A DNA stretch of 56,205 bases, from NCBI GenBank assembly GCA_013289475.1, contig JABCZW010000012.1, positions 1 through 56,205 of the forward strand. The letters are read 5' to 3'. Each line of letters begins with the position of its first letter. Positions within the stretch are counted from its first letter, which is position 1. This DNA comes from Bacteroidota bacterium. Lineage in GTDB: Bacteria > Bacteroidota > Bacteroidia > JABEUT01. Made by a program: the position numbers and the translations under genes. Shown one piece after another: positions 1 to 56,205 of this stretch. The notes beneath the pieces are model-generated. The model was given only the letters and a program-made list of their open reading frames with translations. It was not told where the DNA came from and searched no databases.

Positions 1-42
1 GCAGGAGCTTAATGATATTATATTGAAAAAGATTTTAAAAAG

Positions 43-72
43 ATCCCCTTGGGTTTACCTGAGGGGATTTTT
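43..72 (+). terminator. Rho-independent terminator of an upstream gene
   Basis: A 7-bp perfect stem (atcccct at 43-49 with aggggat at 62-68), a 12-nt loop and a run of T to 72. It most likely ends a plus-strand gene lying left of the window. Confidence 0.75.
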
Positions 73-145
73 TAATTAATAAACTGTATGATACTTTAAT
101 TTAATGAAACAATAATTACTTTTACATACCTAAAATATATAAGTG

Positions 146-571
146 ATGGCCCCTGAAAAAGATAAGTTGATTACAAAGGAAGAGAACGGCAAAAAAATAT
201 CGCCTGTACTTCCTGAACATATTAAGAATTTTTTAATTGATATTGACGGTACCGTTTGCGATGATATACCCAACGAGGAACCTGAACGTATGGCGACAGC
301 CAAGGTGTTCCCTGATGCATTGGCAACATTGAACAAATGGTTTGACGAAGGCCATATTATTACCTTTTTTACTTCACGTACCGAAGCACACCGCACTGTT
401 ACCGAAAAGTGGCTGGCCGATAATGGTTTTAAGTATCATGGTATGGTAATGGGCAAACCCCGCGGCGGAAACTACCATTGGATAGATAACCACATGGTGC
501 GTGCTACACGCTATACAGGAAAATTCAGTGAACTGGTTGAAAAATCAGCTACGATACAGGTTTTCGAATAA
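146..571 (+). CDS. HAD-superfamily small phosphatase
   Basis: A protein of about 141 residues with the haloacid dehalogenase core: motif I DIDGTVCDD near residue 32, motif II as FFTSRTE near residue 75, a Lys-containing stretch (MGKPRGG) and a closing motif WIDNH near residue 115. The two aspartates of motif I fit a Mg-dependent phosphohydrolase; no cap domain is visible, so the substrate is open. From memory, Bacteroidota relatives are often labelled phosphoheptose isomerase, which the motifs do not support. A GTG at 143 lies directly before the ATG at 146; I prefer the ATG. Its stop codon abuts the stop of the next, convergent gene with no gap. Confidence 0.8.
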   Translation: MAPEKDKLITKEENGKKISPVLPEHIKNFLIDIDGTVCDDIPNEEPERMATAKVFPDALATLNKWFDEGHIITFFTSRTEAHRTVTEKWLADNGFKYHGMVMGKPRGGNYHWIDNHMVRATRYTGKFSELVEKSATIQVFE

Positions 572-1195
572 TTACTTTTTGCCTTTACCTGCAGGCGGAT
601 CATTGGGTAAAATCTGAACATCGGTTGCAGGGCAAATTTCCCATGCTGTCTTTCTATCCGTAGTGCGGCACTTCTTGCAAGCATTAAGCGCCATCTTTCT
701 CATATCGAAGTTATACATCATATACCCGGTTACGGTAATTTTCTTCCCGAACAATACATCGGCATTAATAAGGTGTTTGGCTTTGTACTTAGCAGTAACT
801 TCTACCACAAATACTGAATCTTTACCCGAAAAAATAGAATGGCCTATATATAAAACAATATTTTGCTTGCTCGAATCCCTGGTAAAGCAATTACATGATT
901 CCGGCCCTGCATCATCGGCACCGAGCACATAACCGGTTATGGTTACATATTCTTCGGGCTTGTACCTGGCGGTATCTTCAGGCATACCTTTTAATATACT
1001 ATCTATGGTTACCGAGGCATCAATTTTGCCGGTCGTAATATCGCGGTTCTTCATTACGTTTACACGCTTGCCAATATCCGATACAGCCCTTCCGTAAACA
1101 GGGCAGGTATCGCTGGTGCTTGGGCCAAAACCATTTTGGGCATTGCAGATATTGCTGAATAACAGGGCTATAAATAGGGTAAAAATAAATCTCAT
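572..1195 (-). CDS. Secreted protein with probable OB-like fold
   Basis: The 207-residue product begins with a clear signal peptide ending in NICNAQ, so it is exported. The mature part has two strand-rich segments, EEYVTITGYVLGA (about residue 83) and KKITVTGYMMYN (about 150), and a tail reading TAWEICPATDVQIL. That is the pattern of secreted OB-fold domains in Bacteroidota that end in a WEIHP-type motif. Paired cysteines (CNC near 101, CKKC near 170) could form disulfides or bind metal. Tail-to-tail with the HAD gene. The fold is an inference and the function is unknown. Confidence 0.7.
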   Translation of the reverse strand: MRFIFTLFIALLFSNICNAQNGFGPSTSDTCPVYGRAVSDIGKRVNVMKNRDITTGKIDASVTIDSILKGMPEDTARYKPEEYVTITGYVLGADDAGPESCNCFTRDSSKQNIVLYIGHSIFSGKDSVFVVEVTAKYKAKHLINADVLFGKKITVTGYMMYNFDMRKMALNACKKCRTTDRKTAWEICPATDVQILPNDPPAGKGKK

Positions 1196-1341
1196 AGGCT
1201 GCCAGTTGGTTCACAAATATAAAATTTCCACATTAACACATCATTATTATTATAAAGATAAATTAAATAAACAGGATTTAAAATAGCTTATGATAAGAAA
1301 GTGGCCATATAAATTAATGGCTTAATTGATTTAGGTGGTAA

Positions 1342-1854
1342 TCAGTATACTTTAGCATACCTGTGCGAGTCAAGGAATTTACCATCCTTAAATACCGATT
1401 TTTTAAATATACCCTCAAATGTAAAGCCGCATTTTTCGAGCACCCGCATAGATGGAGGGTTGATAGAAAATACATCGGCATAAAGGCGGTTAAGTTTTAA
1501 TACTTCAAAGGCATAAGGCACCATTAAATTTATGGCTACGGCAGTAATTCCTTTGCCCCAATATGGCTCTCCTATCCAGTATCCCAGCTCGGCGCTGAAG
1601 CGGTAAACATCTTCCTGCGGAAATACACCAATTATTCCAATAGCTACATTGTTATAAAATATGCCAAATGTTTCGGCAGGTGTTTTGTTTTGCTGGTTTG
1701 TAATAAAGTCAATGGCATCTTGCTCCTTATAAGGATAAGGAAATCTGTCGCGCATATTAATGCTTACCCTGCGGTTGTTGGCAAGCGCACTAATGCTTTT
1801 GGCATCTGAGGACTGTAATGCCTTTAATGTTATTTGCCCATTAGTTAGTTCCAT
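1342..1854 (-). CDS. GNAT N-acetyltransferase, RimJ/RimL type
   Basis: The 170 residues match the usual length of RimJ/RimL-like acetyltransferases, which move an acetyl group from acetyl-CoA to a protein N-terminus or small amine in the cytosol. The acetyl-CoA binding region ELGYWIGEPYWGKGITAVAI (about 91-110) and the C-terminal MRVLEKCGFTFEGIFKK (about 136-152) are typical. The upstream part (LTNGQITLKALQSSDAK) is the usual N-terminal strand and helix. It is a single gene between two secreted-protein genes; the substrate cannot be read from sequence. Confidence 0.88.
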   Translation of the reverse strand: MELTNGQITLKALQSSDAKSISALANNRRVSINMRDRFPYPYKEQDAIDFITNQQNKTPAETFGIFYNNVAIGIIGVFPQEDVYRFSAELGYWIGEPYWGKGITAVAINLMVPYAFEVLKLNRLYADVFSINPPSMRVLEKCGFTFEGIFKKSVFKDGKFLDSHRYAKVY

Positions 1855-1880
1855 AAGGCAAATGTAAGGCTATTGCAATA

Positions 1881-2345
1881 TCAGGGGTAATTGAGTGCGG
1901 GCAATGCGTTAAACGATTTTATAAGAAAGGTGTAGTGCACTCCTTTAATAGTATATATCAGCAAAGCAGCTCCATCGTAATTCCGGTGTGGCATTTTTGC
2001 TCTTTCTTTTTCCCTCTCCTGCCTTTTGGCAGGGTCTCCGTAATCCATGTCGTTATAAGAATCGTATGCGTAAATATTGTATTTAACGGTATTGTTCTTT
2101 TTATCAACCTTGCGGTTAAGCGTATCATGCTTATCAATATTTACTGAATAGCAATTACCACCTGTATAAAGTGTATCAAGTTTAACGGATGTATCACTGC
2201 ATGCAATGACAACTAGGTAATTGGTGCCATGGTGCCCTGCTACACCACCCGACCACGACTGCGATGTGGCATTTACCAACTTAACCTTTTGGGCGTTAAT
2301 CGAAAGACTTATGCTGGCTGCGAGTAAAAACAATAAGTAGCGCAT
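1881..2345 (-). CDS. Small secreted protein, unknown function
   Basis: I start it at the ATG giving MRYLLFLLAASISLSINAQ, a textbook signal peptide; a longer in-frame start only adds three residues. The mature protein is about 135 residues, polar, with a mid-region rich in Lys, Asp and Arg (DPAKRQEREKERAKMPHRNY). It belongs to no family I recognise. It sits in a minus-strand run of exported proteins (572-3071), but the gaps are long enough for separate transcription. Confidence 0.62.
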   Translation of the reverse strand: MRYLLFLLAASISLSINAQKVKLVNATSQSWSGGVAGHHGTNYLVVIACSDTSVKLDTLYTGGNCYSVNIDKHDTLNRKVDKKNNTVKYNIYAYDSYNDMDYGDPAKRQEREKERAKMPHRNYDGAALLIYTIKGVHYTFLIKSFNALPALNYP

Positions 2346-2411
2346 GTTGAACAATTTAATGTAAAACTAGCGCTACTTAATGAAGAAATTATGAATACCT
2401 GTAAGGGCTTA

Positions 2412-3071
2412 TTACAAAGCCGCTAATTTCGAAAGATCCATTGACTTTGCAACCGACTCTACCATTTGTATATCGGCCTGGTTATTGGCTTCAATGCCCA
2501 GTAAAAAACGACTGCCAATTCCGCAGGTAATAACAGCTTGTTTATTTTTCTTGTTAAACTCTTCAAAACCGCCAACGGTGTTATCGAGCTTAACGCTGTT
2601 TACTTTTTTCTCATCATTATCCATACTTACACCCATGGTCCACATAGCAGTTGCCGAAGTGTACAGGTTATATGCCTGGTTATAATCGGCCAGGGTTACT
2701 TTTACAAAATCGCCATTATCTTTTTTGAAAGTAATATTAGCACCCGAATACGATATTTTTCCCATGTTCACCGAACCGCCTTCAGGTTTTCCGGCTGTAT
2801 AACCATCAATAGATGCAGGAAGATATTTTTGAAGATCGGCATAGGCCATAGCCAGTGTATCTCCTTTTGCCCTGCGTTCTTTCAATTTTTCAGCAGCAGC
2901 AGCCATTGGGTCGCTTGCAGCAGCAGGCATATTGGTGCTTGGTGTTGTTGCAGCCGCAGCTTTGGTTGAGTCTTTGCCCTGATTTGGGTCGGTCTTTTTA
3001 TCTCCGCCACCACAGGCCATTAATGATAAAGAAACTACTGCCGGTAAAAATGCTTTGCTGAATGTGTTCAT
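2412..3071 (-). CDS. Lipoprotein, unknown function
   Basis: The N-terminus has a type II signal peptide with lipobox LMAC followed by GGGDKK, so it should be lipidated; a low-complexity linker rich in Ala, Thr, Pro and Lys (about residues 25-70) separates the anchor from a globular C-terminal domain (about 80-219). That domain alternates strands and helices (GKISYSGANITFKK, FVKVTLADYNQAYNLY, RFLLGIEANN), as in small periplasmic domains that act by binding rather than catalysis. No catalytic motif is evident. Single gene divergent from the giant GloVer gene. Confidence 0.7.
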   Translation of the reverse strand: MNTFSKAFLPAVVSLSLMACGGGDKKTDPNQGKDSTKAAAATTPSTNMPAAASDPMAAAAEKLKERRAKGDTLAMAYADLQKYLPASIDGYTAGKPEGGSVNMGKISYSGANITFKKDNGDFVKVTLADYNQAYNLYTSATAMWTMGVSMDNDEKKVNSVKLDNTVGGFEEFNKKNKQAVITCGIGSRFLLGIEANNQADIQMVESVAKSMDLSKLAAL

Positions 3072-3263
3072 TGGGTTGGTTTTGTTTGTTTTTTTATATC
3101 AGGGATAGAATTATAAAACCAAAGATAATAAGATTGAAATAACAGAAGCTTTTAGGGCATATAGGCAAATGATGTGATATTGATAACTTGTTATTAAAAC
3201 TCGAACCGAGACGTTATCAGAATATTATGTAACTTTATTACTTGATTAGAAAAATACCATCTC

Positions 3264-6200
3264 ATGAAATACAAGTACTTATTGATTAAGAAAGTTTTAC
3301 TCACATCTTCATTGCTGGTTTTTATTTTTTCACTTTCCGGTGCGCAAACAATTGGCTTGCTATGGGGTATGACAAATGCAGGAGGTGATAGTAGCGGAGG
3401 AGTATTGTTTAACTATGATGTGCTCACTTCAAAGGGTAGTCCGGTACATTCATTTCCTATCCAGGAAGGAATACAGCCTTACAATACCGAACTAATACAG
3501 GCTACCGATGGCAATTTTTATGGAATGACCGAAGCAGGTGGCCCGAATAATTATGGCACAATTTTTAAATGCGGACCGTCGTATAAAGTTACTACGTTAA
3601 TTACTTTTAATAATACAAATGGCGCCAATCCTTATGGCGGCCTTATACAAGCTACCGATGGTAACCTTTATGGAATGACATATAATGGTGGTGCATCAAA
3701 TTACGGTACAATTTTTAAATACAATATTACTTCGGGTGTATTAACCACTTTAGTCAGCTTTACCAGTACCAATGGTGCTAACCCTTATGGAAGCTTAATG
3801 CAGGCCAGTGATGGTAATTTTTATGGAATGACATGTAAGGGTGGTACATCAAATGACGGCACAATTTTTAAATGCACTAAAACCGGCACACTTACTGTGT
3901 TGGTTAATTTTAATGGCACAAATGGCGCTAATCCTTTTGGGAATTTAATACAAGCTACCGATGGTAACCTTTATGGAATGAGTTATTACGGCGGTTCGAT
4001 AACCGATGGAACTATTTTTAAGTGCACCTTGTCAGGTACACTTACCAATATACTTTTTTTTAATTCAAGTAGTAGTGAAAGGCCTATGGGTAGCTTAATA
4101 CAAGGCACTGATGGTAATCTTTATGGAATGACATATGAAGGAGGCACAAATAATACCGGAACTGTTTTTAAATGCACCACTTCAGGTGCATTAACTAATT
4201 TATATAGTTTTCCCAACAATGCATATCCTCGCGGCAGCCTTATACAGGCCAGCGATGGTAATCTATATGGCATGACATCGGGAGCAGGAACATCGGGGTA
4301 TGGTTTTCTTTTTAAATGCACCACATCCGGTACACTTACAACTTTAGTCAATTTCAATAATAAAAACGGTGCAACACCATACGGCAGCTTAATGCAGGCC
4401 AGCGACGGAAATCTTTACGGCATGACTTATGCAGGTGGTACTGTGGGCGATGGCACACTTTTTAAATGCAGTACTTCGGGGGCCCTTTCTGTTGTATTTA
4501 ATTTTGGCTCTACATATATAGGAACTACCCCTTATGGTAATGTAATACAGGCCAGCGATGGTAATCTATATGGCATGACATTTGCTGGTGGTTTATATAA
4601 TAAAGGCACAATTTTTAAATATACTGCATCGGGTATAATCACTACACTGGTTAATTTTAGTGATACAAGCGGCAGTAATCCCCGTGGCAGCTTAATTCAG
4701 GCTGCCGACGGTAATCTTTACGGAATGACTTCGAGTGGCGGCCCAAAGGGTGATGGCACAATTTTTAAATGCACCACTTCCGGTATACTTGATACCCTGG
4801 CTAGTTTCGCAGGTATCGCAAATGGTGCCGGGCCTGACGGAAATCTGATACAGGCTAATGACGGTAACCTATACGGAATGACCCGTGGCGGCGGATCAAA
4901 AAATATAGGCGTGATTTTTAAATGCACCACATCCGGTACACTTACAACCATATTTAATTTTGATCAAACACATGGCGCAGGTCCTTATGGCAGCCTTATT
5001 CAAGCCAGCGATAGTAACCTTTACGGTATGACAAATACCGGTGGGGCAGGTAACAGCGGAATTATTTTTAAATGCACCACCAGCGGTACGCTTACCGATG
5101 TGTTTGATTTTAATGGCAGCGAATATCCATGGTGGGGTGGCGATGCGCCTCTGGGTAGCCTGGTACAGGCTTCTAACGGATTAATTTATGGAATGACAGT
5201 ATCAGGTGGCACCTCCGGTGATGGAAATATTCTTGAGTATGGTCATCCGGGGAGTTTACTTTATAGCTATAGCTTTTCAGTTAACTATGCCCCACAGGGT
5301 AGCCTGGTTGAAGCAAGTGATGGCAACCTTTATGGCATGACAACGGGTGCAAGTATAAATAATGGACTTATTATTAAATATGGCCTCGACAGTGCTTTTG
5401 CCGGCGTATTTAATTTTACCAGCAACCCCAAAATGGGTACTAATCCATATGGCGATATTCTTGAAGCTTTGAGCACTATCATTATCGATTCTGCCTGTAC
5501 GGGTTCCAGTTCTACACTTACTGCTTCGGTAAGAGGAGGGAAAAGCCCGTTCACCTATTTGTGGTCAACCGGTGCAACTACTTCAAGTATACAAGGCATT
5601 ACAACAACGGGGTCTTATTCTGTTACCGTAAAAGACATAAGAGGCATTACAGTTAGCAACATATTTAATTTCCTCAGCGTAAGTACTGACAGTACATCTG
5701 CTATTTGTATGGGAGACTCCATCCACTTGTCCGCTTCAAGTAATGGCGGAACCGGAAGTATTACATATAATTGGATGCCGGGTAGCGCAAGCGGCGCATC
5801 GCCGGGCGTAAAACCAATAGTAAGCACCACCTATACAGTAACAGCTACCGATAAAAATGGCTGCACTTGCACTGCAACGCAAATTGTAACGGTGAATCCT
5901 TTGCCCAAAATAGGTTTTATTGGAAAAACATCAATATGCTCAGGCAGTTTTGACACATTAATTGTTTCCGGAGGAATAAGTTATATATGGAATACCGGAG
6001 CTACTAAGGACACAATAATAGTAAGCCCTTTAACTACAGCTACATACAGTGTAAGTGTTAGTAATGGGTTTTGTGCAAGGGATACTATGGTTAAGGTAAC
6101 TGTAAATACTACTCCTACTATCACTGTAACTCCATTTTCACCGAGCATATGCTCAGGCAGTGGTTTAAATCTTAACGCAACAGGTGCTGTTAGCTATACA

Positions 6201-7412
6201 TGGGCCCCGTCAGCGGGTTTATCTGCAACTACAGGTTTAATGGTCAATGCCTCGCCGGCAACTACTACTAAATATACTGTAACGGGGTTAAGTTCTGCAG
6301 GATGTGCAAATACCCGGGCAGATACTATAACAGTTTACCCCAGCAATGGCTTCGACCTAACAGGTAGCTTAACTGCATGTATAGATACCCCGGGGTTTTC
6401 AAATGCCTCCATTCAGGCATGTATTTATAATAGCCGGTGTATGCCGGTAAAGGGAACCCTTAAGCTTTTGCTTGATACTGCATTTCATATTACAAGCACA
6501 GTTTCAGATAGCATTACCAGGGTAAACGGCGATACATTGATGTGGAATTACGATAGCCTTTCAGATATTGGTAAAACACATTGTGTAAACTTAACCGGTA
6601 ACATAAGCTCTTTGCCGGCTGGTGATAGTGTATTTGTCAGTATGTTTATTTCGCCTGTAACGGGTGATTCTGTCCCTTCAAATAATAGTGTAATCTATTG
6701 GGTAAAAGCAGCTCCTTATAATTGTGTGGGTTTACCCTTCGACCCGAATGAAAAGGCTGTATACCCGGTTGGCGATATTTCATCCGCCCAAAAACTCACA
6801 TATACAATTCATTTCCAGAATACAGGTAATACAATAGCCAGGAATGTAGTGGTAATAGATACCCTTAGCAGTAAACTGGATCCGACTACATTGAAAGCCT
6901 TATCGAGCAGTAGCCCTATGACGATGCAAGTGGTAAGTGGGCATATTGTGAAATTTATTTTCGATAAAATTGATTTGCCTGATACAATAATGAGCAAAAC
7001 AACATCGATAGGTGTGTTTACTTTTAGTATAAACCCCATGGGTAGCGACCTGCCGGGAGATAAAATAACCAATAATGCAAATATTTATTTTGATGCAAAT
7101 CTTCCTGTAAAAACGAATACAACATTAAATACTATAAAAAGTATAATTACGGGTGTGCAAAATTTTGAATCGGTTCCTCATATTGCTTGTTTCCCTAACC
7201 CATTTGTTACTACAACAAGTATAGTGTTTAATACTGACGGGAAGCATTATATAGAGTTGGATGATATGACAGGCCGGAAAATAGAAACGATAGAATGCAC
7301 GGGTAGGCAATATGAACTGAAGAGGGATAATCTTGCATCCGGCATTTATTTTATAAGAGGTTACGATGAAGGGTTTAACTATATAGCCACAAGCAAAATA
7401 GTGGTGCAATAA
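3264..7412 (+). CDS. Giant GloVer-repeat T9SS surface protein
   Basis: A 1382-residue exported protein. After a signal peptide ending SLSGAQ come 13 tandem repeats of about 40-50 residues, each with a core like SLIQASDGNLYGMT..GG....GTIFKC, the signature of the GloVer tandem repeat (about residues 30-730). Then Ig/SprB-like domains (YLWSTGATTSSIQGI near 775; further ones to about 1030), a DUF11/DUF7619-type domain (DPNEKAVYPVGDISSAQ onward, about 1155-1290) and a T9SS C-terminal sorting domain starting CFPNPFVTTTS. It is therefore exported by T9SS and displayed or released at the surface. Its repeat count equals that of the paralogue at 43991, and both mature ends start with a degenerate LWGM unit. 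Ligand unknown. Confidence 0.88.
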   Translation: MKYKYLLIKKVLLTSSLLVFIFSLSGAQTIGLLWGMTNAGGDSSGGVLFNYDVLTSKGSPVHSFPIQEGIQPYNTELIQATDGNFYGMTEAGGPNNYGTIFKCGPSYKVTTLITFNNTNGANPYGGLIQATDGNLYGMTYNGGASNYGTIFKYNITSGVLTTLVSFTSTNGANPYGSLMQASDGNFYGMTCKGGTSNDGTIFKCTKTGTLTVLVNFNGTNGANPFGNLIQATDGNLYGMSYYGGSITDGTIFKCTLSGTLTNILFFNSSSSERPMGSLIQGTDGNLYGMTYEGGTNNTGTVFKCTTSGALTNLYSFPNNAYPRGSLIQASDGNLYGMTSGAGTSGYGFLFKCTTSGTLTTLVNFNNKNGATPYGSLMQASDGNLYGMTYAGGTVGDGTLFKCSTSGALSVVFNFGSTYIGTTPYGNVIQASDGNLYGMTFAGGLYNKGTIFKYTASGIITTLVNFSDTSGSNPRGSLIQAADGNLYGMTSSGGPKGDGTIFKCTTSGILDTLASFAGIANGAGPDGNLIQANDGNLYGMTRGGGSKNIGVIFKCTTSGTLTTIFNFDQTHGAGPYGSLIQASDSNLYGMTNTGGAGNSGIIFKCTTSGTLTDVFDFNGSEYPWWGGDAPLGSLVQASNGLIYGMTVSGGTSGDGNILEYGHPGSLLYSYSFSVNYAPQGSLVEASDGNLYGMTTGASINNGLIIKYGLDSAFAGVFNFTSNPKMGTNPYGDILEALSTIIIDSACTGSSSTLTASVRGGKSPFTYLWSTGATTSSIQGITTTGSYSVTVKDIRGITVSNIFNFLSVSTDSTSAICMGDSIHLSASSNGGTGSITYNWMPGSASGASPGVKPIVSTTYTVTATDKNGCTCTATQIVTVNPLPKIGFIGKTSICSGSFDTLIVSGGISYIWNTGATKDTIIVSPLTTATYSVSVSNGFCARDTMVKVTVNTTPTITVTPFSPSICSGSGLNLNATGAVSYTWAPSAGLSATTGLMVNASPATTTKYTVTGLSSAGCANTRADTITVYPSNGFDLTGSLTACIDTPGFSNASIQACIYNSRCMPVKGTLKLLLDTAFHITSTVSDSITRVNGDTLMWNYDSLSDIGKTHCVNLTGNISSLPAGDSVFVSMFISPVTGDSVPSNNSVIYWVKAAPYNCVGLPFDPNEKAVYPVGDISSAQKLTYTIHFQNTGNTIARNVVVIDTLSSKLDPTTLKALSSSSPMTMQVVSGHIVKFIFDKIDLPDTIMSKTTSIGVFTFSINPMGSDLPGDKITNNANIYFDANLPVKTNTTLNTIKSIITGVQNFESVPHIACFPNPFVTTTSIVFNTDGKHYIELDDMTGRKIETIECTGRQYELKRDNLASGIYFIRGYDEGFNYIATSKIVVQ

Positions 7413-7415
7413 GTT

Positions 7416-7490
7416 TTACCAATCCATCTCTATCCCGCCCTGCAAATAGGTTTTTGTTTTGCCGCTAATTTCAATACTTGTATTCGCTAA
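7416..7490 (-). pseudogene. Relic of a PhzF gene 3' end
   Basis: On the minus strand this reads about 25 codons ending IEISGKTKTYLQGGIEMDW then TAA. That is the C-terminus of the PhzF gene whose stop is at 14198 (VEISGKAKTYLQGEIEMDW). Over 60 bases I count about 52 identities to that gene and clearly fewer to the second PhzF gene. The match runs a few bases past the stop codon, and an in-frame stop lies just upstream, so only the gene end survives. Confidence 0.85.
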
Positions 7491-7578
7491 ACTCTGTTAT
7501 TTTTATTAAAGTAAGGATATTGAAATCAAGTGAGCCTCTAAATAATATAGGCAAAGGATGTGATTTTACCAATGCTGA

Positions 7579-10563
7579 CTAAATCTGTTTCAGCGGTATT
7601 GTAATTATAACCTTTGTTCCGGTTGCTTCTTCTTTATCTTCTACAATAATTTTTGCCATACCGGGGTTCAGGCTGTTTATTATGTCTATCCTGTCTTCGG
7701 TAGCCGAAATACCCATTGAACGATGTAAAGGGTCTTTATGCCGTTTTATTTCTCCTGCTTTTTTTCTGCCAATACCATTATCCTCAATAGTGCAAACTAA
7801 CATGGCATCGTGTTCCCGGATATGTATTTTAAGCATTCCGGTATTGTCCTGCAGCGGCATTAAGCCATGCAATATCGAATTTTCTACAAATGGCTGTAGC
7901 AATAATGGTGGTATAAGAGTTGTAAATGTTGAAACATTGGGATCTACTGAAATATTAAATTTAAATTTACCACCGGCACGTAATTGCTCAAGGTTTATAT
8001 ACAAAGAAAGTGTTTCTATTTCCTGCCCAAGGGGTATGTATTCTAATTTCGAGTTTTCCATTACGTTGCGTATAAGCCTGGCGAAGCGCGCCAGGTAATC
8101 TTGCGCAGTTTTCCGGTCGTCTTTTAAAATGTGGCTTTGAATGGAATTGATAGCGTTGAAAATAAAATGGGGGTTCATTTGTGCACGAAGCGCTTTCATT
8201 TCAATATTGGCAATATGCTGGCCTAAAAGTACCTTTTCAAGTTCTTTTTTTTGTATGCGGCTTAACCATGCATAAAGCAGAGACAGTGTTAACAGAATGG
8301 CAAGTACTTTAAACCAAATTGTTTGCCAAAAAGGGCTGTTAATAACAAAAACCATGTGTACGCCGCCCTGGCTTTCCATGCCATTGGCAGCAATTGCCTT
8401 AACGGTAAAAATATATTCGCCGGGCGGAAGAAACTGGTACTGTACATTAGGCGTTTGGGTTACATGCCATGCGCTGTCAAGCCCATCGAGTTTGTATTTA
8501 TACTCAAGCTTGCCAAAACTATTATATGATAAGCCAATGAAGGAAATCTTTATCCTGTTTTCGCTGTAGCTTAGGGATGCATCTTTATCTATGGGGCGTT
8601 TTGTATCATTTACTATAAACTGTGTAATAAAAACCGAAGGCACAGGTTGCACTTCATTAGCAGGCAAGGCATGCGATATGATTCCGTTCTCAGATGATAG
8701 CCAGAGCTTGTTGCCCGTTTGTTCTATACGTGTTATTTTTTGATTGGGAAACGCATCTGAAAGATTATATTTTGTTGCAAAATAATGGCCGCCCGAATCT
8801 GCAATTGATGTAACACCGCTTTTGGTACTTACCCAAATGGTGCCATACGTGTCGGTAAAAACCTGCTGGCAATTATTCGATATTAATCCATTGGCTGTGG
8901 TAAGGCGGCTATATGTATTGTTTCTTTTTATTATAATGCCATTCCCGTTTGTTGCAAAGTAATACGTTCCGTCTTTCGCCTGGTAAATATCTTCTATCCT
9001 GTCTTTAAAATACGGATTATCATTACCATGATAGGTAAGTTTATCATGTTCGTAAGCCCACAGGCCATTAAAGCACCCCAGCCAAAGTACTCCTTTATTA
9101 TCTATATAACAGGTTGATGTACGTGATGGGAGTTTATCTATTATTAATTTAGCAAATGAGGAAGTTTTATCTAACCTATATACAGAATAACGATTCAGAA
9201 CATATACGTATTTGTTTATCGTGTCTAAGGCATTAAGATAGCAGGAGATATGATTTCCATTGCTGTCTGTAATAAGTTTTGGAGGAACATTATAATTGAA
9301 TATTGCGTATGAAGAAGAACCATTGAGTTCGAATAAATTACCTGAAGTAATAATTACCGGTAAGGTGTAAGCAGAGTAACCTAATATATCAAAAGCTTTT
9401 TTAACAGAACTCAATTTTACATTTCTGATAATGGTATCGGGCGTTGCTATATCAATAGTATCTTTTGATTTACTTATGGTAATATGCCTGTTATCTAATT
9501 TGCATATATTATATTCAATTGAAGTGGGGCCCTGCGGAAGAGTATATTCTCTTATAAAGTGATGGGGCGATAAATAATACAAGCCGTTTTCAAGTGTCGT
9601 AAACCATTTTCCGCCCTCATTATCGGTCATAATATGGGTTACAGAATACCCGTCTAAGTAATGTGTTATGCCCTTGGTTAGCTTACCATTTGAATAAAGA
9701 TAGTCAGCTGCTCCGCCTGCTCTTTTTGATATCCATATGTGATTGTTTTCTTTTAAAAAGCAGGCTATCTTGCCAAAATAATCGGGACTGAAACTAAGCA
9801 ACAGATTTTTGCTTTTAGGTGTAACCTGGTATAAGGTGTAGGTATCGGTTATCAGAAAAGTATCTTTTGATATTTCTATATAGCTAAGGTTAGTGGGTAT
9901 AAGTTTTCCAATATCGGGTGTTCCGTTGAAAATGTTTTTTTTGTAAAAAGATATTTTAACATCATCCTTAATAATGGATCGATAGCCAAATATATAATTC
10001 TGCTCATCGAGCTTTACTATATAAACAGAATGCTGTGAAGGAGTTATTTTATGAAAATCGGCAGGTTTATAGCCGGGATATATTTTGTAATAAGAGTCCG
10101 TTCCCCTTATTCCGCACCAAAGAGTATCTCCGGCATCAATAACTAACGATATCATTATGGAGTTTTTAATGTTTGCCACTATACTGTCGTTGGCACCAAT
10201 AGAATATATTGAGTCGTCGGCCCAATAGCAAAGCTTGCCCGAAAGCGAACGGAACCATATACGCCCGTGCCTGTCTTCGTAAATGCCAAATACCGTATTA
10301 TCGGCAAGGCCATTTTCTATACTGTACGTTTTGAATGAATATCCATCGAATCGGGCCACGCCCTGGTCGGTGGCAACCCAAACAAAGCCTTTAGAATCCT
10401 GCATGGAAAAATATGTTTCGGAACTGGGCAGCCCGTCTTTTACATTATAGTTTTTAAATACGGGTTGCTGGGCACTGGCAGTAGCAATAAACATTGCTGC
10501 CCATGCCGATAACATAATTGAAATTTGTAAGGCGGTTTTTAATATTATACGGAAATACTTCAC
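7579..10563 (-). CDS. Sensor histidine kinase with periplasmic Reg_prop propeller
   Basis: About 994 residues. Order: signal/anchor helix ending TASAQQ; two-component-regulator propeller repeats through about residue 680 (DSKGFVWVATDQGVARFDG, DKEGGKW-type blades); a Y_Y_Y domain (YKYKLDGLDSAW, near 700); one membrane helix (TIWFKVLAILLTLSLLYAW); a LytS-type kinase core with the phospho-accepting His in MNPHFIFNAINSIQ; and an ATPase with N box QPFVENSILHG and G box EDNGIGRKKA. There is no receiver or AraC domain, so it is a classical kinase, not a hybrid. It should phosphorylate the divergent LytTR regulator at 10677. I prefer the GTG at 10563; a TTG at 10611 would add 16 residues and overlap the neighbour. 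Confidence 0.9.
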   Translation of the reverse strand: MKYFRIILKTALQISIMLSAWAAMFIATASAQQPVFKNYNVKDGLPSSETYFSMQDSKGFVWVATDQGVARFDGYSFKTYSIENGLADNTVFGIYEDRHGRIWFRSLSGKLCYWADDSIYSIGANDSIVANIKNSIMISLVIDAGDTLWCGIRGTDSYYKIYPGYKPADFHKITPSQHSVYIVKLDEQNYIFGYRSIIKDDVKISFYKKNIFNGTPDIGKLIPTNLSYIEISKDTFLITDTYTLYQVTPKSKNLLLSFSPDYFGKIACFLKENNHIWISKRAGGAADYLYSNGKLTKGITHYLDGYSVTHIMTDNEGGKWFTTLENGLYYLSPHHFIREYTLPQGPTSIEYNICKLDNRHITISKSKDTIDIATPDTIIRNVKLSSVKKAFDILGYSAYTLPVIITSGNLFELNGSSSYAIFNYNVPPKLITDSNGNHISCYLNALDTINKYVYVLNRYSVYRLDKTSSFAKLIIDKLPSRTSTCYIDNKGVLWLGCFNGLWAYEHDKLTYHGNDNPYFKDRIEDIYQAKDGTYYFATNGNGIIIKRNNTYSRLTTANGLISNNCQQVFTDTYGTIWVSTKSGVTSIADSGGHYFATKYNLSDAFPNQKITRIEQTGNKLWLSSENGIISHALPANEVQPVPSVFITQFIVNDTKRPIDKDASLSYSENRIKISFIGLSYNSFGKLEYKYKLDGLDSAWHVTQTPNVQYQFLPPGEYIFTVKAIAANGMESQGGVHMVFVINSPFWQTIWFKVLAILLTLSLLYAWLSRIQKKELEKVLLGQHIANIEMKALRAQMNPHFIFNAINSIQSHILKDDRKTAQDYLARFARLIRNVMENSKLEYIPLGQEIETLSLYINLEQLRAGGKFKFNISVDPNVSTFTTLIPPLLLQPFVENSILHGLMPLQDNTGMLKIHIREHDAMLVCTIEDNGIGRKKAGEIKRHKDPLHRSMGISATEDRIDIINSLNPGMAKIIVEDKEEATGTKVIITIPLKQI

Positions 10564-10676
10564 TATGCGGGTTTCAAGAGGCACAAAAAAACACAAAATA
10601 ATTGATTGCAAATAATTTAATATGTATAATAAACAGAAGTGATTACTTTTATCTTTTAAAATATATAATACTGCAA

Positions 10677-11414
10677 TTGAATTATTCTGCTGTAATAGTT
10701 GATGATGAACCGGGCGGTACCGAATCGCTTGAATTGCTGATAAAAGAATATTGTCCGCAGATTAATGTGAAAGCAATTGCCCATACTGTGCAGGAAGCAA
10801 TAGATGCAATAGTAATGCATAAGCCTGCTGTTTTATTTCTCGATATTCAAATGCCGACCGGCAGCGGGTTTGAAGTTATTGAGCATACCACGCATGTAAG
10901 CTATAAAGTAATATTTACTACAGCGCACGAAGAATATGCCTTGCAGGCCATTAAAGCAAATGCAATTGATTACCTGTTAAAACCTATTATTGCCGAAGAA
11001 CTTATTAAGGCCGTTGACAGGGTTACTACTACAAGCAATTCTCAACTAACCGAATTGCTTAATATGGTGGGCCAGATAAATACCAGGCATTCGGGCACCG
11101 TTAAAATATCGATACCATGCAGCGAAGGTTTGTTGTTTATAGAATCAGACAACATACAACACATGGAAGCTGATTCGAACTATACTTACTTTTTCCTGGC
11201 AGGCGGAAAGAAAATTACTGCATCAAAAACACTGGGAGATATTGAAAAATTACTTCCTGAAAACTTTATAAGGGTACATTCAGCATATATTTTGAACCTC
11301 AACAAAATAGAAAAGTACGTAAAAGGCGATGGTGGCCATGTAGTTATGCAGGATGGCAGCACAATACCTGTTTCGCGCTCACAAAAGCAGGCATTTCTTA
11401 AAAAAATCAATTAA
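10677..11414 (+). CDS. LytTR-family response regulator
   Basis: A receiver domain followed by a LytTR DNA-binding domain, about 245 residues. Receiver residues are present: acidic pair Asp9-Asp10 (VIVDDEP), phospho-acceptor Asp56 (LFLDIQMP), Thr81/82 and Lys102 (LLKPI). The LytTR domain spans about 145-245 (NFIRVHSAYILNLNKIEKY, TIPVSRSQKQAF). The ORF has no suitable ATG; the TTG at 10677 places the start just before the first receiver strand. Divergent from its probable kinase across about 110 bases, it likely acts at the direct repeat at 11441-11477 and perhaps in the shared intergenic region. Confidence 0.9.
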   Translation: MNYSAVIVDDEPGGTESLELLIKEYCPQINVKAIAHTVQEAIDAIVMHKPAVLFLDIQMPTGSGFEVIEHTTHVSYKVIFTTAHEEYALQAIKANAIDYLLKPIIAEELIKAVDRVTTTSNSQLTELLNMVGQINTRHSGTVKISIPCSEGLLFIESDNIQHMEADSNYTYFFLAGGKKITASKTLGDIEKLLPENFIRVHSAYILNLNKIEKYVKGDGGHVVMQDGSTIPVSRSQKQAFLKKIN

Positions 11415-11440
11415 GGGTATAGTAATATTCGGCCCTTTTC

Positions 11441-11477
11441 ATGTTAACTACTCATTCGGGTATGTTAATTACTCATT
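11441..11477 (+). promoter_or_regulatory. Candidate LytTR operator: direct repeat, 21-bp spacing
   Basis: Two copies of ATGTTAAyTACTCATT (11441-11456 and 11462-11477) differ at one base and start 21 bp apart, two helical turns. Known LytTR regulators (AgrA, ComE) bind pairs of about 9-bp direct repeats with a 12-13 bp spacer, giving the same period. The pair lies between the regulator gene and the start of the secreted protein at 11567. Binding is an inference. Confidence 0.6.
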
Positions 11478-11566
11478 TTGATATACGGGTATATATAAGT
11501 TGATAGAATTTTGGCCCCATTATGCAACTAATAATAACCCTATTCAAAATTATTAAACCAAAAAAA

Positions 11567-13564
11567 ATGAAAACAAACAAATTTCTATTTTCCACAATTT
11601 TTGCCTCTGCCTTATTCTTCCAGGCAGCTAAAGGGCAAACAACGGGTGCTATACCCCAAAGTAAGGAGGAGTTAACTGATAAGGCAATAGTTAAAAATCC
11701 TTGCGCTGTTGTATTTGACCATGATAATTTTACCAATCCTTCTGCCTGGACTGTTATAGATGGTGTTAATGGTAACGGTAGTGTAGTAGTAGGTGGTGGG
11801 CAGCTTACATTTTCAAACGCCGATGGAACTTACACTTGCCCATCGCAGCATGGCGCATCAAATAACAGGTCATTAAGAACGTATCGTGCTTTAACCGGTC
11901 CATTAAGCAATCACAGCTGGAGATCAGAATGCCGCGTGCGCATAACAGATGGCAACGGGCCAACCCAAACATTAATGGCGTTTACTGCCGGAACCCAGGA
12001 CCCTGAAGGTTCTAATCCGGGCTCAACAACTTGGACGTGCTGCAATAATGGTAATACAAGTGCTTCGTACACACCCAGTGCACAGGATGGTATTTTTGCT
12101 TCGCTTATAGCATTCGGTACCGACCAGATTCCTGCTGCCAATACCTGTAATGGCCAATTATTTCCGGGTTCATATTCTAATACTGCTACTCCGGGCTCAG
12201 GAAGTCAATTGGGCTGGAGGATATTTGGCCATGCAAAAAGTGCAGCTCATGCCGCAAATTTCTATCCATCTATTTCACAAGTATACCAGGCCGAGAACCT
12301 TTTATCACCTGCACCTCCACTTAACTGGTCGAGAGGTATTTTATTACCCGCATTAAATACCGATTATTATATGCGTTTAGAAAGGTTAAATAGCGGAACA
12401 TGTCGTATCAGTATATTTTCTGATGCTGCCATGACCGTTAATATACCGGGGTCTCCGCAATGTTTTAGTATTGATCCTACTATATCTAATCTCGATATTT
12501 TCCAGAATGCTGCATCTGCTTCGGGAAGTTGCTTGAGAACAGCTGCCGGATATATTGCAGACTTAAAAATATTTAATAATTGCCCCGGCGGTATACCAAA
12601 TCTTATTGCTACTACCGGTGTTCCAACACCTTGTTGTACCGATACGTTATACGCTTCAACGGGTTTTACCAATTATACATGGTATCCGGGTGGCATAAAT
12701 ACCGGTAACCAAAACTGGTTAGTGGTAAATGCTACTTCAACTGCAACAACGTATACAGTAACTGCTGACCTGCCTGGTTATCCCGGCTGTCCGTTTACTG
12801 CAACTGCAACTGTTAACCCATGCAAACCAAAGTATCCTATTCCCGATCCAAGCTTTTCGCTGTCAGGTAATTTACCGGCAACGGGTAATTTCTTTACCGT
12901 AAGCGCTGCACCAACAATGGCTAATACAACCATAACAGGTTATGGAAGCGGTTGGGCCTATTCATGGGAAGTTGATATGGAAAATGTAACAGGTGCTCCT
13001 ATTTATTGCACCGTTGTTAACCCAATTAACTGGCAAAGCGCTTTACCTACACTTGCTTTCCCCGGATATGGAAGTACAAACACGCCATCGTGCAGCAATA
13101 GTGGTGCAACAACAGGCTCCGGTCAATTTTATGTGGGATACAGGTATAGGGTTATACGCACCATAAAGAGCCCTTGCGGTATCTATACTTCTTCAAAGTC
13201 TATTATGCTGTGTTCTAGTTGCATAACTATGGATGGTTCTCCTGCATTTACTGTAATTGATGAAGGCAATACCTCAACTTCAATTGATGGTTCTCCTGAA
13301 GCTGTTAGCAGTATTAATGTTATTGAGCACAGTGTTAAAATATATCCTAATCCAAGCAAAGGGATATTTAACATTGACCTTGGCAGCTCAGGAACCGGAA
13401 CAATTGAGGTGTATGACTTTATGGGCAGAAATGTGAAAAAGCTGGAACTGAACAGCTCCGATACACAATACAAACTCGATCTTTCTAATTATCCTAAAGG
13501 CCTGTATCTGCTGGATATGGTTATTGACGGTACCAGGCATACTGAAAGGCTTATAGTTCAGTAA
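11567..13564 (+). CDS. T9SS-exported surface protein, probable target of the LytTR pair
   Basis: I start it at the ATG giving MKTNKFLFSTIFASALFFQAA, a signal peptide cut near KGQ; an upstream ATG at 11522 would bury this signal behind 15 residues. The roughly 665-residue protein has an N-terminal jelly-roll/lectin-like region (FDHDNFTNPSAWTV through about 330), a segment with Ig/PKD character (YASTGFTNYTWYPGG near 365), and a T9SS sorting domain (KIYPNPSKGIFNIDLG to the end). Several cysteines suggest disulfides outside the cell. A strong terminator follows. Carbohydrate or surface binding is plausible but not shown. Confidence 0.82.
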   Translation: MKTNKFLFSTIFASALFFQAAKGQTTGAIPQSKEELTDKAIVKNPCAVVFDHDNFTNPSAWTVIDGVNGNGSVVVGGGQLTFSNADGTYTCPSQHGASNNRSLRTYRALTGPLSNHSWRSECRVRITDGNGPTQTLMAFTAGTQDPEGSNPGSTTWTCCNNGNTSASYTPSAQDGIFASLIAFGTDQIPAANTCNGQLFPGSYSNTATPGSGSQLGWRIFGHAKSAAHAANFYPSISQVYQAENLLSPAPPLNWSRGILLPALNTDYYMRLERLNSGTCRISIFSDAAMTVNIPGSPQCFSIDPTISNLDIFQNAASASGSCLRTAAGYIADLKIFNNCPGGIPNLIATTGVPTPCCTDTLYASTGFTNYTWYPGGINTGNQNWLVVNATSTATTYTVTADLPGYPGCPFTATATVNPCKPKYPIPDPSFSLSGNLPATGNFFTVSAAPTMANTTITGYGSGWAYSWEVDMENVTGAPIYCTVVNPINWQSALPTLAFPGYGSTNTPSCSNSGATTGSGQFYVGYRYRVIRTIKSPCGIYTSSKSIMLCSSCITMDGSPAFTVIDEGNTSTSIDGSPEAVSSINVIEHSVKIYPNPSKGIFNIDLGSSGTGTIEVYDFMGRNVKKLELNSSDTQYKLDLSNYPKGLYLLDMVIDGTRHTERLIVQ

Positions 13565-13590
13565 GCTATTCATTATTCTCCACCACGTTA

Positions 13591-13620
13591 AAAGCCCCTG
13601 ACTTAATTGTCAGGGGCTTT
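13591..13620. terminator. Bidirectional intrinsic terminator
   Basis: A 12-bp perfect stem (aaagcccctgac with gtcaggggcttt) and a 6-nt loop, A-rich on the left and T-rich on the right, between two convergent genes. It can stop transcription from both sides. Confidence 0.88.
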
Positions 13621-13642
13621 CTTTATAGATGATTTTTGCTAT

Positions 13643-14167
13643 TTAGTTTTTCCTTTTTACCAGTATGAATTTTCCGATGGCAATGTGAAAATTATTTTCT
13701 ACCCTGTATTCTAATGTGTCGCCTAAAGGTGAATCAAAATCCTGAATTATTGGAATTCCATTTTCCCCGTAGAAATAGCGATTGTCTTTAGTGAGTATTC
13801 GCCAATAAATACCTTCTCCCTTCAAATCATTTTCTTTACCATTTATCAATAATTTATAGCCCTGGGGTTGAATACTTACAATGTTAGATTTCCCATCATA
13901 AAAGCAATCTTTTTCAAGCCATGCTTCTTTAATACTAACCTTTAGGCTGTCATTTATTTTGTATGGGTTTGAAGGCGTTATATATTCAGCAATAAATGAG
14001 CCATTTTTTTTAGATGTTTTTATGTTTGGTGATATATATTCTCCTGAAAGAGGTAGGCCCAATAATCTTGTAATTATGTAAATCAATCCAAATAGTGAAA
14101 TAAGGATTAAAATAAATAATATAGCCCATTTGGGAATGAATCCTGCTGATTTATTTGGTGGTGGCAT
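13643..14167 (-). CDS. Single-pass membrane protein, unknown
   Basis: About 174 residues with one strong membrane helix (KWAILFILILISLFGLIYIITRLL, residues about 14-37) and a C-terminal globular part that should face the periplasm. The start is the ATG giving MPPPNKSAG; a TTG farther out would overlap the PhzF stop more closely. It lies 30 bases after PhzF 1 on the same strand and probably shares its transcript. The soluble part (SIQPQGYKLLINGKENDL, YRVENNFHIAIGKF) is beta-rich with no recognised motif. Confidence 0.6.
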   Translation of the reverse strand: MPPPNKSAGFIPKWAILFILILISLFGLIYIITRLLGLPLSGEYISPNIKTSKKNGSFIAEYITPSNPYKINDSLKVSIKEAWLEKDCFYDGKSNIVSIQPQGYKLLINGKENDLKGEGIYWRILTKDNRYFYGENGIPIIQDFDSPLGDTLEYRVENNFHIAIGKFILVKRKN

Positions 14168-14197
14168 TTTTTTTGGAATAAAATCTGTATGCAAGTT

Positions 14198-14995
14198 TCA
14201 CCAATCCATCTCTATCTCGCCCTGCAAATATGTTTTTGCTTTGCCACTTATTTCAACCCGGTTACCCAGGCTAAGGCATTTCACATATCCTTTGCGGGCC
14301 GATAATTGCACCGCGTTCATTTCTTTTTTATTCAGTTTCTCTGACCAATAAGGGATAAGTGTGGCAAATGCAGAACCTGTTACTGAATCTTCGTCAATAA
14401 GGTTTTGTGGGGCGAAGAAACGTAATACAAAATCTATATTGCTGCCCGGCGCTCCCGGTGCCGTAACTATTACTCCCCTTGAATCAACTAATGACATTAC
14501 CCTGAAATTGGGTTTCAGTTTAAGTATATCCTGTTCGTTAGGGTAAATGAGCATATAATCGGCTTTGCCTTTATAGCATTCACCCGTGCGTATGTTTAAC
14601 GATATAGAAAGCTCGGCAGGTGTTTTCTCTCTTTCATATTCATCGGCAGGCAGGTTAAGTATATAGTAACCATCCTGTTTTTTTACGGTCAGCATGCCGC
14701 TGCGCGAATTGAAATTTATTTCGTTTCCGCTATATCCTAAATGATTCATTAAAACATGCGCCGTTGCAACAGTTGCATTTCCATTTAAGTCTAATTCAAT
14801 AGTAGGGGTAAACCAACGGATGTTAAAACCATTGCCTTCTTTTATAAAAAATGCGGTAGTGGTAAGGCTATTCTCAATGGCAATGCTTTTCATTAACTCA
14901 GGGCTCAGCCACCTGTCAAGCGGGCATACTGCCGCAGGGTTGCCTGAGAAAAGCTTATCGGTAAATGCATCTACCCTATATAAAGTAAGTTTCAT
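14198..14995 (-). CDS. PhzF-family protein 1, catalytic residues replaced
   Basis: 265 residues with PhzF/diaminopimelate-epimerase-like fold signatures: FSGNPAAVCPLDRWL near 16-30 and DEDSVTGSA near 215. In active PhzF isomerases a Glu in the N-L-x-E-T-x-F motif and a His in the C-G-H-A-T motif act in catalysis. Here those sites read SLTTTAFF (Thr46 for Glu) and NGNAT (Asn for both Cys and His). The neighbouring paralogue keeps both. The protein is full length with an intact frame, so it is either neofunctionalised or non-catalytic, not a fresh pseudogene. A relic of its own 3' end lies at 7416. Confidence 0.88.
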   Translation of the reverse strand: MKLTLYRVDAFTDKLFSGNPAAVCPLDRWLSPELMKSIAIENSLTTTAFFIKEGNGFNIRWFTPTIELDLNGNATVATAHVLMNHLGYSGNEINFNSRSGMLTVKKQDGYYILNLPADEYEREKTPAELSISLNIRTGECYKGKADYMLIYPNEQDILKLKPNFRVMSLVDSRGVIVTAPGAPGSNIDFVLRFFAPQNLIDEDSVTGSAFATLIPYWSEKLNKKEMNAVQLSARKGYVKCLSLGNRVEISGKAKTYLQGEIEMDW

Positions 14996-15015
14996 GTAAA
15001 CGGAAAAGAATGAAA

Positions 15016-15804
15016 TTAATCTATTTCTATTTCGCCCTTCAAATAAATTTTTGCTTTGCCGCTTATTTCAATCCGCTGGCCCTTGTCAACACATTTTAAA
15101 TAGCCTTTACGGGCCGATAATTGAACTGCGTTCAATTCTTTTTTGCCCAATATACCCGACCAATACGGTGTAAGCGTAGTATGTGCCGAACCGGTTACAG
15201 GATCCTCGTCAATACCACTTTGTGGCGCAAAAAATCGAGAAACAAAATCTACGTTGTTACCCTTAGCTGTGCAAATCACTCCGCGGCCATCGAGCATTTT
15301 AAAGGCCATGAAATTGGGCTTTATTTTTGTTATTTCTTCTTCGGTTTCATACACCAGCATATAGTCCGTTTTGCCACGGTAACATTCTTTACTGTGTATG
15401 TTGAGCGCAATAGATAATTCAGCAGGAGTCTTTACCCTTTCGTATTCATCAACCGGGAAATCGAGCGTAAGGCTGTCACCATTCTTGGTTACCTTCAATA
15501 TACCACTGCGCGAATTGAATTTTATCTCATCGCCTTTGTGGCCTTCGTAATTGAATAACACAAATGATGTTGCCAGGGTAGCGTGCCCGCAAAGTTCAAC
15601 CTCAACGGCACCGGGTGTAAACCAGCGTATATGGTAAGCATCGCCGTCTTTTACAAAAAAAGCAGTTTCAGCCAGGTTGTTTTCCATGGCAATGTTTTTC
15701 ATCTGCTCGTCTGTTAACCATTTATCTAAGGGACAAACAGCCGCAGGGTTGCCCGAGAACAATTTCTCGGCAAAGGCATCTATGTGGTAAATTTTTAGCT
15801 TCAT
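15016..15804 (-). CDS. PhzF-family isomerase 2
   Basis: 262 residues, usual length for PhzF/YddE proteins, which share a two-domain fold with diaminopimelate epimerase. The catalytic motif NLAETAFF keeps Glu46, CGHAT keeps His74, and DEDPVTGSAH is intact. It is thus likely an active isomerase, but no phenazine genes are nearby and YddE-like members have unknown substrates, so phenazine synthesis should not be assumed. It lies 20 bases upstream of PhzF 1 and presumably forms an operon with it and the small membrane protein. Confidence 0.9.
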   Translation of the reverse strand: MKLKIYHIDAFAEKLFSGNPAAVCPLDKWLTDEQMKNIAMENNLAETAFFVKDGDAYHIRWFTPGAVEVELCGHATLATSFVLFNYEGHKGDEIKFNSRSGILKVTKNGDSLTLDFPVDEYERVKTPAELSIALNIHSKECYRGKTDYMLVYETEEEITKIKPNFMAFKMLDGRGVICTAKGNNVDFVSRFFAPQSGIDEDPVTGSAHTTLTPYWSGILGKKELNAVQLSARKGYLKCVDKGQRIEISGKAKIYLKGEIEID

Positions 15805-15895
15805 ATATTATGGAGTTTATATACGTGAAGACAAGATACAATTTTTTGAGTTAATATGAGTTTCTTTTATTAAGATAAAGAGTATACTAATGGAG

Positions 15896-15903
15896 TATAT
15901 TTG
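15896..15903 (+). promoter_or_regulatory. Bacteroidota -7 box (TATATTTG)
   Basis: Exact match to TAnnTTTG, 21 bases before the ATG at 15925. A convincing -33 box is not visible. Confidence 0.55.
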
Positions 15904-15924
15904 AATATAATTCAATAACTTACC

Positions 15925-16437
15925 ATGAAGAAGCTTAAAATACCTATAATCTTATTAAAGCTTTGTTGCATGCTATCCCTTTATTCTTGTGAAAGCTGGG
16001 CTCAGAAAAATAAGGAGAACAAATTTTACCCAATAATAGTCAATAAGGAATGGGTTATGACGAATAGCCAATATGATGGAATAAATTTTACTGATTCTAT
16101 ACTAGTATTTAAAAGGTTTTACTCAAAGGATACTATTCAGGATTCAACCGGTAATATGTATATTATATCTCTTTTGAAATTTGATACTAATGGAAGTGTA
16201 AAGTATGATTTATTGTGTTCGAGAAGCATTGGTTTATGTGGTAATGGATTACTGGATTTAAAGAATGGTCAATGGTATTTAGATGAGGACAGGATTACCT
16301 GGGATTTGAAAGGTTCTATATGCTGTTCTCATACTTTTCATGACAAAGTGGAATACCAAATGTTTTTCCCTGATAGTAATACTATACGGTTAGTTAGAAA
16401 GAGAATAATCGAAGCTAAATATGAGAAAGGGTGGTAA
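15925..16437 (+). CDS. Lipoprotein of about 170 residues, unknown
   Basis: Residues 1-22 form a signal peptide with possible lipobox LYSC followed by ESWAQK. The rest is strand-rich with many aromatic and charged residues (VNKEWVMTNSQYDGINF, NGQWYLDEDRITWDL), resembling the small periplasmic lipocalin-like domains of Bacteroidota in which a W-x-L-x-x-D strand recurs. That resemblance is only an impression. It has its own promoter box and is convergent with a tiny lipoprotein gene. Confidence 0.62.
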   Translation: MKKLKIPIILLKLCCMLSLYSCESWAQKNKENKFYPIIVNKEWVMTNSQYDGINFTDSILVFKRFYSKDTIQDSTGNMYIISLLKFDTNGSVKYDLLCSRSIGLCGNGLLDLKNGQWYLDEDRITWDLKGSICCSHTFHDKVEYQMFFPDSNTIRLVRKRIIEAKYEKGW

Positions 16438-16447
16438 CAGAGACAAA

Positions 16448-16603
16448 TTAAAACGCCGCCGGATGGTTTTTGGTGTGCCAGTTGCTTGGCGCCCACCAGT
16501 GGTCCTTTTTGTGCCAACCGTTAATAGGTGCCCTTTGCGAACCGCATGAGGCAAGGAATACTATTGCCAGCAATAAAACGATATAAGATTTGAGATGTCG
16601 CAT
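16448..16603 (-). CDS. 51-residue Trp/His-rich lipoprotein
   Basis: A short frame read by hand: residues 1-19 are a signal peptide, lipobox FLASC at 16-20, and the mature part is only about 32 residues, with four Trp and four His (GWHKKDHWW, SNWHTKNHP). Stop TAA is at 16448-16450. It lies between the stop of the 15925 gene and the purT stop, on the purT strand. The clean signal peptide followed by a biased mature region argues that it is real. A surface-attached metal- or heme-contacting peptide is speculation. Confidence 0.7.
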   Translation of the reverse strand: MRHLKSYIVLLLAIVFLASCGSQRAPINGWHKKDHWWAPSNWHTKNHPAAF

Positions 16604-16623
16604 AAAATTCAACTACTACAAAG

Positions 16624-17802
16624 TTAATCTTTTATTTCAGGCGAAACACTGACTTTTTTTGCCAGATTAATTGCACGTTCTTTTACCTTATCTACATTGG
16701 CTCCCGGTATATCGTATGCCAGTGCAACTGCCATGCGGCGGTAGGGGCGGGTAGTGGGTTTATTGAATATGCGTATGTCGCTTTGTTTCTCTTTTAATAC
16801 TTCTTCTATGCCTGTATAAACAGGTTTTTTACCGCTTTCTTTTGCCAGTATCACTGCCGATGCTCCTGTTCTCTCCAGTGTAATTTCGGCAATGGGTAAA
16901 CCTAATATGGCGCGGGCGTGCAATTCGAACTCGCTCAGGTTTTGCGTACCTGCAAGGGTTACCATTCCTGTATCATGCGGACGGGGAGAAAGTTCAGAAA
17001 AATAAACTCCTTTATCGGTCAAAAAGAATTCTACGCCCCAAATGCCGGCACCGGTTAAAGCCTTGGTTACTTTGCCGGCCATGTCGCGGGCATCGTGCAA
17101 ATCTTTTTCAGTAATGGCACAGGGCTGCCAGCTTTCCATATAATCGCCACGCTCTTGCCTGTGCCCTATAGGCGGACAAAACAAGGTCGGGCCGTTTTTT
17201 TGTGTTACGGTAAGCAATGTTATTTCGGCATGGAACTTGATGAACTCTTCTATTATCACTTCTTTATAATCGCCACGGCTGCCTGCCATAGCATAGTCCC
17301 ATGCTTTGGTAATATCGTCTTTGGTTTTTATTACGCTTTGCCCTTTGCCGCTGCTGCTCATTAAAGGTTTTACTACGCAGGGTATTCCTATCTCGGTAAC
17401 TGCCGCAGTAAATTCTTCTAAGGTGTTTGCATATTTATACTTGGCAGTGCGCAACCCTAATTCTTTCGCGGCCAAATCGCGTATTGCCTTACGGTTCATG
17501 GTAAAGTTAGCAGCACGGGCGCTGGGTATTACGGTATAGCCCTGCTTTTCGTAATCGTAAAAACGCTCGGTGCGTATAGCTTCTATTTCGGGTACTATAA
17601 GGTTGGGTTTGTGTTTGGCTACAATTGCATCAAGCGCGACACCGTCGAGCATATTTATTACTTCAAACTCATGGGCCACCTGCATGGCGGGTGCACCTTC
17701 GTAACTATCAACCGCAATTACATATTGCCCTAAACGTTGCAGTGCAATTACCAGTTCTTTGCCTAATTCTCCTGAGCCTAACAGTAATATTTTTTGTTGC
17801 AT
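16624..17802 (-). CDS. purT: Formate-dependent GAR transformylase (PurT)
   Basis: 392 residues, the normal size for PurT, which uses formate and ATP to formylate glycinamide ribonucleotide in purine synthesis. The N-terminal part [21 protein letters not shown] is the PurT/PurK pre-ATP-grasp signature, followed by the phosphate loop SSGKGQSV, the metal/ATP site WGVEFFLT and the [12 protein letters not shown] motif near 290. Free-standing, convergent with its left neighbour. Because it needs formate rather than 10-formyl-THF, it can act in parallel with PurN; no purN is in the window. Confidence 0.96.
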
Positions 17803-17869
17803 AATGTAATATTGAGAATGCTAAAATAATGAATGGGAGTTGTTTATCGCAATTCCAGTCTTAAATTCA

Positions 17870-17877
17870 TATATTTG
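17870..17877 (+). promoter_or_regulatory. -7 box (TATATTTG) before the propeller gene
   Basis: Exact TAnnTTTG match 20 bases upstream of the ATG at 17898. The nearest upstream TTG is at an unusual distance, so the -33 element is uncertain. Confidence 0.55.
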
Positions 17878-17897
17878 TTATACTTAAGTCAGTACAG

Positions 17898-19223
17898 ATG
17901 AAAAGCCTATTCTTAATCCCTGTAATTTTGTTTTCATCAATTTTTGCTGGAGCACAAACTTGGAATGCCCTGGGTAGTGGAGTAAATAATGCCCTATATA
18001 CATTAGATAGCGCCAATAATAAACTATATGCCGGAGGGTATTTCACTTTGGCGGGAGGTGGACCAACAAATTACATAGCACAATGGAATGGATCTACTTG
18101 GTCTGCATTGGGAACTGGAATTGGAACAGGTGCTTCAAACATGGTTGGTGTAATACGCACCTATAACGGCAATATTTATGCCGGAGGGATTTTCACTACT
18201 GCGGGTGGCTCCTCTGCAAATAATATAGCAGAATGGAACGGTGTTTCTTGGTCTTCATTAGGGACTGGATTAAACGCTACTAGCAATGGTGTCACTTCAA
18301 TGGTCGTTTATAATGGTGATTTAATTGTTGGTGGGCAATTTACCACGGCCGGAGGAAATTCAGCCAATTTTATTGCTGCATGGAATGGATTGACATGGTC
18401 TTCTTTAGGAACCGGAATGAATAGTCCGGTTTTTGCTTTGACTGTCTATAATGGCAATCTTTATGCTGGAGGAACATTTACAACCGCTGGGGGTAAATCA
18501 GCTAATCATATAGCGGAATGGAATGGGTCATCTTGGTCTTCGCTTGGAACTGGAACAAATAATTTCATAGTAAGTTTGACAACTTTCAATGATAGTCTAT
18601 ATGCAGGTGGAGCATTTACTACTGCTGGTGGAAAAACAGCCAATTACATCGCCGAGTGGAATGGAGCATCCTGGTCGGCTGTGGGTACTGGAATGAATGA
18701 TTGGGTAGAAGCTTTGGTAGTGTTTAATGGTAATTTATATGCAGATGGATTATTTACCATAGCAGGAGGAAATTCTGCTAATTATGTAGCCGAATGGAAT
18801 GATACATTATGGAAGCCACTTGGTTCAGGACTGAGTGGAGGAGGGAATGCATTAGCAACATTCAATGATGATCTATATGCCGGAGGTACTTTTGATAGTG
18901 CCGGAGGAATAACGGTTAATAATATTGCTCAATGGAAAGGACCCTTAGGTATAAATGAGCTTTCAAATAACTATTCGGTAAATGTTTATCCAAACCCAAG
19001 TAAGGGGGTGTTCACTGTTGAAGTGAATAGTGAACAGTCAAAAGTGAATAGTAAAGTTGAAGTTTATAATGTATTAGGAGAAGAAGTATATTCTGAATTC
19101 TCAATTTACAATTCTCAATTTGTAATTGATTTAAGTAATCAACCATCCGGGATATACTTATATAGAATATTAAATAAAGACGGCTCGCTTATTAAAGCCG
19201 ATAAACTGATTATTGAACGATAG
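17898..19223 (+). CDS. Seven-repeat beta-propeller T9SS protein
   Basis: 441 residues: signal peptide (FAGAQ), seven repeats of about 45 residues with the core YNGNLYAGGTFTTAGG...IAEWNG.SWSSLGTG (about 20-350), then a T9SS sorting domain from VNVYPNPSKGVFTVEV. Seven repeats fit a closed seven-blade propeller displayed outside the cell. The sorting domain contains an odd polar stretch (NSEQSKVNSK) and a second one (FSIYNSQF) made of short DNA repeats, absent from the sorting domain at 11567. Ligand unknown. Confidence 0.82.
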   Translation: MKSLFLIPVILFSSIFAGAQTWNALGSGVNNALYTLDSANNKLYAGGYFTLAGGGPTNYIAQWNGSTWSALGTGIGTGASNMVGVIRTYNGNIYAGGIFTTAGGSSANNIAEWNGVSWSSLGTGLNATSNGVTSMVVYNGDLIVGGQFTTAGGNSANFIAAWNGLTWSSLGTGMNSPVFALTVYNGNLYAGGTFTTAGGKSANHIAEWNGSSWSSLGTGTNNFIVSLTTFNDSLYAGGAFTTAGGKTANYIAEWNGASWSAVGTGMNDWVEALVVFNGNLYADGLFTIAGGNSANYVAEWNDTLWKPLGSGLSGGGNALATFNDDLYAGGTFDSAGGITVNNIAQWKGPLGINELSNNYSVNVYPNPSKGVFTVEVNSEQSKVNSKVEVYNVLGEEVYSEFSIYNSQFVIDLSNQPSGIYLYRILNKDGSLIKADKLIIER

Positions 19224-19339
19224 TCTATTTGTTATTCACCACCCCGTTTTAACCATTCGCTAAACCACCCTAACTGTACAATAAGTCCTTGTTCTGTATA
19301 GTTTTAGCCCTATCTACCTTTGGGTTAAATATCACCGCT

Positions 19340-19477
19340 ATGATACGTAAGCTGATGTTCTCCATATCACTTCTCTTTCACTTTTCTATTTCGGTTAGTA
19401 AATGCGATGTGGCGCATAAAGCCAAACCATCCTCTACAAAGCACATCGTCCATAAGTTATGGGTTAATAATAAATAA
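19340..19477 (+). CDS. Possible 45-residue exported peptide
   Basis: The ATG at 19340 opens MIRKLMFSISLLFHFSISVS, which looks like a signal peptide, followed by about 25 residues rich in Lys and His. A TACCTTTG box (19315-19322) lies 17 bases before it. It ends within the left arm of a hairpin. No family is known and chance is possible. Confidence 0.28.
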   Translation: MIRKLMFSISLLFHFSISVSKCDVAHKAKPSSTKHIVHKLWVNNK

Positions 19478-19518
19478 GCTCAGCTTATTATTTACCTTCC
19501 CACGAAGCAGGAGCTTCG
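19473..19518. repeat. Pair of short intergenic palindromes
   Basis: Two adjacent hairpins: aataagct/agcttatt around one central base (about 19473-19489), and cgaagc-agga-gcttcg (19503-19518). Such small palindromes recur between genes here. The first may end transcription of the upstream region; there is no T tract. Confidence 0.5.
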
Positions 19519-19544
19519 CGGTTACGATGGTGTAAGTAGTTTTT

Positions 19545-19552
19545 TATCTTTG
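19545..19552 (+). promoter_or_regulatory. -7 box (TATCTTTG) of the PaiB-type gene
   Basis: Exact TAnnTTTG match 26 bases upstream of the ATG at 19579. Confidence 0.55.
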
Positions 19553-19578
19553 TAGTAACAGATAAAAAACATATTCAC

Positions 19579-20223
19579 ATGTATGATCTTCCCTATCACA
19601 AAGAAAAAAACGAGCAGGTAATAAAAGAGTTTGTAGAGAAGCACCCATTTGCTTTTTTAACGGGCTGCGATGCCGGGAATAAACCTGTTGCAACACAGAT
19701 TCCTGTGTTTTTTGAAGAACGGGATGGGAAGAAATTCCTCAGCGGGCATATTATGAAAAACACCGACCACCATAAGGCTTTTGTGCATAACCCAAATGTG
19801 CTGGCGGTCTTTACCGGCAACCATACTTATGTTAGTGCAACGTGGTATAGTAATCCGCACCAGGCTTCTACATGGAACTATATGAGCGTGCATGCCAAGG
19901 GTACTATTAAGTTTCTCGATGGGGCTGCATTAGAGGAAATGCTCAGGAAGACTACCCTGCATTTTGAAAACTACAACAAACATTCCTCAACTATATACGA
20001 TAACCTGCCCTTAGAGTATAAACAAAGAGTAATGGGCGCAATTATTGCTTTTGAAATTGAGGTATCAAAAATTGACACCGTCTTTAAGCTGAGCCAGGAC
20101 CGGGATGCTAAAAGCTACGAGAATATACAAGAACATCTCAAAACGCAAGGGCAGGACGGAAAGGTGATTGCCGCTGAGATGGCAAAGCGAACGAAGGATG
20201 TATTCCCCGGTGATAAAAAATAA
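19579..20223 (+). CDS. PaiB-family FMN-binding protein
   Basis: 214 residues, the usual size for the PaiB/FMN-binding negative regulator family, a split-barrel flavin fold. Typical segments: HPFAFLTGCDAGNKPVATQIPVFF (about 22-45), SGHIMKNTDHHKAF, the conserved YVSATWYSNPHQASTWNYMSVHAKG (about 87-112) and the late ENIQEHL. Members are described as repressors in Bacillus (sporulation/protease) but most are untested and may be flavin-dependent reductases or detoxifying proteins. Monocistronic with its own promoter box. Confidence 0.88.
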   Translation: MYDLPYHKEKNEQVIKEFVEKHPFAFLTGCDAGNKPVATQIPVFFEERDGKKFLSGHIMKNTDHHKAFVHNPNVLAVFTGNHTYVSATWYSNPHQASTWNYMSVHAKGTIKFLDGAALEEMLRKTTLHFENYNKHSSTIYDNLPLEYKQRVMGAIIAFEIEVSKIDTVFKLSQDRDAKSYENIQEHLKTQGQDGKVIAAEMAKRTKDVFPGDKK

Positions 20224-20313
20224 TGCCTCTACTCACCGACAAAATTCGTACTTCCATCCATTATTAGTATTTACTTTACCTAATTCTATTAACGGGTAGC
20301 CTTAACCCCTGTA

Positions 20314-20321
20314 TATGTTTG
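20314..20321 (+). promoter_or_regulatory. -7 box (TATGTTTG) of the methyltransferase
   Basis: Exact TAnnTTTG match 25 bases before the ATG at 20347. Confidence 0.5.
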
Positions 20322-20346
20322 TGTTATTATTTTAAAATACACAACC

Positions 20347-21000
20347 ATGATGAAGTTTTTCAGGCGCTTTAAAGACCTGGGAGTTGAAGGCGCACAGGCA
20401 AAGTTTTACGACAAGAATACCCGCGAACACCGGATGGGGGAAATGAAGGAGGAAGCAAGCGAGGTATTTAAGTTTATAAAAGATGGCGACTCAGTGCTTG
20501 AAGTGGCATCGGGGCCGGGTTATCTTTCAATAGAGATTGCAAAATCCGGTAAATACAAAGTTACTGGTGTTGATATAAGTAAAGATCTTGTGACAATAGC
20601 TGCCGCTAATGCAAAAGAAGCTGGCGTAAAGGTTGATTTTATAGAGGGTAATGCATCTCAGCTACCTTTTAAGGAGAATACTTTTCATTTTATTATTTGT
20701 GTGCTTTCCTTTAAAAACTTTAAGGAACCAGTCATTGCTTTAAAGGAAATGCACCGGATTTTGAAACCCGGTGGTACCGCTTTAATTATGGATTTGAACA
20801 GGAATGCCCCTAAGCAGGTAATGAAAGAGTTTGTGAAAAGCTTTGGGATGAAAGGTATAAGCGCATTTATTGCGCGTGTAATGCAAACAAACGGCGCTTA
20901 TACCAGGAAAGAATATGAAGCTTTTATTTCCCAAACTGAATTTAAAGAGTATGATATAAAGAATTCAAGAATGGGATTCTCTATTTACCTGAAGAAATAG
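20347..21000 (+). CDS. Class I SAM-dependent methyltransferase
   Basis: 217 residues of the Methyltransf_11/25 type. SAM-binding motif I is VLEVASGPGYLS (about 49-60), the acidic residue ending strand 2 is in VTGVDIS, motif II region is FHFIICVLSFKNF, and the post-motif MHRILKPGGTALIMDLNR is standard. The N-terminal segment (RFKDLGVEGAQAKFYDKN) resembles small-molecule methyltransferases; the acceptor cannot be deduced. Two consecutive ATGs exist and the first is used here. Confidence 0.88.
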   Translation: MMKFFRRFKDLGVEGAQAKFYDKNTREHRMGEMKEEASEVFKFIKDGDSVLEVASGPGYLSIEIAKSGKYKVTGVDISKDLVTIAAANAKEAGVKVDFIEGNASQLPFKENTFHFIICVLSFKNFKEPVIALKEMHRILKPGGTALIMDLNRNAPKQVMKEFVKSFGMKGISAFIARVMQTNGAYTRKEYEAFISQTEFKEYDIKNSRMGFSIYLKK

Positions 21001-21130
21001 TTTTATAGGGCATTTCTGAAAAGAAGCAGACTCTGATAAACCTGTTTTGGCTACAACAATAGTTGATTAGGCTAAACCTGTTGATTTATTGCTGCGCACC
21101 TTTGCATTAACAAATTTAAACAGCAGGAAA

Positions 21131-22033
21131 ATGAAAATTACGATAACAGGTTCATTAGGGAACATAAGCAAGCCATTAACCATAGAACTGGTAAAGAAGG
21201 GACATACAGTTACGGTTATCAGCAGCAAAGCCGAAAGGCAAAAGGAGATTGAAGTGATTGGTGCGAAGGCAGCTATCGGTTCTATGCAGGATGCCGATTT
21301 CCTTGCAGCCACTTTCAAAGGTGCCGATATTGTTTATCTTATGGAAACACTTGGCTTGGGCCGTTTTTCCGACCAAAATTTTGATGTAATAGGGGCTATA
21401 GCCCAAATTGGCCTTAATTACAAACAAGCTATTGAACAAGCCGGCGTTAAGCACGTGGTGCACCTGAGCAGTATTGGCGCCCATACCGATAAAGGCAATG
21501 GCATGCTTGCTTTTCATTATAAGGTAGAACAAATATTAAATGAACTGCCCGCCGATGTATCTATCAAGTTTATACGTCCTGTCGGGTTTTACTACAACAT
21601 GCTTGCGTTTATACCAACTATAAAAAAACAAGGTGCAATCGTTTCCAACTATGGGGGCGATGATAAAGAGCCATGGGTTTCGCCTCTGGATATTGCATCA
21701 GTTATTGCTGGAGAAATGGAAAAACCTTTTGTGGGAAGGACTATTCGCTACATAGCAAGCGAAGAACTTTCACCTAACGAAATTGCAAAAATTTTAGGCG
21801 AAGCTATCGGCAAACCCGATTTAAAATGGGTTGTAATATCTGACGAACAAATGCTGAACGGAATGATAGCCGCAGGAATGAACCCCAATGTTGCCAAAGG
21901 CTTGGTAGAAATGAATGCAGGCAGGCGCAGTGGTGTATTGGGTGAAGATTATAATCGGCACAAACCAGCATTGGGTAAAGTTAAGTTGAAAGATTGGGTA
22001 AAGGAGTTTGCTGCTGCATACAATAAAGTATAG
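21131..22033 (+). CDS. NmrA/SDR-like NAD(P)-binding protein
   Basis: About 300 residues. An atypical NAD(P) loop ITGSLGNISKPL opens the Rossmann fold, followed by VTVISSKAERQKEIEVIGAKA, the layout of NmrA-like or QOR2-like atypical short-chain dehydrogenases that act as quinone reductases or redox sensors. I choose the ATG at 21131 because the strand follows directly; a longer frame starts earlier but has no structure. It begins a same-strand set with an aldo/keto reductase (58 bases on) and an AraC regulator. Confidence 0.85.
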   Translation: MKITITGSLGNISKPLTIELVKKGHTVTVISSKAERQKEIEVIGAKAAIGSMQDADFLAATFKGADIVYLMETLGLGRFSDQNFDVIGAIAQIGLNYKQAIEQAGVKHVVHLSSIGAHTDKGNGMLAFHYKVEQILNELPADVSIKFIRPVGFYYNMLAFIPTIKKQGAIVSNYGGDDKEPWVSPLDIASVIAGEMEKPFVGRTIRYIASEELSPNEIAKILGEAIGKPDLKWVVISDEQMLNGMIAAGMNPNVAKGLVEMNAGRRSGVLGEDYNRHKPALGKVKLKDWVKEFAAAYNKV

Positions 22034-22091
22034 ATATTTATACTTCGAAGTTCAATTGATAGAAAGGCCATTTAATTAAATTCAAATTTAC

Positions 22092-22973
22092 ATGAATACA
22101 CAAGAAATTATAATAGCAGGAAAAAGTAAAAAGCCTTTAAAGGTTAAACGTTTCGGGTATGGCACCATGCGCCTTACAGGAGAAGGCATTTGGGGTGAAC
22201 CGGCAAACCGCCCGGAAGCCTTGCAAATATTGAAACAATGTATTAAAAGCGGCATCAATTTTATTGATACGGCTGACTACTATGGAGAAGATGTAACTAA
22301 CCGCCTGATTAAAGAGGCATTATATCCTTATACTGCTGATTTGGTAATATGCACTAAAGTTGGTGGCGCACGCAAACCCGATAAAAGCTGGGTGCCATTT
22401 AATAGCCCCGAAAACCTGCGCAGCAGTATTGATAATAACCTTCGAACCCTTAAGTTGGAGCAAATAGCGCTTGTGCATTTCAGGACTTTTGGTGGCAGGG
22501 GAGCTCCTTTTAAAGAATCGATGGATGCTATGTTTGAACTGCAAAAAGAAGGTAAGATATTGCATGTAGGTGTTAGTAATGTGGGCCCCGATGAATTACA
22601 AACAGCAATGGCTATGGGCAATATTGCAACGGTTGAAAATATGTATGGGCATGGCCAGCGAAAATCTTTAAAGCAAGCCTGGGGCGAAGAAACCAAAGGG
22701 GGAGAAGAGGTGCTTGCTATTTGCGAGAAAAATAAAATTCCGTTGGTACCTTATTTCTCGTTGGTTAATTCAATGCCTAAAAAAGATGACAAAATAGCAA
22801 CTATTGCAAAGAAACATAATGCTACCGTTGCCCAAATTAACCTGGCATGGTTGCTGCACCGTTCTCCATGGATATTACCAATACCAGGTACGTCTTCCTT
22901 AAAGCATTTTGAAGAGAACCTGAAAACAACTGAAATAAAACTGAGCGACGAGGATATGAAGTTTCTTGAATAA
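22092..22973 (+). CDS. Aldo/keto reductase
   Basis: 293 residues with the (beta/alpha)8 aldo/keto reductase signature. The NADPH-dependent catalytic tetrad can be seen: Asp and Tyr in FIDTADYYGED (about 57-67), Lys in VICTKVGGA, His in ALVHFRTFGG. The region NIATVENMYGHGQRK and the C-terminal NADP motif PIPGTSSLKHFEENL are typical. Likely reduces small aldehydes or quinones in the cytosol. Followed 19 bases later by an AraC-family gene that probably controls the pair. Confidence 0.92.
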   Translation: MNTQEIIIAGKSKKPLKVKRFGYGTMRLTGEGIWGEPANRPEALQILKQCIKSGINFIDTADYYGEDVTNRLIKEALYPYTADLVICTKVGGARKPDKSWVPFNSPENLRSSIDNNLRTLKLEQIALVHFRTFGGRGAPFKESMDAMFELQKEGKILHVGVSNVGPDELQTAMAMGNIATVENMYGHGQRKSLKQAWGEETKGGEEVLAICEKNKIPLVPYFSLVNSMPKKDDKIATIAKKHNATVAQINLAWLLHRSPWILPIPGTSSLKHFEENLKTTEIKLSDEDMKFLE

Positions 22974-22992
22974 AAAAGAGTATATTTAAAAT

Positions 22993-23913
22993 ATGGCACA
23001 TACACAACTTCTCAGGATTAAAACAATAAGCGAGTATCATAAGGTTATGGGGCTCCCTAAGCCGGAGCATCCGTTAATTAGTGTAATAAACCTGGCATCT
23101 ATTAACCCACCAGCCGGCAAGGGGGCAATAAATCTGGTGTTCGATTTTTATTCTATCTCACTCAAAAGAATTTCGAATGCCAAAATGAAATACGGCCAGC
23201 AGAAATACGATTTTGATGAAGGCCTTATGTTTTTTATGTCGCCTAACCAGGTATTTGGAATTGAGACTGAACAGGGTGCAATAGTAAAACGTTCCGGGTG
23301 CTTATTATTGGTTCACCCCGATTTTTTGTGGAACACCCCCTTAGCCAAAATCATAAAAAAATACGAATATTTCAGCTATTCGGTGCATGAGGCCCTGTTT
23401 CTTTCAGATAAAGAAGAAACAATGATCATAAACCTGATGCAGAATATGGCGCAGGAATATCATTCCAACATTGATAAGTTTAGCCAGGATGTTATTATTG
23501 CCCAGTTAGAACTGTTGCTCACTTATTCTGAACGGTTTTATAACCGCCAGTTTATAACAAGGAAGATCAGCAACCATAGAATATTGGATAGGCTGGAAGA
23601 CATACTTACAAAATACTTTAATAACGAAAACCTGGCAGAGAAGGGATTGCCCACCGTTCACTATATTGCCGAAACATTAAATGTATCGCAGGGTTATTTA
23701 AGTGGCTTGCTTAAAGCACTGACTGGGCAGAACACGCAGCAGTATATACATGATAAGTTGTTAGAAAAGGCAAAGGAAAAATTATCGACCACTGATCTGT
23801 CGGTAAGTGAAATTGCATACGAATTGGGTTTTGAGCATCCGCAGTCGTTCAGCAAACTGTTCAAAACAAAAACCAAACTTTCTCCCTTAGAATTTAGGGC
23901 TTCGTTCAATTAA
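22993..23913 (+). CDS. AraC-family transcriptional regulator
   Basis: 306 residues. The C-terminal 100 residues carry two helix-turn-helix motifs (YIAETLNVSQGYLSGLLKAL and VSEIAYELGFEHPQSFSKLF), the second with the conserved AraC/XylS pattern. The N-terminal 190 residues form a cupin-like sensory part with no obvious ligand residues. It sits at the end of the reductase cluster, so local control in response to an electrophile or aldehyde is a fair guess. Confidence 0.93.
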   Translation: MAHTQLLRIKTISEYHKVMGLPKPEHPLISVINLASINPPAGKGAINLVFDFYSISLKRISNAKMKYGQQKYDFDEGLMFFMSPNQVFGIETEQGAIVKRSGCLLLVHPDFLWNTPLAKIIKKYEYFSYSVHEALFLSDKEETMIINLMQNMAQEYHSNIDKFSQDVIIAQLELLLTYSERFYNRQFITRKISNHRILDRLEDILTKYFNNENLAEKGLPTVHYIAETLNVSQGYLSGLLKALTGQNTQQYIHDKLLEKAKEKLSTTDLSVSEIAYELGFEHPQSFSKLFKTKTKLSPLEFRASFN

Positions 23914-23946
23914 ATTCATAGATTCGGCTCTTGTTATAAACTATTT

Positions 23947-24984
23947 GTGAGCCCTGAACCAATCCGGAAGATAATTCACGTTGATATGGACGCTTTTTAT
24001 GCCTCGGTTGAGCAGCGCGATAACCCGGCATTGAAAGGTAAACCCGTTGCAGTAGGTTATGCCGCTAAACGTGGCGTGGTTGCAGCAGCCAGTTACGAGG
24101 CCCGCCGTTTTGGTGTGCATTCGGCCATGCCCTCATCGGTAGCCATAAGGCAATGCCCCGATTTGATTTTTGTGCCCTTACGCTTTGATGTTTACCGTTC
24201 GGTATCGAAACAGATACATGCCATATTTGCCCAATACACCGACCTTATTGAACCGCTTGCATTAGATGAAGCTTACCTTGATGTAACCATAAATAAAAAA
24301 GGAATTGAAACAGCCTGGAAAACGGCTAAGGCCATTCGTGCTGAAATATTAGAAGCAACAGGCTTAACTGCTTCGGCAGGTGTTTCGTATAACAAATTTC
24401 TGGCTAAAGTTGCTTCGGGCATACGCAAACCAAACGGACAATTTGGTATTATGCCTGAAGATGGTGAGGCATTTATTGAGAAACTGCCTGTAGCCAAATT
24501 TCATGGCATAGGCCCTGTAACAGCAAAAAAAATGCACGAGCTTGGTATTAACACCGGGGCCGATTTAAAGGCGCGTTCGCTGGAAGAATTACAGCAGCGT
24601 TTCGGTAAAGCAGGTTCATGGTATTATCATATCGCACGTGGGTTAGATAATCGTCCCGTTAACCCGAACCGTGAACGGAAATCGGTAAGTTCTGAAAACA
24701 CCTTTGCCGATGACCTTACCGATGAAGCCAGAATTGAAGAAGAAGTTTTATCAATTGCCGATGGGGTGTGGGAGTGGGTAGAAAGAACGGGAAAGCATGG
24801 CCGCACGGTAACCGTAAAAATAAAATGGGCCGATTTCAAGCAATCTACCCGCAGCCGTTCGGTTAAACACCCCATTACCGATCTGGCACAGTTCCGGCAA
24901 ATTGCATTAGAATTGATGCGTACCGTATATCCACTACCGAAAGGTATCCGGCTTATAGGTGTTACCTTATCAAGTTTCTCTTAA
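23947..24984 (+). CDS. dinB: DNA polymerase IV (DinB)
   Basis: 345 residues of the Y-family translesion polymerase. The first catalytic carboxylates are in IIHVDMDAFYASVEQ (about 8-22), the second pair in ALDEAYLDV (about 103-111), the steric-gate region is DMDAFYA, and the little-finger domain ends the protein. It lacks exonuclease motifs, as expected. The start is a GTG at 23947, 33 bases after the AraC stop; no ATG upstream fits. It replicates past damaged bases. No LexA-like box was recognised upstream. Confidence 0.95.
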   Translation: MSPEPIRKIIHVDMDAFYASVEQRDNPALKGKPVAVGYAAKRGVVAAASYEARRFGVHSAMPSSVAIRQCPDLIFVPLRFDVYRSVSKQIHAIFAQYTDLIEPLALDEAYLDVTINKKGIETAWKTAKAIRAEILEATGLTASAGVSYNKFLAKVASGIRKPNGQFGIMPEDGEAFIEKLPVAKFHGIGPVTAKKMHELGINTGADLKARSLEELQQRFGKAGSWYYHIARGLDNRPVNPNRERKSVSSENTFADDLTDEARIEEEVLSIADGVWEWVERTGKHGRTVTVKIKWADFKQSTRSRSVKHPITDLAQFRQIALELMRTVYPLPKGIRLIGVTLSSFS

Positions 24985-25072
24985 GAACACCACCATTTTG
25001 CATGCTTTAAGATACTGAATTTTCTCAGTTTTCGGTATGATTTACATCATGGTTAACCCTTTTTTATAGCTG

Positions 25073-25080
25073 TAATTTTG
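25073..25080 (+). promoter_or_regulatory. -7 box (TAATTTTG)
   Basis: Exact TAnnTTTG match 25 bases upstream of the ATG at 25106. No clear -33 element. Confidence 0.5.
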
Positions 25081-25105
25081 ATACAAAATCAGAAGTACAG
25101 GTATT

Positions 25106-25435
25106 ATGAACAGACTGATTAAAATAATAAGTATAACGCTAATAATGCTCAATGGCATTTTAGTCTTTGCTGCATCTCCCGACACAATTGTAAAGAAGGA
25201 ATACTATAAAAACGGGCAGATAAGAATTGAAGTTCCGTATGTTGAGGAAAAGAAAAACGGTGTGGTAAAAGAATATTATGAAAATGGCCAGATCAGGAAG
25301 GAAACTCCCTATGACGATAATGTAATAAATGGTGTTGTACTGGAATATTATCCCGACGGAGCATTGCAGTGCGAAACTGTATATATGAATGGTATCGCAG
25401 GCATGAAAACATTTTACAGGAGGAGGATCCGATAA
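25106..25435 (+). CDS. Small exported MORN-repeat (YwqK-like) protein
   Basis: 109 residues: signal peptide (LNGILVFAAS) then three MORN-like repeats, EYYKNGQIRIEVPY, EYYENGQIRKETPY and EYYPDGALQCETVY, each followed by a G-V/I turn. Databases call this family toxin-antitoxin YwqK antitoxin, but the signal peptide and the absence of a partner toxin nearby make that role unlikely. MORN repeats build a twisted beta-sheet used for lipid or protein contact. Confidence 0.78.
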   Translation: MNRLIKIISITLIMLNGILVFAASPDTIVKKEYYKNGQIRIEVPYVEEKKNGVVKEYYENGQIRKETPYDDNVINGVVLEYYPDGALQCETVYMNGIAGMKTFYRRRIR

Positions 25436-25537
25436 TTTTCTCTTTTAAGAAACCTATCTAAACCGTTTTTATCAGGCACTTACGCATAGTGTGCGAAATC
25501 TCCGGTCTAAACGCTTTAGATTGTACTATTTATTCAC

Positions 25538-25545
25538 TATATTTG
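25538..25545 (+). promoter_or_regulatory. -7 box (TATATTTG) of the amidase gene
   Basis: Exact TAnnTTTG match 26 bases before the ATG at 25572. Confidence 0.55.
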
Positions 25546-25571
25546 TTTGAACTAATAAAACATGCCCCTGC

Positions 25572-27416
25572 ATGAAAAAAGTTACCCTGTTTATTGCTGC
25601 TGCATTTTTTTCGACACAATTAGTAAATGCACAGCCTAGTCATTCGGCAATGGTGCCCAACCAATATGCTGCTTATTTTACTGAGGCCTATGCAAAATAC
25701 CCTTCCGTACCGGTTGGTATATTAGAAGCGGTAGCATTTAACCATACACGCTTTAATCATATGACGCATGATGCTAATGAGCCACAAAGCTGCACGGGCA
25801 TTCCATTGGCATACGGAGTCATGGGCCTTACCCTTGATGGTAAAAGCTATTTCCATAATAACCTGCTGCTGATAGCACAACTATCGGGGATTAGTAAGGA
25901 AGATATTATAACCAGCCCCGAAAAGAACATACTTGCTTACGCTGCTGCTTATGCCGCAGAAAAGCAAAAACTGAATATTACCAGCGCCAATATAGAAGAT
26001 CAGGTTGCCGTACTTAAGGCGCTAAGCGAATTGCCCGATTCTACAGCCGGGCAGCAGTATGCATTGAATTCTGATATCTATGTAATGTTTACCTTTTTGA
26101 ATAATGCAGCTTACCAGAAATTCTATAACCTACCAACTTATAATATTGATATAAAGAAGGTATTTGGCGAGGCTACTTATAACCTGCTTACTTCACCTAC
26201 CAATTCAATAGAGAAAATAAATGATAATCGTTCAGGTTCTACTGAAAACAGCCACAAGGCTATGGGTTCAGGGGCTGATTATTCAGGCGCTATCTGGAAC
26301 CCGGCTGCAAGTTGTAACTATACCGTTGGCCGCACTATGGGCATAACGGCTATTGTAATACACGATATGGAGGGAAGTTATGCAGCTTCTATTTCATGGT
26401 TTCAGAATTGCAGTTCGGTAGTTTCGGCGCACTATTGCATCCGCTCATCCGACGGGCAGATAACCCAAATGGTGCACGAAGCAGATAAAGCATGGCACGT
26501 GGGTAGTGAAAATGGTTATACCGTGGGTATTGAACATGAGGGATACGCTGCCAAAACAGGCTGGTATACTGATACTATGTATGGCACATCATCAAGATTA
26601 GTACGCACCCATATTTGTCCTGCATACGGCATTTTAAAAACACGTGTTGCTTTTTGGCCATGGGCTGCCGCAACCGATTATTCAAGCGCAAGCATACCGG
26701 GTGCATGCACGCTTATTAAAGGGCACCAGCATTACCCAAACCAAACCCATACCGACCCGGGTATTAACTGGGACTGGGACTACTACTACAAACTGATAAA
26801 CGATACGGCAGCAAAACAATATACATGGTACACGGCCACCACCGGTAATTTTTACGACGATGGCGGCGCATCGGGAAACTACAGTAACGATGAAAGTGCA
26901 TTGTATGTGTTTGCACCCACCGGCGCAAAAACAGTAACTATGTCTTTCAGCAGTTATAATACCGAAAGCACCTGGGATTATATGTACATATACGATGGCG
27001 ATAATGTAAATGCTCCGCTTATTGGTACATATACAGGCACAACCGGCCCGGGTACAGTTACATCTACCGGTAGTAAAATGTGTGTTGAGTTCCGGTCTGA
27101 CTGCGCCACTACCGAAACAGGCTGGGCTGCCACATGGACAGGCAATAGCGTAACAGGCATTGCATCTAACATGGGCGATAATGCGGTCAAGATTTTCCCC
27201 AACCCTTTTTCATCTGCCCTCAACATAACTACTGATAATGGTAATGTGGATATTGCTCTATACGATATGTTGGGCCGAGAAGTGATAAGTGAAAGAAATG
27301 CGAGTAGCATAAATCATTCCGCTACCCTCGATACCCAAAGCCTGCCTAACGGTGTGTACTTTGTAAAAGTTACCGGTACTGAGCTTAGCTACACCGAGAA
27401 GGTGGTTAAGAATTAA
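25572..27416 (+). CDS. T9SS-exported N-acetylmuramoyl-L-alanine amidase with CUB domain
   Basis: 614 residues. After a signal peptide (LVNAQ) comes an alpha-helical part (about 30-200) that looks like a lysozyme/SLT-type fold (PVGILEAVAFNHTRF, YGVMGLTL) whose usual catalytic Glu position appears to be His. Then an amidase_2/PGRP domain (about 245-410) with zinc ligands His in IVIHDMEG and His in KGHQHYPN, plus THTDPG. A CUB-like domain follows (about 420-535), then the sorting domain KIFPNPFSSALNI. It should cut the stem peptide from glycan outside the cell, more likely against other bacteria or in the medium than in its own periplasm. Confidence 0.88.
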   Translation: MKKVTLFIAAAFFSTQLVNAQPSHSAMVPNQYAAYFTEAYAKYPSVPVGILEAVAFNHTRFNHMTHDANEPQSCTGIPLAYGVMGLTLDGKSYFHNNLLLIAQLSGISKEDIITSPEKNILAYAAAYAAEKQKLNITSANIEDQVAVLKALSELPDSTAGQQYALNSDIYVMFTFLNNAAYQKFYNLPTYNIDIKKVFGEATYNLLTSPTNSIEKINDNRSGSTENSHKAMGSGADYSGAIWNPAASCNYTVGRTMGITAIVIHDMEGSYAASISWFQNCSSVVSAHYCIRSSDGQITQMVHEADKAWHVGSENGYTVGIEHEGYAAKTGWYTDTMYGTSSRLVRTHICPAYGILKTRVAFWPWAAATDYSSASIPGACTLIKGHQHYPNQTHTDPGINWDWDYYYKLINDTAAKQYTWYTATTGNFYDDGGASGNYSNDESALYVFAPTGAKTVTMSFSSYNTESTWDYMYIYDGDNVNAPLIGTYTGTTGPGTVTSTGSKMCVEFRSDCATTETGWAATWTGNSVTGIASNMGDNAVKIFPNPFSSALNITTDNGNVDIALYDMLGREVISERNASSINHSATLDTQSLPNGVYFVKVTGTELSYTEKVVKN

Positions 27417-27444
27417 GGGTTACTTTATACAATAGCTTCCTGTT

Positions 27445-27506
27445 ATTTGGCACAGATCGCTGCATCTATGTGTCATTTTCTTCTGTCGTTACTTTTCACC
27501 TCACGT
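27445..27506 (+). repeat. Dispersed repeat, inverted copy at 48152-48213
   Basis: Over 62 ungapped bases this matches the reverse complement of 48152-48213 at about 47 positions. Conserved blocks are ATTTGGCACA, CTATGTGTCA and TTCACCTCACGT. The rest of 27417-27611 holds no gene that I can see. Confidence 0.7.
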
Positions 27507-27611
27507 ATGGGAAACATTGCCTATAAAGTCAAAGGGAATTTTCTGTTCACGCAACCAAACGTCTTTGCTTTTCATCTTATTATAAAACAACCTGTTCCTT
27601 AAATCAAGAAT

Positions 27612-28844
27612 ATGAAGAAATTATACTTTTTAGCAATATCATTGTTTTATTTCGGAATAGGCGTGTGTCATGCACAAACAGCCTATGTTTCGAGTGAAAC
27701 TGCCAATACTGTAACGGTAATTAACGTTACAACAGGTGCCGTTATTGATACTATCTTTTTGGGTACTAGCCACCCTTATGGTGTTTCGGTAAGTGCCGAT
27801 GGAGCTTATGTATATGTTACTACCCAGGTGAATAATTCGGTAACAGTAATAAGCACGGCTACCAATAAAGTATTGGATACAATCCCTGCCGGTACTTTTC
27901 CTGGGGGTATAGTGGTAAGCCTTGATGGAACACGGGTGTATGTGGCGAGCCAGACCGATAATAAAGTATATATAATAAATACTGCAACCAGCAAGGTAAT
28001 AGCCAATGTAAAAGTGGGCGCTTTTCCGCTTGGCGTAGGTGTAACCCCCGATGGCACTATGGCTTATGTTGCCTGTGCACACGTAAATAAAGTAAGTGTA
28101 ATAAATACAGCTACCAATATGGTTATCGATTCAATCCCGGTTGGCTCCTTTCCTTTTGGCGTGTGTGTAACACCAGATGGAAAAACGGTCTACGTTACTA
28201 ACTCGGCAGATAGTACAGTAAGTGTTATAAATGAAGCTACCAATATTGTTTCGGGTAAAATATATGTGGGCCATCACCCGCGTGGTATACAGGTTAGTCC
28301 CGATGGGAGTAAGGCATACGTTACTAATTTAGTTGACGGAACTGTGAGCGTAATAAACACTACCACCAATTTGGTTACCAATACCATCACAGTGGGTAGT
28401 AACCCCAATGGTATATCTGTTACCCCCGACGGAACAAAGGTATATGTAGCAAATGATGCCTCTAATTCGGTAAGTATAATAAATGCATTAACTAACATTG
28501 TTGTAAGCACAGTTAACGTAAGTAAGCAACCCGAGGCTATTGGTAATTTCATTTCTACTTATCCCACAGTTACTACAGGAATAACTTCTTTGAAGGGAGA
28601 ATCAAACATTTCCGTTTATCCAAACCCATGCAATGGCGTATTCGCCATTGAAGTTAAAAGTGAAAAGTTGAAAGTGAAAAGTATAGAGGTGTATAATATG
28701 TTAGGAGAGGAAGTGTATTCGCATCTTCTTGTGCAAAGTGAAACCATAATTGACCTGAGTGGACAGGCTAATGGTATTTACGTATACAGGATAATTAATG
28801 TTAATGGGGACGAGATAAAAACCGGGAAGTTAGTTAAGGAGTAA
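27612..28844 (+). CDS. YVTN seven-blade propeller T9SS protein
   Basis: 410 residues: signal peptide (GVCHAQ), seven repeats of about 42 residues of the YVTN/YncE type (VSPDGSKAYVTN..DGTVSVINTTTN.V), then a sorting domain from ISVYPNPCNGVFAIEV. Seven repeats fit a closed seven-blade propeller. The sorting domain has a polar insertion KSEKLKVKS made from a short purine-rich DNA repeat, at the same place as the insertion in the 17898 protein. Surface-exposed, ligand unknown. Confidence 0.86.
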   Translation: MKKLYFLAISLFYFGIGVCHAQTAYVSSETANTVTVINVTTGAVIDTIFLGTSHPYGVSVSADGAYVYVTTQVNNSVTVISTATNKVLDTIPAGTFPGGIVVSLDGTRVYVASQTDNKVYIINTATSKVIANVKVGAFPLGVGVTPDGTMAYVACAHVNKVSVINTATNMVIDSIPVGSFPFGVCVTPDGKTVYVTNSADSTVSVINEATNIVSGKIYVGHHPRGIQVSPDGSKAYVTNLVDGTVSVINTTTNLVTNTITVGSNPNGISVTPDGTKVYVANDASNSVSIINALTNIVVSTVNVSKQPEAIGNFISTYPTVTTGITSLKGESNISVYPNPCNGVFAIEVKSEKLKVKSIEVYNMLGEEVYSHLLVQSETIIDLSGQANGIYVYRIINVNGDEIKTGKLVKE

Positions 28845-28868
28845 GCGCAGAATGAATGCTGATCTGTC

Positions 28869-28898
28869 AAAAGAGCCTTTATGGCTCTTTTTTTATTT
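28869..28898 (+). terminator. Intrinsic terminator after the YVTN gene
   Basis: A 9-bp stem, aaaagagcc with ggctctttt, and a 5-nt loop, followed directly by T residues. It lies 24 bases after the stop of the YVTN gene. Confidence 0.9.
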
Positions 28899-29006
28899 AT
28901 GGAAATATGTGAAATATATATTTAATCGGGTTAATTATATAACATAATCCCTAATGGAATACCGCACTTTTGTCATTATAAAACAGCTTGAAATATTACA
29001 CCTTTT

Positions 29007-29282
29007 ATGATAAGCACGGCAAACACATCTAAAAGTATTTCTTCGAAGACGCAAAAAAGAATCGATGATCACCTGAGTGCTGCAAAGCATCATGAAGAAG
29101 CGGCGCTGCACCACAGGGATGCTATAAAGCATATGGAAATTGATAATCATGATAGTGCTTTTGAAAGTAAAATGAAAGCAAATGAACATAGCTGGTATGC
29201 CCAGGAATGTGAGATGAGAGACCAGGAACGGCATGCTTTAGTAAATTCTTACAATAGTCTTATATCACACCTCTTTATTTAA
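29007..29282 (+). CDS. Small His/Glu-rich protein upstream of HPF
   Basis: 91 residues, soluble and strongly helical, with many His and Glu (DDHLSAAKHHEEAALHHRDAIKHMEID). No signal peptide. The helical heptad-like spacing of His and Ala suggests a short coiled or bundled helix, perhaps with metal affinity. It ends 4 bases before the HPF/RaiA gene and so is probably co-transcribed with it. No family recognised. Confidence 0.6.
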   Translation: MISTANTSKSISSKTQKRIDDHLSAAKHHEEAALHHRDAIKHMEIDNHDSAFESKMKANEHSWYAQECEMRDQERHALVNSYNSLISHLFI

Positions 29283-29286
29283 AAAA

Positions 29287-29643
29287 ATGAAACCAACACA
29301 AAATAATATGAAGATAATAATAGCATCACCCCACTTTACACTGTCAGAAGAATTGCAGCAGTTTACTATGGATGAGGCAGCCAAACTGGCTCACCTCGAT
29401 CAACGTCTTGTAATGTGTTCGGTATTGCTCAAGTTTGAGCATTCATCGACGGACGATAATAAGATATGTGAAATGAATGTAACAGGCGATAAAAAGAAGC
29501 TGTTTGCTTCAGCCCGCAGCCAATCATTTGAAGATGCTATAACACATGTTATTCATGAAATCGAAAATCAATTGAGGAAACAAAAGGAATCACCCAGGCA
29601 TAATGGCGAAAAGATGCAAATAGATACAGATATTATTCAATAA
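29287..29643 (+). CDS. HPF/RaiA ribosome hibernation factor
   Basis: 118 residues with the S30AE fold: MKIIIASPHFTLSEELQQFTMDEAAKLAHLDQ and the later FEDAITHVIHEIENQLRKQKE. Short HPF/RaiA proteins bind the 30S decoding channel and inactivate 70S ribosomes in stress or stationary phase. No C-terminal dimerisation domain is present, so it is a short form, with a tail of about 20 polar residues. A second in-frame ATG at 29308 gives a tighter fit to the family. It is the middle gene of three small genes on one strand. Confidence 0.88.
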   Translation: MKPTQNNMKIIIASPHFTLSEELQQFTMDEAAKLAHLDQRLVMCSVLLKFEHSSTDDNKICEMNVTGDKKKLFASARSQSFEDAITHVIHEIENQLRKQKESPRHNGEKMQIDTDIIQ

Positions 29644-29650
29644 ACAAAAT

Positions 29651-29917
29651 ATGAAAAATAACACAGACAAAGACCCCAAGGACATTGATATAATTGCAGG
29701 TAAAACAAAAATAGATACCACGGGGTATCCGTTTTTTTTAGCCATTAAAGATGCATCCGTAACTGATATAGAAGAAACGGAAATAGATACAGGCAATGCG
29801 GGTGAGCAAAAGGAAGAAAATGCAGGTACAGGAAGTAAAGAGAATGATTTTGACCGTATAATGGGAGAGGGCTATAATGGCCTGGAAGAGAAGAAGAAAG
29901 TATATACTGAAATGTAA
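29651..29917 (+). CDS. Small acidic protein downstream of HPF
   Basis: 88 residues, very acidic, without signal or membrane segments (EETEIDTGNAGEQKEENAGTGSKENDFDRIMGEG). The tail DRIMGEGYNGLEEKKKVY is the only conserved-looking stretch. The disordered middle resembles small stress proteins. It begins 7 bases after the HPF stop, which argues for one transcript. Function unknown. Confidence 0.55.
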   Translation: MKNNTDKDPKDIDIIAGKTKIDTTGYPFFLAIKDASVTDIEETEIDTGNAGEQKEENAGTGSKENDFDRIMGEGYNGLEEKKKVYTEM

Positions 29918-29952
29918 TGCTCTCTCTCTAAAAATAAAACTTAATATTCAAT

Positions 29953-29987
29953 CCCTCTCCTTGAGCAAGGAGAGGGCAGGGTGAGGT
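29953..29987. repeat. REP-like palindrome copy 1
   Basis: Inverted arms ccctctccttg and caaggagaggg, followed by cagggtgaggt. A second copy, with tagggtgaggt, is at 33850-33885. The pair is a dispersed intergenic element; the stem may also stop transcription from the HPF operon. Confidence 0.75.
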
Positions 29988-30029
29988 CTAAGCAAACCTC
30001 GGAACCTGCACTAAGCCTTTGGAGCCGGA
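29988..30029 (-). pseudogene. Relic of the hbd gene 3' end
   Basis: The minus strand reads TSGSKGLVQVPRFA and a stop. The intact dehydrogenase at 30586 ends TAGSKELVLAPRFAK and a stop: 11 of 14 residues agree, and about 29 of 42 bases. The 30011 gene lies between this relic and the intact gene, and its last codons overlap the relic in another frame. The match is short, so the call is moderate. Confidence 0.6.
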
Positions 30030-30577
30030 TGTCCGGGTTTCTTTTTTGATATTGAATGTGGCCTGTGATGAGATACAGTAGTTTTATAAAATGGTTGACG
30101 TGGTTTTTTTTGCATTCTGTCATTTAAATGTTCCGCTAACCACTGAAAGTACTCGCCTAAGAAAGGATCAGGGTCAGGTTGCCTTTCTCTTATTCCAATA
30201 ATGAAGGTTTTATATTTATCCCAGGTAGTTGTAACAAACGACCCAAGTGTTTTGTCTACCAATTCAATACTTATAAATTTCTCAGCAACCAGCATACCCA
30301 ACGTTTCCATTTGTTGAGATAGCTGAAGTATTTTAACTTGTTGGTCAACAGGAAGTGCAAGCATCTCATCTTGTGTAGATGGCATTTTGCATGCTCGTAT
30401 AAACAACATAAGCCCTGAAAACTCTGCCGTTTGAAAATTCCGCAAAGCTTCAAGGGTAAGTCTTTCACGGCGGTCGCGAGTGGCAGTCTGAACCTGTGCA
30501 ATTCCGAATACGAGCCCTACAATAAATGATAAGGCTAAGGCAAGATTGGCAATAAGCTCAATAGTGTCTTTGTTCAT
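30011..30577 (-). CDS. Membrane-anchored protein, DUF4760-like
   Basis: 188 residues with one N-terminal membrane helix (LIANLALALSFIVGLVFGIAQV, about 8-29) followed by TRDRRERLTLEALRNFQT, the layout of DUF4760-type proteins. The rest is helical (LQLSQQMETLGMLVAEKFIS) and cytoplasmic. The C-terminal 50 residues are basic and Pro/His-rich. Its last codons overlap the hbd relic in a different frame, so its tail may have been made from that sequence. It starts 8 bases after the hbd stop, on the same strand. Confidence 0.65.
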   Translation of the reverse strand: MNKDTIELIANLALALSFIVGLVFGIAQVQTATRDRRERLTLEALRNFQTAEFSGLMLFIRACKMPSTQDEMLALPVDQQVKILQLSQQMETLGMLVAEKFISIELVDKTLGSFVTTTWDKYKTFIIGIRERQPDPDPFLGEYFQWLAEHLNDRMQKKPRQPFYKTTVSHHRPHSISKKKPGHPAPKA

Positions 30578-30585
30578 GCTTTATA

Positions 30586-31476
30586 TTACTTTGCAAACCT
30601 CGGAGCCAATACTAATTCTTTACTTCCTGCTGTGTATTTGTAAAACCCTATACCCGATTTTACACCAAGGTCGCCTGCGGTAACCATGTTAACCAACAGA
30701 GGGCAAGGAGCATATTTAGGATTGCCTAAGCCATCGTGCAATACACGTAATATAGAAAGGCAAACATCTAAGCCAATAAAATCTGCTAATTGCAATGGCC
30801 CCATTGGGTGTGCCATACCGAGTTTCATAACGGTATCAATTTCATTAACTCCACCCACACCTTCAAACAAAGCATAAATGGCTTCGTTTATCATAGGCAT
30901 AAGTATGCGGTTGGCAACAAAGCCTGGATAGTCGTTTACCTCGGTAGGTATTTTGCCCAGTTTTTTCGAAAGGTCCATGATCAGTAATGTAACTGCATCC
31001 GATGTATTGTAGCCACGTATAACCTCTACCAGTTTCATAACCGGTACAGGGTTCATAAAGTGCATGCCTATAACTTTATCCGATCGCTTGGTTTGTGCAG
31101 CAATTTTGGTGATAGATATAGAGGATGTGTTGCTTGCCAAAATAGTATCGGGGGTACACATGGTATCTAAATCGCGGAAAAGCTTGAATTTTATATCGGG
31201 GTTCTCGGTAGCTGCTTCAACAACTAATCCGGCTTCTTTAACGCCTGTAGCGAGATCGGTATAGGTAGTAATGTTTTTAAGGGTAGTAGCTTTATCGGCT
31301 TCGGTAATAGTTCCTTTGGTAACTTGCCTGTCGAGGTTTTTGCCAATCGTAGCCATGGCCTTGCTCAACGCATCTGCCGATATATCTATAAGTGCAACCT
31401 GGTAACCGCATTGTGCAAAAGTGTGGGCTATTCCGTTGCCCATAGTACCCGAACCTATTACCGCTACATTTTTCAT
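30586..31476 (-). CDS. hbd: 3-hydroxybutyryl-CoA dehydrogenase
   Basis: 296 residues, the length of monofunctional 3-hydroxyacyl-CoA dehydrogenases. NAD loop AVIGSGTMGNGIAHTFAQCG at the N-terminus, catalytic motif IGMHFMNPVPVMKLVEV near 140, and the C-terminal signature DYPGFVANRILMPMINEA. It interconverts (S)-3-hydroxybutyryl-CoA and acetoacetyl-CoA with NAD(P), in butanoate, fatty-acid or phenylacetate pathways. No other beta-oxidation gene is nearby. A TAGTTTTG box lies 15 bases upstream. Confidence 0.94.
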   Translation of the reverse strand: MKNVAVIGSGTMGNGIAHTFAQCGYQVALIDISADALSKAMATIGKNLDRQVTKGTITEADKATTLKNITTYTDLATGVKEAGLVVEAATENPDIKFKLFRDLDTMCTPDTILASNTSSISITKIAAQTKRSDKVIGMHFMNPVPVMKLVEVIRGYNTSDAVTLLIMDLSKKLGKIPTEVNDYPGFVANRILMPMINEAIYALFEGVGGVNEIDTVMKLGMAHPMGPLQLADFIGLDVCLSILRVLHDGLGNPKYAPCPLLVNMVTAGDLGVKSGIGFYKYTAGSKELVLAPRFAK

Positions 31477-31490
31477 AATTATGTTTTTTG

Positions 31491-31498
31491 CAAAACTA
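31491..31498 (-). promoter_or_regulatory. -7 box (TAGTTTTG) of hbd
   Basis: Exact TAnnTTTG match on the minus strand, 14 bases before the hbd ATG. Confidence 0.6.
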
Positions 31499-31649
31499 CT
31501 TTTTTTTAATTATGAGAGATAATCAAATTAAATTTTGGGCGTTCGTATCGTTCAGCGTTGTACATAATACAGAACAATAGAAAAATATTGCCTAACTTTA
31601 TACCCGACCAATTAACCATTTAGGAAAGTGTAAATTAATCCTCACCACA

Positions 31650-33461
31650 ATGAAAAAAATATTTTCTGTAGCTTTCTTAACAATTTGCGCAGGGATATTC
31701 TGTGGCAAGGCTCAGGATACTATTACAGTAAATTTTGCCTATACCGGGGCTGTCCAGAATTGGACAGTACCCTGTGGTGTGAAGCAGGTAAAAATAAATG
31801 CTGTAGGAGCGGCAGGAGGATATCTGAAGGATCCTATACATGGCACTTATTATTATATAGAAGGCAAAGGAGCCTCTATTACCGGATTATGTAATGTTAT
31901 AGCCGGAGATAATTTATCGATAGTTGTAGGAGGTAATGGCGTATTGGGTTTGAGTAGTAGTGGAAATGCTCGTGGTGCAGGGGGCGGAGGAGGAAGTTTT
32001 GTATATGATTCCACTACATTGAATTTGATTGCAGTAGGTGCAGGGGGCGGAGGAGCTAGTTTATTGTCTAAAGCCGGTGGACCGGGCGGGCTTGATATTA
32101 TAACCGATTCGGCAACTAAAGGACAAGGGGCAGATACTACAGGCGGCATAGGAGGAAATGGAGGAAGTGGGGGCTCCCAGCTTTATGGGGGATCTGGTGG
32201 TGCAGGATGGTATAGTAATGGAGGAAATGGACAGACGTCCCCGGATAGTAGCTTTGGTGGTAAGGACAGGATGAATCTATTTGCCGGTGGAGTTGGATAT
32301 AAGTCCGGTAATGGTGGATATGGCGGCGGCGGCGGCGGTGGAGAAGATGGCGGCGGCGGTGGCGGCGGATATAATGGCGGCGGCGGTGGTTTTCCACAAG
32401 CTCCCGGTGGCGGTGGTGGCGGTGGTTCATACCTTAACGGAACACTTGTTGGTACTCCCATTGCTAATAATACAGGCGCCGGGCATGTATCGGTTACTTA
32501 TATTGTGAACCCGCTTAAAGTGAATGACATTAATGTGAATCAGAATGTAAGTTGTAATGGAGGAAACAATGGAAGTGCTTCTATTGTTATTTCAGGCGGA
32601 AATTCACCTTACAGCTATTCATGGTCTGATGCTAAATTACAAACCACTGCTTCGGCAACAGGCTTAAGTGCGGGTAGCTATACAGTTAATGTTTCAGATT
32701 CCTGTGGTACTTTTATAACTGATTCAATAAAAATTACTCAACCTGATGCTTTAAAAGCATCTGCAAGTGTATCTGCAAATGTTAAGTGTAACGGAGAAAA
32801 TGGCGGCATTGGTTCCGTAATTGTTACAGGCGGAAGTTCCCCATATACCTATTCATGGTCTGATGTTAAATCACAAACCACTGCTTCGGCAACAGGTTTA
32901 ATTGCAGGTAGCTATACTGTTACGGTTTCAGATTCCTGTGGCGCTTTCATAACTGATTCAATAAAAATTACTCAACCTGCAAGTATAATGCTGACTGCAG
33001 ATTCAACCAATGTTGCAACAGGCTGTGATGGTTCTGCCTGGGTCATAGCATCAGGAGGAAGATCGCCCTATAATTATTTATGGAATACTGCCGCTACAAC
33101 CGACACCATTACAAACCAATGTGGTGGAAGCTATTGCTGTCTGGTTACTGATAGCCTTGGATGCAGGGATAGTATATGCACAACTATAAATATAACTACA
33201 CAGATTGAAAATATAAACGCAGGTAAGGCTCAATTCACTTTCTTTCCTGCTTTGGGTAATGGGAAATGCAGTTTTATAACCAATTGCCCGGCAAATGTGG
33301 ATGTATATAATATGCTTGGACAGAAAATTCTTTCCGCTAAAACAAAGGCAGGTCAAACCAATATTGATTTGAGCAATAATAGTGCAGGGATATATTTTTA
33401 CAGAGTGTTTGCAACCAGTGGTGAATTTATTTCTGAAGGGAAGTTTATAATTCAAAAATAA
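31650..33461 (+). CDS. Glycine-rich and SprB-repeat T9SS surface protein
   Basis: 603 residues. Signal peptide (IFCGKAQ); a glycine-rich domain (about 55-285) with runs such as GYGGGGGGGEDGGGGGGG, of the Gly_rich type found in adhesins; two SprB repeats (GGNSPYSYSWSD and GGSSPYTYSWSD, about 290-445) nearly identical to each other; a third degenerate repeat; and a sorting domain ending FIIQK. SprB is the T9SS-exported gliding adhesin of Flavobacterium, so a role in adhesion is likely. The Gly codons form long GGC/GGT tracts that could slip in replication. Confidence 0.86.
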   Translation: MKKIFSVAFLTICAGIFCGKAQDTITVNFAYTGAVQNWTVPCGVKQVKINAVGAAGGYLKDPIHGTYYYIEGKGASITGLCNVIAGDNLSIVVGGNGVLGLSSSGNARGAGGGGGSFVYDSTTLNLIAVGAGGGGASLLSKAGGPGGLDIITDSATKGQGADTTGGIGGNGGSGGSQLYGGSGGAGWYSNGGNGQTSPDSSFGGKDRMNLFAGGVGYKSGNGGYGGGGGGGEDGGGGGGGYNGGGGGFPQAPGGGGGGGSYLNGTLVGTPIANNTGAGHVSVTYIVNPLKVNDINVNQNVSCNGGNNGSASIVISGGNSPYSYSWSDAKLQTTASATGLSAGSYTVNVSDSCGTFITDSIKITQPDALKASASVSANVKCNGENGGIGSVIVTGGSSPYTYSWSDVKSQTTASATGLIAGSYTVTVSDSCGAFITDSIKITQPASIMLTADSTNVATGCDGSAWVIASGGRSPYNYLWNTAATTDTITNQCGGSYCCLVTDSLGCRDSICTTINITTQIENINAGKAQFTFFPALGNGKCSFITNCPANVDVYNMLGQKILSAKTKAGQTNIDLSNNSAGIYFYRVFATSGEFISEGKFIIQK

Positions 33462-33471
33462 ATACAAAGAA

Positions 33472-33834
33472 TCAGCCTATATCAAGGTGGTAAAAGAGAA
33501 GAACAAGTTTGCGGGAAAGAAAGTAAGCAGCCTCACCAATATAATCGTAACAATACCAGAGCAAAAGCGCAGTTATGGCCGAGGTGATGAGAAACTTAAG
33601 CCATACCCTACGGTAACGGTACAAACCAACTAAAAAAATAATGCCGCCAAAAATGAATGTGGCAAGCATGCCGGCAATGTTAAGTTCTATCAATCCTTTG
33701 CCTGTGGTTTTGTATTTGTAAAGCCATAAAGCATATTGGTAGTTATCGAACCATGCAGCCAGAAAACTGAAAAGAATAAAAATTACAGCAAGCCCGATGG
33801 GGTTATCTATGAGCTTTATGAATCTACTTTTCAT
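33472..33834 (-). CDS. Small polytopic membrane protein
   Basis: 120 residues with three likely membrane helices (PIGLAVIFILFSFLAAWF, LNIAGMLATFIFGGIIFLVG, WLKFLITSAITALLLWYCY). No signal peptide and no family recognised. The ends carry Lys and Arg that place loops inside. It is convergent with the T9SS gene to its left. Confidence 0.6.
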   Translation of the reverse strand: MKSRFIKLIDNPIGLAVIFILFSFLAAWFDNYQYALWLYKYKTTGKGLIELNIAGMLATFIFGGIIFLVGLYRYRRVWLKFLITSAITALLLWYCYDYIGEAAYFLSRKLVLLFYHLDIG

Positions 33835-33849
33835 TATTTATTCCTTTTG

Positions 33850-33885
33850 CCCCTCTCCTTGTCAAGGAGAGGGTAGGGTGAGGTA
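33850..33885. repeat. REP-like palindrome copy 2
   Basis: Arms ccctctcctt (33851-33860) and aaggagaggg (33864-33873), with tail tagggtgaggt as in copy 1 at 29953-29987. It lies between two minus-strand genes. Confidence 0.75.
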
Positions 33886-33888
33886 TGT

Positions 33889-34467
33889 TTAGCTTTTCAC
33901 TTTCTTATACTTCCCCATCAACTCAGCCTCTGCCAAAACATGGCCTTTCATTACAGCGAGCAATTGCTTTTTGTTCAGTCCGGCAGGGTATGGGAGCATA
34001 GCATCAAGCGCATAGATTTTAAAATAGTAGTGGTGCATTCCATCGGGCGGACAAGGGCCACCATAACCTGCGGTGCCAAAACTGGTAATGCCTTCTTTGG
34101 TTCCGTTGGCAAGCAACGTATCCTTATGCATATTGGTTTGCAATACTGTATCATTTGCAGGTATGTTATAAAGTACCCAGTGTACCCATATTCCCATAGG
34201 TGCATCAGGGTCGTCGACAATTAGTGCATAACTGACAGTATTCTTAGGCGGGTTGCTCCAGTGCAATTGTGGCGAAATATTACTGCTGTCGCAAGTATAA
34301 ACCGATGGTATGGTATCGCCCTGCTTAAATGCCGTTGAAAAAATGCGAAATGGGGCGGGGGCATTCAACGATTCGGGGTTTGTAGCCGAAAGAGTGCCAT
34401 TCTGGCTGTTTGAGCATGATGTTATTGCCAGTGTACTTAAAATGAGTAAAAACCTAGTAAAGTTCAT
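33889..34467 (-). CDS. YbhB/YbcL-type PEBP lipoprotein
   Basis: 192 residues with lipobox ITSC and then SNSQNG, so it is probably lipidated. The PEBP (Raf kinase inhibitor-like) motifs are present: DDPDAPMGIWVHWVLYNIPAND and GPCPPDGMHHYYFKIYALD. PEBP proteins bind phosphate or lipid headgroups in a shallow pocket; bacterial members have no settled role. The start codon overlaps a 9-bp repeat array. Confidence 0.9.
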   Translation of the reverse strand: MNFTRFLLILSTLAITSCSNSQNGTLSATNPESLNAPAPFRIFSTAFKQGDTIPSVYTCDSSNISPQLHWSNPPKNTVSYALIVDDPDAPMGIWVHWVLYNIPANDTVLQTNMHKDTLLANGTKEGITSFGTAGYGGPCPPDGMHHYYFKIYALDAMLPYPAGLNKKQLLAVMKGHVLAEAELMGKYKKVKS

Positions 34468-34498
34468 AATGTTGAAAGTTCTAAAGTTTATAAAGTCG
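34461..34498. repeat. Degenerate AGTTTATAA array before purB
   Basis: AGTTCATAA, TGTTGAA, AGTTCTAA and AGTTTATAA follow each other. The same 9-mer family forms a longer array upstream of clpB (51603-51682). The position between divergent genes suggests a regulatory or mobile origin, but none is shown. Confidence 0.5.
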
Positions 34499-34538
34499 TA
34501 TTTAGTATCTTCGTCGTGCGATTTTATATCAATTTATT

Positions 34539-35891
34539 ATGGCGAATATACAAGACTTTACAACGCTTACTGCTATATCTCCGGTTGATGGAAGATACAG
34601 GAAAACAACTGAAAAGCTTTCGGACTATTTTTCGGAATATGCACTGATACAATACCGCCTGCGTGTGGAGGTGGAATACTTTATTGCACTTTGCGAAATA
34701 CCATTGCCGCAACTTAAAGCCATTAAAAAGCCTGTACTTGAAAAGTTAAGGCTTATATACCTTGATTTTACACAGGCTGATGCCAGGCGCATAAAAGAAT
34801 TAGAAAGCGTTACCAACCACGACGTAAAAGCGGTGGAGTATTTTACAAAAGAGAAGTTCGATAAGCTGGGCTTGAAAGAATATAAAGAGTTCATCCACTT
34901 CGGGCTTACATCGCAGGATATTAATAACACTGCTGTTCCGCTGGCTATGAAAGATTGCCTCGAGGAGGTTGTGTTGCCCGCACTGGAAGAATTATTATTA
35001 AAAGTAGCCTCGTTGGCTGCCGAGTGGAAGAAGGTGCCAATGCTGGCATTTACACATGGCCAACCTGCATCACCTACACGTTTGGGTAAGGAGTTTATGG
35101 TGTTTGTAGAAAGATTAGAGAACCAGTTGAACGCCTTGGAAGGTATACCGGTATCGGCAAAATTTGGCGGTGCAACGGGTAACTTTAATGCCCACCATGT
35201 AGCATATCCTAAAACCGACTGGAAGGTATTCGGAAATGGGTTTTTGGCTGATATGGGATTAAAGCGCCAGCAATTTACTACCCAAATAGAACACTACGAT
35301 GACCTTGCTGAGCTATGCGATGGCATAAAGCGTGTAAATACAATATGTGTAGATATGTGTCGCGATATATGGAGCTATATATCGATGGGTTATTTTAAGC
35401 AAAAGATAAAAGAGGGTGAAGTGGGTTCATCGACTATGCCGCATAAGGTAAACCCAATAGATTTTGAAAATGCCGAAGGTAATTTGGGTGTGGCCAATGC
35501 TGTATTTGAGCATTTGGCTGCAAAATTACCTGTATCTCGCCTGCAACGCGACCTGACCGACTCTACAGTAATACGCAATTTGGGTGTACCATTTGCACAT
35601 TCGTTAATTGCCTATGCATCGTTAATGAAGGGCTTGAATAAACTTTTATTAAACAAGTCTGCAATAGAGCATGATTTGGAAAGCAATTGGGCCGTTGTAA
35701 CTGAAGGCATACAAACTATATTGAGACGTGAAGGTTACCCTAATCCGTATGAAGCACTTAAGGCGCTTACCCGTACGAACGAAACTATCAGCCAAAAGCA
35801 TATTGCAAAATTCATTGATGGCTTGAAAGTGAGCGTTGCCATTAAGGCTGAGCTGAAGAAAATTACTCCACAAACCTATACCGGCGTATAG
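34539..35891 (+). CDS. purB: Adenylosuccinate lyase (PurB)
   Basis: 450 residues. Fumarase/aspartase-superfamily lyase that cleaves SAICAR to AICAR and adenylosuccinate to AMP. Signature loop SSTMPHKVNPIDFENAEGN (about 290) is diagnostic, with the N-terminal YRLRVEVEYFIAL and the HFGLTSQDINNT substrate segment (about 124-135). It is the first gene of a four-gene set on the plus strand; a glycosyltransferase gene follows 3 bases after its stop. Confidence 0.97.
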   Translation: MANIQDFTTLTAISPVDGRYRKTTEKLSDYFSEYALIQYRLRVEVEYFIALCEIPLPQLKAIKKPVLEKLRLIYLDFTQADARRIKELESVTNHDVKAVEYFTKEKFDKLGLKEYKEFIHFGLTSQDINNTAVPLAMKDCLEEVVLPALEELLLKVASLAAEWKKVPMLAFTHGQPASPTRLGKEFMVFVERLENQLNALEGIPVSAKFGGATGNFNAHHVAYPKTDWKVFGNGFLADMGLKRQQFTTQIEHYDDLAELCDGIKRVNTICVDMCRDIWSYISMGYFKQKIKEGEVGSSTMPHKVNPIDFENAEGNLGVANAVFEHLAAKLPVSRLQRDLTDSTVIRNLGVPFAHSLIAYASLMKGLNKLLLNKSAIEHDLESNWAVVTEGIQTILRREGYPNPYEALKALTRTNETISQKHIAKFIDGLKVSVAIKAELKKITPQTYTGV

Positions 35892-35894
35892 CTT

Positions 35895-36800
35895 ATGAAA
35901 GTAGTCGGCTTTACCATTGTACGTAACGCTATAAAGTTAGATTACCCTGTCATGGAATCGCTGGCATCGTTATTGCCTTTGTGTGATGAAGTGATTGTTA
36001 GCGTTGGTAAATCGGAAGACGATACGCTGAACCTTATAAAAAGCATTCCCTCTGATAAAATAAAAATAGTAGAAAGTGTGTGGGATGATTCCCTGCGTAA
36101 AGGCGGCGTTCTCTTAGCCATTGAAACCAATAAAGCCCTGGATGCTGTGCCTGCAGATGCTGACTGGTTAGTATACCTGCAGGCCGATGAGATTTTGCAT
36201 GAGCGTGATATACCGCTTATAATGGAATCCATGCAAAAGTGGAAGGACGATAAAAAAGTAGAGGGTTTATTATTCCGTTATAACCACTTTTATGGCTCAT
36301 ACGATTACCTGGGCGATTCGCACCAATGGTATAAGAATGATATACGTGTGATTCGTAACGATAAGCACATCCGTTCTTATAAAGATGCGCAGGGCTTCCG
36401 CAAGTTTGCCAAGCCGCCTACAAACGAAGATTTATTGGATGGAGGCGAGAAGCTAAATGTAAAACCATCAGGCGCCATGGTTTATCATTATGGTTGGGTA
36501 AAGCATCCCGAATTTCAACAGAACAAACAAAAGTCGTACCATAAAATGTGGCACGAAGATGACTGGCTCGATAAAAATGTGGGACAAGCTACCGAGTTCG
36601 ATTATACAACCGTTGAATCGCTGGTGAAGTTTACCGGGCAGCACCCTGCTATGATGCATCCGCGTATAAGAATGAAAAACTGGGAATTTGTTTACGATGA
36701 AAGAAAGAAAAAACTTTCGTTGAAGGACAGGTTCTTTCGTTTTACCATAAGGACCTTTGGCTGGAGGCCGGGAGAATATAAGAACTATAAACTGATATAA
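35895..36800 (+). CDS. Family 2-like glycosyltransferase
   Basis: 301 residues. The N-terminal fold (KVVGFTIVRNAIKLDYPVMESL) and the acidic nucleotide-sugar site WLVYLQADEILHE (about 95-107) mark a GT-A enzyme of family 2. The C-terminal part (KFTGQHPAMMHPRI) carries several His and Trp. It lacks membrane helices and so acts at the cytosolic face, probably in surface polysaccharide synthesis. Tightly coupled to purB, which may be only a genomic accident. Confidence 0.82.
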   Translation: MKVVGFTIVRNAIKLDYPVMESLASLLPLCDEVIVSVGKSEDDTLNLIKSIPSDKIKIVESVWDDSLRKGGVLLAIETNKALDAVPADADWLVYLQADEILHERDIPLIMESMQKWKDDKKVEGLLFRYNHFYGSYDYLGDSHQWYKNDIRVIRNDKHIRSYKDAQGFRKFAKPPTNEDLLDGGEKLNVKPSGAMVYHYGWVKHPEFQQNKQKSYHKMWHEDDWLDKNVGQATEFDYTTVESLVKFTGQHPAMMHPRIRMKNWEFVYDERKKKLSLKDRFFRFTIRTFGWRPGEYKNYKLI

Positions 36801-36815
36801 TATTTACAGAACAGC

Positions 36816-37064
36816 ATGGAAATAGAACGTTGGATAACCATATTTAATAATGATAACGAAGGGAAGCTTATAAAAGAAATAAGCGTTGATAATTTAGATA
36901 TGGATATGATAAAAACCCTTTTTACTTCTGCTCCCGATGATCCTGATTTTTATAAGCCATATAAAATTGAAGAAGCGCAATATGACGCTATAGTTAAATA
37001 CGCCCCGGAATTGGCAGATTACTCGTGCGATTTCTATGATATATATATGGAAACTTTTATTTAG
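36816..37064 (+). CDS. Small acidic cytosolic protein, unknown
   Basis: 82 residues, acidic, no signal peptide. It reads as two helices after a short strand (ERWITIFNNDNEGKL; PDFYKPYKIEEAQYDAIV), like small DUF proteins of Bacteroidota. It lies 15 bases after the glycosyltransferase and 12 before the YdcF gene, which argues for one operon. No function can be assigned. Confidence 0.6.
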   Translation: MEIERWITIFNNDNEGKLIKEISVDNLDMDMIKTLFTSAPDDPDFYKPYKIEEAQYDAIVKYAPELADYSCDFYDIYMETFI

Positions 37065-37076
37065 TAATAAGCAGGC

Positions 37077-37838
37077 ATGTTTTTCATCCTTTCTAAAATA
37101 CTCGAGTTCCTTATTACTCCTATTGTGTGGATATTTGTTTTATTGCTTTTAGGTATACTGGTTAAAAGGCAGCCTTTGAAAAAGCGCCTGCTGATATCTT
37201 CGGTGGTGGTTTTATACTTCTTCTCAAACGACTTTATATCGAATGAATTTATGAAAGCCTGGGAAATTCCTGCTACGGTTGATTCTGCCGTACATGGTAA
37301 ATACGATGTAGCTATTATATTGGGCGGCATGACGGCATGGGATGCAAAATTAAATCGTGTGCAGTTCTTTCATGGCTCCGACAGGTTGATGCAGGCATTG
37401 CAGCTTTATAAAAAAGGACAAGTCCGTAAATTGTTGATCGATGGTGGCTCGGGAAGTATTGAAGGTACTAATGTAGAAGGGCCTCACATAAGGAATTATT
37501 TATTAAGCATAGGCATACCCGATACCGATATCGTACTGGAGCCCCGGTCGCGTAATACGCATGAGAACGCAACATTTGCAAAGCATTTATTAGATAGTGT
37601 GGCACCCAACGGGCGTTACCTTTTAATTACATCTGGCTATCACATGCGCAGGGCAATGGGCTGTTTTAATAAAGCAGGCATACATACACTCACCTATACC
37701 ACCGACAGGATTGCAGGCCCTATAAAGTACGACCTTGATTATATGTTCATACCTGATATTTATGCCTTTAGTTCATGGCAGGTGTTAATACACGAATGGG
37801 TGGGTTATATTTCTTATAAGATATCGGGGTATTTGTAA
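37077..37838 (+). CDS. YdcF/ElyC-family (DUF218) membrane protein
   Basis: 253 residues. Two N-terminal membrane helices (FLITPIVWIFVLLLLGILV; LLISSVVVLYFFSNDF) precede a DUF218 domain: DVAIILGGMTAWD (about 79-91), LLIDGGSGSI, EPRSRNTHENA and LLITSGYHMRRAMGCF. Relatives include ElyC and SanA, linked to envelope integrity and peptidoglycan or lipid-carrier metabolism. Last gene of the purB set. Confidence 0.9.
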   Translation: MFFILSKILEFLITPIVWIFVLLLLGILVKRQPLKKRLLISSVVVLYFFSNDFISNEFMKAWEIPATVDSAVHGKYDVAIILGGMTAWDAKLNRVQFFHGSDRLMQALQLYKKGQVRKLLIDGGSGSIEGTNVEGPHIRNYLLSIGIPDTDIVLEPRSRNTHENATFAKHLLDSVAPNGRYLLITSGYHMRRAMGCFNKAGIHTLTYTTDRIAGPIKYDLDYMFIPDIYAFSSWQVLIHEWVGYISYKISGYL

Positions 37839-37846
37839 GCAGAAAA

Positions 37847-39382
37847 TTACCTCCGTTTATTGATAAGATAAACCACATAGTTCTCACTCCGTATTGTTCC
37901 CTTATCAAATTCCTTTCTTTCTTTTATCGAATAATCTTGTTTGCTGAGTCTTGTCTCTATATAGTTTTGCATGGTTTTAATACTGTCGTCACCAAAAGCC
38001 AATACAATGGCAAATTGCCTGATTTTGGTATTGTTCATTTTCTCTGCAATGCAGTCATATAAATCTTTGCGGGGTATATGCATTACGCTATCCCAATTAA
38101 CAAAACTGCCATATGCGGCTTTCTCAGGATAATATACTTGTTTGTCTAAATAACCGGCAACCGCGGGGCCCTGGTAATAAGGTTCAATCATTACAAGGGT
38201 GCTGTCGGGCGAATTGGCCTTTATATATGCAGCAACGTTTTTACCTTCCGATAATGGCACTGTCACATCCTTACAGTAAGCATATATACCTGCAACAACC
38301 TGGCACAGCAAAATACTATACATAAACGGAATGTAACTATATGTTTTAAGGTTTGTTAATTTGCTTTGCCATTTGCTGCTTTTAATAAAATTGCCGGTTA
38401 ATCTTTCATCCTTGCTTAACCATAATGCTATAATAAGTAGCATGATTGTATATCCTTTATAATGTACGCTAGTCAATAGTTGCAACCTGAAAATAAATAC
38501 CAGTATAAGCAGGTTGGGTACATAAAAGATAAGTAGTGAAAAGGGTTTGTTATAGAAAACAAAGAAGGGAGCTATAAATAGAAATGGTGTGAGCAGCAGG
38601 CCAATGATTTTGAGATGAGAGATGATAAAATTGGTGTTCCAGTAGTGAACATCGGTAAAGTCGGGCATAGGGTAGAAGCCTCTTACAAAATAGGATAGGG
38701 CTTTTGAAATGCGCCCGTAATTCAGGTAGTGCCCGGCATTCTGTCGTATTATAAGTGTTTGCTGTGGGGGGATAATAATTATAAGTGCTGCAACAACCGC
38801 AACTGAAAAAAGCAGACTGTATAAAAGAATGATTCTTTTGTTGTTTTTATTATGAAGCGAATAATCGCTCAGGGTCATTATAAATAAGGGTATAGCTGTA
38901 AACATGGCAAATAGGTGAACATTGGCAAGCAACATGAGTGTTATTACAAGCAGGAAATAGTTCTTCTTTTCTCGTAAAAAAAGAACGCAAAAGATGATAA
39001 GGAATAGCCAGGCAAGGCTATAGTTCCGGCTTATAATATTGTATTCGTAAAAAATAAAATAGCTGAAAAGAACACAGGCTTTAAAAAGTAAGTTAAACGG
39101 CGCATAACGTAGAAACAGATAAGCTGCCGTTGCTGAAATTACGAGATGCAATACCTGCATTGCCATTATATTGGCAGTAAAACGCGTAAGTATAAAAAGT
39201 AGGATGTTCCATATTAGTGGGTGGCCGCTGTTGCAATTATTTACCAGCATTTCACTAAAGCTATGGCTGTCGCGGGCTACTAACCAGCAATTGGCCTCAT
39301 CTAACCACATGGCATGGTTTGCCAGCCCGATTATTGTCAGGATTATAAAAAGAATCAATAATAACAGGCTATTCCATTTCAT
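37847..39382 (-). CDS. GT-C type membrane glycosyltransferase
   Basis: 511 residues, with about ten membrane helices. The first periplasmic loop reads MWLDEANCWLVARD and GHPLIWNILLFIL, the D-E and H-P pattern of GT39/ArnT-like GT-C enzymes that take sugar from a polyprenyl phosphate donor. The C-terminal part outside the helices is polar (TLVMIEPYYQGPAVAGYL). It probably modifies a surface glycan or lipid. Convergent with the YdcF gene. Confidence 0.82.
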   Translation of the reverse strand: MKWNSLLLLILFIILTIIGLANHAMWLDEANCWLVARDSHSFSEMLVNNCNSGHPLIWNILLFILTRFTANIMAMQVLHLVISATAAYLFLRYAPFNLLFKACVLFSYFIFYEYNIISRNYSLAWLFLIIFCVLFLREKKNYFLLVITLMLLANVHLFAMFTAIPLFIMTLSDYSLHNKNNKRIILLYSLLFSVAVVAALIIIIPPQQTLIIRQNAGHYLNYGRISKALSYFVRGFYPMPDFTDVHYWNTNFIISHLKIIGLLLTPFLFIAPFFVFYNKPFSLLIFYVPNLLILVFIFRLQLLTSVHYKGYTIMLLIIALWLSKDERLTGNFIKSSKWQSKLTNLKTYSYIPFMYSILLCQVVAGIYAYCKDVTVPLSEGKNVAAYIKANSPDSTLVMIEPYYQGPAVAGYLDKQVYYPEKAAYGSFVNWDSVMHIPRKDLYDCIAEKMNNTKIRQFAIVLAFGDDSIKTMQNYIETRLSKQDYSIKERKEFDKGTIRSENYVVYLINKRR

Positions 39383-39428
39383 TTTATAGCAAACCGGATG
39401 AATAGTGTTTCACAAATAAACAATTTTA

Positions 39429-39436
39429 TAAATTTG
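39429..39436 (+). promoter_or_regulatory. -7 box (TAAATTTG)
   Basis: Exact TAnnTTTG match 20 bases before the ATG at 39457. Confidence 0.6.
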
Positions 39437-39456
39437 TGTAAAGATACACCCCTACC

Positions 39457-40227
39457 ATGAACAAGTTTAAGCATTTTCTTTTTGTTGTTTTCATCGCCAT
39501 CACTACTTCAGTTGTTGCACAGGTTAACTGGAGAATACAGAATGACCTGGAATACCATTACCAGCGAATTGATTACTGGCGCTCCCGTTTAAATAACGAT
39601 TCGGCAGTTTATGAAGACTCTATTTTAAGGGCAAAGCTGTTGTATTATACAAGTGTTAACCCTGCTACGCTTAAAGATAATTTCAAATATCTTAAATACT
39701 ACGATCATCTGGCCGTACTAAATTCCGACGATAATAGTTTCAGGATATATAGCTGGGATAATGGTACTAATGGTAATCACAATTTCATAAATGTGTTCCA
39801 GTATAAAAATGGCGATAAGGTGGAATCGGCACCAATAGTACCCGGAGCTGATGCGGGTACCTTAAAATCGCGCGAGTATAAAAATATGTATACCCTAAAA
39901 GCTAAGGGCAGGGTATATTACCTCGTTACATTTATTACTCCCCGTGATAAACAAGACTATTCTATGGGTATTGAGATATTTTCAAGAAACAGCCATGGCG
40001 ACCTGGATGATTCAACTCATATTATTGTGAACAATAGCTATGGCACTGCCGTAAACGAGCTTGAGTTTGAAATGGCCAACGCTTCGGGTGCTACCAACCA
40101 TAGCATTTATTTCAATAAGAAAAACCGCATGCTTTATGTGCCTATTATGTGGAAAGACGGAGTAGTATCTACCGCGTATACCCAATACAGGTTTAAGAAC
40201 AATTACTTTACGGAAGTGAAGCAATAG
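39457..40227 (+). CDS. Secreted protein, paralogue of 41031 gene
   Basis: 256 residues with a signal peptide (ATTSVVAQ). The core LLYYTSVNPATLKDNFKYL, VLNSDDNSFRIYSWDNGT, FQYKNG and the end YRFKNNYFTEVK recur in the 41031 product (VLYYTSKFPVTLKSDFQLL; ITSDDSLFRIYVWEE; YKFKGQYFEKVE). So the two are diverged paralogues of a periplasmic or surface family that I cannot name. The stop lies 3 bases from the stop of the metallo-beta-lactamase gene on the other strand. Confidence 0.75.
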   Translation: MNKFKHFLFVVFIAITTSVVAQVNWRIQNDLEYHYQRIDYWRSRLNNDSAVYEDSILRAKLLYYTSVNPATLKDNFKYLKYYDHLAVLNSDDNSFRIYSWDNGTNGNHNFINVFQYKNGDKVESAPIVPGADAGTLKSREYKNMYTLKAKGRVYYLVTFITPRDKQDYSMGIEIFSRNSHGDLDDSTHIIVNNSYGTAVNELEFEMANASGATNHSIYFNKKNRMLYVPIMWKDGVVSTAYTQYRFKNNYFTEVKQ

Positions 40228-40230
40228 TAA

Positions 40231-40974
40231 TTAGTAGTAAACTTTTTCAGTTTTCTTCAATAGTTTTAGTGTATGCTCCAGGCTCTTATTGTTTTCCCAA
40301 CTAAAGTGCCCCGGTATAACATATAAGGGATCAGGGCATTGTTTCATTACTCTTTTAATACTGGTGGGCCAGCTCCTTACATAGCCATCAGCTATATTTC
40401 CAAGCCCGTCATTTTCTGTACTTTTTACCAGGCACCCGCCATAAAGTATTCTTTCTTTGGCAAACCATATCACTATATTATCCCAGGTATGACCGGGGCC
40501 GGGGTAATAGGTCCGGAAGGTATAATTAGCAACGGTAAAGGTGGTGTCGGTTAAAAAGTAATACTGTGCTTGCTTTTCATTGCGTTCTTTACATAAGAGA
40601 TAGGTCTCATATGATGAGTACGTTTTTACACCTTTTGTTTTCAAAAAATCAAGCCCTGCAGTTCTGTCATCGTGGAAATGTGTGGCAATACAGTATAATA
40701 CCTTTTTATGATGGCGCTTTTCAATACTATCCATCAGGGGTTGAAACTGGGTTGTATCCCATGGAGTATCTATCATTACAACTCCGCTGTCCGTTACGAG
40801 GTACATACTGTTCGACGGAAATGGGCTTCCGTTAAGGGTTTTATAAGTTGTGTAAACATAAAAATCTCCGGTTAAATGAGATATTTTTAAAGAAACAGCG
40901 CTGTCTTGTCCATACAGGTTAAATGTAAAGAGAATGCCAAGTAAGAATAGGCATGCGTTAAGCCGTTGTTTCAT
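40231..40974 (-). CDS. bla: Subclass B1 metallo-beta-lactamase
   Basis: 247 residues from the ATG that starts the signal peptide MKQRLNACLFLLGILF. All six B1 zinc ligands are visible: H99, H101 and D103 in THFHDDRTAG, H162 in PGHTWDN, C181 in YGGCLVKS, and H223 in VIPGHFSW. The motif GNIADGYVRSWPTS also matches. These enzymes hydrolyse most beta-lactams including carbapenems, using zinc and no serine; B1 members such as BlaB, IND and EBR are chromosomal in flavobacteria. It lies between two paralogous secreted-protein genes with no mobile gene nearby, so it looks intrinsic. Activity is inferred. Confidence 0.93.
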   Translation of the reverse strand: MKQRLNACLFLLGILFTFNLYGQDSAVSLKISHLTGDFYVYTTYKTLNGSPFPSNSMYLVTDSGVVMIDTPWDTTQFQPLMDSIEKRHHKKVLYCIATHFHDDRTAGLDFLKTKGVKTYSSYETYLLCKERNEKQAQYYFLTDTTFTVANYTFRTYYPGPGHTWDNIVIWFAKERILYGGCLVKSTENDGLGNIADGYVRSWPTSIKRVMKQCPDPLYVIPGHFSWENNKSLEHTLKLLKKTEKVYY

Positions 40975-41017
40975 GGTATGCAGTAACATAGTTATAAAGG
41001 TAGTGGAATAATTTATA

Positions 41018-41025
41018 TAAATTTG
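41018..41025 (+). promoter_or_regulatory. -7 box (TAAATTTG), leader near zero
   Basis: Exact TAnnTTTG match ending 5 bases before the ATG at 41031. The start site should fall at or next to the start codon, giving a nearly leaderless mRNA. On the other strand TACCTTTA (40995-41002) could serve the lactamase gene. Confidence 0.5.
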
Positions 41026-41030
41026 ATGCT

Positions 41031-41957
41031 ATGAAATTCATTAAATACTGCTCCTTCATAATTATTGGTACATTTTGTTGTTTTCCAGCTTTTGGGCAAG
41101 ACGCAAAATCCATTGAAAAGGATTTGGTGAATTGTTTTAAAAAGCGCGCTGCGTATAATGATTCGATTTTGGTAAAAAACTCAGTTGATCCGCCTAAGGG
41201 TAGTGTATTCTTTAATGGGCATGATTCAGCTAAGGCCGCTTACGTAACACCGATAGTGCCTGTCGACACTACACTTGCGAATAAAGTACTTTACTATACT
41301 TCTAAATTCCCGGTAACCTTAAAATCTGATTTCCAGTTACTGTGCACACAGGATGTGAATATCATTACCTCTGATGATAGCCTGTTCCGTATATATGTAT
41401 GGGAAGAGCGTCGTAATATGCTTGGTCGTTTTTACCGCAGTGTGTTTCAATTTAAAGCAGGAGCGAAAGTTAAATCGACATTAATACCTCATGCCGATAC
41501 CGCAATTACAGGTTCAGCACAAGCTTTCTACGATGCTATTTATACTATTAATGCTGATAATAAAACATATTACCTCTGCACTTATATAAACAAATACACA
41601 CCTACCATAAGGGAAGAAGGAATAAAAGTATTTGCCATAGACAGCGCTAAAGTAAAAGGTGTTATGAAGTACTGGCTGAACGATACCGTACACTTATTTA
41701 AAACCAAGACAGGTAAACATAATGAGCTGAGTTATAAGTACGATGTTATTGCATCGGGTGATGCAGGCACCGATAATGGTATAGAATATGATACTGCTGC
41801 GAATACTGTTGCAATACCTGTTGTGGAAGAAAAAGGCAGAATGACCGATAAACATATAAAATACAAGTTCAAAGGCCAGTACTTTGAAAAAGTAGAGGAA
41901 GTGAAACCTAAGACAGTTAAGACTGTAGCTAAAAAGAAGAAGAAAACCACGAAGTAG
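41031..41957 (+). CDS. Secreted protein, paralogue of 39457 gene
   Basis: 308 residues, signal peptide (FCCFPAFGQ), then the same core as the 39457 protein (see that entry) with a longer N-terminal section and a basic tail (VKTVAKKKKKTTK). The two copies flank the lactamase gene. It starts divergently from that gene with a 56-base shared region. Stop is next to the VanW-type gene stop at 41959. Family unnamed. Confidence 0.75.
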   Translation: MKFIKYCSFIIIGTFCCFPAFGQDAKSIEKDLVNCFKKRAAYNDSILVKNSVDPPKGSVFFNGHDSAKAAYVTPIVPVDTTLANKVLYYTSKFPVTLKSDFQLLCTQDVNIITSDDSLFRIYVWEERRNMLGRFYRSVFQFKAGAKVKSTLIPHADTAITGSAQAFYDAIYTINADNKTYYLCTYINKYTPTIREEGIKVFAIDSAKVKGVMKYWLNDTVHLFKTKTGKHNELSYKYDVIASGDAGTDNGIEYDTAANTVAIPVVEEKGRMTDKHIKYKFKGQYFEKVEEVKPKTVKTVAKKKKKTTK

Positions 41958-41958
41958 T

Positions 41959-43674
41959 TTAAACAACCAGGAACTGTACCGCTTTCTTCAACGCATTATA
42001 ATCTCCCGTTGGTACAATAACTAAATTTTCTTGTGGAGGTAATCCACAGGTCTCGGTAGCAATTACAGGTATGCCTTTAGCTAATGCCCTTAATAGTATA
42101 CGCGGCTGGTGTTCTATATATGCAGGGTAAATAACCAGTTTCACACCGTCAAGGGAAGAGTTGGCACTTTGCACTTTCAGGCCCTTCCAGAAATCGTTCT
42201 CTTCAATGTTTCTACCGCTTACCAATAAATCTAAGTTCAGTTCCTGCGCCAGTTGTTTTACTTCGTATGCACCTTTGCGGGCAAGTGCAGAGGCGGGGAA
42301 AAGTACTTTGCCGACTTTGTTTGTATTTATTTGCTGCTCATTCTTTACCCAGTCAATCCTAATAGATTTATTATTGAATATTTCGGCAATCTCTTTATGC
42401 GGGGTAATTATGTTCCTCGATTGGGTAAGGGCTATATTCTCAAGGTCTATTAATTGTTGGGAGGCACGGAAATCGTTAAGGGTTTTGCTTACCGGGTATT
42501 TTTTATGTGCTTCATCCAATCGTTGCTGCAGCCGTTCTATGGGCAGGCGTGTCATAAGCACATCATAGGTACGGCCACCGAGGGCTCCTTCGGCCCAGAT
42601 GAATGGCAACAGGTTTTGAGATACTACTATATGTGTACTTTCCACCGGAATATGTTTTGCCAACGAAAGAGCAATCTTATTATCGTAGCGGAGCAGGAGG
42701 GGAGGTATCTTTCCGTTTCTTCTGGCTGACCAACGTGTAGCCAATGCCCTGCGGTAAACCACCATTTTAGCGTCGTGGGCATGCTTTGGGTTCTTCAATT
42801 TCCATTGGTATTTCTTCTTGTCGCTGTTTAACAACGGTACTAAAAAGTAATCGTTTTCGGTAGCCAGTTTCTCTACGTATGCTTCGTATTCGGGCCACTT
42901 CTCATCTAATATAAATGTGGTAACGGTGCCGCCTTTTACCCTTATTGTTTTACCGGGATGCTTAAAGCATGCTGTATTTCCGCAAGAGAAACAATCGTTG
43001 AGTTTGGATGAAGGTATATTTATTGGCTTCGATTCCTGCCCGTCATTTCGAGCAGGGCTGCGAAAAGAAACTATTAAATTGTCATTAGTCAGTTCCGCCT
43101 CGATCCTGAATGCGTATTTCGATTTGAACCTGAGATCGACATAGTTCCATTTTACGGTTGCATCGCGGTCTTGTTCCGCTAATGAGCCCTGTATTACCTG
43201 TGTATGCTTATGGCGTTCCACAATATCGAACCCTGCCTTAAGTGCAGCATCATACAATCCGTTCGATAATTGGCAAAGCCCACCTGCAACGGTAGCTACC
43301 AAACAGCCCTCGCGTATTTCTCTGCCTTCTACATAGCCCCTGCTTTCAGTCGGGTTCCCCAATTGCGCCCAAAAACTGAAAACACTGTTGGCAGGTACTT
43401 CTATATTATTGAACTTCTTAACGGCAACCCGCAGGTTCTGCACCTTGCCTGCCGTAAGTATCCAGTTATGTTCGTTGTCGTGCTTGTTCCATAGCGAACT
43501 TTCTGAACGCGCTATTATGGGTGCATCTAATAATGTTTGGGTATCATGAAACCTTTGTTCCCGGTATAAAAACGTGTTTTGTAAATAGCGGTGGGCTGTA
43601 TGAACCAGAGATTTCAGTCTGAAGATTCCTTCGCTGACTACGCTGTGCTTTTCTGTTAAGGCCGCTCTGTCCAT
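41959..43674 (-). CDS. VanW-domain protein with C-terminal glycosyltransferase-like part
   Basis: 571 residues. A VanW domain is visible at about 75-205 (AGKVQNLRVAVKKFNNIEVPAN, EIREGCLVATVAGGLCQLSNGLYDAAL). Next comes a cysteine cluster, C228, C231 and C236 in DCFSCGNTACFKH, possibly metal-binding, and then about 300 residues (FPASALARKGAYEVKQLA, SLDGVKLVIYPAYIEHQPRILLRALAKGIPVIATETCGLPP) with the pattern of a GT-B glycosyltransferase C-lobe. No signal or membrane segment, so it is likely cytosolic. VanW proteins occur with glycopeptide resistance genes but their chemistry is unsettled. The fused layout is uncommon. Confidence 0.78.
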   Translation of the reverse strand: MDRAALTEKHSVVSEGIFRLKSLVHTAHRYLQNTFLYREQRFHDTQTLLDAPIIARSESSLWNKHDNEHNWILTAGKVQNLRVAVKKFNNIEVPANSVFSFWAQLGNPTESRGYVEGREIREGCLVATVAGGLCQLSNGLYDAALKAGFDIVERHKHTQVIQGSLAEQDRDATVKWNYVDLRFKSKYAFRIEAELTNDNLIVSFRSPARNDGQESKPINIPSSKLNDCFSCGNTACFKHPGKTIRVKGGTVTTFILDEKWPEYEAYVEKLATENDYFLVPLLNSDKKKYQWKLKNPKHAHDAKMVVYRRALATRWSARRNGKIPPLLLRYDNKIALSLAKHIPVESTHIVVSQNLLPFIWAEGALGGRTYDVLMTRLPIERLQQRLDEAHKKYPVSKTLNDFRASQQLIDLENIALTQSRNIITPHKEIAEIFNNKSIRIDWVKNEQQINTNKVGKVLFPASALARKGAYEVKQLAQELNLDLLVSGRNIEENDFWKGLKVQSANSSLDGVKLVIYPAYIEHQPRILLRALAKGIPVIATETCGLPPQENLVIVPTGDYNALKKAVQFLVV

Positions 43675-43727
43675 GAGTGGTTGACAACCCTGTTTTAATA
43701 ATTATATAACATCTAATATACCCAAAT

Positions 43728-43752
43728 ATTGTGGTAACACAAAATTATTGTT
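43728..43752 (+). repeat. 25-bp direct repeat, left copy
   Basis: Identical to 43909-43933 over 25 bases (attgtggtaacacaaaatta and five more). The two copies bracket a palindrome-rich insert of 156 bases. Confidence 0.9.
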
Positions 43753-43757
43753 GAACC

Positions 43758-43907
43758 AGATTCCTCTCTTCGCTCGGAATTCATGAATGTACGGTGCACA
43801 TTCATGGAGTCATATTAAAGGGGTGTGCGGGCTTCGCCCGCATACCCCTTCCCAAACAAGTCTGTTAACCTGTCATTCCGAATGGAGCGAAGCGAAATGA
43901 GGAATCT
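43758..43907. mobile_element. Palindromic MITE-like element
   Basis: The ends are inverted: agattcctc at 43758-43766 and gaggaatct at 43899-43907, extended by related ttcgctcggaat / attccgaatggagcgaa. Inside are catgaatgt/acattcatg and a 15-bp GC-rich hairpin at 43818-43850. It carries no gene. It lies between the divergent VanW and GloVer genes and explains the long gap there. Confidence 0.65.
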
Positions 43908-43908
43908 A

Positions 43909-43933
43909 ATTGTGGTAACACAAAATTATTGTT
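43909..43933 (+). repeat. 25-bp direct repeat, right copy
   Basis: Second copy, identical to 43728-43752. Its end supplies a TTG (43929-43931) that lies 20 bases before the -7 box at 43952, so the repeat carries a possible -33 element of the GloVer gene. Confidence 0.9.
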
Positions 43934-43951
43934 CTAATTACCTTTAACCAT

Positions 43952-43959
43952 TATATTTG
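43952..43959 (+). promoter_or_regulatory. -7 box (TATATTTG) of the second GloVer gene
   Basis: Exact TAnnTTTG with TTG at 43929-43931 and 20 bases between, close to the published Bacteroides -33/-7 spacing. The ATG is at 43991. Confidence 0.68.
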
Positions 43960-43990
43960 GTTTTATAAATTCATCTTTCAACAAAACCTC

Positions 43991-46900
43991 ATGAAAAAAA
44001 TTACATTTTCGTTTACGGCAATGCTTGTATTATTGCTTCTGTCTTTTACCTGTGTTAATGCCCAAAAAATAGGTCAACTCTGGGGCATGTCGGGCCAGGG
44101 TGACAGCGCGACAGGCCTAATATTTATGTATAACCCTTTAACCGGTAAGGATAGCGTTGTTCGCCATCTCCCGGGTTATAATGGCCCCGAAACACCCTTG
44201 TATGCTTCTTTAATACAAGCTAATGATGGCAATTTTTATGGTACCGCATCAAATGGCGGTAATAATAATGGCTGTGTTTTTGTTGTTACTCCTTCTGGAA
44301 CATATATACTTGCCAAATTTAACGGGTTCAATGGCGCTTTCCCCAGTGGCGGACTGATACAGGGGGCTGATGGTAACCTATACGGTACTGCTACACAAGG
44401 CGGTACTTCTTCTTACGGAGCTATATTTAAATGCACCTTAGGCGGAACCCTTACCGCAATAGCCAATTTTAATAATACCAATGGCGGAAGCCCCGATGGG
44501 GTATTGGTTCAGGATAAAAATGGCAATTTATATGGTATGACACAAACAGGTGGCTCGGGTGGCAACGGTACTGTGTTTGAATGCACCACAGCAGGAACAT
44601 TAAAAACACTTGTGAATTTTTCAAGCGGAGAGACCCCTTATGGCAGTCTTATTCTTGTTAAGGATAGCCTGTATGGAATGACCCTCCAGGGCGGATCGGG
44701 TAGCGGAACTATTTTTAAATGCGATACCCTCGGACACCTTGTTACTATGGTGACATTTACAAACAATGAAGACCCCTACGGCGCTTTATTACTTGCCAAC
44801 GATGGCAATCTTTACGGAATGACATCCGGTGGAGGTTCGAGTGGATATGGCACCATATTTAAATGCACAACTACCGGCACGCTAACAACCCTGGTTAATT
44901 TTGCCAACCAGGAATATCCATACGGCAGCCTGGTGCAAGCCCTCGACGGTAACCTTTATGGAATGACCAGCGGTGGTGGTATTTATAATAGCGGTACAGT
45001 ATTTAAATGCACCACAAGCGGTACACTAACCACTATTGATAACCTGGCCGGTGCTACCGGGGCACCGTATGGCAGCCTTATTCAAGCGCTCGATGGCGAC
45101 CTGTATGGCATGTCGAACAGTAATACAAGCTTTGGAAGTGTTTTTAAATGTACCACGGCTGGTGTTCTTACCAATTTGTTTATTATGGGCGCTACCGATA
45201 TACCATATAATCCCACTGGTAACCCCGCCTCAGGTGGCCTTACACAGGCTTATGACGGTAATCTTTATGGTATGGCGCAAGCAGGAGGGGAGTTTGGTAG
45301 CGGAGCTTTGTTTCGTGTTTCTCAGCAAACTGGTATTGTTACCGACATAGTTGACTTTAATGATACCAATGGTGCGAATCCTTTAGGCCGTGTTATGCTG
45401 GGCGCTGATAGTAACCTTTACGGAATGACTGAATATGCTGGTACCAAAAACGATGGCATTGTATTTAAATATAACACACATACCGGTAATTTTAAGGTGC
45501 TTGTTAATTTTAACGGAACAAACGGAGCGTACCCATATGGTAACCTTATTGAAGGCCCGGGCGATACTCTATATGGAATGACTGAAGGAGGAGGTTCCGG
45601 CAACAATGGTACCATATTTAAATGCACTACCAAGGGAGCCTTAACTACCTTATACAATTTTGCCGGAGGCGAATACCCATCTGGCAGCCTGTTGTTGGCC
45701 AACGATGGTAACCTTTACGGTATGGAAGGTAATAATGGTTCGGGTAGTATTTTTAAATGTTCTACATTGGGTGTATTCTCCACTCCTTATTTCTTTTCTC
45801 ATACCGAATATCCATCGGGTAGCCTTATTCAGGGTGTGGACGGTAATTTATATGGCATGACATACGGAGGTGGAGCCTCAAGTAATGGGTATATTTTCAA
45901 ATGTACATTGGCCGGAGCGCTTACCGATATATTTGACTTTACCGGTACAAATACCGGAAGCCACCCTTACAGCAGCCTTATACAAGCTACCGACAGCGCG
46001 CTTTATGGTATGACACGCAATGGCGGTGGTATATATAGTTTGGGTTCTGCTTTTAAATGTACTACTACTGGGGTATTCGATACACTTTTCACTTTCAATT
46101 ACTACAACGGAGGTAATTCTCAATACAACGACTTTACCGAAGTAATGAATATATCGCTGAAGCCGGTAACTACATGCGGCGGCTATATACTTACCGATAC
46201 TGTTTTCGGTGGTGGTATTGGTGCACTTAAATACAAGTGGTCGAATGGGGCTACTACAGCAAGTATAGATAGTATAAAAGCTGGGGGCACTTATTCTGTT
46301 ACTGTTACCAACGCAAGTGGATTTTACCTTACAACAAGCACGACCTTATCTCCCTATGTTCATGTTAATGCTAGTGTAATCGGTGGTAACCCTAAGTGTA
46401 CCGGCCTTAGTGATGGAACTGTTACTGCAATTGCAGCAAACGGAACACCAACATATTCTTATTCCTGGAACACATTGCCAATACAAACCAATGCAACTGC
46501 TACCGCCTTACTTGCCGGGAAATATGTTGTGACTGTTACCGATAATACAGGCTGTACTACAAAAGACAGTGCAACTATTATTGATCCTGCCAAGGTATCG
46601 GTAAGTACAGGTTCAAAAAGCAATGCATCGTGTAACGGTTGCACCGATGGCAGTGCAACATTGGTTGTAACCGGCGGAAACAAGAACATAATTGTCTGGA
46701 GCGATAGTGCCACGGGTTATACAACTATGGGTAACCATACCGCTGATACTATTAACCATCTTGCAGCAGGTACTTATGTATGCACCGTAACTGATAGCTG
46801 TGGCGATAGTAAGACCGATACTATACGCATTACACAGCCTGCACCATTGGGTATGCAAACTATTAGTGCCAATGGCGGAGTAAGTATTTACCCTATGCCA

Positions 46901-47119
46901 AGCAACGGGCATTTTGCCATAGCCTTTACTGGCGGTGGGTACCAGCTCGTAACTATTTATAACGAAACCGGGGCCAAAGTATTTAGCAAAGAGCTGAATG
47001 AAAGTAATACTAACAGCACACTTTCAATCGACCTTTCTGCTTATGCCGATGGTATATACTTTGCACAGGTTATTACCAAGCATGGACCAGTGAATAAGAA
47101 GATAGTTATTCAGCGATAA
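43991..47119 (+). CDS. Second giant GloVer-repeat T9SS protein
   Basis: 1042 residues: signal peptide (CVNAQ), degenerate first unit IGQLWGMSG, then 13 GloVer repeats (ANDGNLYGMTSGGG..GYGTIFKCTTTGTL..; about 75-715). Three SprB-like repeats follow (PVTTCGGYILTDTVFGGG; GNPKCTGLSDGTVTA; SNASCNGCTDGSATL; about 720-955) and a T9SS sorting domain (SIYPMPSNGHFAIAF to KKIVIQR). It is the paralogue of the 3264 protein, with the same repeat number but without the DUF11-like domain. Function unknown. Confidence 0.88.
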   Translation: MKKITFSFTAMLVLLLLSFTCVNAQKIGQLWGMSGQGDSATGLIFMYNPLTGKDSVVRHLPGYNGPETPLYASLIQANDGNFYGTASNGGNNNGCVFVVTPSGTYILAKFNGFNGAFPSGGLIQGADGNLYGTATQGGTSSYGAIFKCTLGGTLTAIANFNNTNGGSPDGVLVQDKNGNLYGMTQTGGSGGNGTVFECTTAGTLKTLVNFSSGETPYGSLILVKDSLYGMTLQGGSGSGTIFKCDTLGHLVTMVTFTNNEDPYGALLLANDGNLYGMTSGGGSSGYGTIFKCTTTGTLTTLVNFANQEYPYGSLVQALDGNLYGMTSGGGIYNSGTVFKCTTSGTLTTIDNLAGATGAPYGSLIQALDGDLYGMSNSNTSFGSVFKCTTAGVLTNLFIMGATDIPYNPTGNPASGGLTQAYDGNLYGMAQAGGEFGSGALFRVSQQTGIVTDIVDFNDTNGANPLGRVMLGADSNLYGMTEYAGTKNDGIVFKYNTHTGNFKVLVNFNGTNGAYPYGNLIEGPGDTLYGMTEGGGSGNNGTIFKCTTKGALTTLYNFAGGEYPSGSLLLANDGNLYGMEGNNGSGSIFKCSTLGVFSTPYFFSHTEYPSGSLIQGVDGNLYGMTYGGGASSNGYIFKCTLAGALTDIFDFTGTNTGSHPYSSLIQATDSALYGMTRNGGGIYSLGSAFKCTTTGVFDTLFTFNYYNGGNSQYNDFTEVMNISLKPVTTCGGYILTDTVFGGGIGALKYKWSNGATTASIDSIKAGGTYSVTVTNASGFYLTTSTTLSPYVHVNASVIGGNPKCTGLSDGTVTAIAANGTPTYSYSWNTLPIQTNATATALLAGKYVVTVTDNTGCTTKDSATIIDPAKVSVSTGSKSNASCNGCTDGSATLVVTGGNKNIIVWSDSATGYTTMGNHTADTINHLAAGTYVCTVTDSCGDSKTDTIRITQPAPLGMQTISANGGVSIYPMPSNGHFAIAFTGGGYQLVTIYNETGAKVFSKELNESNTNSTLSIDLSAYADGIYFAQVITKHGPVNKKIVIQR

Positions 47120-47140
47120 ACTATAATTGAAACTACAAAT

Positions 47141-47169
47141 AAGAAAGCCCGGAATTTCCGGGCTTTCTT
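47141..47169. terminator. Intrinsic terminator between convergent genes
   Basis: A 13-bp perfect stem, aagaaagcccgga with tccgggctttctt, followed by atttt. It can serve both the GloVer gene and the pirin gene. Confidence 0.9.
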
Positions 47170-47206
47170 ATTTTACGTAATTCGTAATTTTTAATTCGCA
47201 ATTGAA

Positions 47207-47923
47207 TTAATTCATCGGCACTTCCATCAGCAATATCTCAGCTTTATTAGAATTAGCCTCAATCTTAATCTCAGCCTCAATCTCACTAATACCAATACCA
47301 TCGCGCTTGTTAAGCTTTTCGCCGTTAATGGTAAAGTCGCCTTCGAGGATGAACGCATAAACCCCGTTACCTTTTTTTCTGATGGTATAATCAACCTTTT
47401 GGCCATTATCAAAGTTACCCATGTAGAACCATGCATCCTGGTTCACCCAGGTGTCGCCGTCTTTTTTATCGGGCGATACTATTTGTTGCAACTTATTTCT
47501 CCTGTCGGCAATGTTTAAAGTTATTTGTCCGTAACGGGGAGTTGCGTTTTCAATCTTCGGGAACACCCATATTTGTAAAAACTTAACTTCTTTGTCCTTG
47601 TTCTTATTCATCTCGCTGTGCTCTACACCGGTGCCGGCACTCATTACCTGCACATCGCCATGCTTTATAACTGCAGCTGTGCCCATGCTGTCCTTGTGTT
47701 CCAAATCACCTTCCAGCGGAATACTTATAATTTCCATGTTATCGTGCGGATGTCTGCCAAAGCCCATTCCTGCTGCTACGGTATCGTCGTTTAGTACCCG
47801 CAATACGCCAAAGTGGTTCCTGTCAGGGTTATAGTAGTTAGCAAAACTAAAAGTATGGTAACTGTTCAGCCAGCCATGGTTTGCATGGCCCCTGCTGCTT
47901 GCTTTATGAATTACTGTTTTCAT
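47207..47923 (-). CDS. Pirin-family protein
   Basis: About 238 residues from the ATG giving MKTVIHKASSRG; a longer frame adds 11 residues that fit no family member. The pirin N-terminal cupin is clear: GWLNSYHTFSFANYYNPDR, metal ligands in GRHPHDNMEI and later GVEHSEMN. Fe(II)-binding pirins include quercetinases and redox-responsive regulators, and most bacterial ones have no known substrate. The C-terminal end is charged (GIGISEIEAEIKIEANSNK). Confidence 0.93.
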   Translation of the reverse strand: MKTVIHKASSRGHANHGWLNSYHTFSFANYYNPDRNHFGVLRVLNDDTVAAGMGFGRHPHDNMEIISIPLEGDLEHKDSMGTAAVIKHGDVQVMSAGTGVEHSEMNKNKDKEVKFLQIWVFPKIENATPRYGQITLNIADRRNKLQQIVSPDKKDGDTWVNQDAWFYMGNFDNGQKVDYTIRKKGNGVYAFILEGDFTINGEKLNKRDGIGISEIEAEIKIEANSNKAEILLMEVPMN

Positions 47924-47941
47924 TGTGTTTGTTTTAGGATA

Positions 47942-47949
47942 CAAAAATA
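47942..47949 (-). promoter_or_regulatory. -7 box (TATTTTTG) of the pirin gene
   Basis: Exact TAnnTTTG on the minus strand 18 bases before the start codon. Confidence 0.55.
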
Positions 47950-48022
47950 CTACCAATATGCCCTTTTACTCCTTGAACTAGATTAAGATTTATAGTCGAT
48001 AGTCATTAGTCGTTAGTTCTTT

Positions 48023-48138
48023 CGTCACTGCGAGCAGAGCGTGGCAGTCTCAGTTTTATTTGGGCGTTCCCCTTCGGGTCGGGCTTTACGTTTCAAGTCC
48101 TCGTTCCTGCGGGCTTTCTACTGCAATCCCTAACGCAG
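48023..48138. repeat. Dispersed intergenic repeat (gggcgttcccc...taacgcag type)
   Basis: The segment starts cgtcactgcgagcagagc and continues gggcgttccccttcgggtcg, gggctttacg, tcctcgttcctgcgggcttt and caatccctaacgcag. From memory this is a common Bacteroidota intergenic repeat. It has several short GC-rich palindromes and no coding value, and fills most of the gene-free stretch 47924-48230. Confidence 0.55.
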
Positions 48139-48151
48139 AAAGACATGGCAC

Positions 48152-48213
48152 GTGAGGTGAAGAGTGATGATGATAGAATCTGACACATAGGTGCAAAGGA
48201 TTGTGCCAAATAC
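48152..48213 (-). repeat. Dispersed repeat, inverted copy of 27445-27506
   Basis: The reverse complement matches 27445-27506 at about 47 of 62 bases without gaps, with exact blocks ATTTGGCACA and TTCACCTCACGT. Confidence 0.7.
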
Positions 48214-48230
48214 AAACCCAACATAATTAA

Positions 48231-48461
48231 TTATACCAGGTCTTTATCAAAAGTAATACTCAGCGCACCGCTGGGGCACTGCTTAACCTGGTTCACGATC
48301 TTCTCGGTAGTGCTGTTGTGCTGCTCAATCCATGGTAGTCTGCGCGGGTCAAATACTTCGGGCAGGCCTCTGAAGCATACACCACTGTGGATGCACACAT
48401 GTGGTTGCCATACTATGGTTACTTCTCCGTTGCTGTAGTGTTTGGTGATTTTCCTTTCCAT
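48231..48461 (-). CDS. Mono-cluster 4Fe-4S ferredoxin-like protein
   Basis: 76 residues of the Fer4_19/DUF1271 type. Cysteines at CIHSGVC (about 23-29) and CPSGAL (about 62) with RRLPWI between fit the divergent mono-cluster domain. It may carry electrons for a cytosolic oxidoreductase. It lies between two repeats and is on the same strand as the 48573 and clpB genes; the palindromes between them may keep transcripts apart. Confidence 0.85.
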   Translation of the reverse strand: MERKITKHYSNGEVTIVWQPHVCIHSGVCFRGLPEVFDPRRLPWIEQHNSTTEKIVNQVKQCPSGALSITFDKDLV

Positions 48462-48473
48462 GAGGTTTAACTA

Positions 48474-48570
48474 ATTATAAATTATGAGTTATGAATTATA
48501 AGTTGCAAAATACTAAATTTTTAAAATTGATTTGCATTCACTCATAACTCATAATTTATAACTCATAACT
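48474..48570. repeat. AT-rich long palindrome, element A
   Basis: Perfect 20-bp inverted arms at 48475-48494 and 48542-48561 (ttataaattatgagttatga and its complement), plus extra partial copies of gagttat. Closely related to element B at 48882-48970. The pair flanks the gene at 48573. Confidence 0.85.
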
Positions 48571-48572
48571 GC

Positions 48573-48872
48573 TTAATGAACTTTCAACTTCTCAACCATT
48601 TCACTTGCCAGTGGCTCGGCCGATATACCATAACCGTTCACCAAAACCCCTTTCATATGGTTTTTAGGAGATGATATGGCGTACAATATAGCTTCATCTG
48701 CAGGGTCACTGTTGCCTTCAAAACGGAAGAACTTATCTACCACAAAGTCATCTTTAAAGAGTTTTAGTTTACCATCTTTACCTATAATAGCATCGTGTTC
48801 TATATTAAGGTCTTCGGTGTAACCTTCTTTTTTCAGTTCGGCAATTGCTTCCGATAATGTGTCGTAACTCAT
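48573..48872 (-). CDS. Small conserved protein, often mislabelled PRPP synthetase
   Basis: 99 residues. It reads as an N-terminal helix (LSEAIAELKKEGYTEDL), a strand pair (DGKLKLFKDDFVVDKFFRFEG) and a helix-strand end (DEAILYAISSPKNHMKGVLV). I recall relatives labelled phosphoribosylpyrophosphate synthetase, but it lacks the PRPP-binding and metal loops and is far too short. Function unknown. It is bracketed by two AT-rich palindromes. Confidence 0.75.
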   Translation of the reverse strand: MSYDTLSEAIAELKKEGYTEDLNIEHDAIIGKDGKLKLFKDDFVVDKFFRFEGNSDPADEAILYAISSPKNHMKGVLVNGYGISAEPLASEMVEKLKVH

Positions 48873-48881
48873 GATTTTTTT

Positions 48882-48970
48882 AGTTATAAATTATGAGTTA
48901 TAAGTTATGAATTTTAGAGATACTAACAAAGATATTTTACTCATAACTCATAATTTATAACTCATAACTA
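48882..48970. repeat. AT-rich long palindrome, element B
   Basis: Perfect 20-bp inverted arms at 48882-48901 and 48943-48962 (agttataaattatgagttat and its complement), and a trailing ctcataact also found in element A. It lies between the clpB stop and the 48573 gene start. Confidence 0.85.
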
Positions 48971-48972
48971 TT

Positions 48973-51600
48973 TTATTTGGCCTTCGCTTTCTTCTTTACG
49001 TCAGTTTCAATAGGTTTACGGAAGACAACCTTGTTATCGAACACATCCATAACAATGTCGCTGTTGCGTTCAATTTTGCCCGATAGTATCTCTTTCGATA
49101 ACTCGTTGAGCACCTGCTTTTGGATCAGCCTTTTTACGGGCCTTGCACCAAATGCAGGATCGAAGCCGGTATTGGCAAGCCAGTCGAAAGATTCATCAGT
49201 TGCGGTTATACGTATGTTCTCTGCTGCCAGCTTTTTAACCACATCGTTGAACTGCAATTGTACAATTGCTTTCATATCGCTCTTGGCAAGCGGGGTAAAC
49301 ATAATAACCTCATCAATACGGTTCAAAAACTCAGGCCTTAAGCTTTTGCGCAACAGGTCCATCACATCTTCTCTTGTCCTTTCAAATACTTTATCCGGGT
49401 CAAGTTTTTCATCGTCGTAGTTCTCTTGTATAATATGCGAACCAATGTTTGATGTCATAATGATGATGGTGTTCTTAAAGTTCACCGTACGGCCTTTACT
49501 ATCGGTAAGCCTGCCGTCATCCAATACTTGTAATAGTATATTGAACACATCAGGGTGAGCTTTTTCAATTTCATCTAGCAGCACCACTGAATATGGTTTA
49601 CGCCTTATAGCTTCGGTAAGTTGTCCGCCTTCATCATAACCCACATAGCCGGGAGGCGCACCAATTAAGCGCGATATACTGTGCTTTTCCTGGTATTCGC
49701 TCATGTCTATACGTACAAGGTTGTTCTCGCTGTTAAATAAGTATTCAGCAAGTGCCTTGGCTACTTCTGTTTTACCCACACCGGTAGTACCCAGGAATAT
49801 AAACGAACCTATTGGTTTCTTTACATCCTGCAATCCTGCACGGCTACGGCGTATGGCATCAGCCACGGCTTCAATAGCTTCAAACTGGCCTACAACACGT
49901 TTATGTAGTTCTTGCTCAAGGTTCAGCAGCTTTTCTTTATCGCTTTGCAGCATTTTGCTTACAGGTATACCTGTCCAGCGAGATACTACTCCGGCAATAT
50001 CTTCACGGTCCACTTCTTCTTTTAGCATTTGCGAACCCTTGCCCTTAATCACATCCCATTTCTTTTCCATTTCTGCTAACCTTGCTTCAGCATCTTTGGT
50101 TTTGCCATAGCGTATTTCGGCTACCTTACCAAAGTCACTTGCACGTTCAGCCTGTTCAGCTTCTACTTTCAGAGTTTCAATCTCCAGCCTTATTTTATGT
50201 ATGGCGTTCACCACTTCTTTTTCGCTGGTCCATTGTGCCTTTAAGTCCGAACGCTTATCGCTCAGTTCTGCAATATCATGGTTCAATTGGCTCAACTTGG
50301 TTTTGTCGTTCTCGCGTTTTATGGCTTCACGTTCAATTTCAAGCTGGCGTATCTTCCTTTCTATCTCATCCAGTTCAACCGGCACTGAGTTTATTTCTAA
50401 CCTCAGCTTACTTGCAGCTTCATCTATAAGGTCAATGGCCTTATCGGGTAAAAACCTATCCGATATATAGCGTTGCGATAATTCTACAGCTGCCACAATA
50501 GCATCGTCTTTAATACGCACCTTATGGTGGGCCTCATATTTTTCTTTAATACCACGAAGGATAGATATTGCATCTTCTTCGCTTGGCTCATCAACCATTA
50601 CCTTCTGGAAACGGCGTTCGAGCGCTTTATCTTTTTCAAAATACTTTTGGTACTCGTTCAATGTGGTTGCACCAATAGCACGTAGCTGGCCTTTTGCAAG
50701 GGCCGGTTTAAGTATGTTGGCAGCATCCATGGCTCCATCGCCACCGCCTGCACCCACAAGGGTATGTATTTCGTCAATAAACAATATTACATCGTCGGCA
50801 CCGGTTACTTCTTTAACCACGGCTTTCAGCCTTTCTTCAAACTCGCCTTTGTATTTGGCGCCTGCAATAAGTGCAGCCATATCCAGCGAGAATATTTTTT
50901 TGCCTTTCAGGTTTTCGGGTACGTCGCCATTAACTATGCGTGTGGCCAGGCCTTCGGCAATGGCTGTTTTACCCACGCCCGGTTCACCCACCAAAATTGG
51001 ATTGTTCTTTGTCCGGCGCGATAATATTTGTAATACTCGGCGTATCTCATCGTCGCGGCCAATTACAGGATCCATTTTACCGGCCTGTGCCATAGCACAT
51101 AGGTCAATGGCATATTTATTCAGTGCGTTATATGTTTCTTCTTGTCCGCTGCTGGTAACAGTGCTGCCCTTACGCAAGTCGGTAATAGCTTTCTTGAGGT
51201 CCTTTTCGGTCATACCGTTGTCCTTCATCAACTGGCCAATAACGTCTTTGGTATTCAATAAGCCAAGCAGCAGGTGTTCAACCGATACATATTCGTCTTT
51301 AAACTCCTTTAAGTAGCTGGTGGCTTTTATCAATACCTGGTTAGCATCGGCAGATAAGTACTGGCCCGTAGCATTTTCAACCTTTGGGTAACGCTCCAGT
51401 ATTTTATCTAATGCCTGTTTAAATATAGGCAGGTTTACATTCAGCTTTTTAAACAGGAAGGGAGCCACGTTCTCATCTACTTCTAATATAGACTTAAGTA
51501 TATGCCCGCTTTCTATATTCTGGCTGCCCAAGCCTACAGCAATTTGCTGAGCTTGTTGTATGGCTTCCTGGGATTTTAATGTGAATTTATCGAGATTCAT
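48973..51600 (-). CDS. clpB: ATP-dependent chaperone ClpB
   Basis: 875 residues, the size of full-length ClpB, a hexameric disaggregase that works with DnaK. N-domain (residues 1-150: FTLKSQEAIQQAQQIAVGLG), first AAA+ with Walker A GEPGVGKTA near 205 and a Walker B in ILFIDEIHTLVGAGGG; coiled-coil middle domain (about 400-530); second AAA+ with Walker A GTTGVGKTE near 605 and LLDEIEKAHPDVF. The tail is rich in Lys and Ala. No CIRCE or HrcA-like site was seen upstream; the promoter region holds a 9-bp repeat array instead. Confidence 0.97.
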   Translation of the reverse strand: MNLDKFTLKSQEAIQQAQQIAVGLGSQNIESGHILKSILEVDENVAPFLFKKLNVNLPIFKQALDKILERYPKVENATGQYLSADANQVLIKATSYLKEFKDEYVSVEHLLLGLLNTKDVIGQLMKDNGMTEKDLKKAITDLRKGSTVTSSGQEETYNALNKYAIDLCAMAQAGKMDPVIGRDDEIRRVLQILSRRTKNNPILVGEPGVGKTAIAEGLATRIVNGDVPENLKGKKIFSLDMAALIAGAKYKGEFEERLKAVVKEVTGADDVILFIDEIHTLVGAGGGDGAMDAANILKPALAKGQLRAIGATTLNEYQKYFEKDKALERRFQKVMVDEPSEEDAISILRGIKEKYEAHHKVRIKDDAIVAAVELSQRYISDRFLPDKAIDLIDEAASKLRLEINSVPVELDEIERKIRQLEIEREAIKRENDKTKLSQLNHDIAELSDKRSDLKAQWTSEKEVVNAIHKIRLEIETLKVEAEQAERASDFGKVAEIRYGKTKDAEARLAEMEKKWDVIKGKGSQMLKEEVDREDIAGVVSRWTGIPVSKMLQSDKEKLLNLEQELHKRVVGQFEAIEAVADAIRRSRAGLQDVKKPIGSFIFLGTTGVGKTEVAKALAEYLFNSENNLVRIDMSEYQEKHSISRLIGAPPGYVGYDEGGQLTEAIRRKPYSVVLLDEIEKAHPDVFNILLQVLDDGRLTDSKGRTVNFKNTIIIMTSNIGSHIIQENYDDEKLDPDKVFERTREDVMDLLRKSLRPEFLNRIDEVIMFTPLAKSDMKAIVQLQFNDVVKKLAAENIRITATDESFDWLANTGFDPAFGARPVKRLIQKQVLNELSKEILSGKIERNSDIVMDVFDNKVVFRKPIETDVKKKAKAK

Positions 51601-51602
51601 AG

Positions 51603-51682
51603 AGTTTGTAAAGTTTATAAAGTTCTTAAAGTTTGTAAAGTATCCTAGTTCTTAAAGTTCGCAAAGTTCATCAAGTTTATAA
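51603..51682. repeat. 9-bp degenerate tandem repeat upstream of clpB
   Basis: Nine units in a row with consensus AGTTyrTAA (AGTTTGTAA, AGTTTATAA, AGTTCTTAA and variants), one 8-bp unit interrupting. The array starts 3 bases from the clpB start codon and must lie within the clpB leader or promoter. A shorter array of the same family is at 34461-34498. Confidence 0.8.
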
Positions 51683-51709
51683 AGCCTATGTTATACTTTG
51701 CCTTCTAAA

Positions 51710-51737
51710 CTTATCACTATTCACTTATCACTATTCA
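51710..51737. repeat. Two exact 14-bp tandem units
   Basis: cttatcactattca occurs twice in direct succession, followed by ctttattt. Its complement tgaatagtgataag is close to the DNA encoding the polar insertion in the sorting domain of the 17898 gene (gtgaatagtgaac). Apart from repeats and the promoter, 51601-51960 shows nothing else. Confidence 0.7.
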
Positions 51738-51890
51738 CTTTATTTATCTCAAATATTGAGCCATAGGTAAAAGTCTGAAAGAATGGCAGGGAGTGGTATG
51801 ATTTCCGTCATAAGATGGCATGTGGTTTGTCATGGTTTTAGTGTTTAAAAGGCTATAATATTGCACTGTGAATGAGGATATTAATAATTG

Positions 51891-51920
51891 TTGCGGGGTA
51901 ACTTAATTATAGTACTTTTG
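51891..51920 (+). promoter_or_regulatory. Promoter with -33 TTG and -7 TACTTTTG
   Basis: TTG at 51891-51893, 19-base spacer, TACTTTTG at 51913-51920. It fits the Bacteroidota consensus well. The ATG of the surface protein is at 51961. Confidence 0.75.
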
Positions 51921-51960
51921 CGCCCATTAAGATAATCCCCCCCTACAGGAAATCTACTTT

Positions 51961-53328
51961 ATGAAACTAAAAACCATTACGCTGATTAGCAGTTTATTTG
52001 CTATATCTATTGCTACAACTGCAACTATACATACATCAGTTGCAAACGGAAGCTGGTCTTCCTCTACAACCTGGTCGCCGGCCGGTGTACCCGCCCAAAA
52101 CGATACTATTATACTGGCTTCGCCATATAAAGTTACATCTACCAGCGATATTACTATAGGCACCTCTACGGGAGGTAAAATTACCATCAACGATGGTGCT
52201 AACCTCGATATGGGGTCACATCAGTTTTCGTTGGGCCATAATGCATCACTTATTAATAATGGTACCCTTTCTATATCTACCCTCGAACTTGATGATGCTT
52301 CGTCACTTACTAATGCAGGTACGTTGACTGCCCACACAGGTATAGAACTGAACACCTCAAAATCATTTACCAATAGCGGTACACTTACTACAGGCAGCTT
52401 TAGTCTCGATGATAACTCAACGTTTACCAATACCGGCTCGGTAACGGCAACTACGGTAGAAACCAATTCAACATCTACCTTTACCGATAACGGCAGCATG
52501 ACCGTAAGCACCAGCATTGAAATAGATGCCAGCTCTACCTTTATTGTCGGCGCAGGTGTTACACTAAACGATGGCGGCGCGTTTGATGATAATTCATCTA
52601 CCGGTATAACCGATAACGGTGCCATATTGGTATCGGGCACAGCAACTTTCTATGGCGGTTCATCAATTTCGGGCTCTGGTTATTTAACCGGCAACGTAAT
52701 AAGTGACTTTCATAATACTACCGTGTGGGGCGTACCAAGCAGTTACTTCCCTTGCCATACCTGTACTATACCTACTGTAGGGCTGCCAATTCAGCTTGTG
52801 TCATTTTCGGCTGCTAATAGCAATGATGCAGTACAATTGGAATGGACAACCGCATCTGAAATTGACAACAACTATTTTACCTTAAGCAGAAGCACCGATG
52901 GCACTGACTTTACCGTAATTGATAATGTTAAAGGATCTGGTAAGTCATCGGCAGCGCATAGCTATACCTATACCGACCTTGGCGCAGAAACAGGTACCAA
53001 CTACTACAAGCTGCAACAAACCGACTATGACGGAACAATTACTACCGTAGGTATTGCAGTGGCTAATGTTACAAGCCTTGCTACACATGCCGAAGTGTTC
53101 CCTAACCCGGTAAAAAATAACTGCTTCGTTGCTTTTACCGATGCCGTGCAGGAAAACATGCAGGTAACTGTATATGATTACATGGGCAGGGAAGTTGCAA
53201 CTATGAATGTACAAACTAATAAAGGAAAGAACGTTATTGAACTGAATACATCGGCATTAGCTGCCGGTATGTATTTTGTTACCATACCTGTTAATGGCTC
53301 ATCGCTTAAAGCCAGGTTTGTAAAATAA
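51961..53328 (+). CDS. Beta-helix T9SS surface protein
   Basis: 455 residues. A short N-terminal signal (LLFAISIATTATIHTSV type) is followed by NGSWSSSTTWSPAGVPAQND, the motif opening many G8 or parallel beta-helix adhesins. Short Thr/Ser/Asn-rich rungs (about 70-235: SLTNAGTLTAHTGIEL, SFTNSGTLTTGSFSLDD) build the helix. Then comes an Ig-like domain (LVSFSAANSNDAVQLEWTTASEIDNNYF) and a sorting domain EVFPNPVKNNCFVAF. Likely an adhesin. Confidence 0.8.
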   Translation: MKLKTITLISSLFAISIATTATIHTSVANGSWSSSTTWSPAGVPAQNDTIILASPYKVTSTSDITIGTSTGGKITINDGANLDMGSHQFSLGHNASLINNGTLSISTLELDDASSLTNAGTLTAHTGIELNTSKSFTNSGTLTTGSFSLDDNSTFTNTGSVTATTVETNSTSTFTDNGSMTVSTSIEIDASSTFIVGAGVTLNDGGAFDDNSSTGITDNGAILVSGTATFYGGSSISGSGYLTGNVISDFHNTTVWGVPSSYFPCHTCTIPTVGLPIQLVSFSAANSNDAVQLEWTTASEIDNNYFTLSRSTDGTDFTVIDNVKGSGKSSAAHSYTYTDLGAETGTNYYKLQQTDYDGTITTVGIAVANVTSLATHAEVFPNPVKNNCFVAFTDAVQENMQVTVYDYMGREVATMNVQTNKGKNVIELNTSALAAGMYFVTIPVNGSSLKARFVK

Positions 53329-53336
53329 TAAGTGCT

Positions 53337-53531
53337 TTAATGTACATCGCGGTGCTCATCTTCCACACGATGGTGGTACCTGCCATGCTCATGGCGTTCA
53401 ACGCCACGGTCATCGTGGTAATACCAAATTCCTTCCCTGAAGTAATATCCGCCCGTAGGCTCTATATATGCAGCGCAGCCTTGTATTAAAAGTGCTCCCA
53501 ATATGCATATGCTAAAAATTAGTGTTTTCAT
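53337..53531 (-). CDS. Small His/Tyr-rich lipoprotein
   Basis: 64 residues: lipobox IQGC and a mature part of about 45 residues, rich in His, Tyr and Arg (YYFREGIWYYHDDRGVERHE, HGRYHHR). The many His could bind metal. It is convergent with the T9SS gene; the stop codons lie 8 bases apart. Similar in style to the tiny lipoprotein at 16448. Confidence 0.72.
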   Translation of the reverse strand: MKTLIFSICILGALLIQGCAAYIEPTGGYYFREGIWYYHDDRGVERHEHGRYHHRVEDEHRDVH

Positions 53532-53640
53532 GTTGATTCATATTTGGTTCAGGTGTAAAATTATATCGGGTAATAACCATTTCTTTTATTTATTCTTTCA
53601 AAGGCTTAAAAGCTTAGTTCAATTGCGTCAATGCTGATTT

Positions 53641-53677
53641 TAAAGGGGTATCACTTTTTGAACTCTTGTTTTTATTA
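53641..53677 (+). repeat. Direct repeat, left copy (ggggtatcactttttga type)
   Basis: About 30 of 37 bases agree with 53951-53987; the first 21 are nearly identical. The two copies flank the small membrane-protein gene. Confidence 0.6.
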
Positions 53678-53685
53678 ATAAGGTC

Positions 53686-53904
53686 ATGTTTTCTGTTTAC
53701 ATTTACAATATAATGGGAGCGCTAATTTTTTTGATTATTATATTTCCTTTAACCGGGTTAATGGTTACAGGTATTGTCAACCTGTTTCTTCCTGAAATGA
53801 ATAAAACAAAGCGAATTATATTATTGGTGCTTGTTTTCTTAACTGTTCTAATTGCAATACTTGTCTTTTTTAATAACGCAATTACAATGCCTCAATTTGG
53901 GTAG
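53686..53904 (+). CDS. Small two-helix membrane protein
   Basis: 72 residues with two membrane helices (IMGALIFLIIIFPLTGLMVTG; IILLVLVFLTVLIAILVFF) separated by a short charged loop (NKTKR). An internal ATG at 53713 gives a slightly shorter start. No family recognised. It lies between two copies of a direct repeat, so it may belong to a small mobile unit. Confidence 0.5.
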   Translation: MFSVYIYNIMGALIFLIIIFPLTGLMVTGIVNLFLPEMNKTKRIILLVLVFLTVLIAILVFFNNAITMPQFG

Positions 53905-53950
53905 TATTGCCTAAAGCAGTAAATGCTAAAAATATTCATTTTCAATTACT

Positions 53951-53987
53951 TAAATGGGGTACCACTTTTTGAGCCTTATTTTTTATA
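53951..53987 (+). repeat. Direct repeat, right copy
   Basis: Second copy of 53641-53677. Its ggggtacca (53956-53964) is also the inverse of tggtacccc at 54173-54181, so 53956-54181 could be a 226-base element with 9-bp inverted ends. Apart from this, 53905-54189 contains no gene. Confidence 0.55.
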
Positions 53988-54189
53988 ATGCATTGATAAT
54001 CAAATCTGGTTTTCTGAAAAGGGTCTGAATATTGTTACCTTTTGTATACTTTTTCTATCATCATCATTTTGTGCTTATCGGTCAGTGGTGGTATTCGCAT
54101 ATCTATTATTTTTAATTGTGCTCATGATTATTAAGCTATTATTTTAGGTGAGGCTTAATAATTGTTACCTTTTGGTACCCCCCCTCAGG

Positions 54190-54429
54190 TTATTTTGCTT
54201 CTGCTAAATCATTAAACAGGTATGCTAATGCATGGTGTATAACACGGTCTTTGTTTTCCCAATATCTATACGCAGCCTTAACACCTTTCTTTAATTCCTT
54301 ATTAGTCTTAAAAGCGCAACCGCTATCTTTTAATATCGAATTCAAAGAGGCATAGCTGACTTTTATATATTTAGAATAAAAGCATATTGCCAAGTCACCT
54401 ATAAGCCTGTTTATTTCTCGTTTTTTCAT
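54190..54429 (-). CDS. Small helical protein, unknown
   Basis: 79 residues, basic, no signal peptide; probably all-helical (MKKREINRLIGDLAICFYSK; LKKGVKAAYRYWENKDRVIHHALAYLF). No family recognised. It starts 15 bases from the stop of the beta-barrel gene on the same strand and could be in its operon. A DNA- or protein-binding helix bundle is only a guess. Confidence 0.5.
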   Translation of the reverse strand: MKKREINRLIGDLAICFYSKYIKVSYASLNSILKDSGCAFKTNKELKKGVKAAYRYWENKDRVIHHALAYLFNDLAEAK

Positions 54430-54444
54430 AACGTATTTTTTAAT

Positions 54445-55212
54445 TTACCTGAACTGATAACCAATGCCGATACTGTAACTTATAACAGATATGGGTAACA
54501 TTCCGCCAACATGAGAATAAGAAGAATTGCCAAATTGGTCGGTATATTGTTGCGTTGTATTAACCATTGGGTCGGCATATAAATAATCAATGCCCGCCAT
54601 AATTGAAGTTCTGTATATACGAAAACGTATATTCATTCCCAGGTCTGAGGCAAAAGATGTTGCAATACTGCCGTAGGTATCCCATTCAAAATTTTGCGTT
54701 GCGGTAGGCGAAGTAGCATCTGCTCCGTAATCGACTTCGGGTAGGGCACATATTGCCAGGCCACCCATTAGCCTGAAATCGAACGAAACTCGTTGAACCG
54801 GTATGGTAGCGAACAAGCCGCCCAGTATAAAGCTTTCGCGGTATGCATCCTGGCCAAGCGGCATATATGTGTTGCTCTGGTCTGTCATCTGTATATTATC
54901 TACGTATGTATTTATATCCTGAAGATTCCAGGCGTAGTTATACATAAGTGCAATACCGAAATTAGAATGCTCAATAGGTATACCAAACGAAAGATTCACA
55001 TTAGCCCCCGGTAATGCATAGCCACCGTATGAAGAACCGGCCTCCTTCGCAAATGCGTTAATAGGCTCTGCTGCACCAATACCTAATTCAAAATAGCCGC
55101 TTGGTGGTGTTCCTTCATAAGTTGGTGTGGGCGCCGGGCTATCTTGTGCCATTGTAAAGTTTACTAATCCCATATAAACGAGTAGTGCCGAAATTGCTTT
55201 TGTAGTTTTCAT
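54445..55212 (-). CDS. Outer-membrane beta-barrel protein
   Basis: 255 residues: signal peptide (GLVNFTMAQ), then alternating hydrophobic strands (GYFELGIGAAEPI; VNLSFGIPIEHSNFGIALMYNYAW; GGLFATIPVQRVSFDFRLMGGLAI) and a final strand ISYSIGIGYQFR that ends in an aromatic residue followed by Arg. That is the pattern of an 8- to 10-strand outer-membrane barrel of the OMP_b-brl type. Channel or adhesion roles cannot be decided. Confidence 0.82.
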   Translation of the reverse strand: MKTTKAISALLVYMGLVNFTMAQDSPAPTPTYEGTPPSGYFELGIGAAEPINAFAKEAGSSYGGYALPGANVNLSFGIPIEHSNFGIALMYNYAWNLQDINTYVDNIQMTDQSNTYMPLGQDAYRESFILGGLFATIPVQRVSFDFRLMGGLAICALPEVDYGADATSPTATQNFEWDTYGSIATSFASDLGMNIRFRIYRTSIMAGIDYLYADPMVNTTQQYTDQFGNSSYSHVGGMLPISVISYSIGIGYQFR

Positions 55213-55515
55213 GATGTTTTAGCTTAAAGGTTAAAACTCCGTTATTTTCAGGGCCAAGGTAGGGGTGCAGGCAACCTTAAAACTCATATTTTCTATTAAT
55301 CCGCTTATTCAATAGTTAAAAGTGGCTAACGAAAAGCCGAAAAGATTAGTTATCTGAAGGAAATGGCCGGAGTTACAATTCATTATTTACAATTTTCACG
55401 ATGCGCTACGCAACCCCGAAGGGCTCGTGAGCTCATTAATTTTAAAAATATTCTGCGAACAAATATAGTCAATTTATGCCTATTAATTAATAAAATGTTT
55501 ATTAATTATGAACAA
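55213..55515. other. Gene-poor stretch
   Basis: I see no convincing gene. A near-consensus minus-strand box TACCTTGG (55254-55261) may belong to the beta-barrel gene. A frame at 55363-55614 runs antisense into the next lipoprotein gene and looks like chance. Confidence 0.4.
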
Positions 55516-55851
55516 CTATTTAACGTGTTGTACATTGCTTCGCATTGTATCTTTATCGGGATAGTTCCAGTCGCGAATGGATATACATATTCCTTTTTTG
55601 AATATATAATATGAACCACCCAGGCAGTACTTGCCATAGTCAAAGAATACTCCGTCATTTTTCGTTTTCGTACATAAGAAATAGATAGTTTGTATAGAAT
55701 CTTGTGAGAACAATAATAATTTAGTGTCGTCCTTATTTTTACATTTAAGATAAATTGAGTTGTATTTTTCTATTGATTCTCCAATATATGCCGGCTTGAA
55801 TGGATTACAGCCCAGGAATAGAAAGATAGTGATAAAAAGTAGTGGTTTCAT
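55516..55851 (-). CDS. Small lipoprotein, unknown
   Basis: 111 residues; signal with lipobox LFLGC then NPFKPAYIGESI. The mature part contains several Cys (CKNKDDTK, FLCTKTKND, YCLGGSYY) and Tyr; it reads as a small mixed domain. No family recognised. The C-terminal end is polar (DKDTMRSNVQHVK). Its codon use does not stand out. Confidence 0.6.
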   Translation of the reverse strand: MKPLLFITIFLFLGCNPFKPAYIGESIEKYNSIYLKCKNKDDTKLLLFSQDSIQTIYFLCTKTKNDGVFFDYGKYCLGGSYYIFKKGICISIRDWNYPDKDTMRSNVQHVK

Positions 55852-55901
55852 ATCTCAAATATAGTTTGAAAAGAGAGGAAAAGCAAATGCCTTTTCAGTT
55901 G

Positions 55902-55953
55902 CCACGACCTTTAGGTCGTGGAATAGAATACAAAACAAAATAGGGCTTTAGCC
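55902..55953. repeat. REP-like double palindrome
   Basis: The palindrome ccacgacct-tt-aggtcgtgg (55902-55921) is followed by tagggctttagcc (55941-55953). From memory both pieces are typical of repeats in Bacteroidota intergenic regions. It separates the lipoprotein gene from the partial gene at the end. Confidence 0.6.
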
Positions 55954-55983
55954 AAAATGATTGTGCTGGTAAAATTTTCCGGT

Positions 55984-56205
55984 TCAGTGTGATGTTGTGT
56001 CCTGGTTCAATATCTCGGTCTTGGTTAGGGGACCCAAGCCAACTGAATCCCTGAATGAATTTACATTTTCATTATTCTGTAGTTTATACAAGCGTTGCAC
56101 ACCGTCTTTTTTTACAATATATTGGGTGCCATATTTCTGGGGCTTCCCATTATTTACCAATACTCTGTCTTCAAGGAAAGCAAGATTGTGCGCAGTGGCC
56201 TTGTC
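55984..56205 (-). CDS. DUF6624-family protein, C-terminal part
   Basis: The 73 residues before the stop at 55984 begin DKATAHNLAFLEDRVLVNNG and include KPQKYGTQYIVKKDG. That is the conserved C-terminal half of DUF6624 proteins (His in AHNLAFLEDR; GxxQxYGTQ). The frame is open to the right edge of the window, so the N-terminal part lies outside. The product is of unknown function. Confidence 0.8.
   Translation of the reverse strand, partial: DKATAHNLAFLEDRVLVNNGKPQKYGTQYIVKKDGVQRLYKLQNNENVNSFRDSVGLGPLTKTEILNQDTTSH

Follow-up and report, generated by a model that had tools for sequence, protein, structure and literature searches.

Genes around the PhzF pair

The stretch analysed (the window, 56,205 nucleotides) comes from a Bacteroidota bacterium whose genome, G000, is 57% complete; comparisons within the genus cover 11 genomes, several of them incomplete. 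Two genes of the PhzC-PhzF family lie in tandem on its reverse strand: PhzF1 (14198..14995), which is intact (Pfam PF02567, E 3e-46) and has orthologues at the corresponding locus in the congeners G009 and G001, and PhzF2 (15016..15804), whose product shares 64% amino acid identity with PhzF1 and 87% with the G009 copy. A gene for a small membrane protein (13643..14194, reverse strand) follows within a few bases of PhzF1 and, being on the same strand, may belong to the PhzF transcript. This gene is an orphan in the genus, with no Pfam match and no homologue in the ten congeners.

Facing it is a gene on the forward strand (11567..13564) whose product is predicted to be a cargo protein of type IX secretion, its C-terminal end being a sorting domain (Por_Secre_tail, E 1e-15) and its N-terminal part being of no recognised type. 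Structure prediction (mean pLDDT 36) modelled the sorting domain alone, and a PDB sequence search with this cargo returned matches to that domain only. An inverted repeat, detected as a self-complementary match and followed by a T-rich stretch (13591..13620, forward strand), is the likely terminator of the cargo gene, judging from its sequence.

Upstream of the cargo gene, on the forward strand, is a response regulator consisting of a receiver (PF00072, E 1e-17) and a LytTR DNA-binding domain (PF04397, E 3e-17) at 10674..11414. The phospho-acceptor residues are kept (the receiver DD and the Asp of FLDIQMP) and the LytTR motifs are conserved. Divergent from it is the adjacent gene for a sensor histidine kinase (7579..10611, reverse strand), in which Pfam finds a Reg_prop propeller, Y_Y_Y, His_kinase (PF06580, E 1e-21) and HATPase domains and whose H-box reads NPHFIFN. 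The pair has the receiver, the LytTR domain and the neighbouring His_kinase by which a LytTR two-component system is recognised. Orthologues of the kinase occur in the genus only in G009 (66%), G004 (65%) and G005 (57%). The regulator is 62% identical to that of G005 and 79% identical to a G004 fragment of 34 residues, and its paralogues within the genus reach 45% identity at most.

Still further along lies a large type IX secretion cargo gene (3264..7412, forward strand). Like those at 17898-19223 and 43991-47119, it is a repeat-rich cargo gene from an extensive paralogous family, of which each genome has many copies. The gene at 2412 has no match anywhere in the ten congeners. No recombinase, integrase, transposase or other mobile-element gene was found by Pfam among the block genes, their neighbours and ten further genes of the window, and the GC content of the block resembles that of its surroundings.

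A second copy of the PhzF1 gene end

The stop codon of the 3264 gene abuts a relic, a 64-bp partial copy of the PhzF1 3' end (7411..7474, reverse strand). Its counterpart is the 3' end of intact PhzF1 (14193..14256, reverse strand); the two are direct repeats in the same orientation, identical at 58 of 64 positions (90.6%; blastn E ~1e-20 in a search within the window), and bracket 6.8 kb (7411-14256). The original prediction had reported such a repeat, running 5 bases past the stop codon, at about 52 of 60 bases, and the match proves to be better than that; its description of a kinase, a LytTR regulator, a cargo gene and a membrane protein between the copies agrees with the gene content that we find. 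The repeat comprises the final PhzF1 codons, the stop codon (TAA in the relic, TGA in PhzF1) and five bases past the stop (AACTT).

Part of the similarity is explained by conservation within the family, since PhzF1 and PhzF2 are themselves 86% alike over 58 bases at the corresponding end. PhzF2 matches the relic more weakly than PhzF1 does (84% over 55 bases), and only PhzF1 shares with the relic the last (Trp) codon and the bases beyond the stop. Upstream of the relic (7479-7640) no PhzF homology rose above shuffled sequence (p 0.72 against PhzF1, 0.19 against PhzF2). An extension of the relic through a SLAN resembling the SLGN of PhzF1 was rejected; it requires a 3-base gap and aligned no better than shuffled sequence. 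Also dropped, as too short to judge, was a possible overlap of the PhzF1 stop with the start of a downstream PhzF since lost (TGAAACTT versus ATGAAACTT).

A test of 257 gene ends, taken from the window and from stretches of relatives, gave the relic as the sole orphan second copy, the remaining matches being between whole predicted (paralogous) genes, and a DNA search across the genus found no further copies of it. It is of note that another direct repeat, a weaker one (3126-3181 and 7512-7567; 40 of 56 bases, or 71%, with a core of 21 of 23), flanks the 3264 gene and the relic and interleaves with the PhzF repeat, which may mean a more complicated history.

A putative operator before type IX cargo genes

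Between the regulator and the cargo gene is a putative operator (11443..11477, forward strand) made up of two direct repeats of GTTAAYTACTCATT that begin at 11443 and 11464. The genus was searched for two copies of GTTAAYTACTCATT set at a 21-bp step, allowing three mismatches at most, the reversed pattern serving as control. This gave nine matches in G000, G004, G005 and G009, some of which overlap because a site has three repeats; the reversed pattern gave none. The four operator-bearing genomes are exactly the four of the 11 that have the kinase; the other seven had no match, a split whose probability by chance is 1/330. The sites lie 96-124 bp before start codons, and the genes behind them, from several unrelated families, encode mostly type IX secretion cargo and in one case a lipoprotein. 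Across the 20 half-sites, 14 bp long and at a step of exactly 21 bp, GT-A---ACTCA is invariant.

Downstream of the operator, a T-rich and GC-rich box (the TAGAATTTTGGCCC region; 11505..11518 in the window, forward strand) keeps the same spacing from the operator in all nine promoters, a fit that none of 2000 offset shuffles equalled. We take this promoter-like box to resemble the Bacteroidota -7 element, which would put the proximal operator repeat near -50.

Extending the search to the class (395 genomes) gave only two further matches. One is in G258, a member of another family, with a large cargo gene on one side and a kinase/LytTR pair on the other. The G258 kinase has the same architecture (33% identity) and is followed by a regulator 52% identical to that of the window and so closer to it than are the paralogues within the genus. 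The other match, in G361, has three mismatches and precedes a gene for a secreted protein; it does not rise above the class-wide control, which itself gave four matches, and a 60-aa receiver fragment used as query found no orthologous regulator in that genome.

Could the matches simply be copies of a promoter that travelled with cargo genes as these were duplicated, so that there is no regulon? The cargo genes at G004:C37:5326, G004:C26 and G005:C34 do have similar C-terminal domains. However, other sites precede unrelated genes (the G009 lipoprotein, a 472-aa cargo of G004, the window cargo), and what is conserved is the 14-bp repeats and the promoter-like box alone, spacers and flanks being different. 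We therefore regard this explanation as improbable. Some of the cargo genes behind the operator in G005 and G004 are very large (L114:199-5793, L120:404-10846 and L112:5326-8160), their products ranging from 944 to about 3480 aa and resembling one another in the C-terminal domain.

LytTR sites consist of a pair of repeats, each 9-11 nt long, separated by 11-13 nt (PMC4847170), a direct-repeat arrangement that the candidate operator shares, and the proximal repeats of AgrA lie near -60 (PMC4227749); the geometry of the candidate is accordingly that expected of an activator site. Like AgrA, YpdAB, VirR and PlnC, the block pairs a sensor kinase with a receiver-LytTR regulator and has a direct-repeat operator with a two-turn step just upstream of a promoter (PMC4227749, PMC4847170). 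Unlike these systems, its sensor has a Reg_prop/Y_Y_Y propeller, its putative targets are type IX secretion cargo, and the half-site GTTAAYTACTCATT is specific to the lineage of its own regulator. Given the co-occurrence and the promoter phasing, the regulator may bind the operator and activate transcription from it.

PorX/PorY-SigP resembles the block in linking two-component control to type IX secretion, and its targets are the genes of the secretion machinery (PMC4800418, PMC8265659). The putative sites of the block, on the other hand, stand before individual cargo and lipoprotein genes, so that control would be exerted at the level of the cargo, and its regulator is of the receiver-LytTR type; the block has no PorX-type regulator with SigP and por machinery targets. 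A LytTR regulon of type IX cargo was not described in the literature searched, which left most subscription journals uncovered. If the regulon is real, its operator is defined and can be searched for, and secreted-protein regulons could be read from genomes. The candidate operator is a concrete site for testing, and it is a stronger result than the duplication of a gene end.

The PhzF locus in relatives and the origin of the block

In G009 (contig C39) the gene order is PurT, PhzF2, PhzF1, a 480-aa secretion cargo, then orthologues of the window genes at 1881, 572 and 143. The 480-aa gene is on the opposite strand relative to the 3264 gene. A different type IX cargo gene directly after the PhzF1 3' end (L047:4058-5500) makes this flank look like a recurrent insertion site. 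In G001 (C103) 150 bp separate the 1881 orthologue from PhzF, and a second PhzF is present with its end, PhzF being tandemly duplicated in G000, G009 and G001. In G005 (C28) the 1881 orthologue adjoins PhzF, here a lone copy, and PurT comes next. At the PhzF locus all three genomes lack the kinase block, a third PhzF and the genes at 3264 and 2412; the full third PhzF at 7416 that the original prediction had named as evidence against itself is found in none of them. Nor was a relative found with PhzF1 next to the 3264 gene and lacking the block, an arrangement which it had suggested seeking. The locus itself is thus the ordinary one, to which G000 adds about 11.8 kb of DNA between the 1881 gene and PhzF1 (~2.4-14.2 kb). 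The DNA missing in relatives begins at ~2.4 kb and not at 7.4 kb, and, as the 2412 and 3264 genes belong to it, part of it falls outside the repeats.

The kinase has other addresses. In G004 and G009 it adjoins what we take to be pabB, followed by genes that look like pabC and hemF, presumably with a Kdp-like operon in between in G009; in G005 it occupies a third site, there too with a divergent LytTR regulator. G001, G007 and G010 have pabB without the kinase. No pabB was found in the 57% of the G000 genome that is available, hence no vacated donor site was seen. In G004, contig C52 starts inside a LytTR gene (the 34-residue fragment) and continues with the operator and two tandem cargo genes, which match the window cargo at 33-38% identity in their C-terminal halves; the operator is 29 bp after the regulator stop, as in the window, with 76% DNA identity over 85 bp, and contig C32 begins at the 5' end of the kinase. 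Joined across the contig gap, the G004 order kinase-LytTR-operator-cargo would be that of the window with other flanks. Relocation as a unit would leave such a pattern, a like inner order between flanks that differ, and these parts probably moved together. The proposal that kinase, regulator and cargo had moved as one unit is in this way probably correct, given also the kinase sites elsewhere in G004, G009 and G005. Two contigs, G004:C32 (L043:1-41) and G009:C41 (L042:1-14), both break at the kinase 5' end, beside the expected LytTR gene.

Since these relatives lack the block, it must have entered the locus whatever the origin of the relic. The explanation that we favor, and hold to be somewhat probable, is that a LytTR cassette with a dispersed cargo regulon was relocated together with one target gene and that the 64-bp copy of the PhzF1 end was left at the insertion. 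Such a cassette would consist of the propeller-type kinase, the divergent LytTR regulator, the operator and one target gene, that for the type IX cargo. The kinase would sense a signal outside the cytoplasm and phosphorylate the regulator, which would bind the two 14-bp direct repeats, at their 21-bp step just upstream of the promoter, and switch on genes for secreted proteins, one adjacent and others dispersed in the genome. As to the direction and mechanism of the move, we infer that the block most likely was relocated as a unit to the PhzF1 3' flank in the G000 lineage, and that the copy at its far edge most likely arose by duplication of the target end during an insertion without an integrase of its own. 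The sharp edges of the repeat, the lack of a third PhzF in relatives and the presence between the repeats of a unit seen at other sites speak for an insertion with an end copy. Against the favored explanation are the lack of a recombinase, the six differences in 64 bases, four of them silent or stop-to-stop, the position of the 2412 and 3264 genes outside the repeats, and the contig gap in G004. The full proposition, that a LytTR cassette commands a dispersed type IX cargo regulon and also moved with one target by an integrase-free, gene-end-duplicating event, is rather doubtful.

A quite possible alternative is that the relic is what remains of a third tandem copy of PhzF, the gene having duplicated repeatedly and the distal copy having been reduced to its 3' end, and that the block entered between the copies independently. 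PhzF is already tandemly duplicated in three of the genomes, and its paralogues are much alike at the end that the relic matches. Moreover, four of the six differences between relic and PhzF1 are silent or stop-to-stop, so that the relic looks like a former part of a functional gene, and its AGC and ACC codons agree with other family members and not with PhzF1. Yet a third PhzF at this end is seen in no relative, no decayed PhzF sequence was detected upstream of the relic, and insertion of the block is still required. Site-specific integration at the PhzF1 3' end, with the end regenerated as at att sites and the integrase later lost, would also give an intact gene end on one side and a short copy on the other, in the same orientation and reaching a few bases past the stop, as in integrative elements that regenerate gene ends. 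The block differs from these elements in having no integrase, imperfect repeats and extra DNA outside them; the relic has no other copy in the genus, and GC content does not set the block apart. This mechanism is very unlikely, and of the original prediction of insertion at the PhzF1 gene end it is the insertion that survives, through the empty locus in G009, G001 and G005, and not its integrase-style form.

It is also unlikely, though a little less so, that the block stood at PhzF ancestrally and that in G009, G001, G005 and G004 it has been lost or has moved elsewhere. The G000 version of the locus is the longest, and with the 2412 and 13643 genes unmatched elsewhere in the genus no relative shows where these two genes came from. 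But several independent losses would be needed, the G001 gap has only its 150 bp, and the kinase of two relatives is at one and the same different site, by pabB. Finally, the weak repeat at 3126-3181 and 7512-7567 raises the idea that the entire 3.1-14.2 kb stretch was duplicated in tandem and that loss came later, but a 71% repeat is hard to date together with a 91% one. Under the favored relocation, the locus is a case of a sensor, its regulator and a target staying together while their chromosomal address changes. A minor observation at the same locus is that in G005 (C28, L046:9398-10647) the orthologue of the 572-1195 gene occurs as a tandem pair, and at the gene end the identity is 93% over 41 bases.
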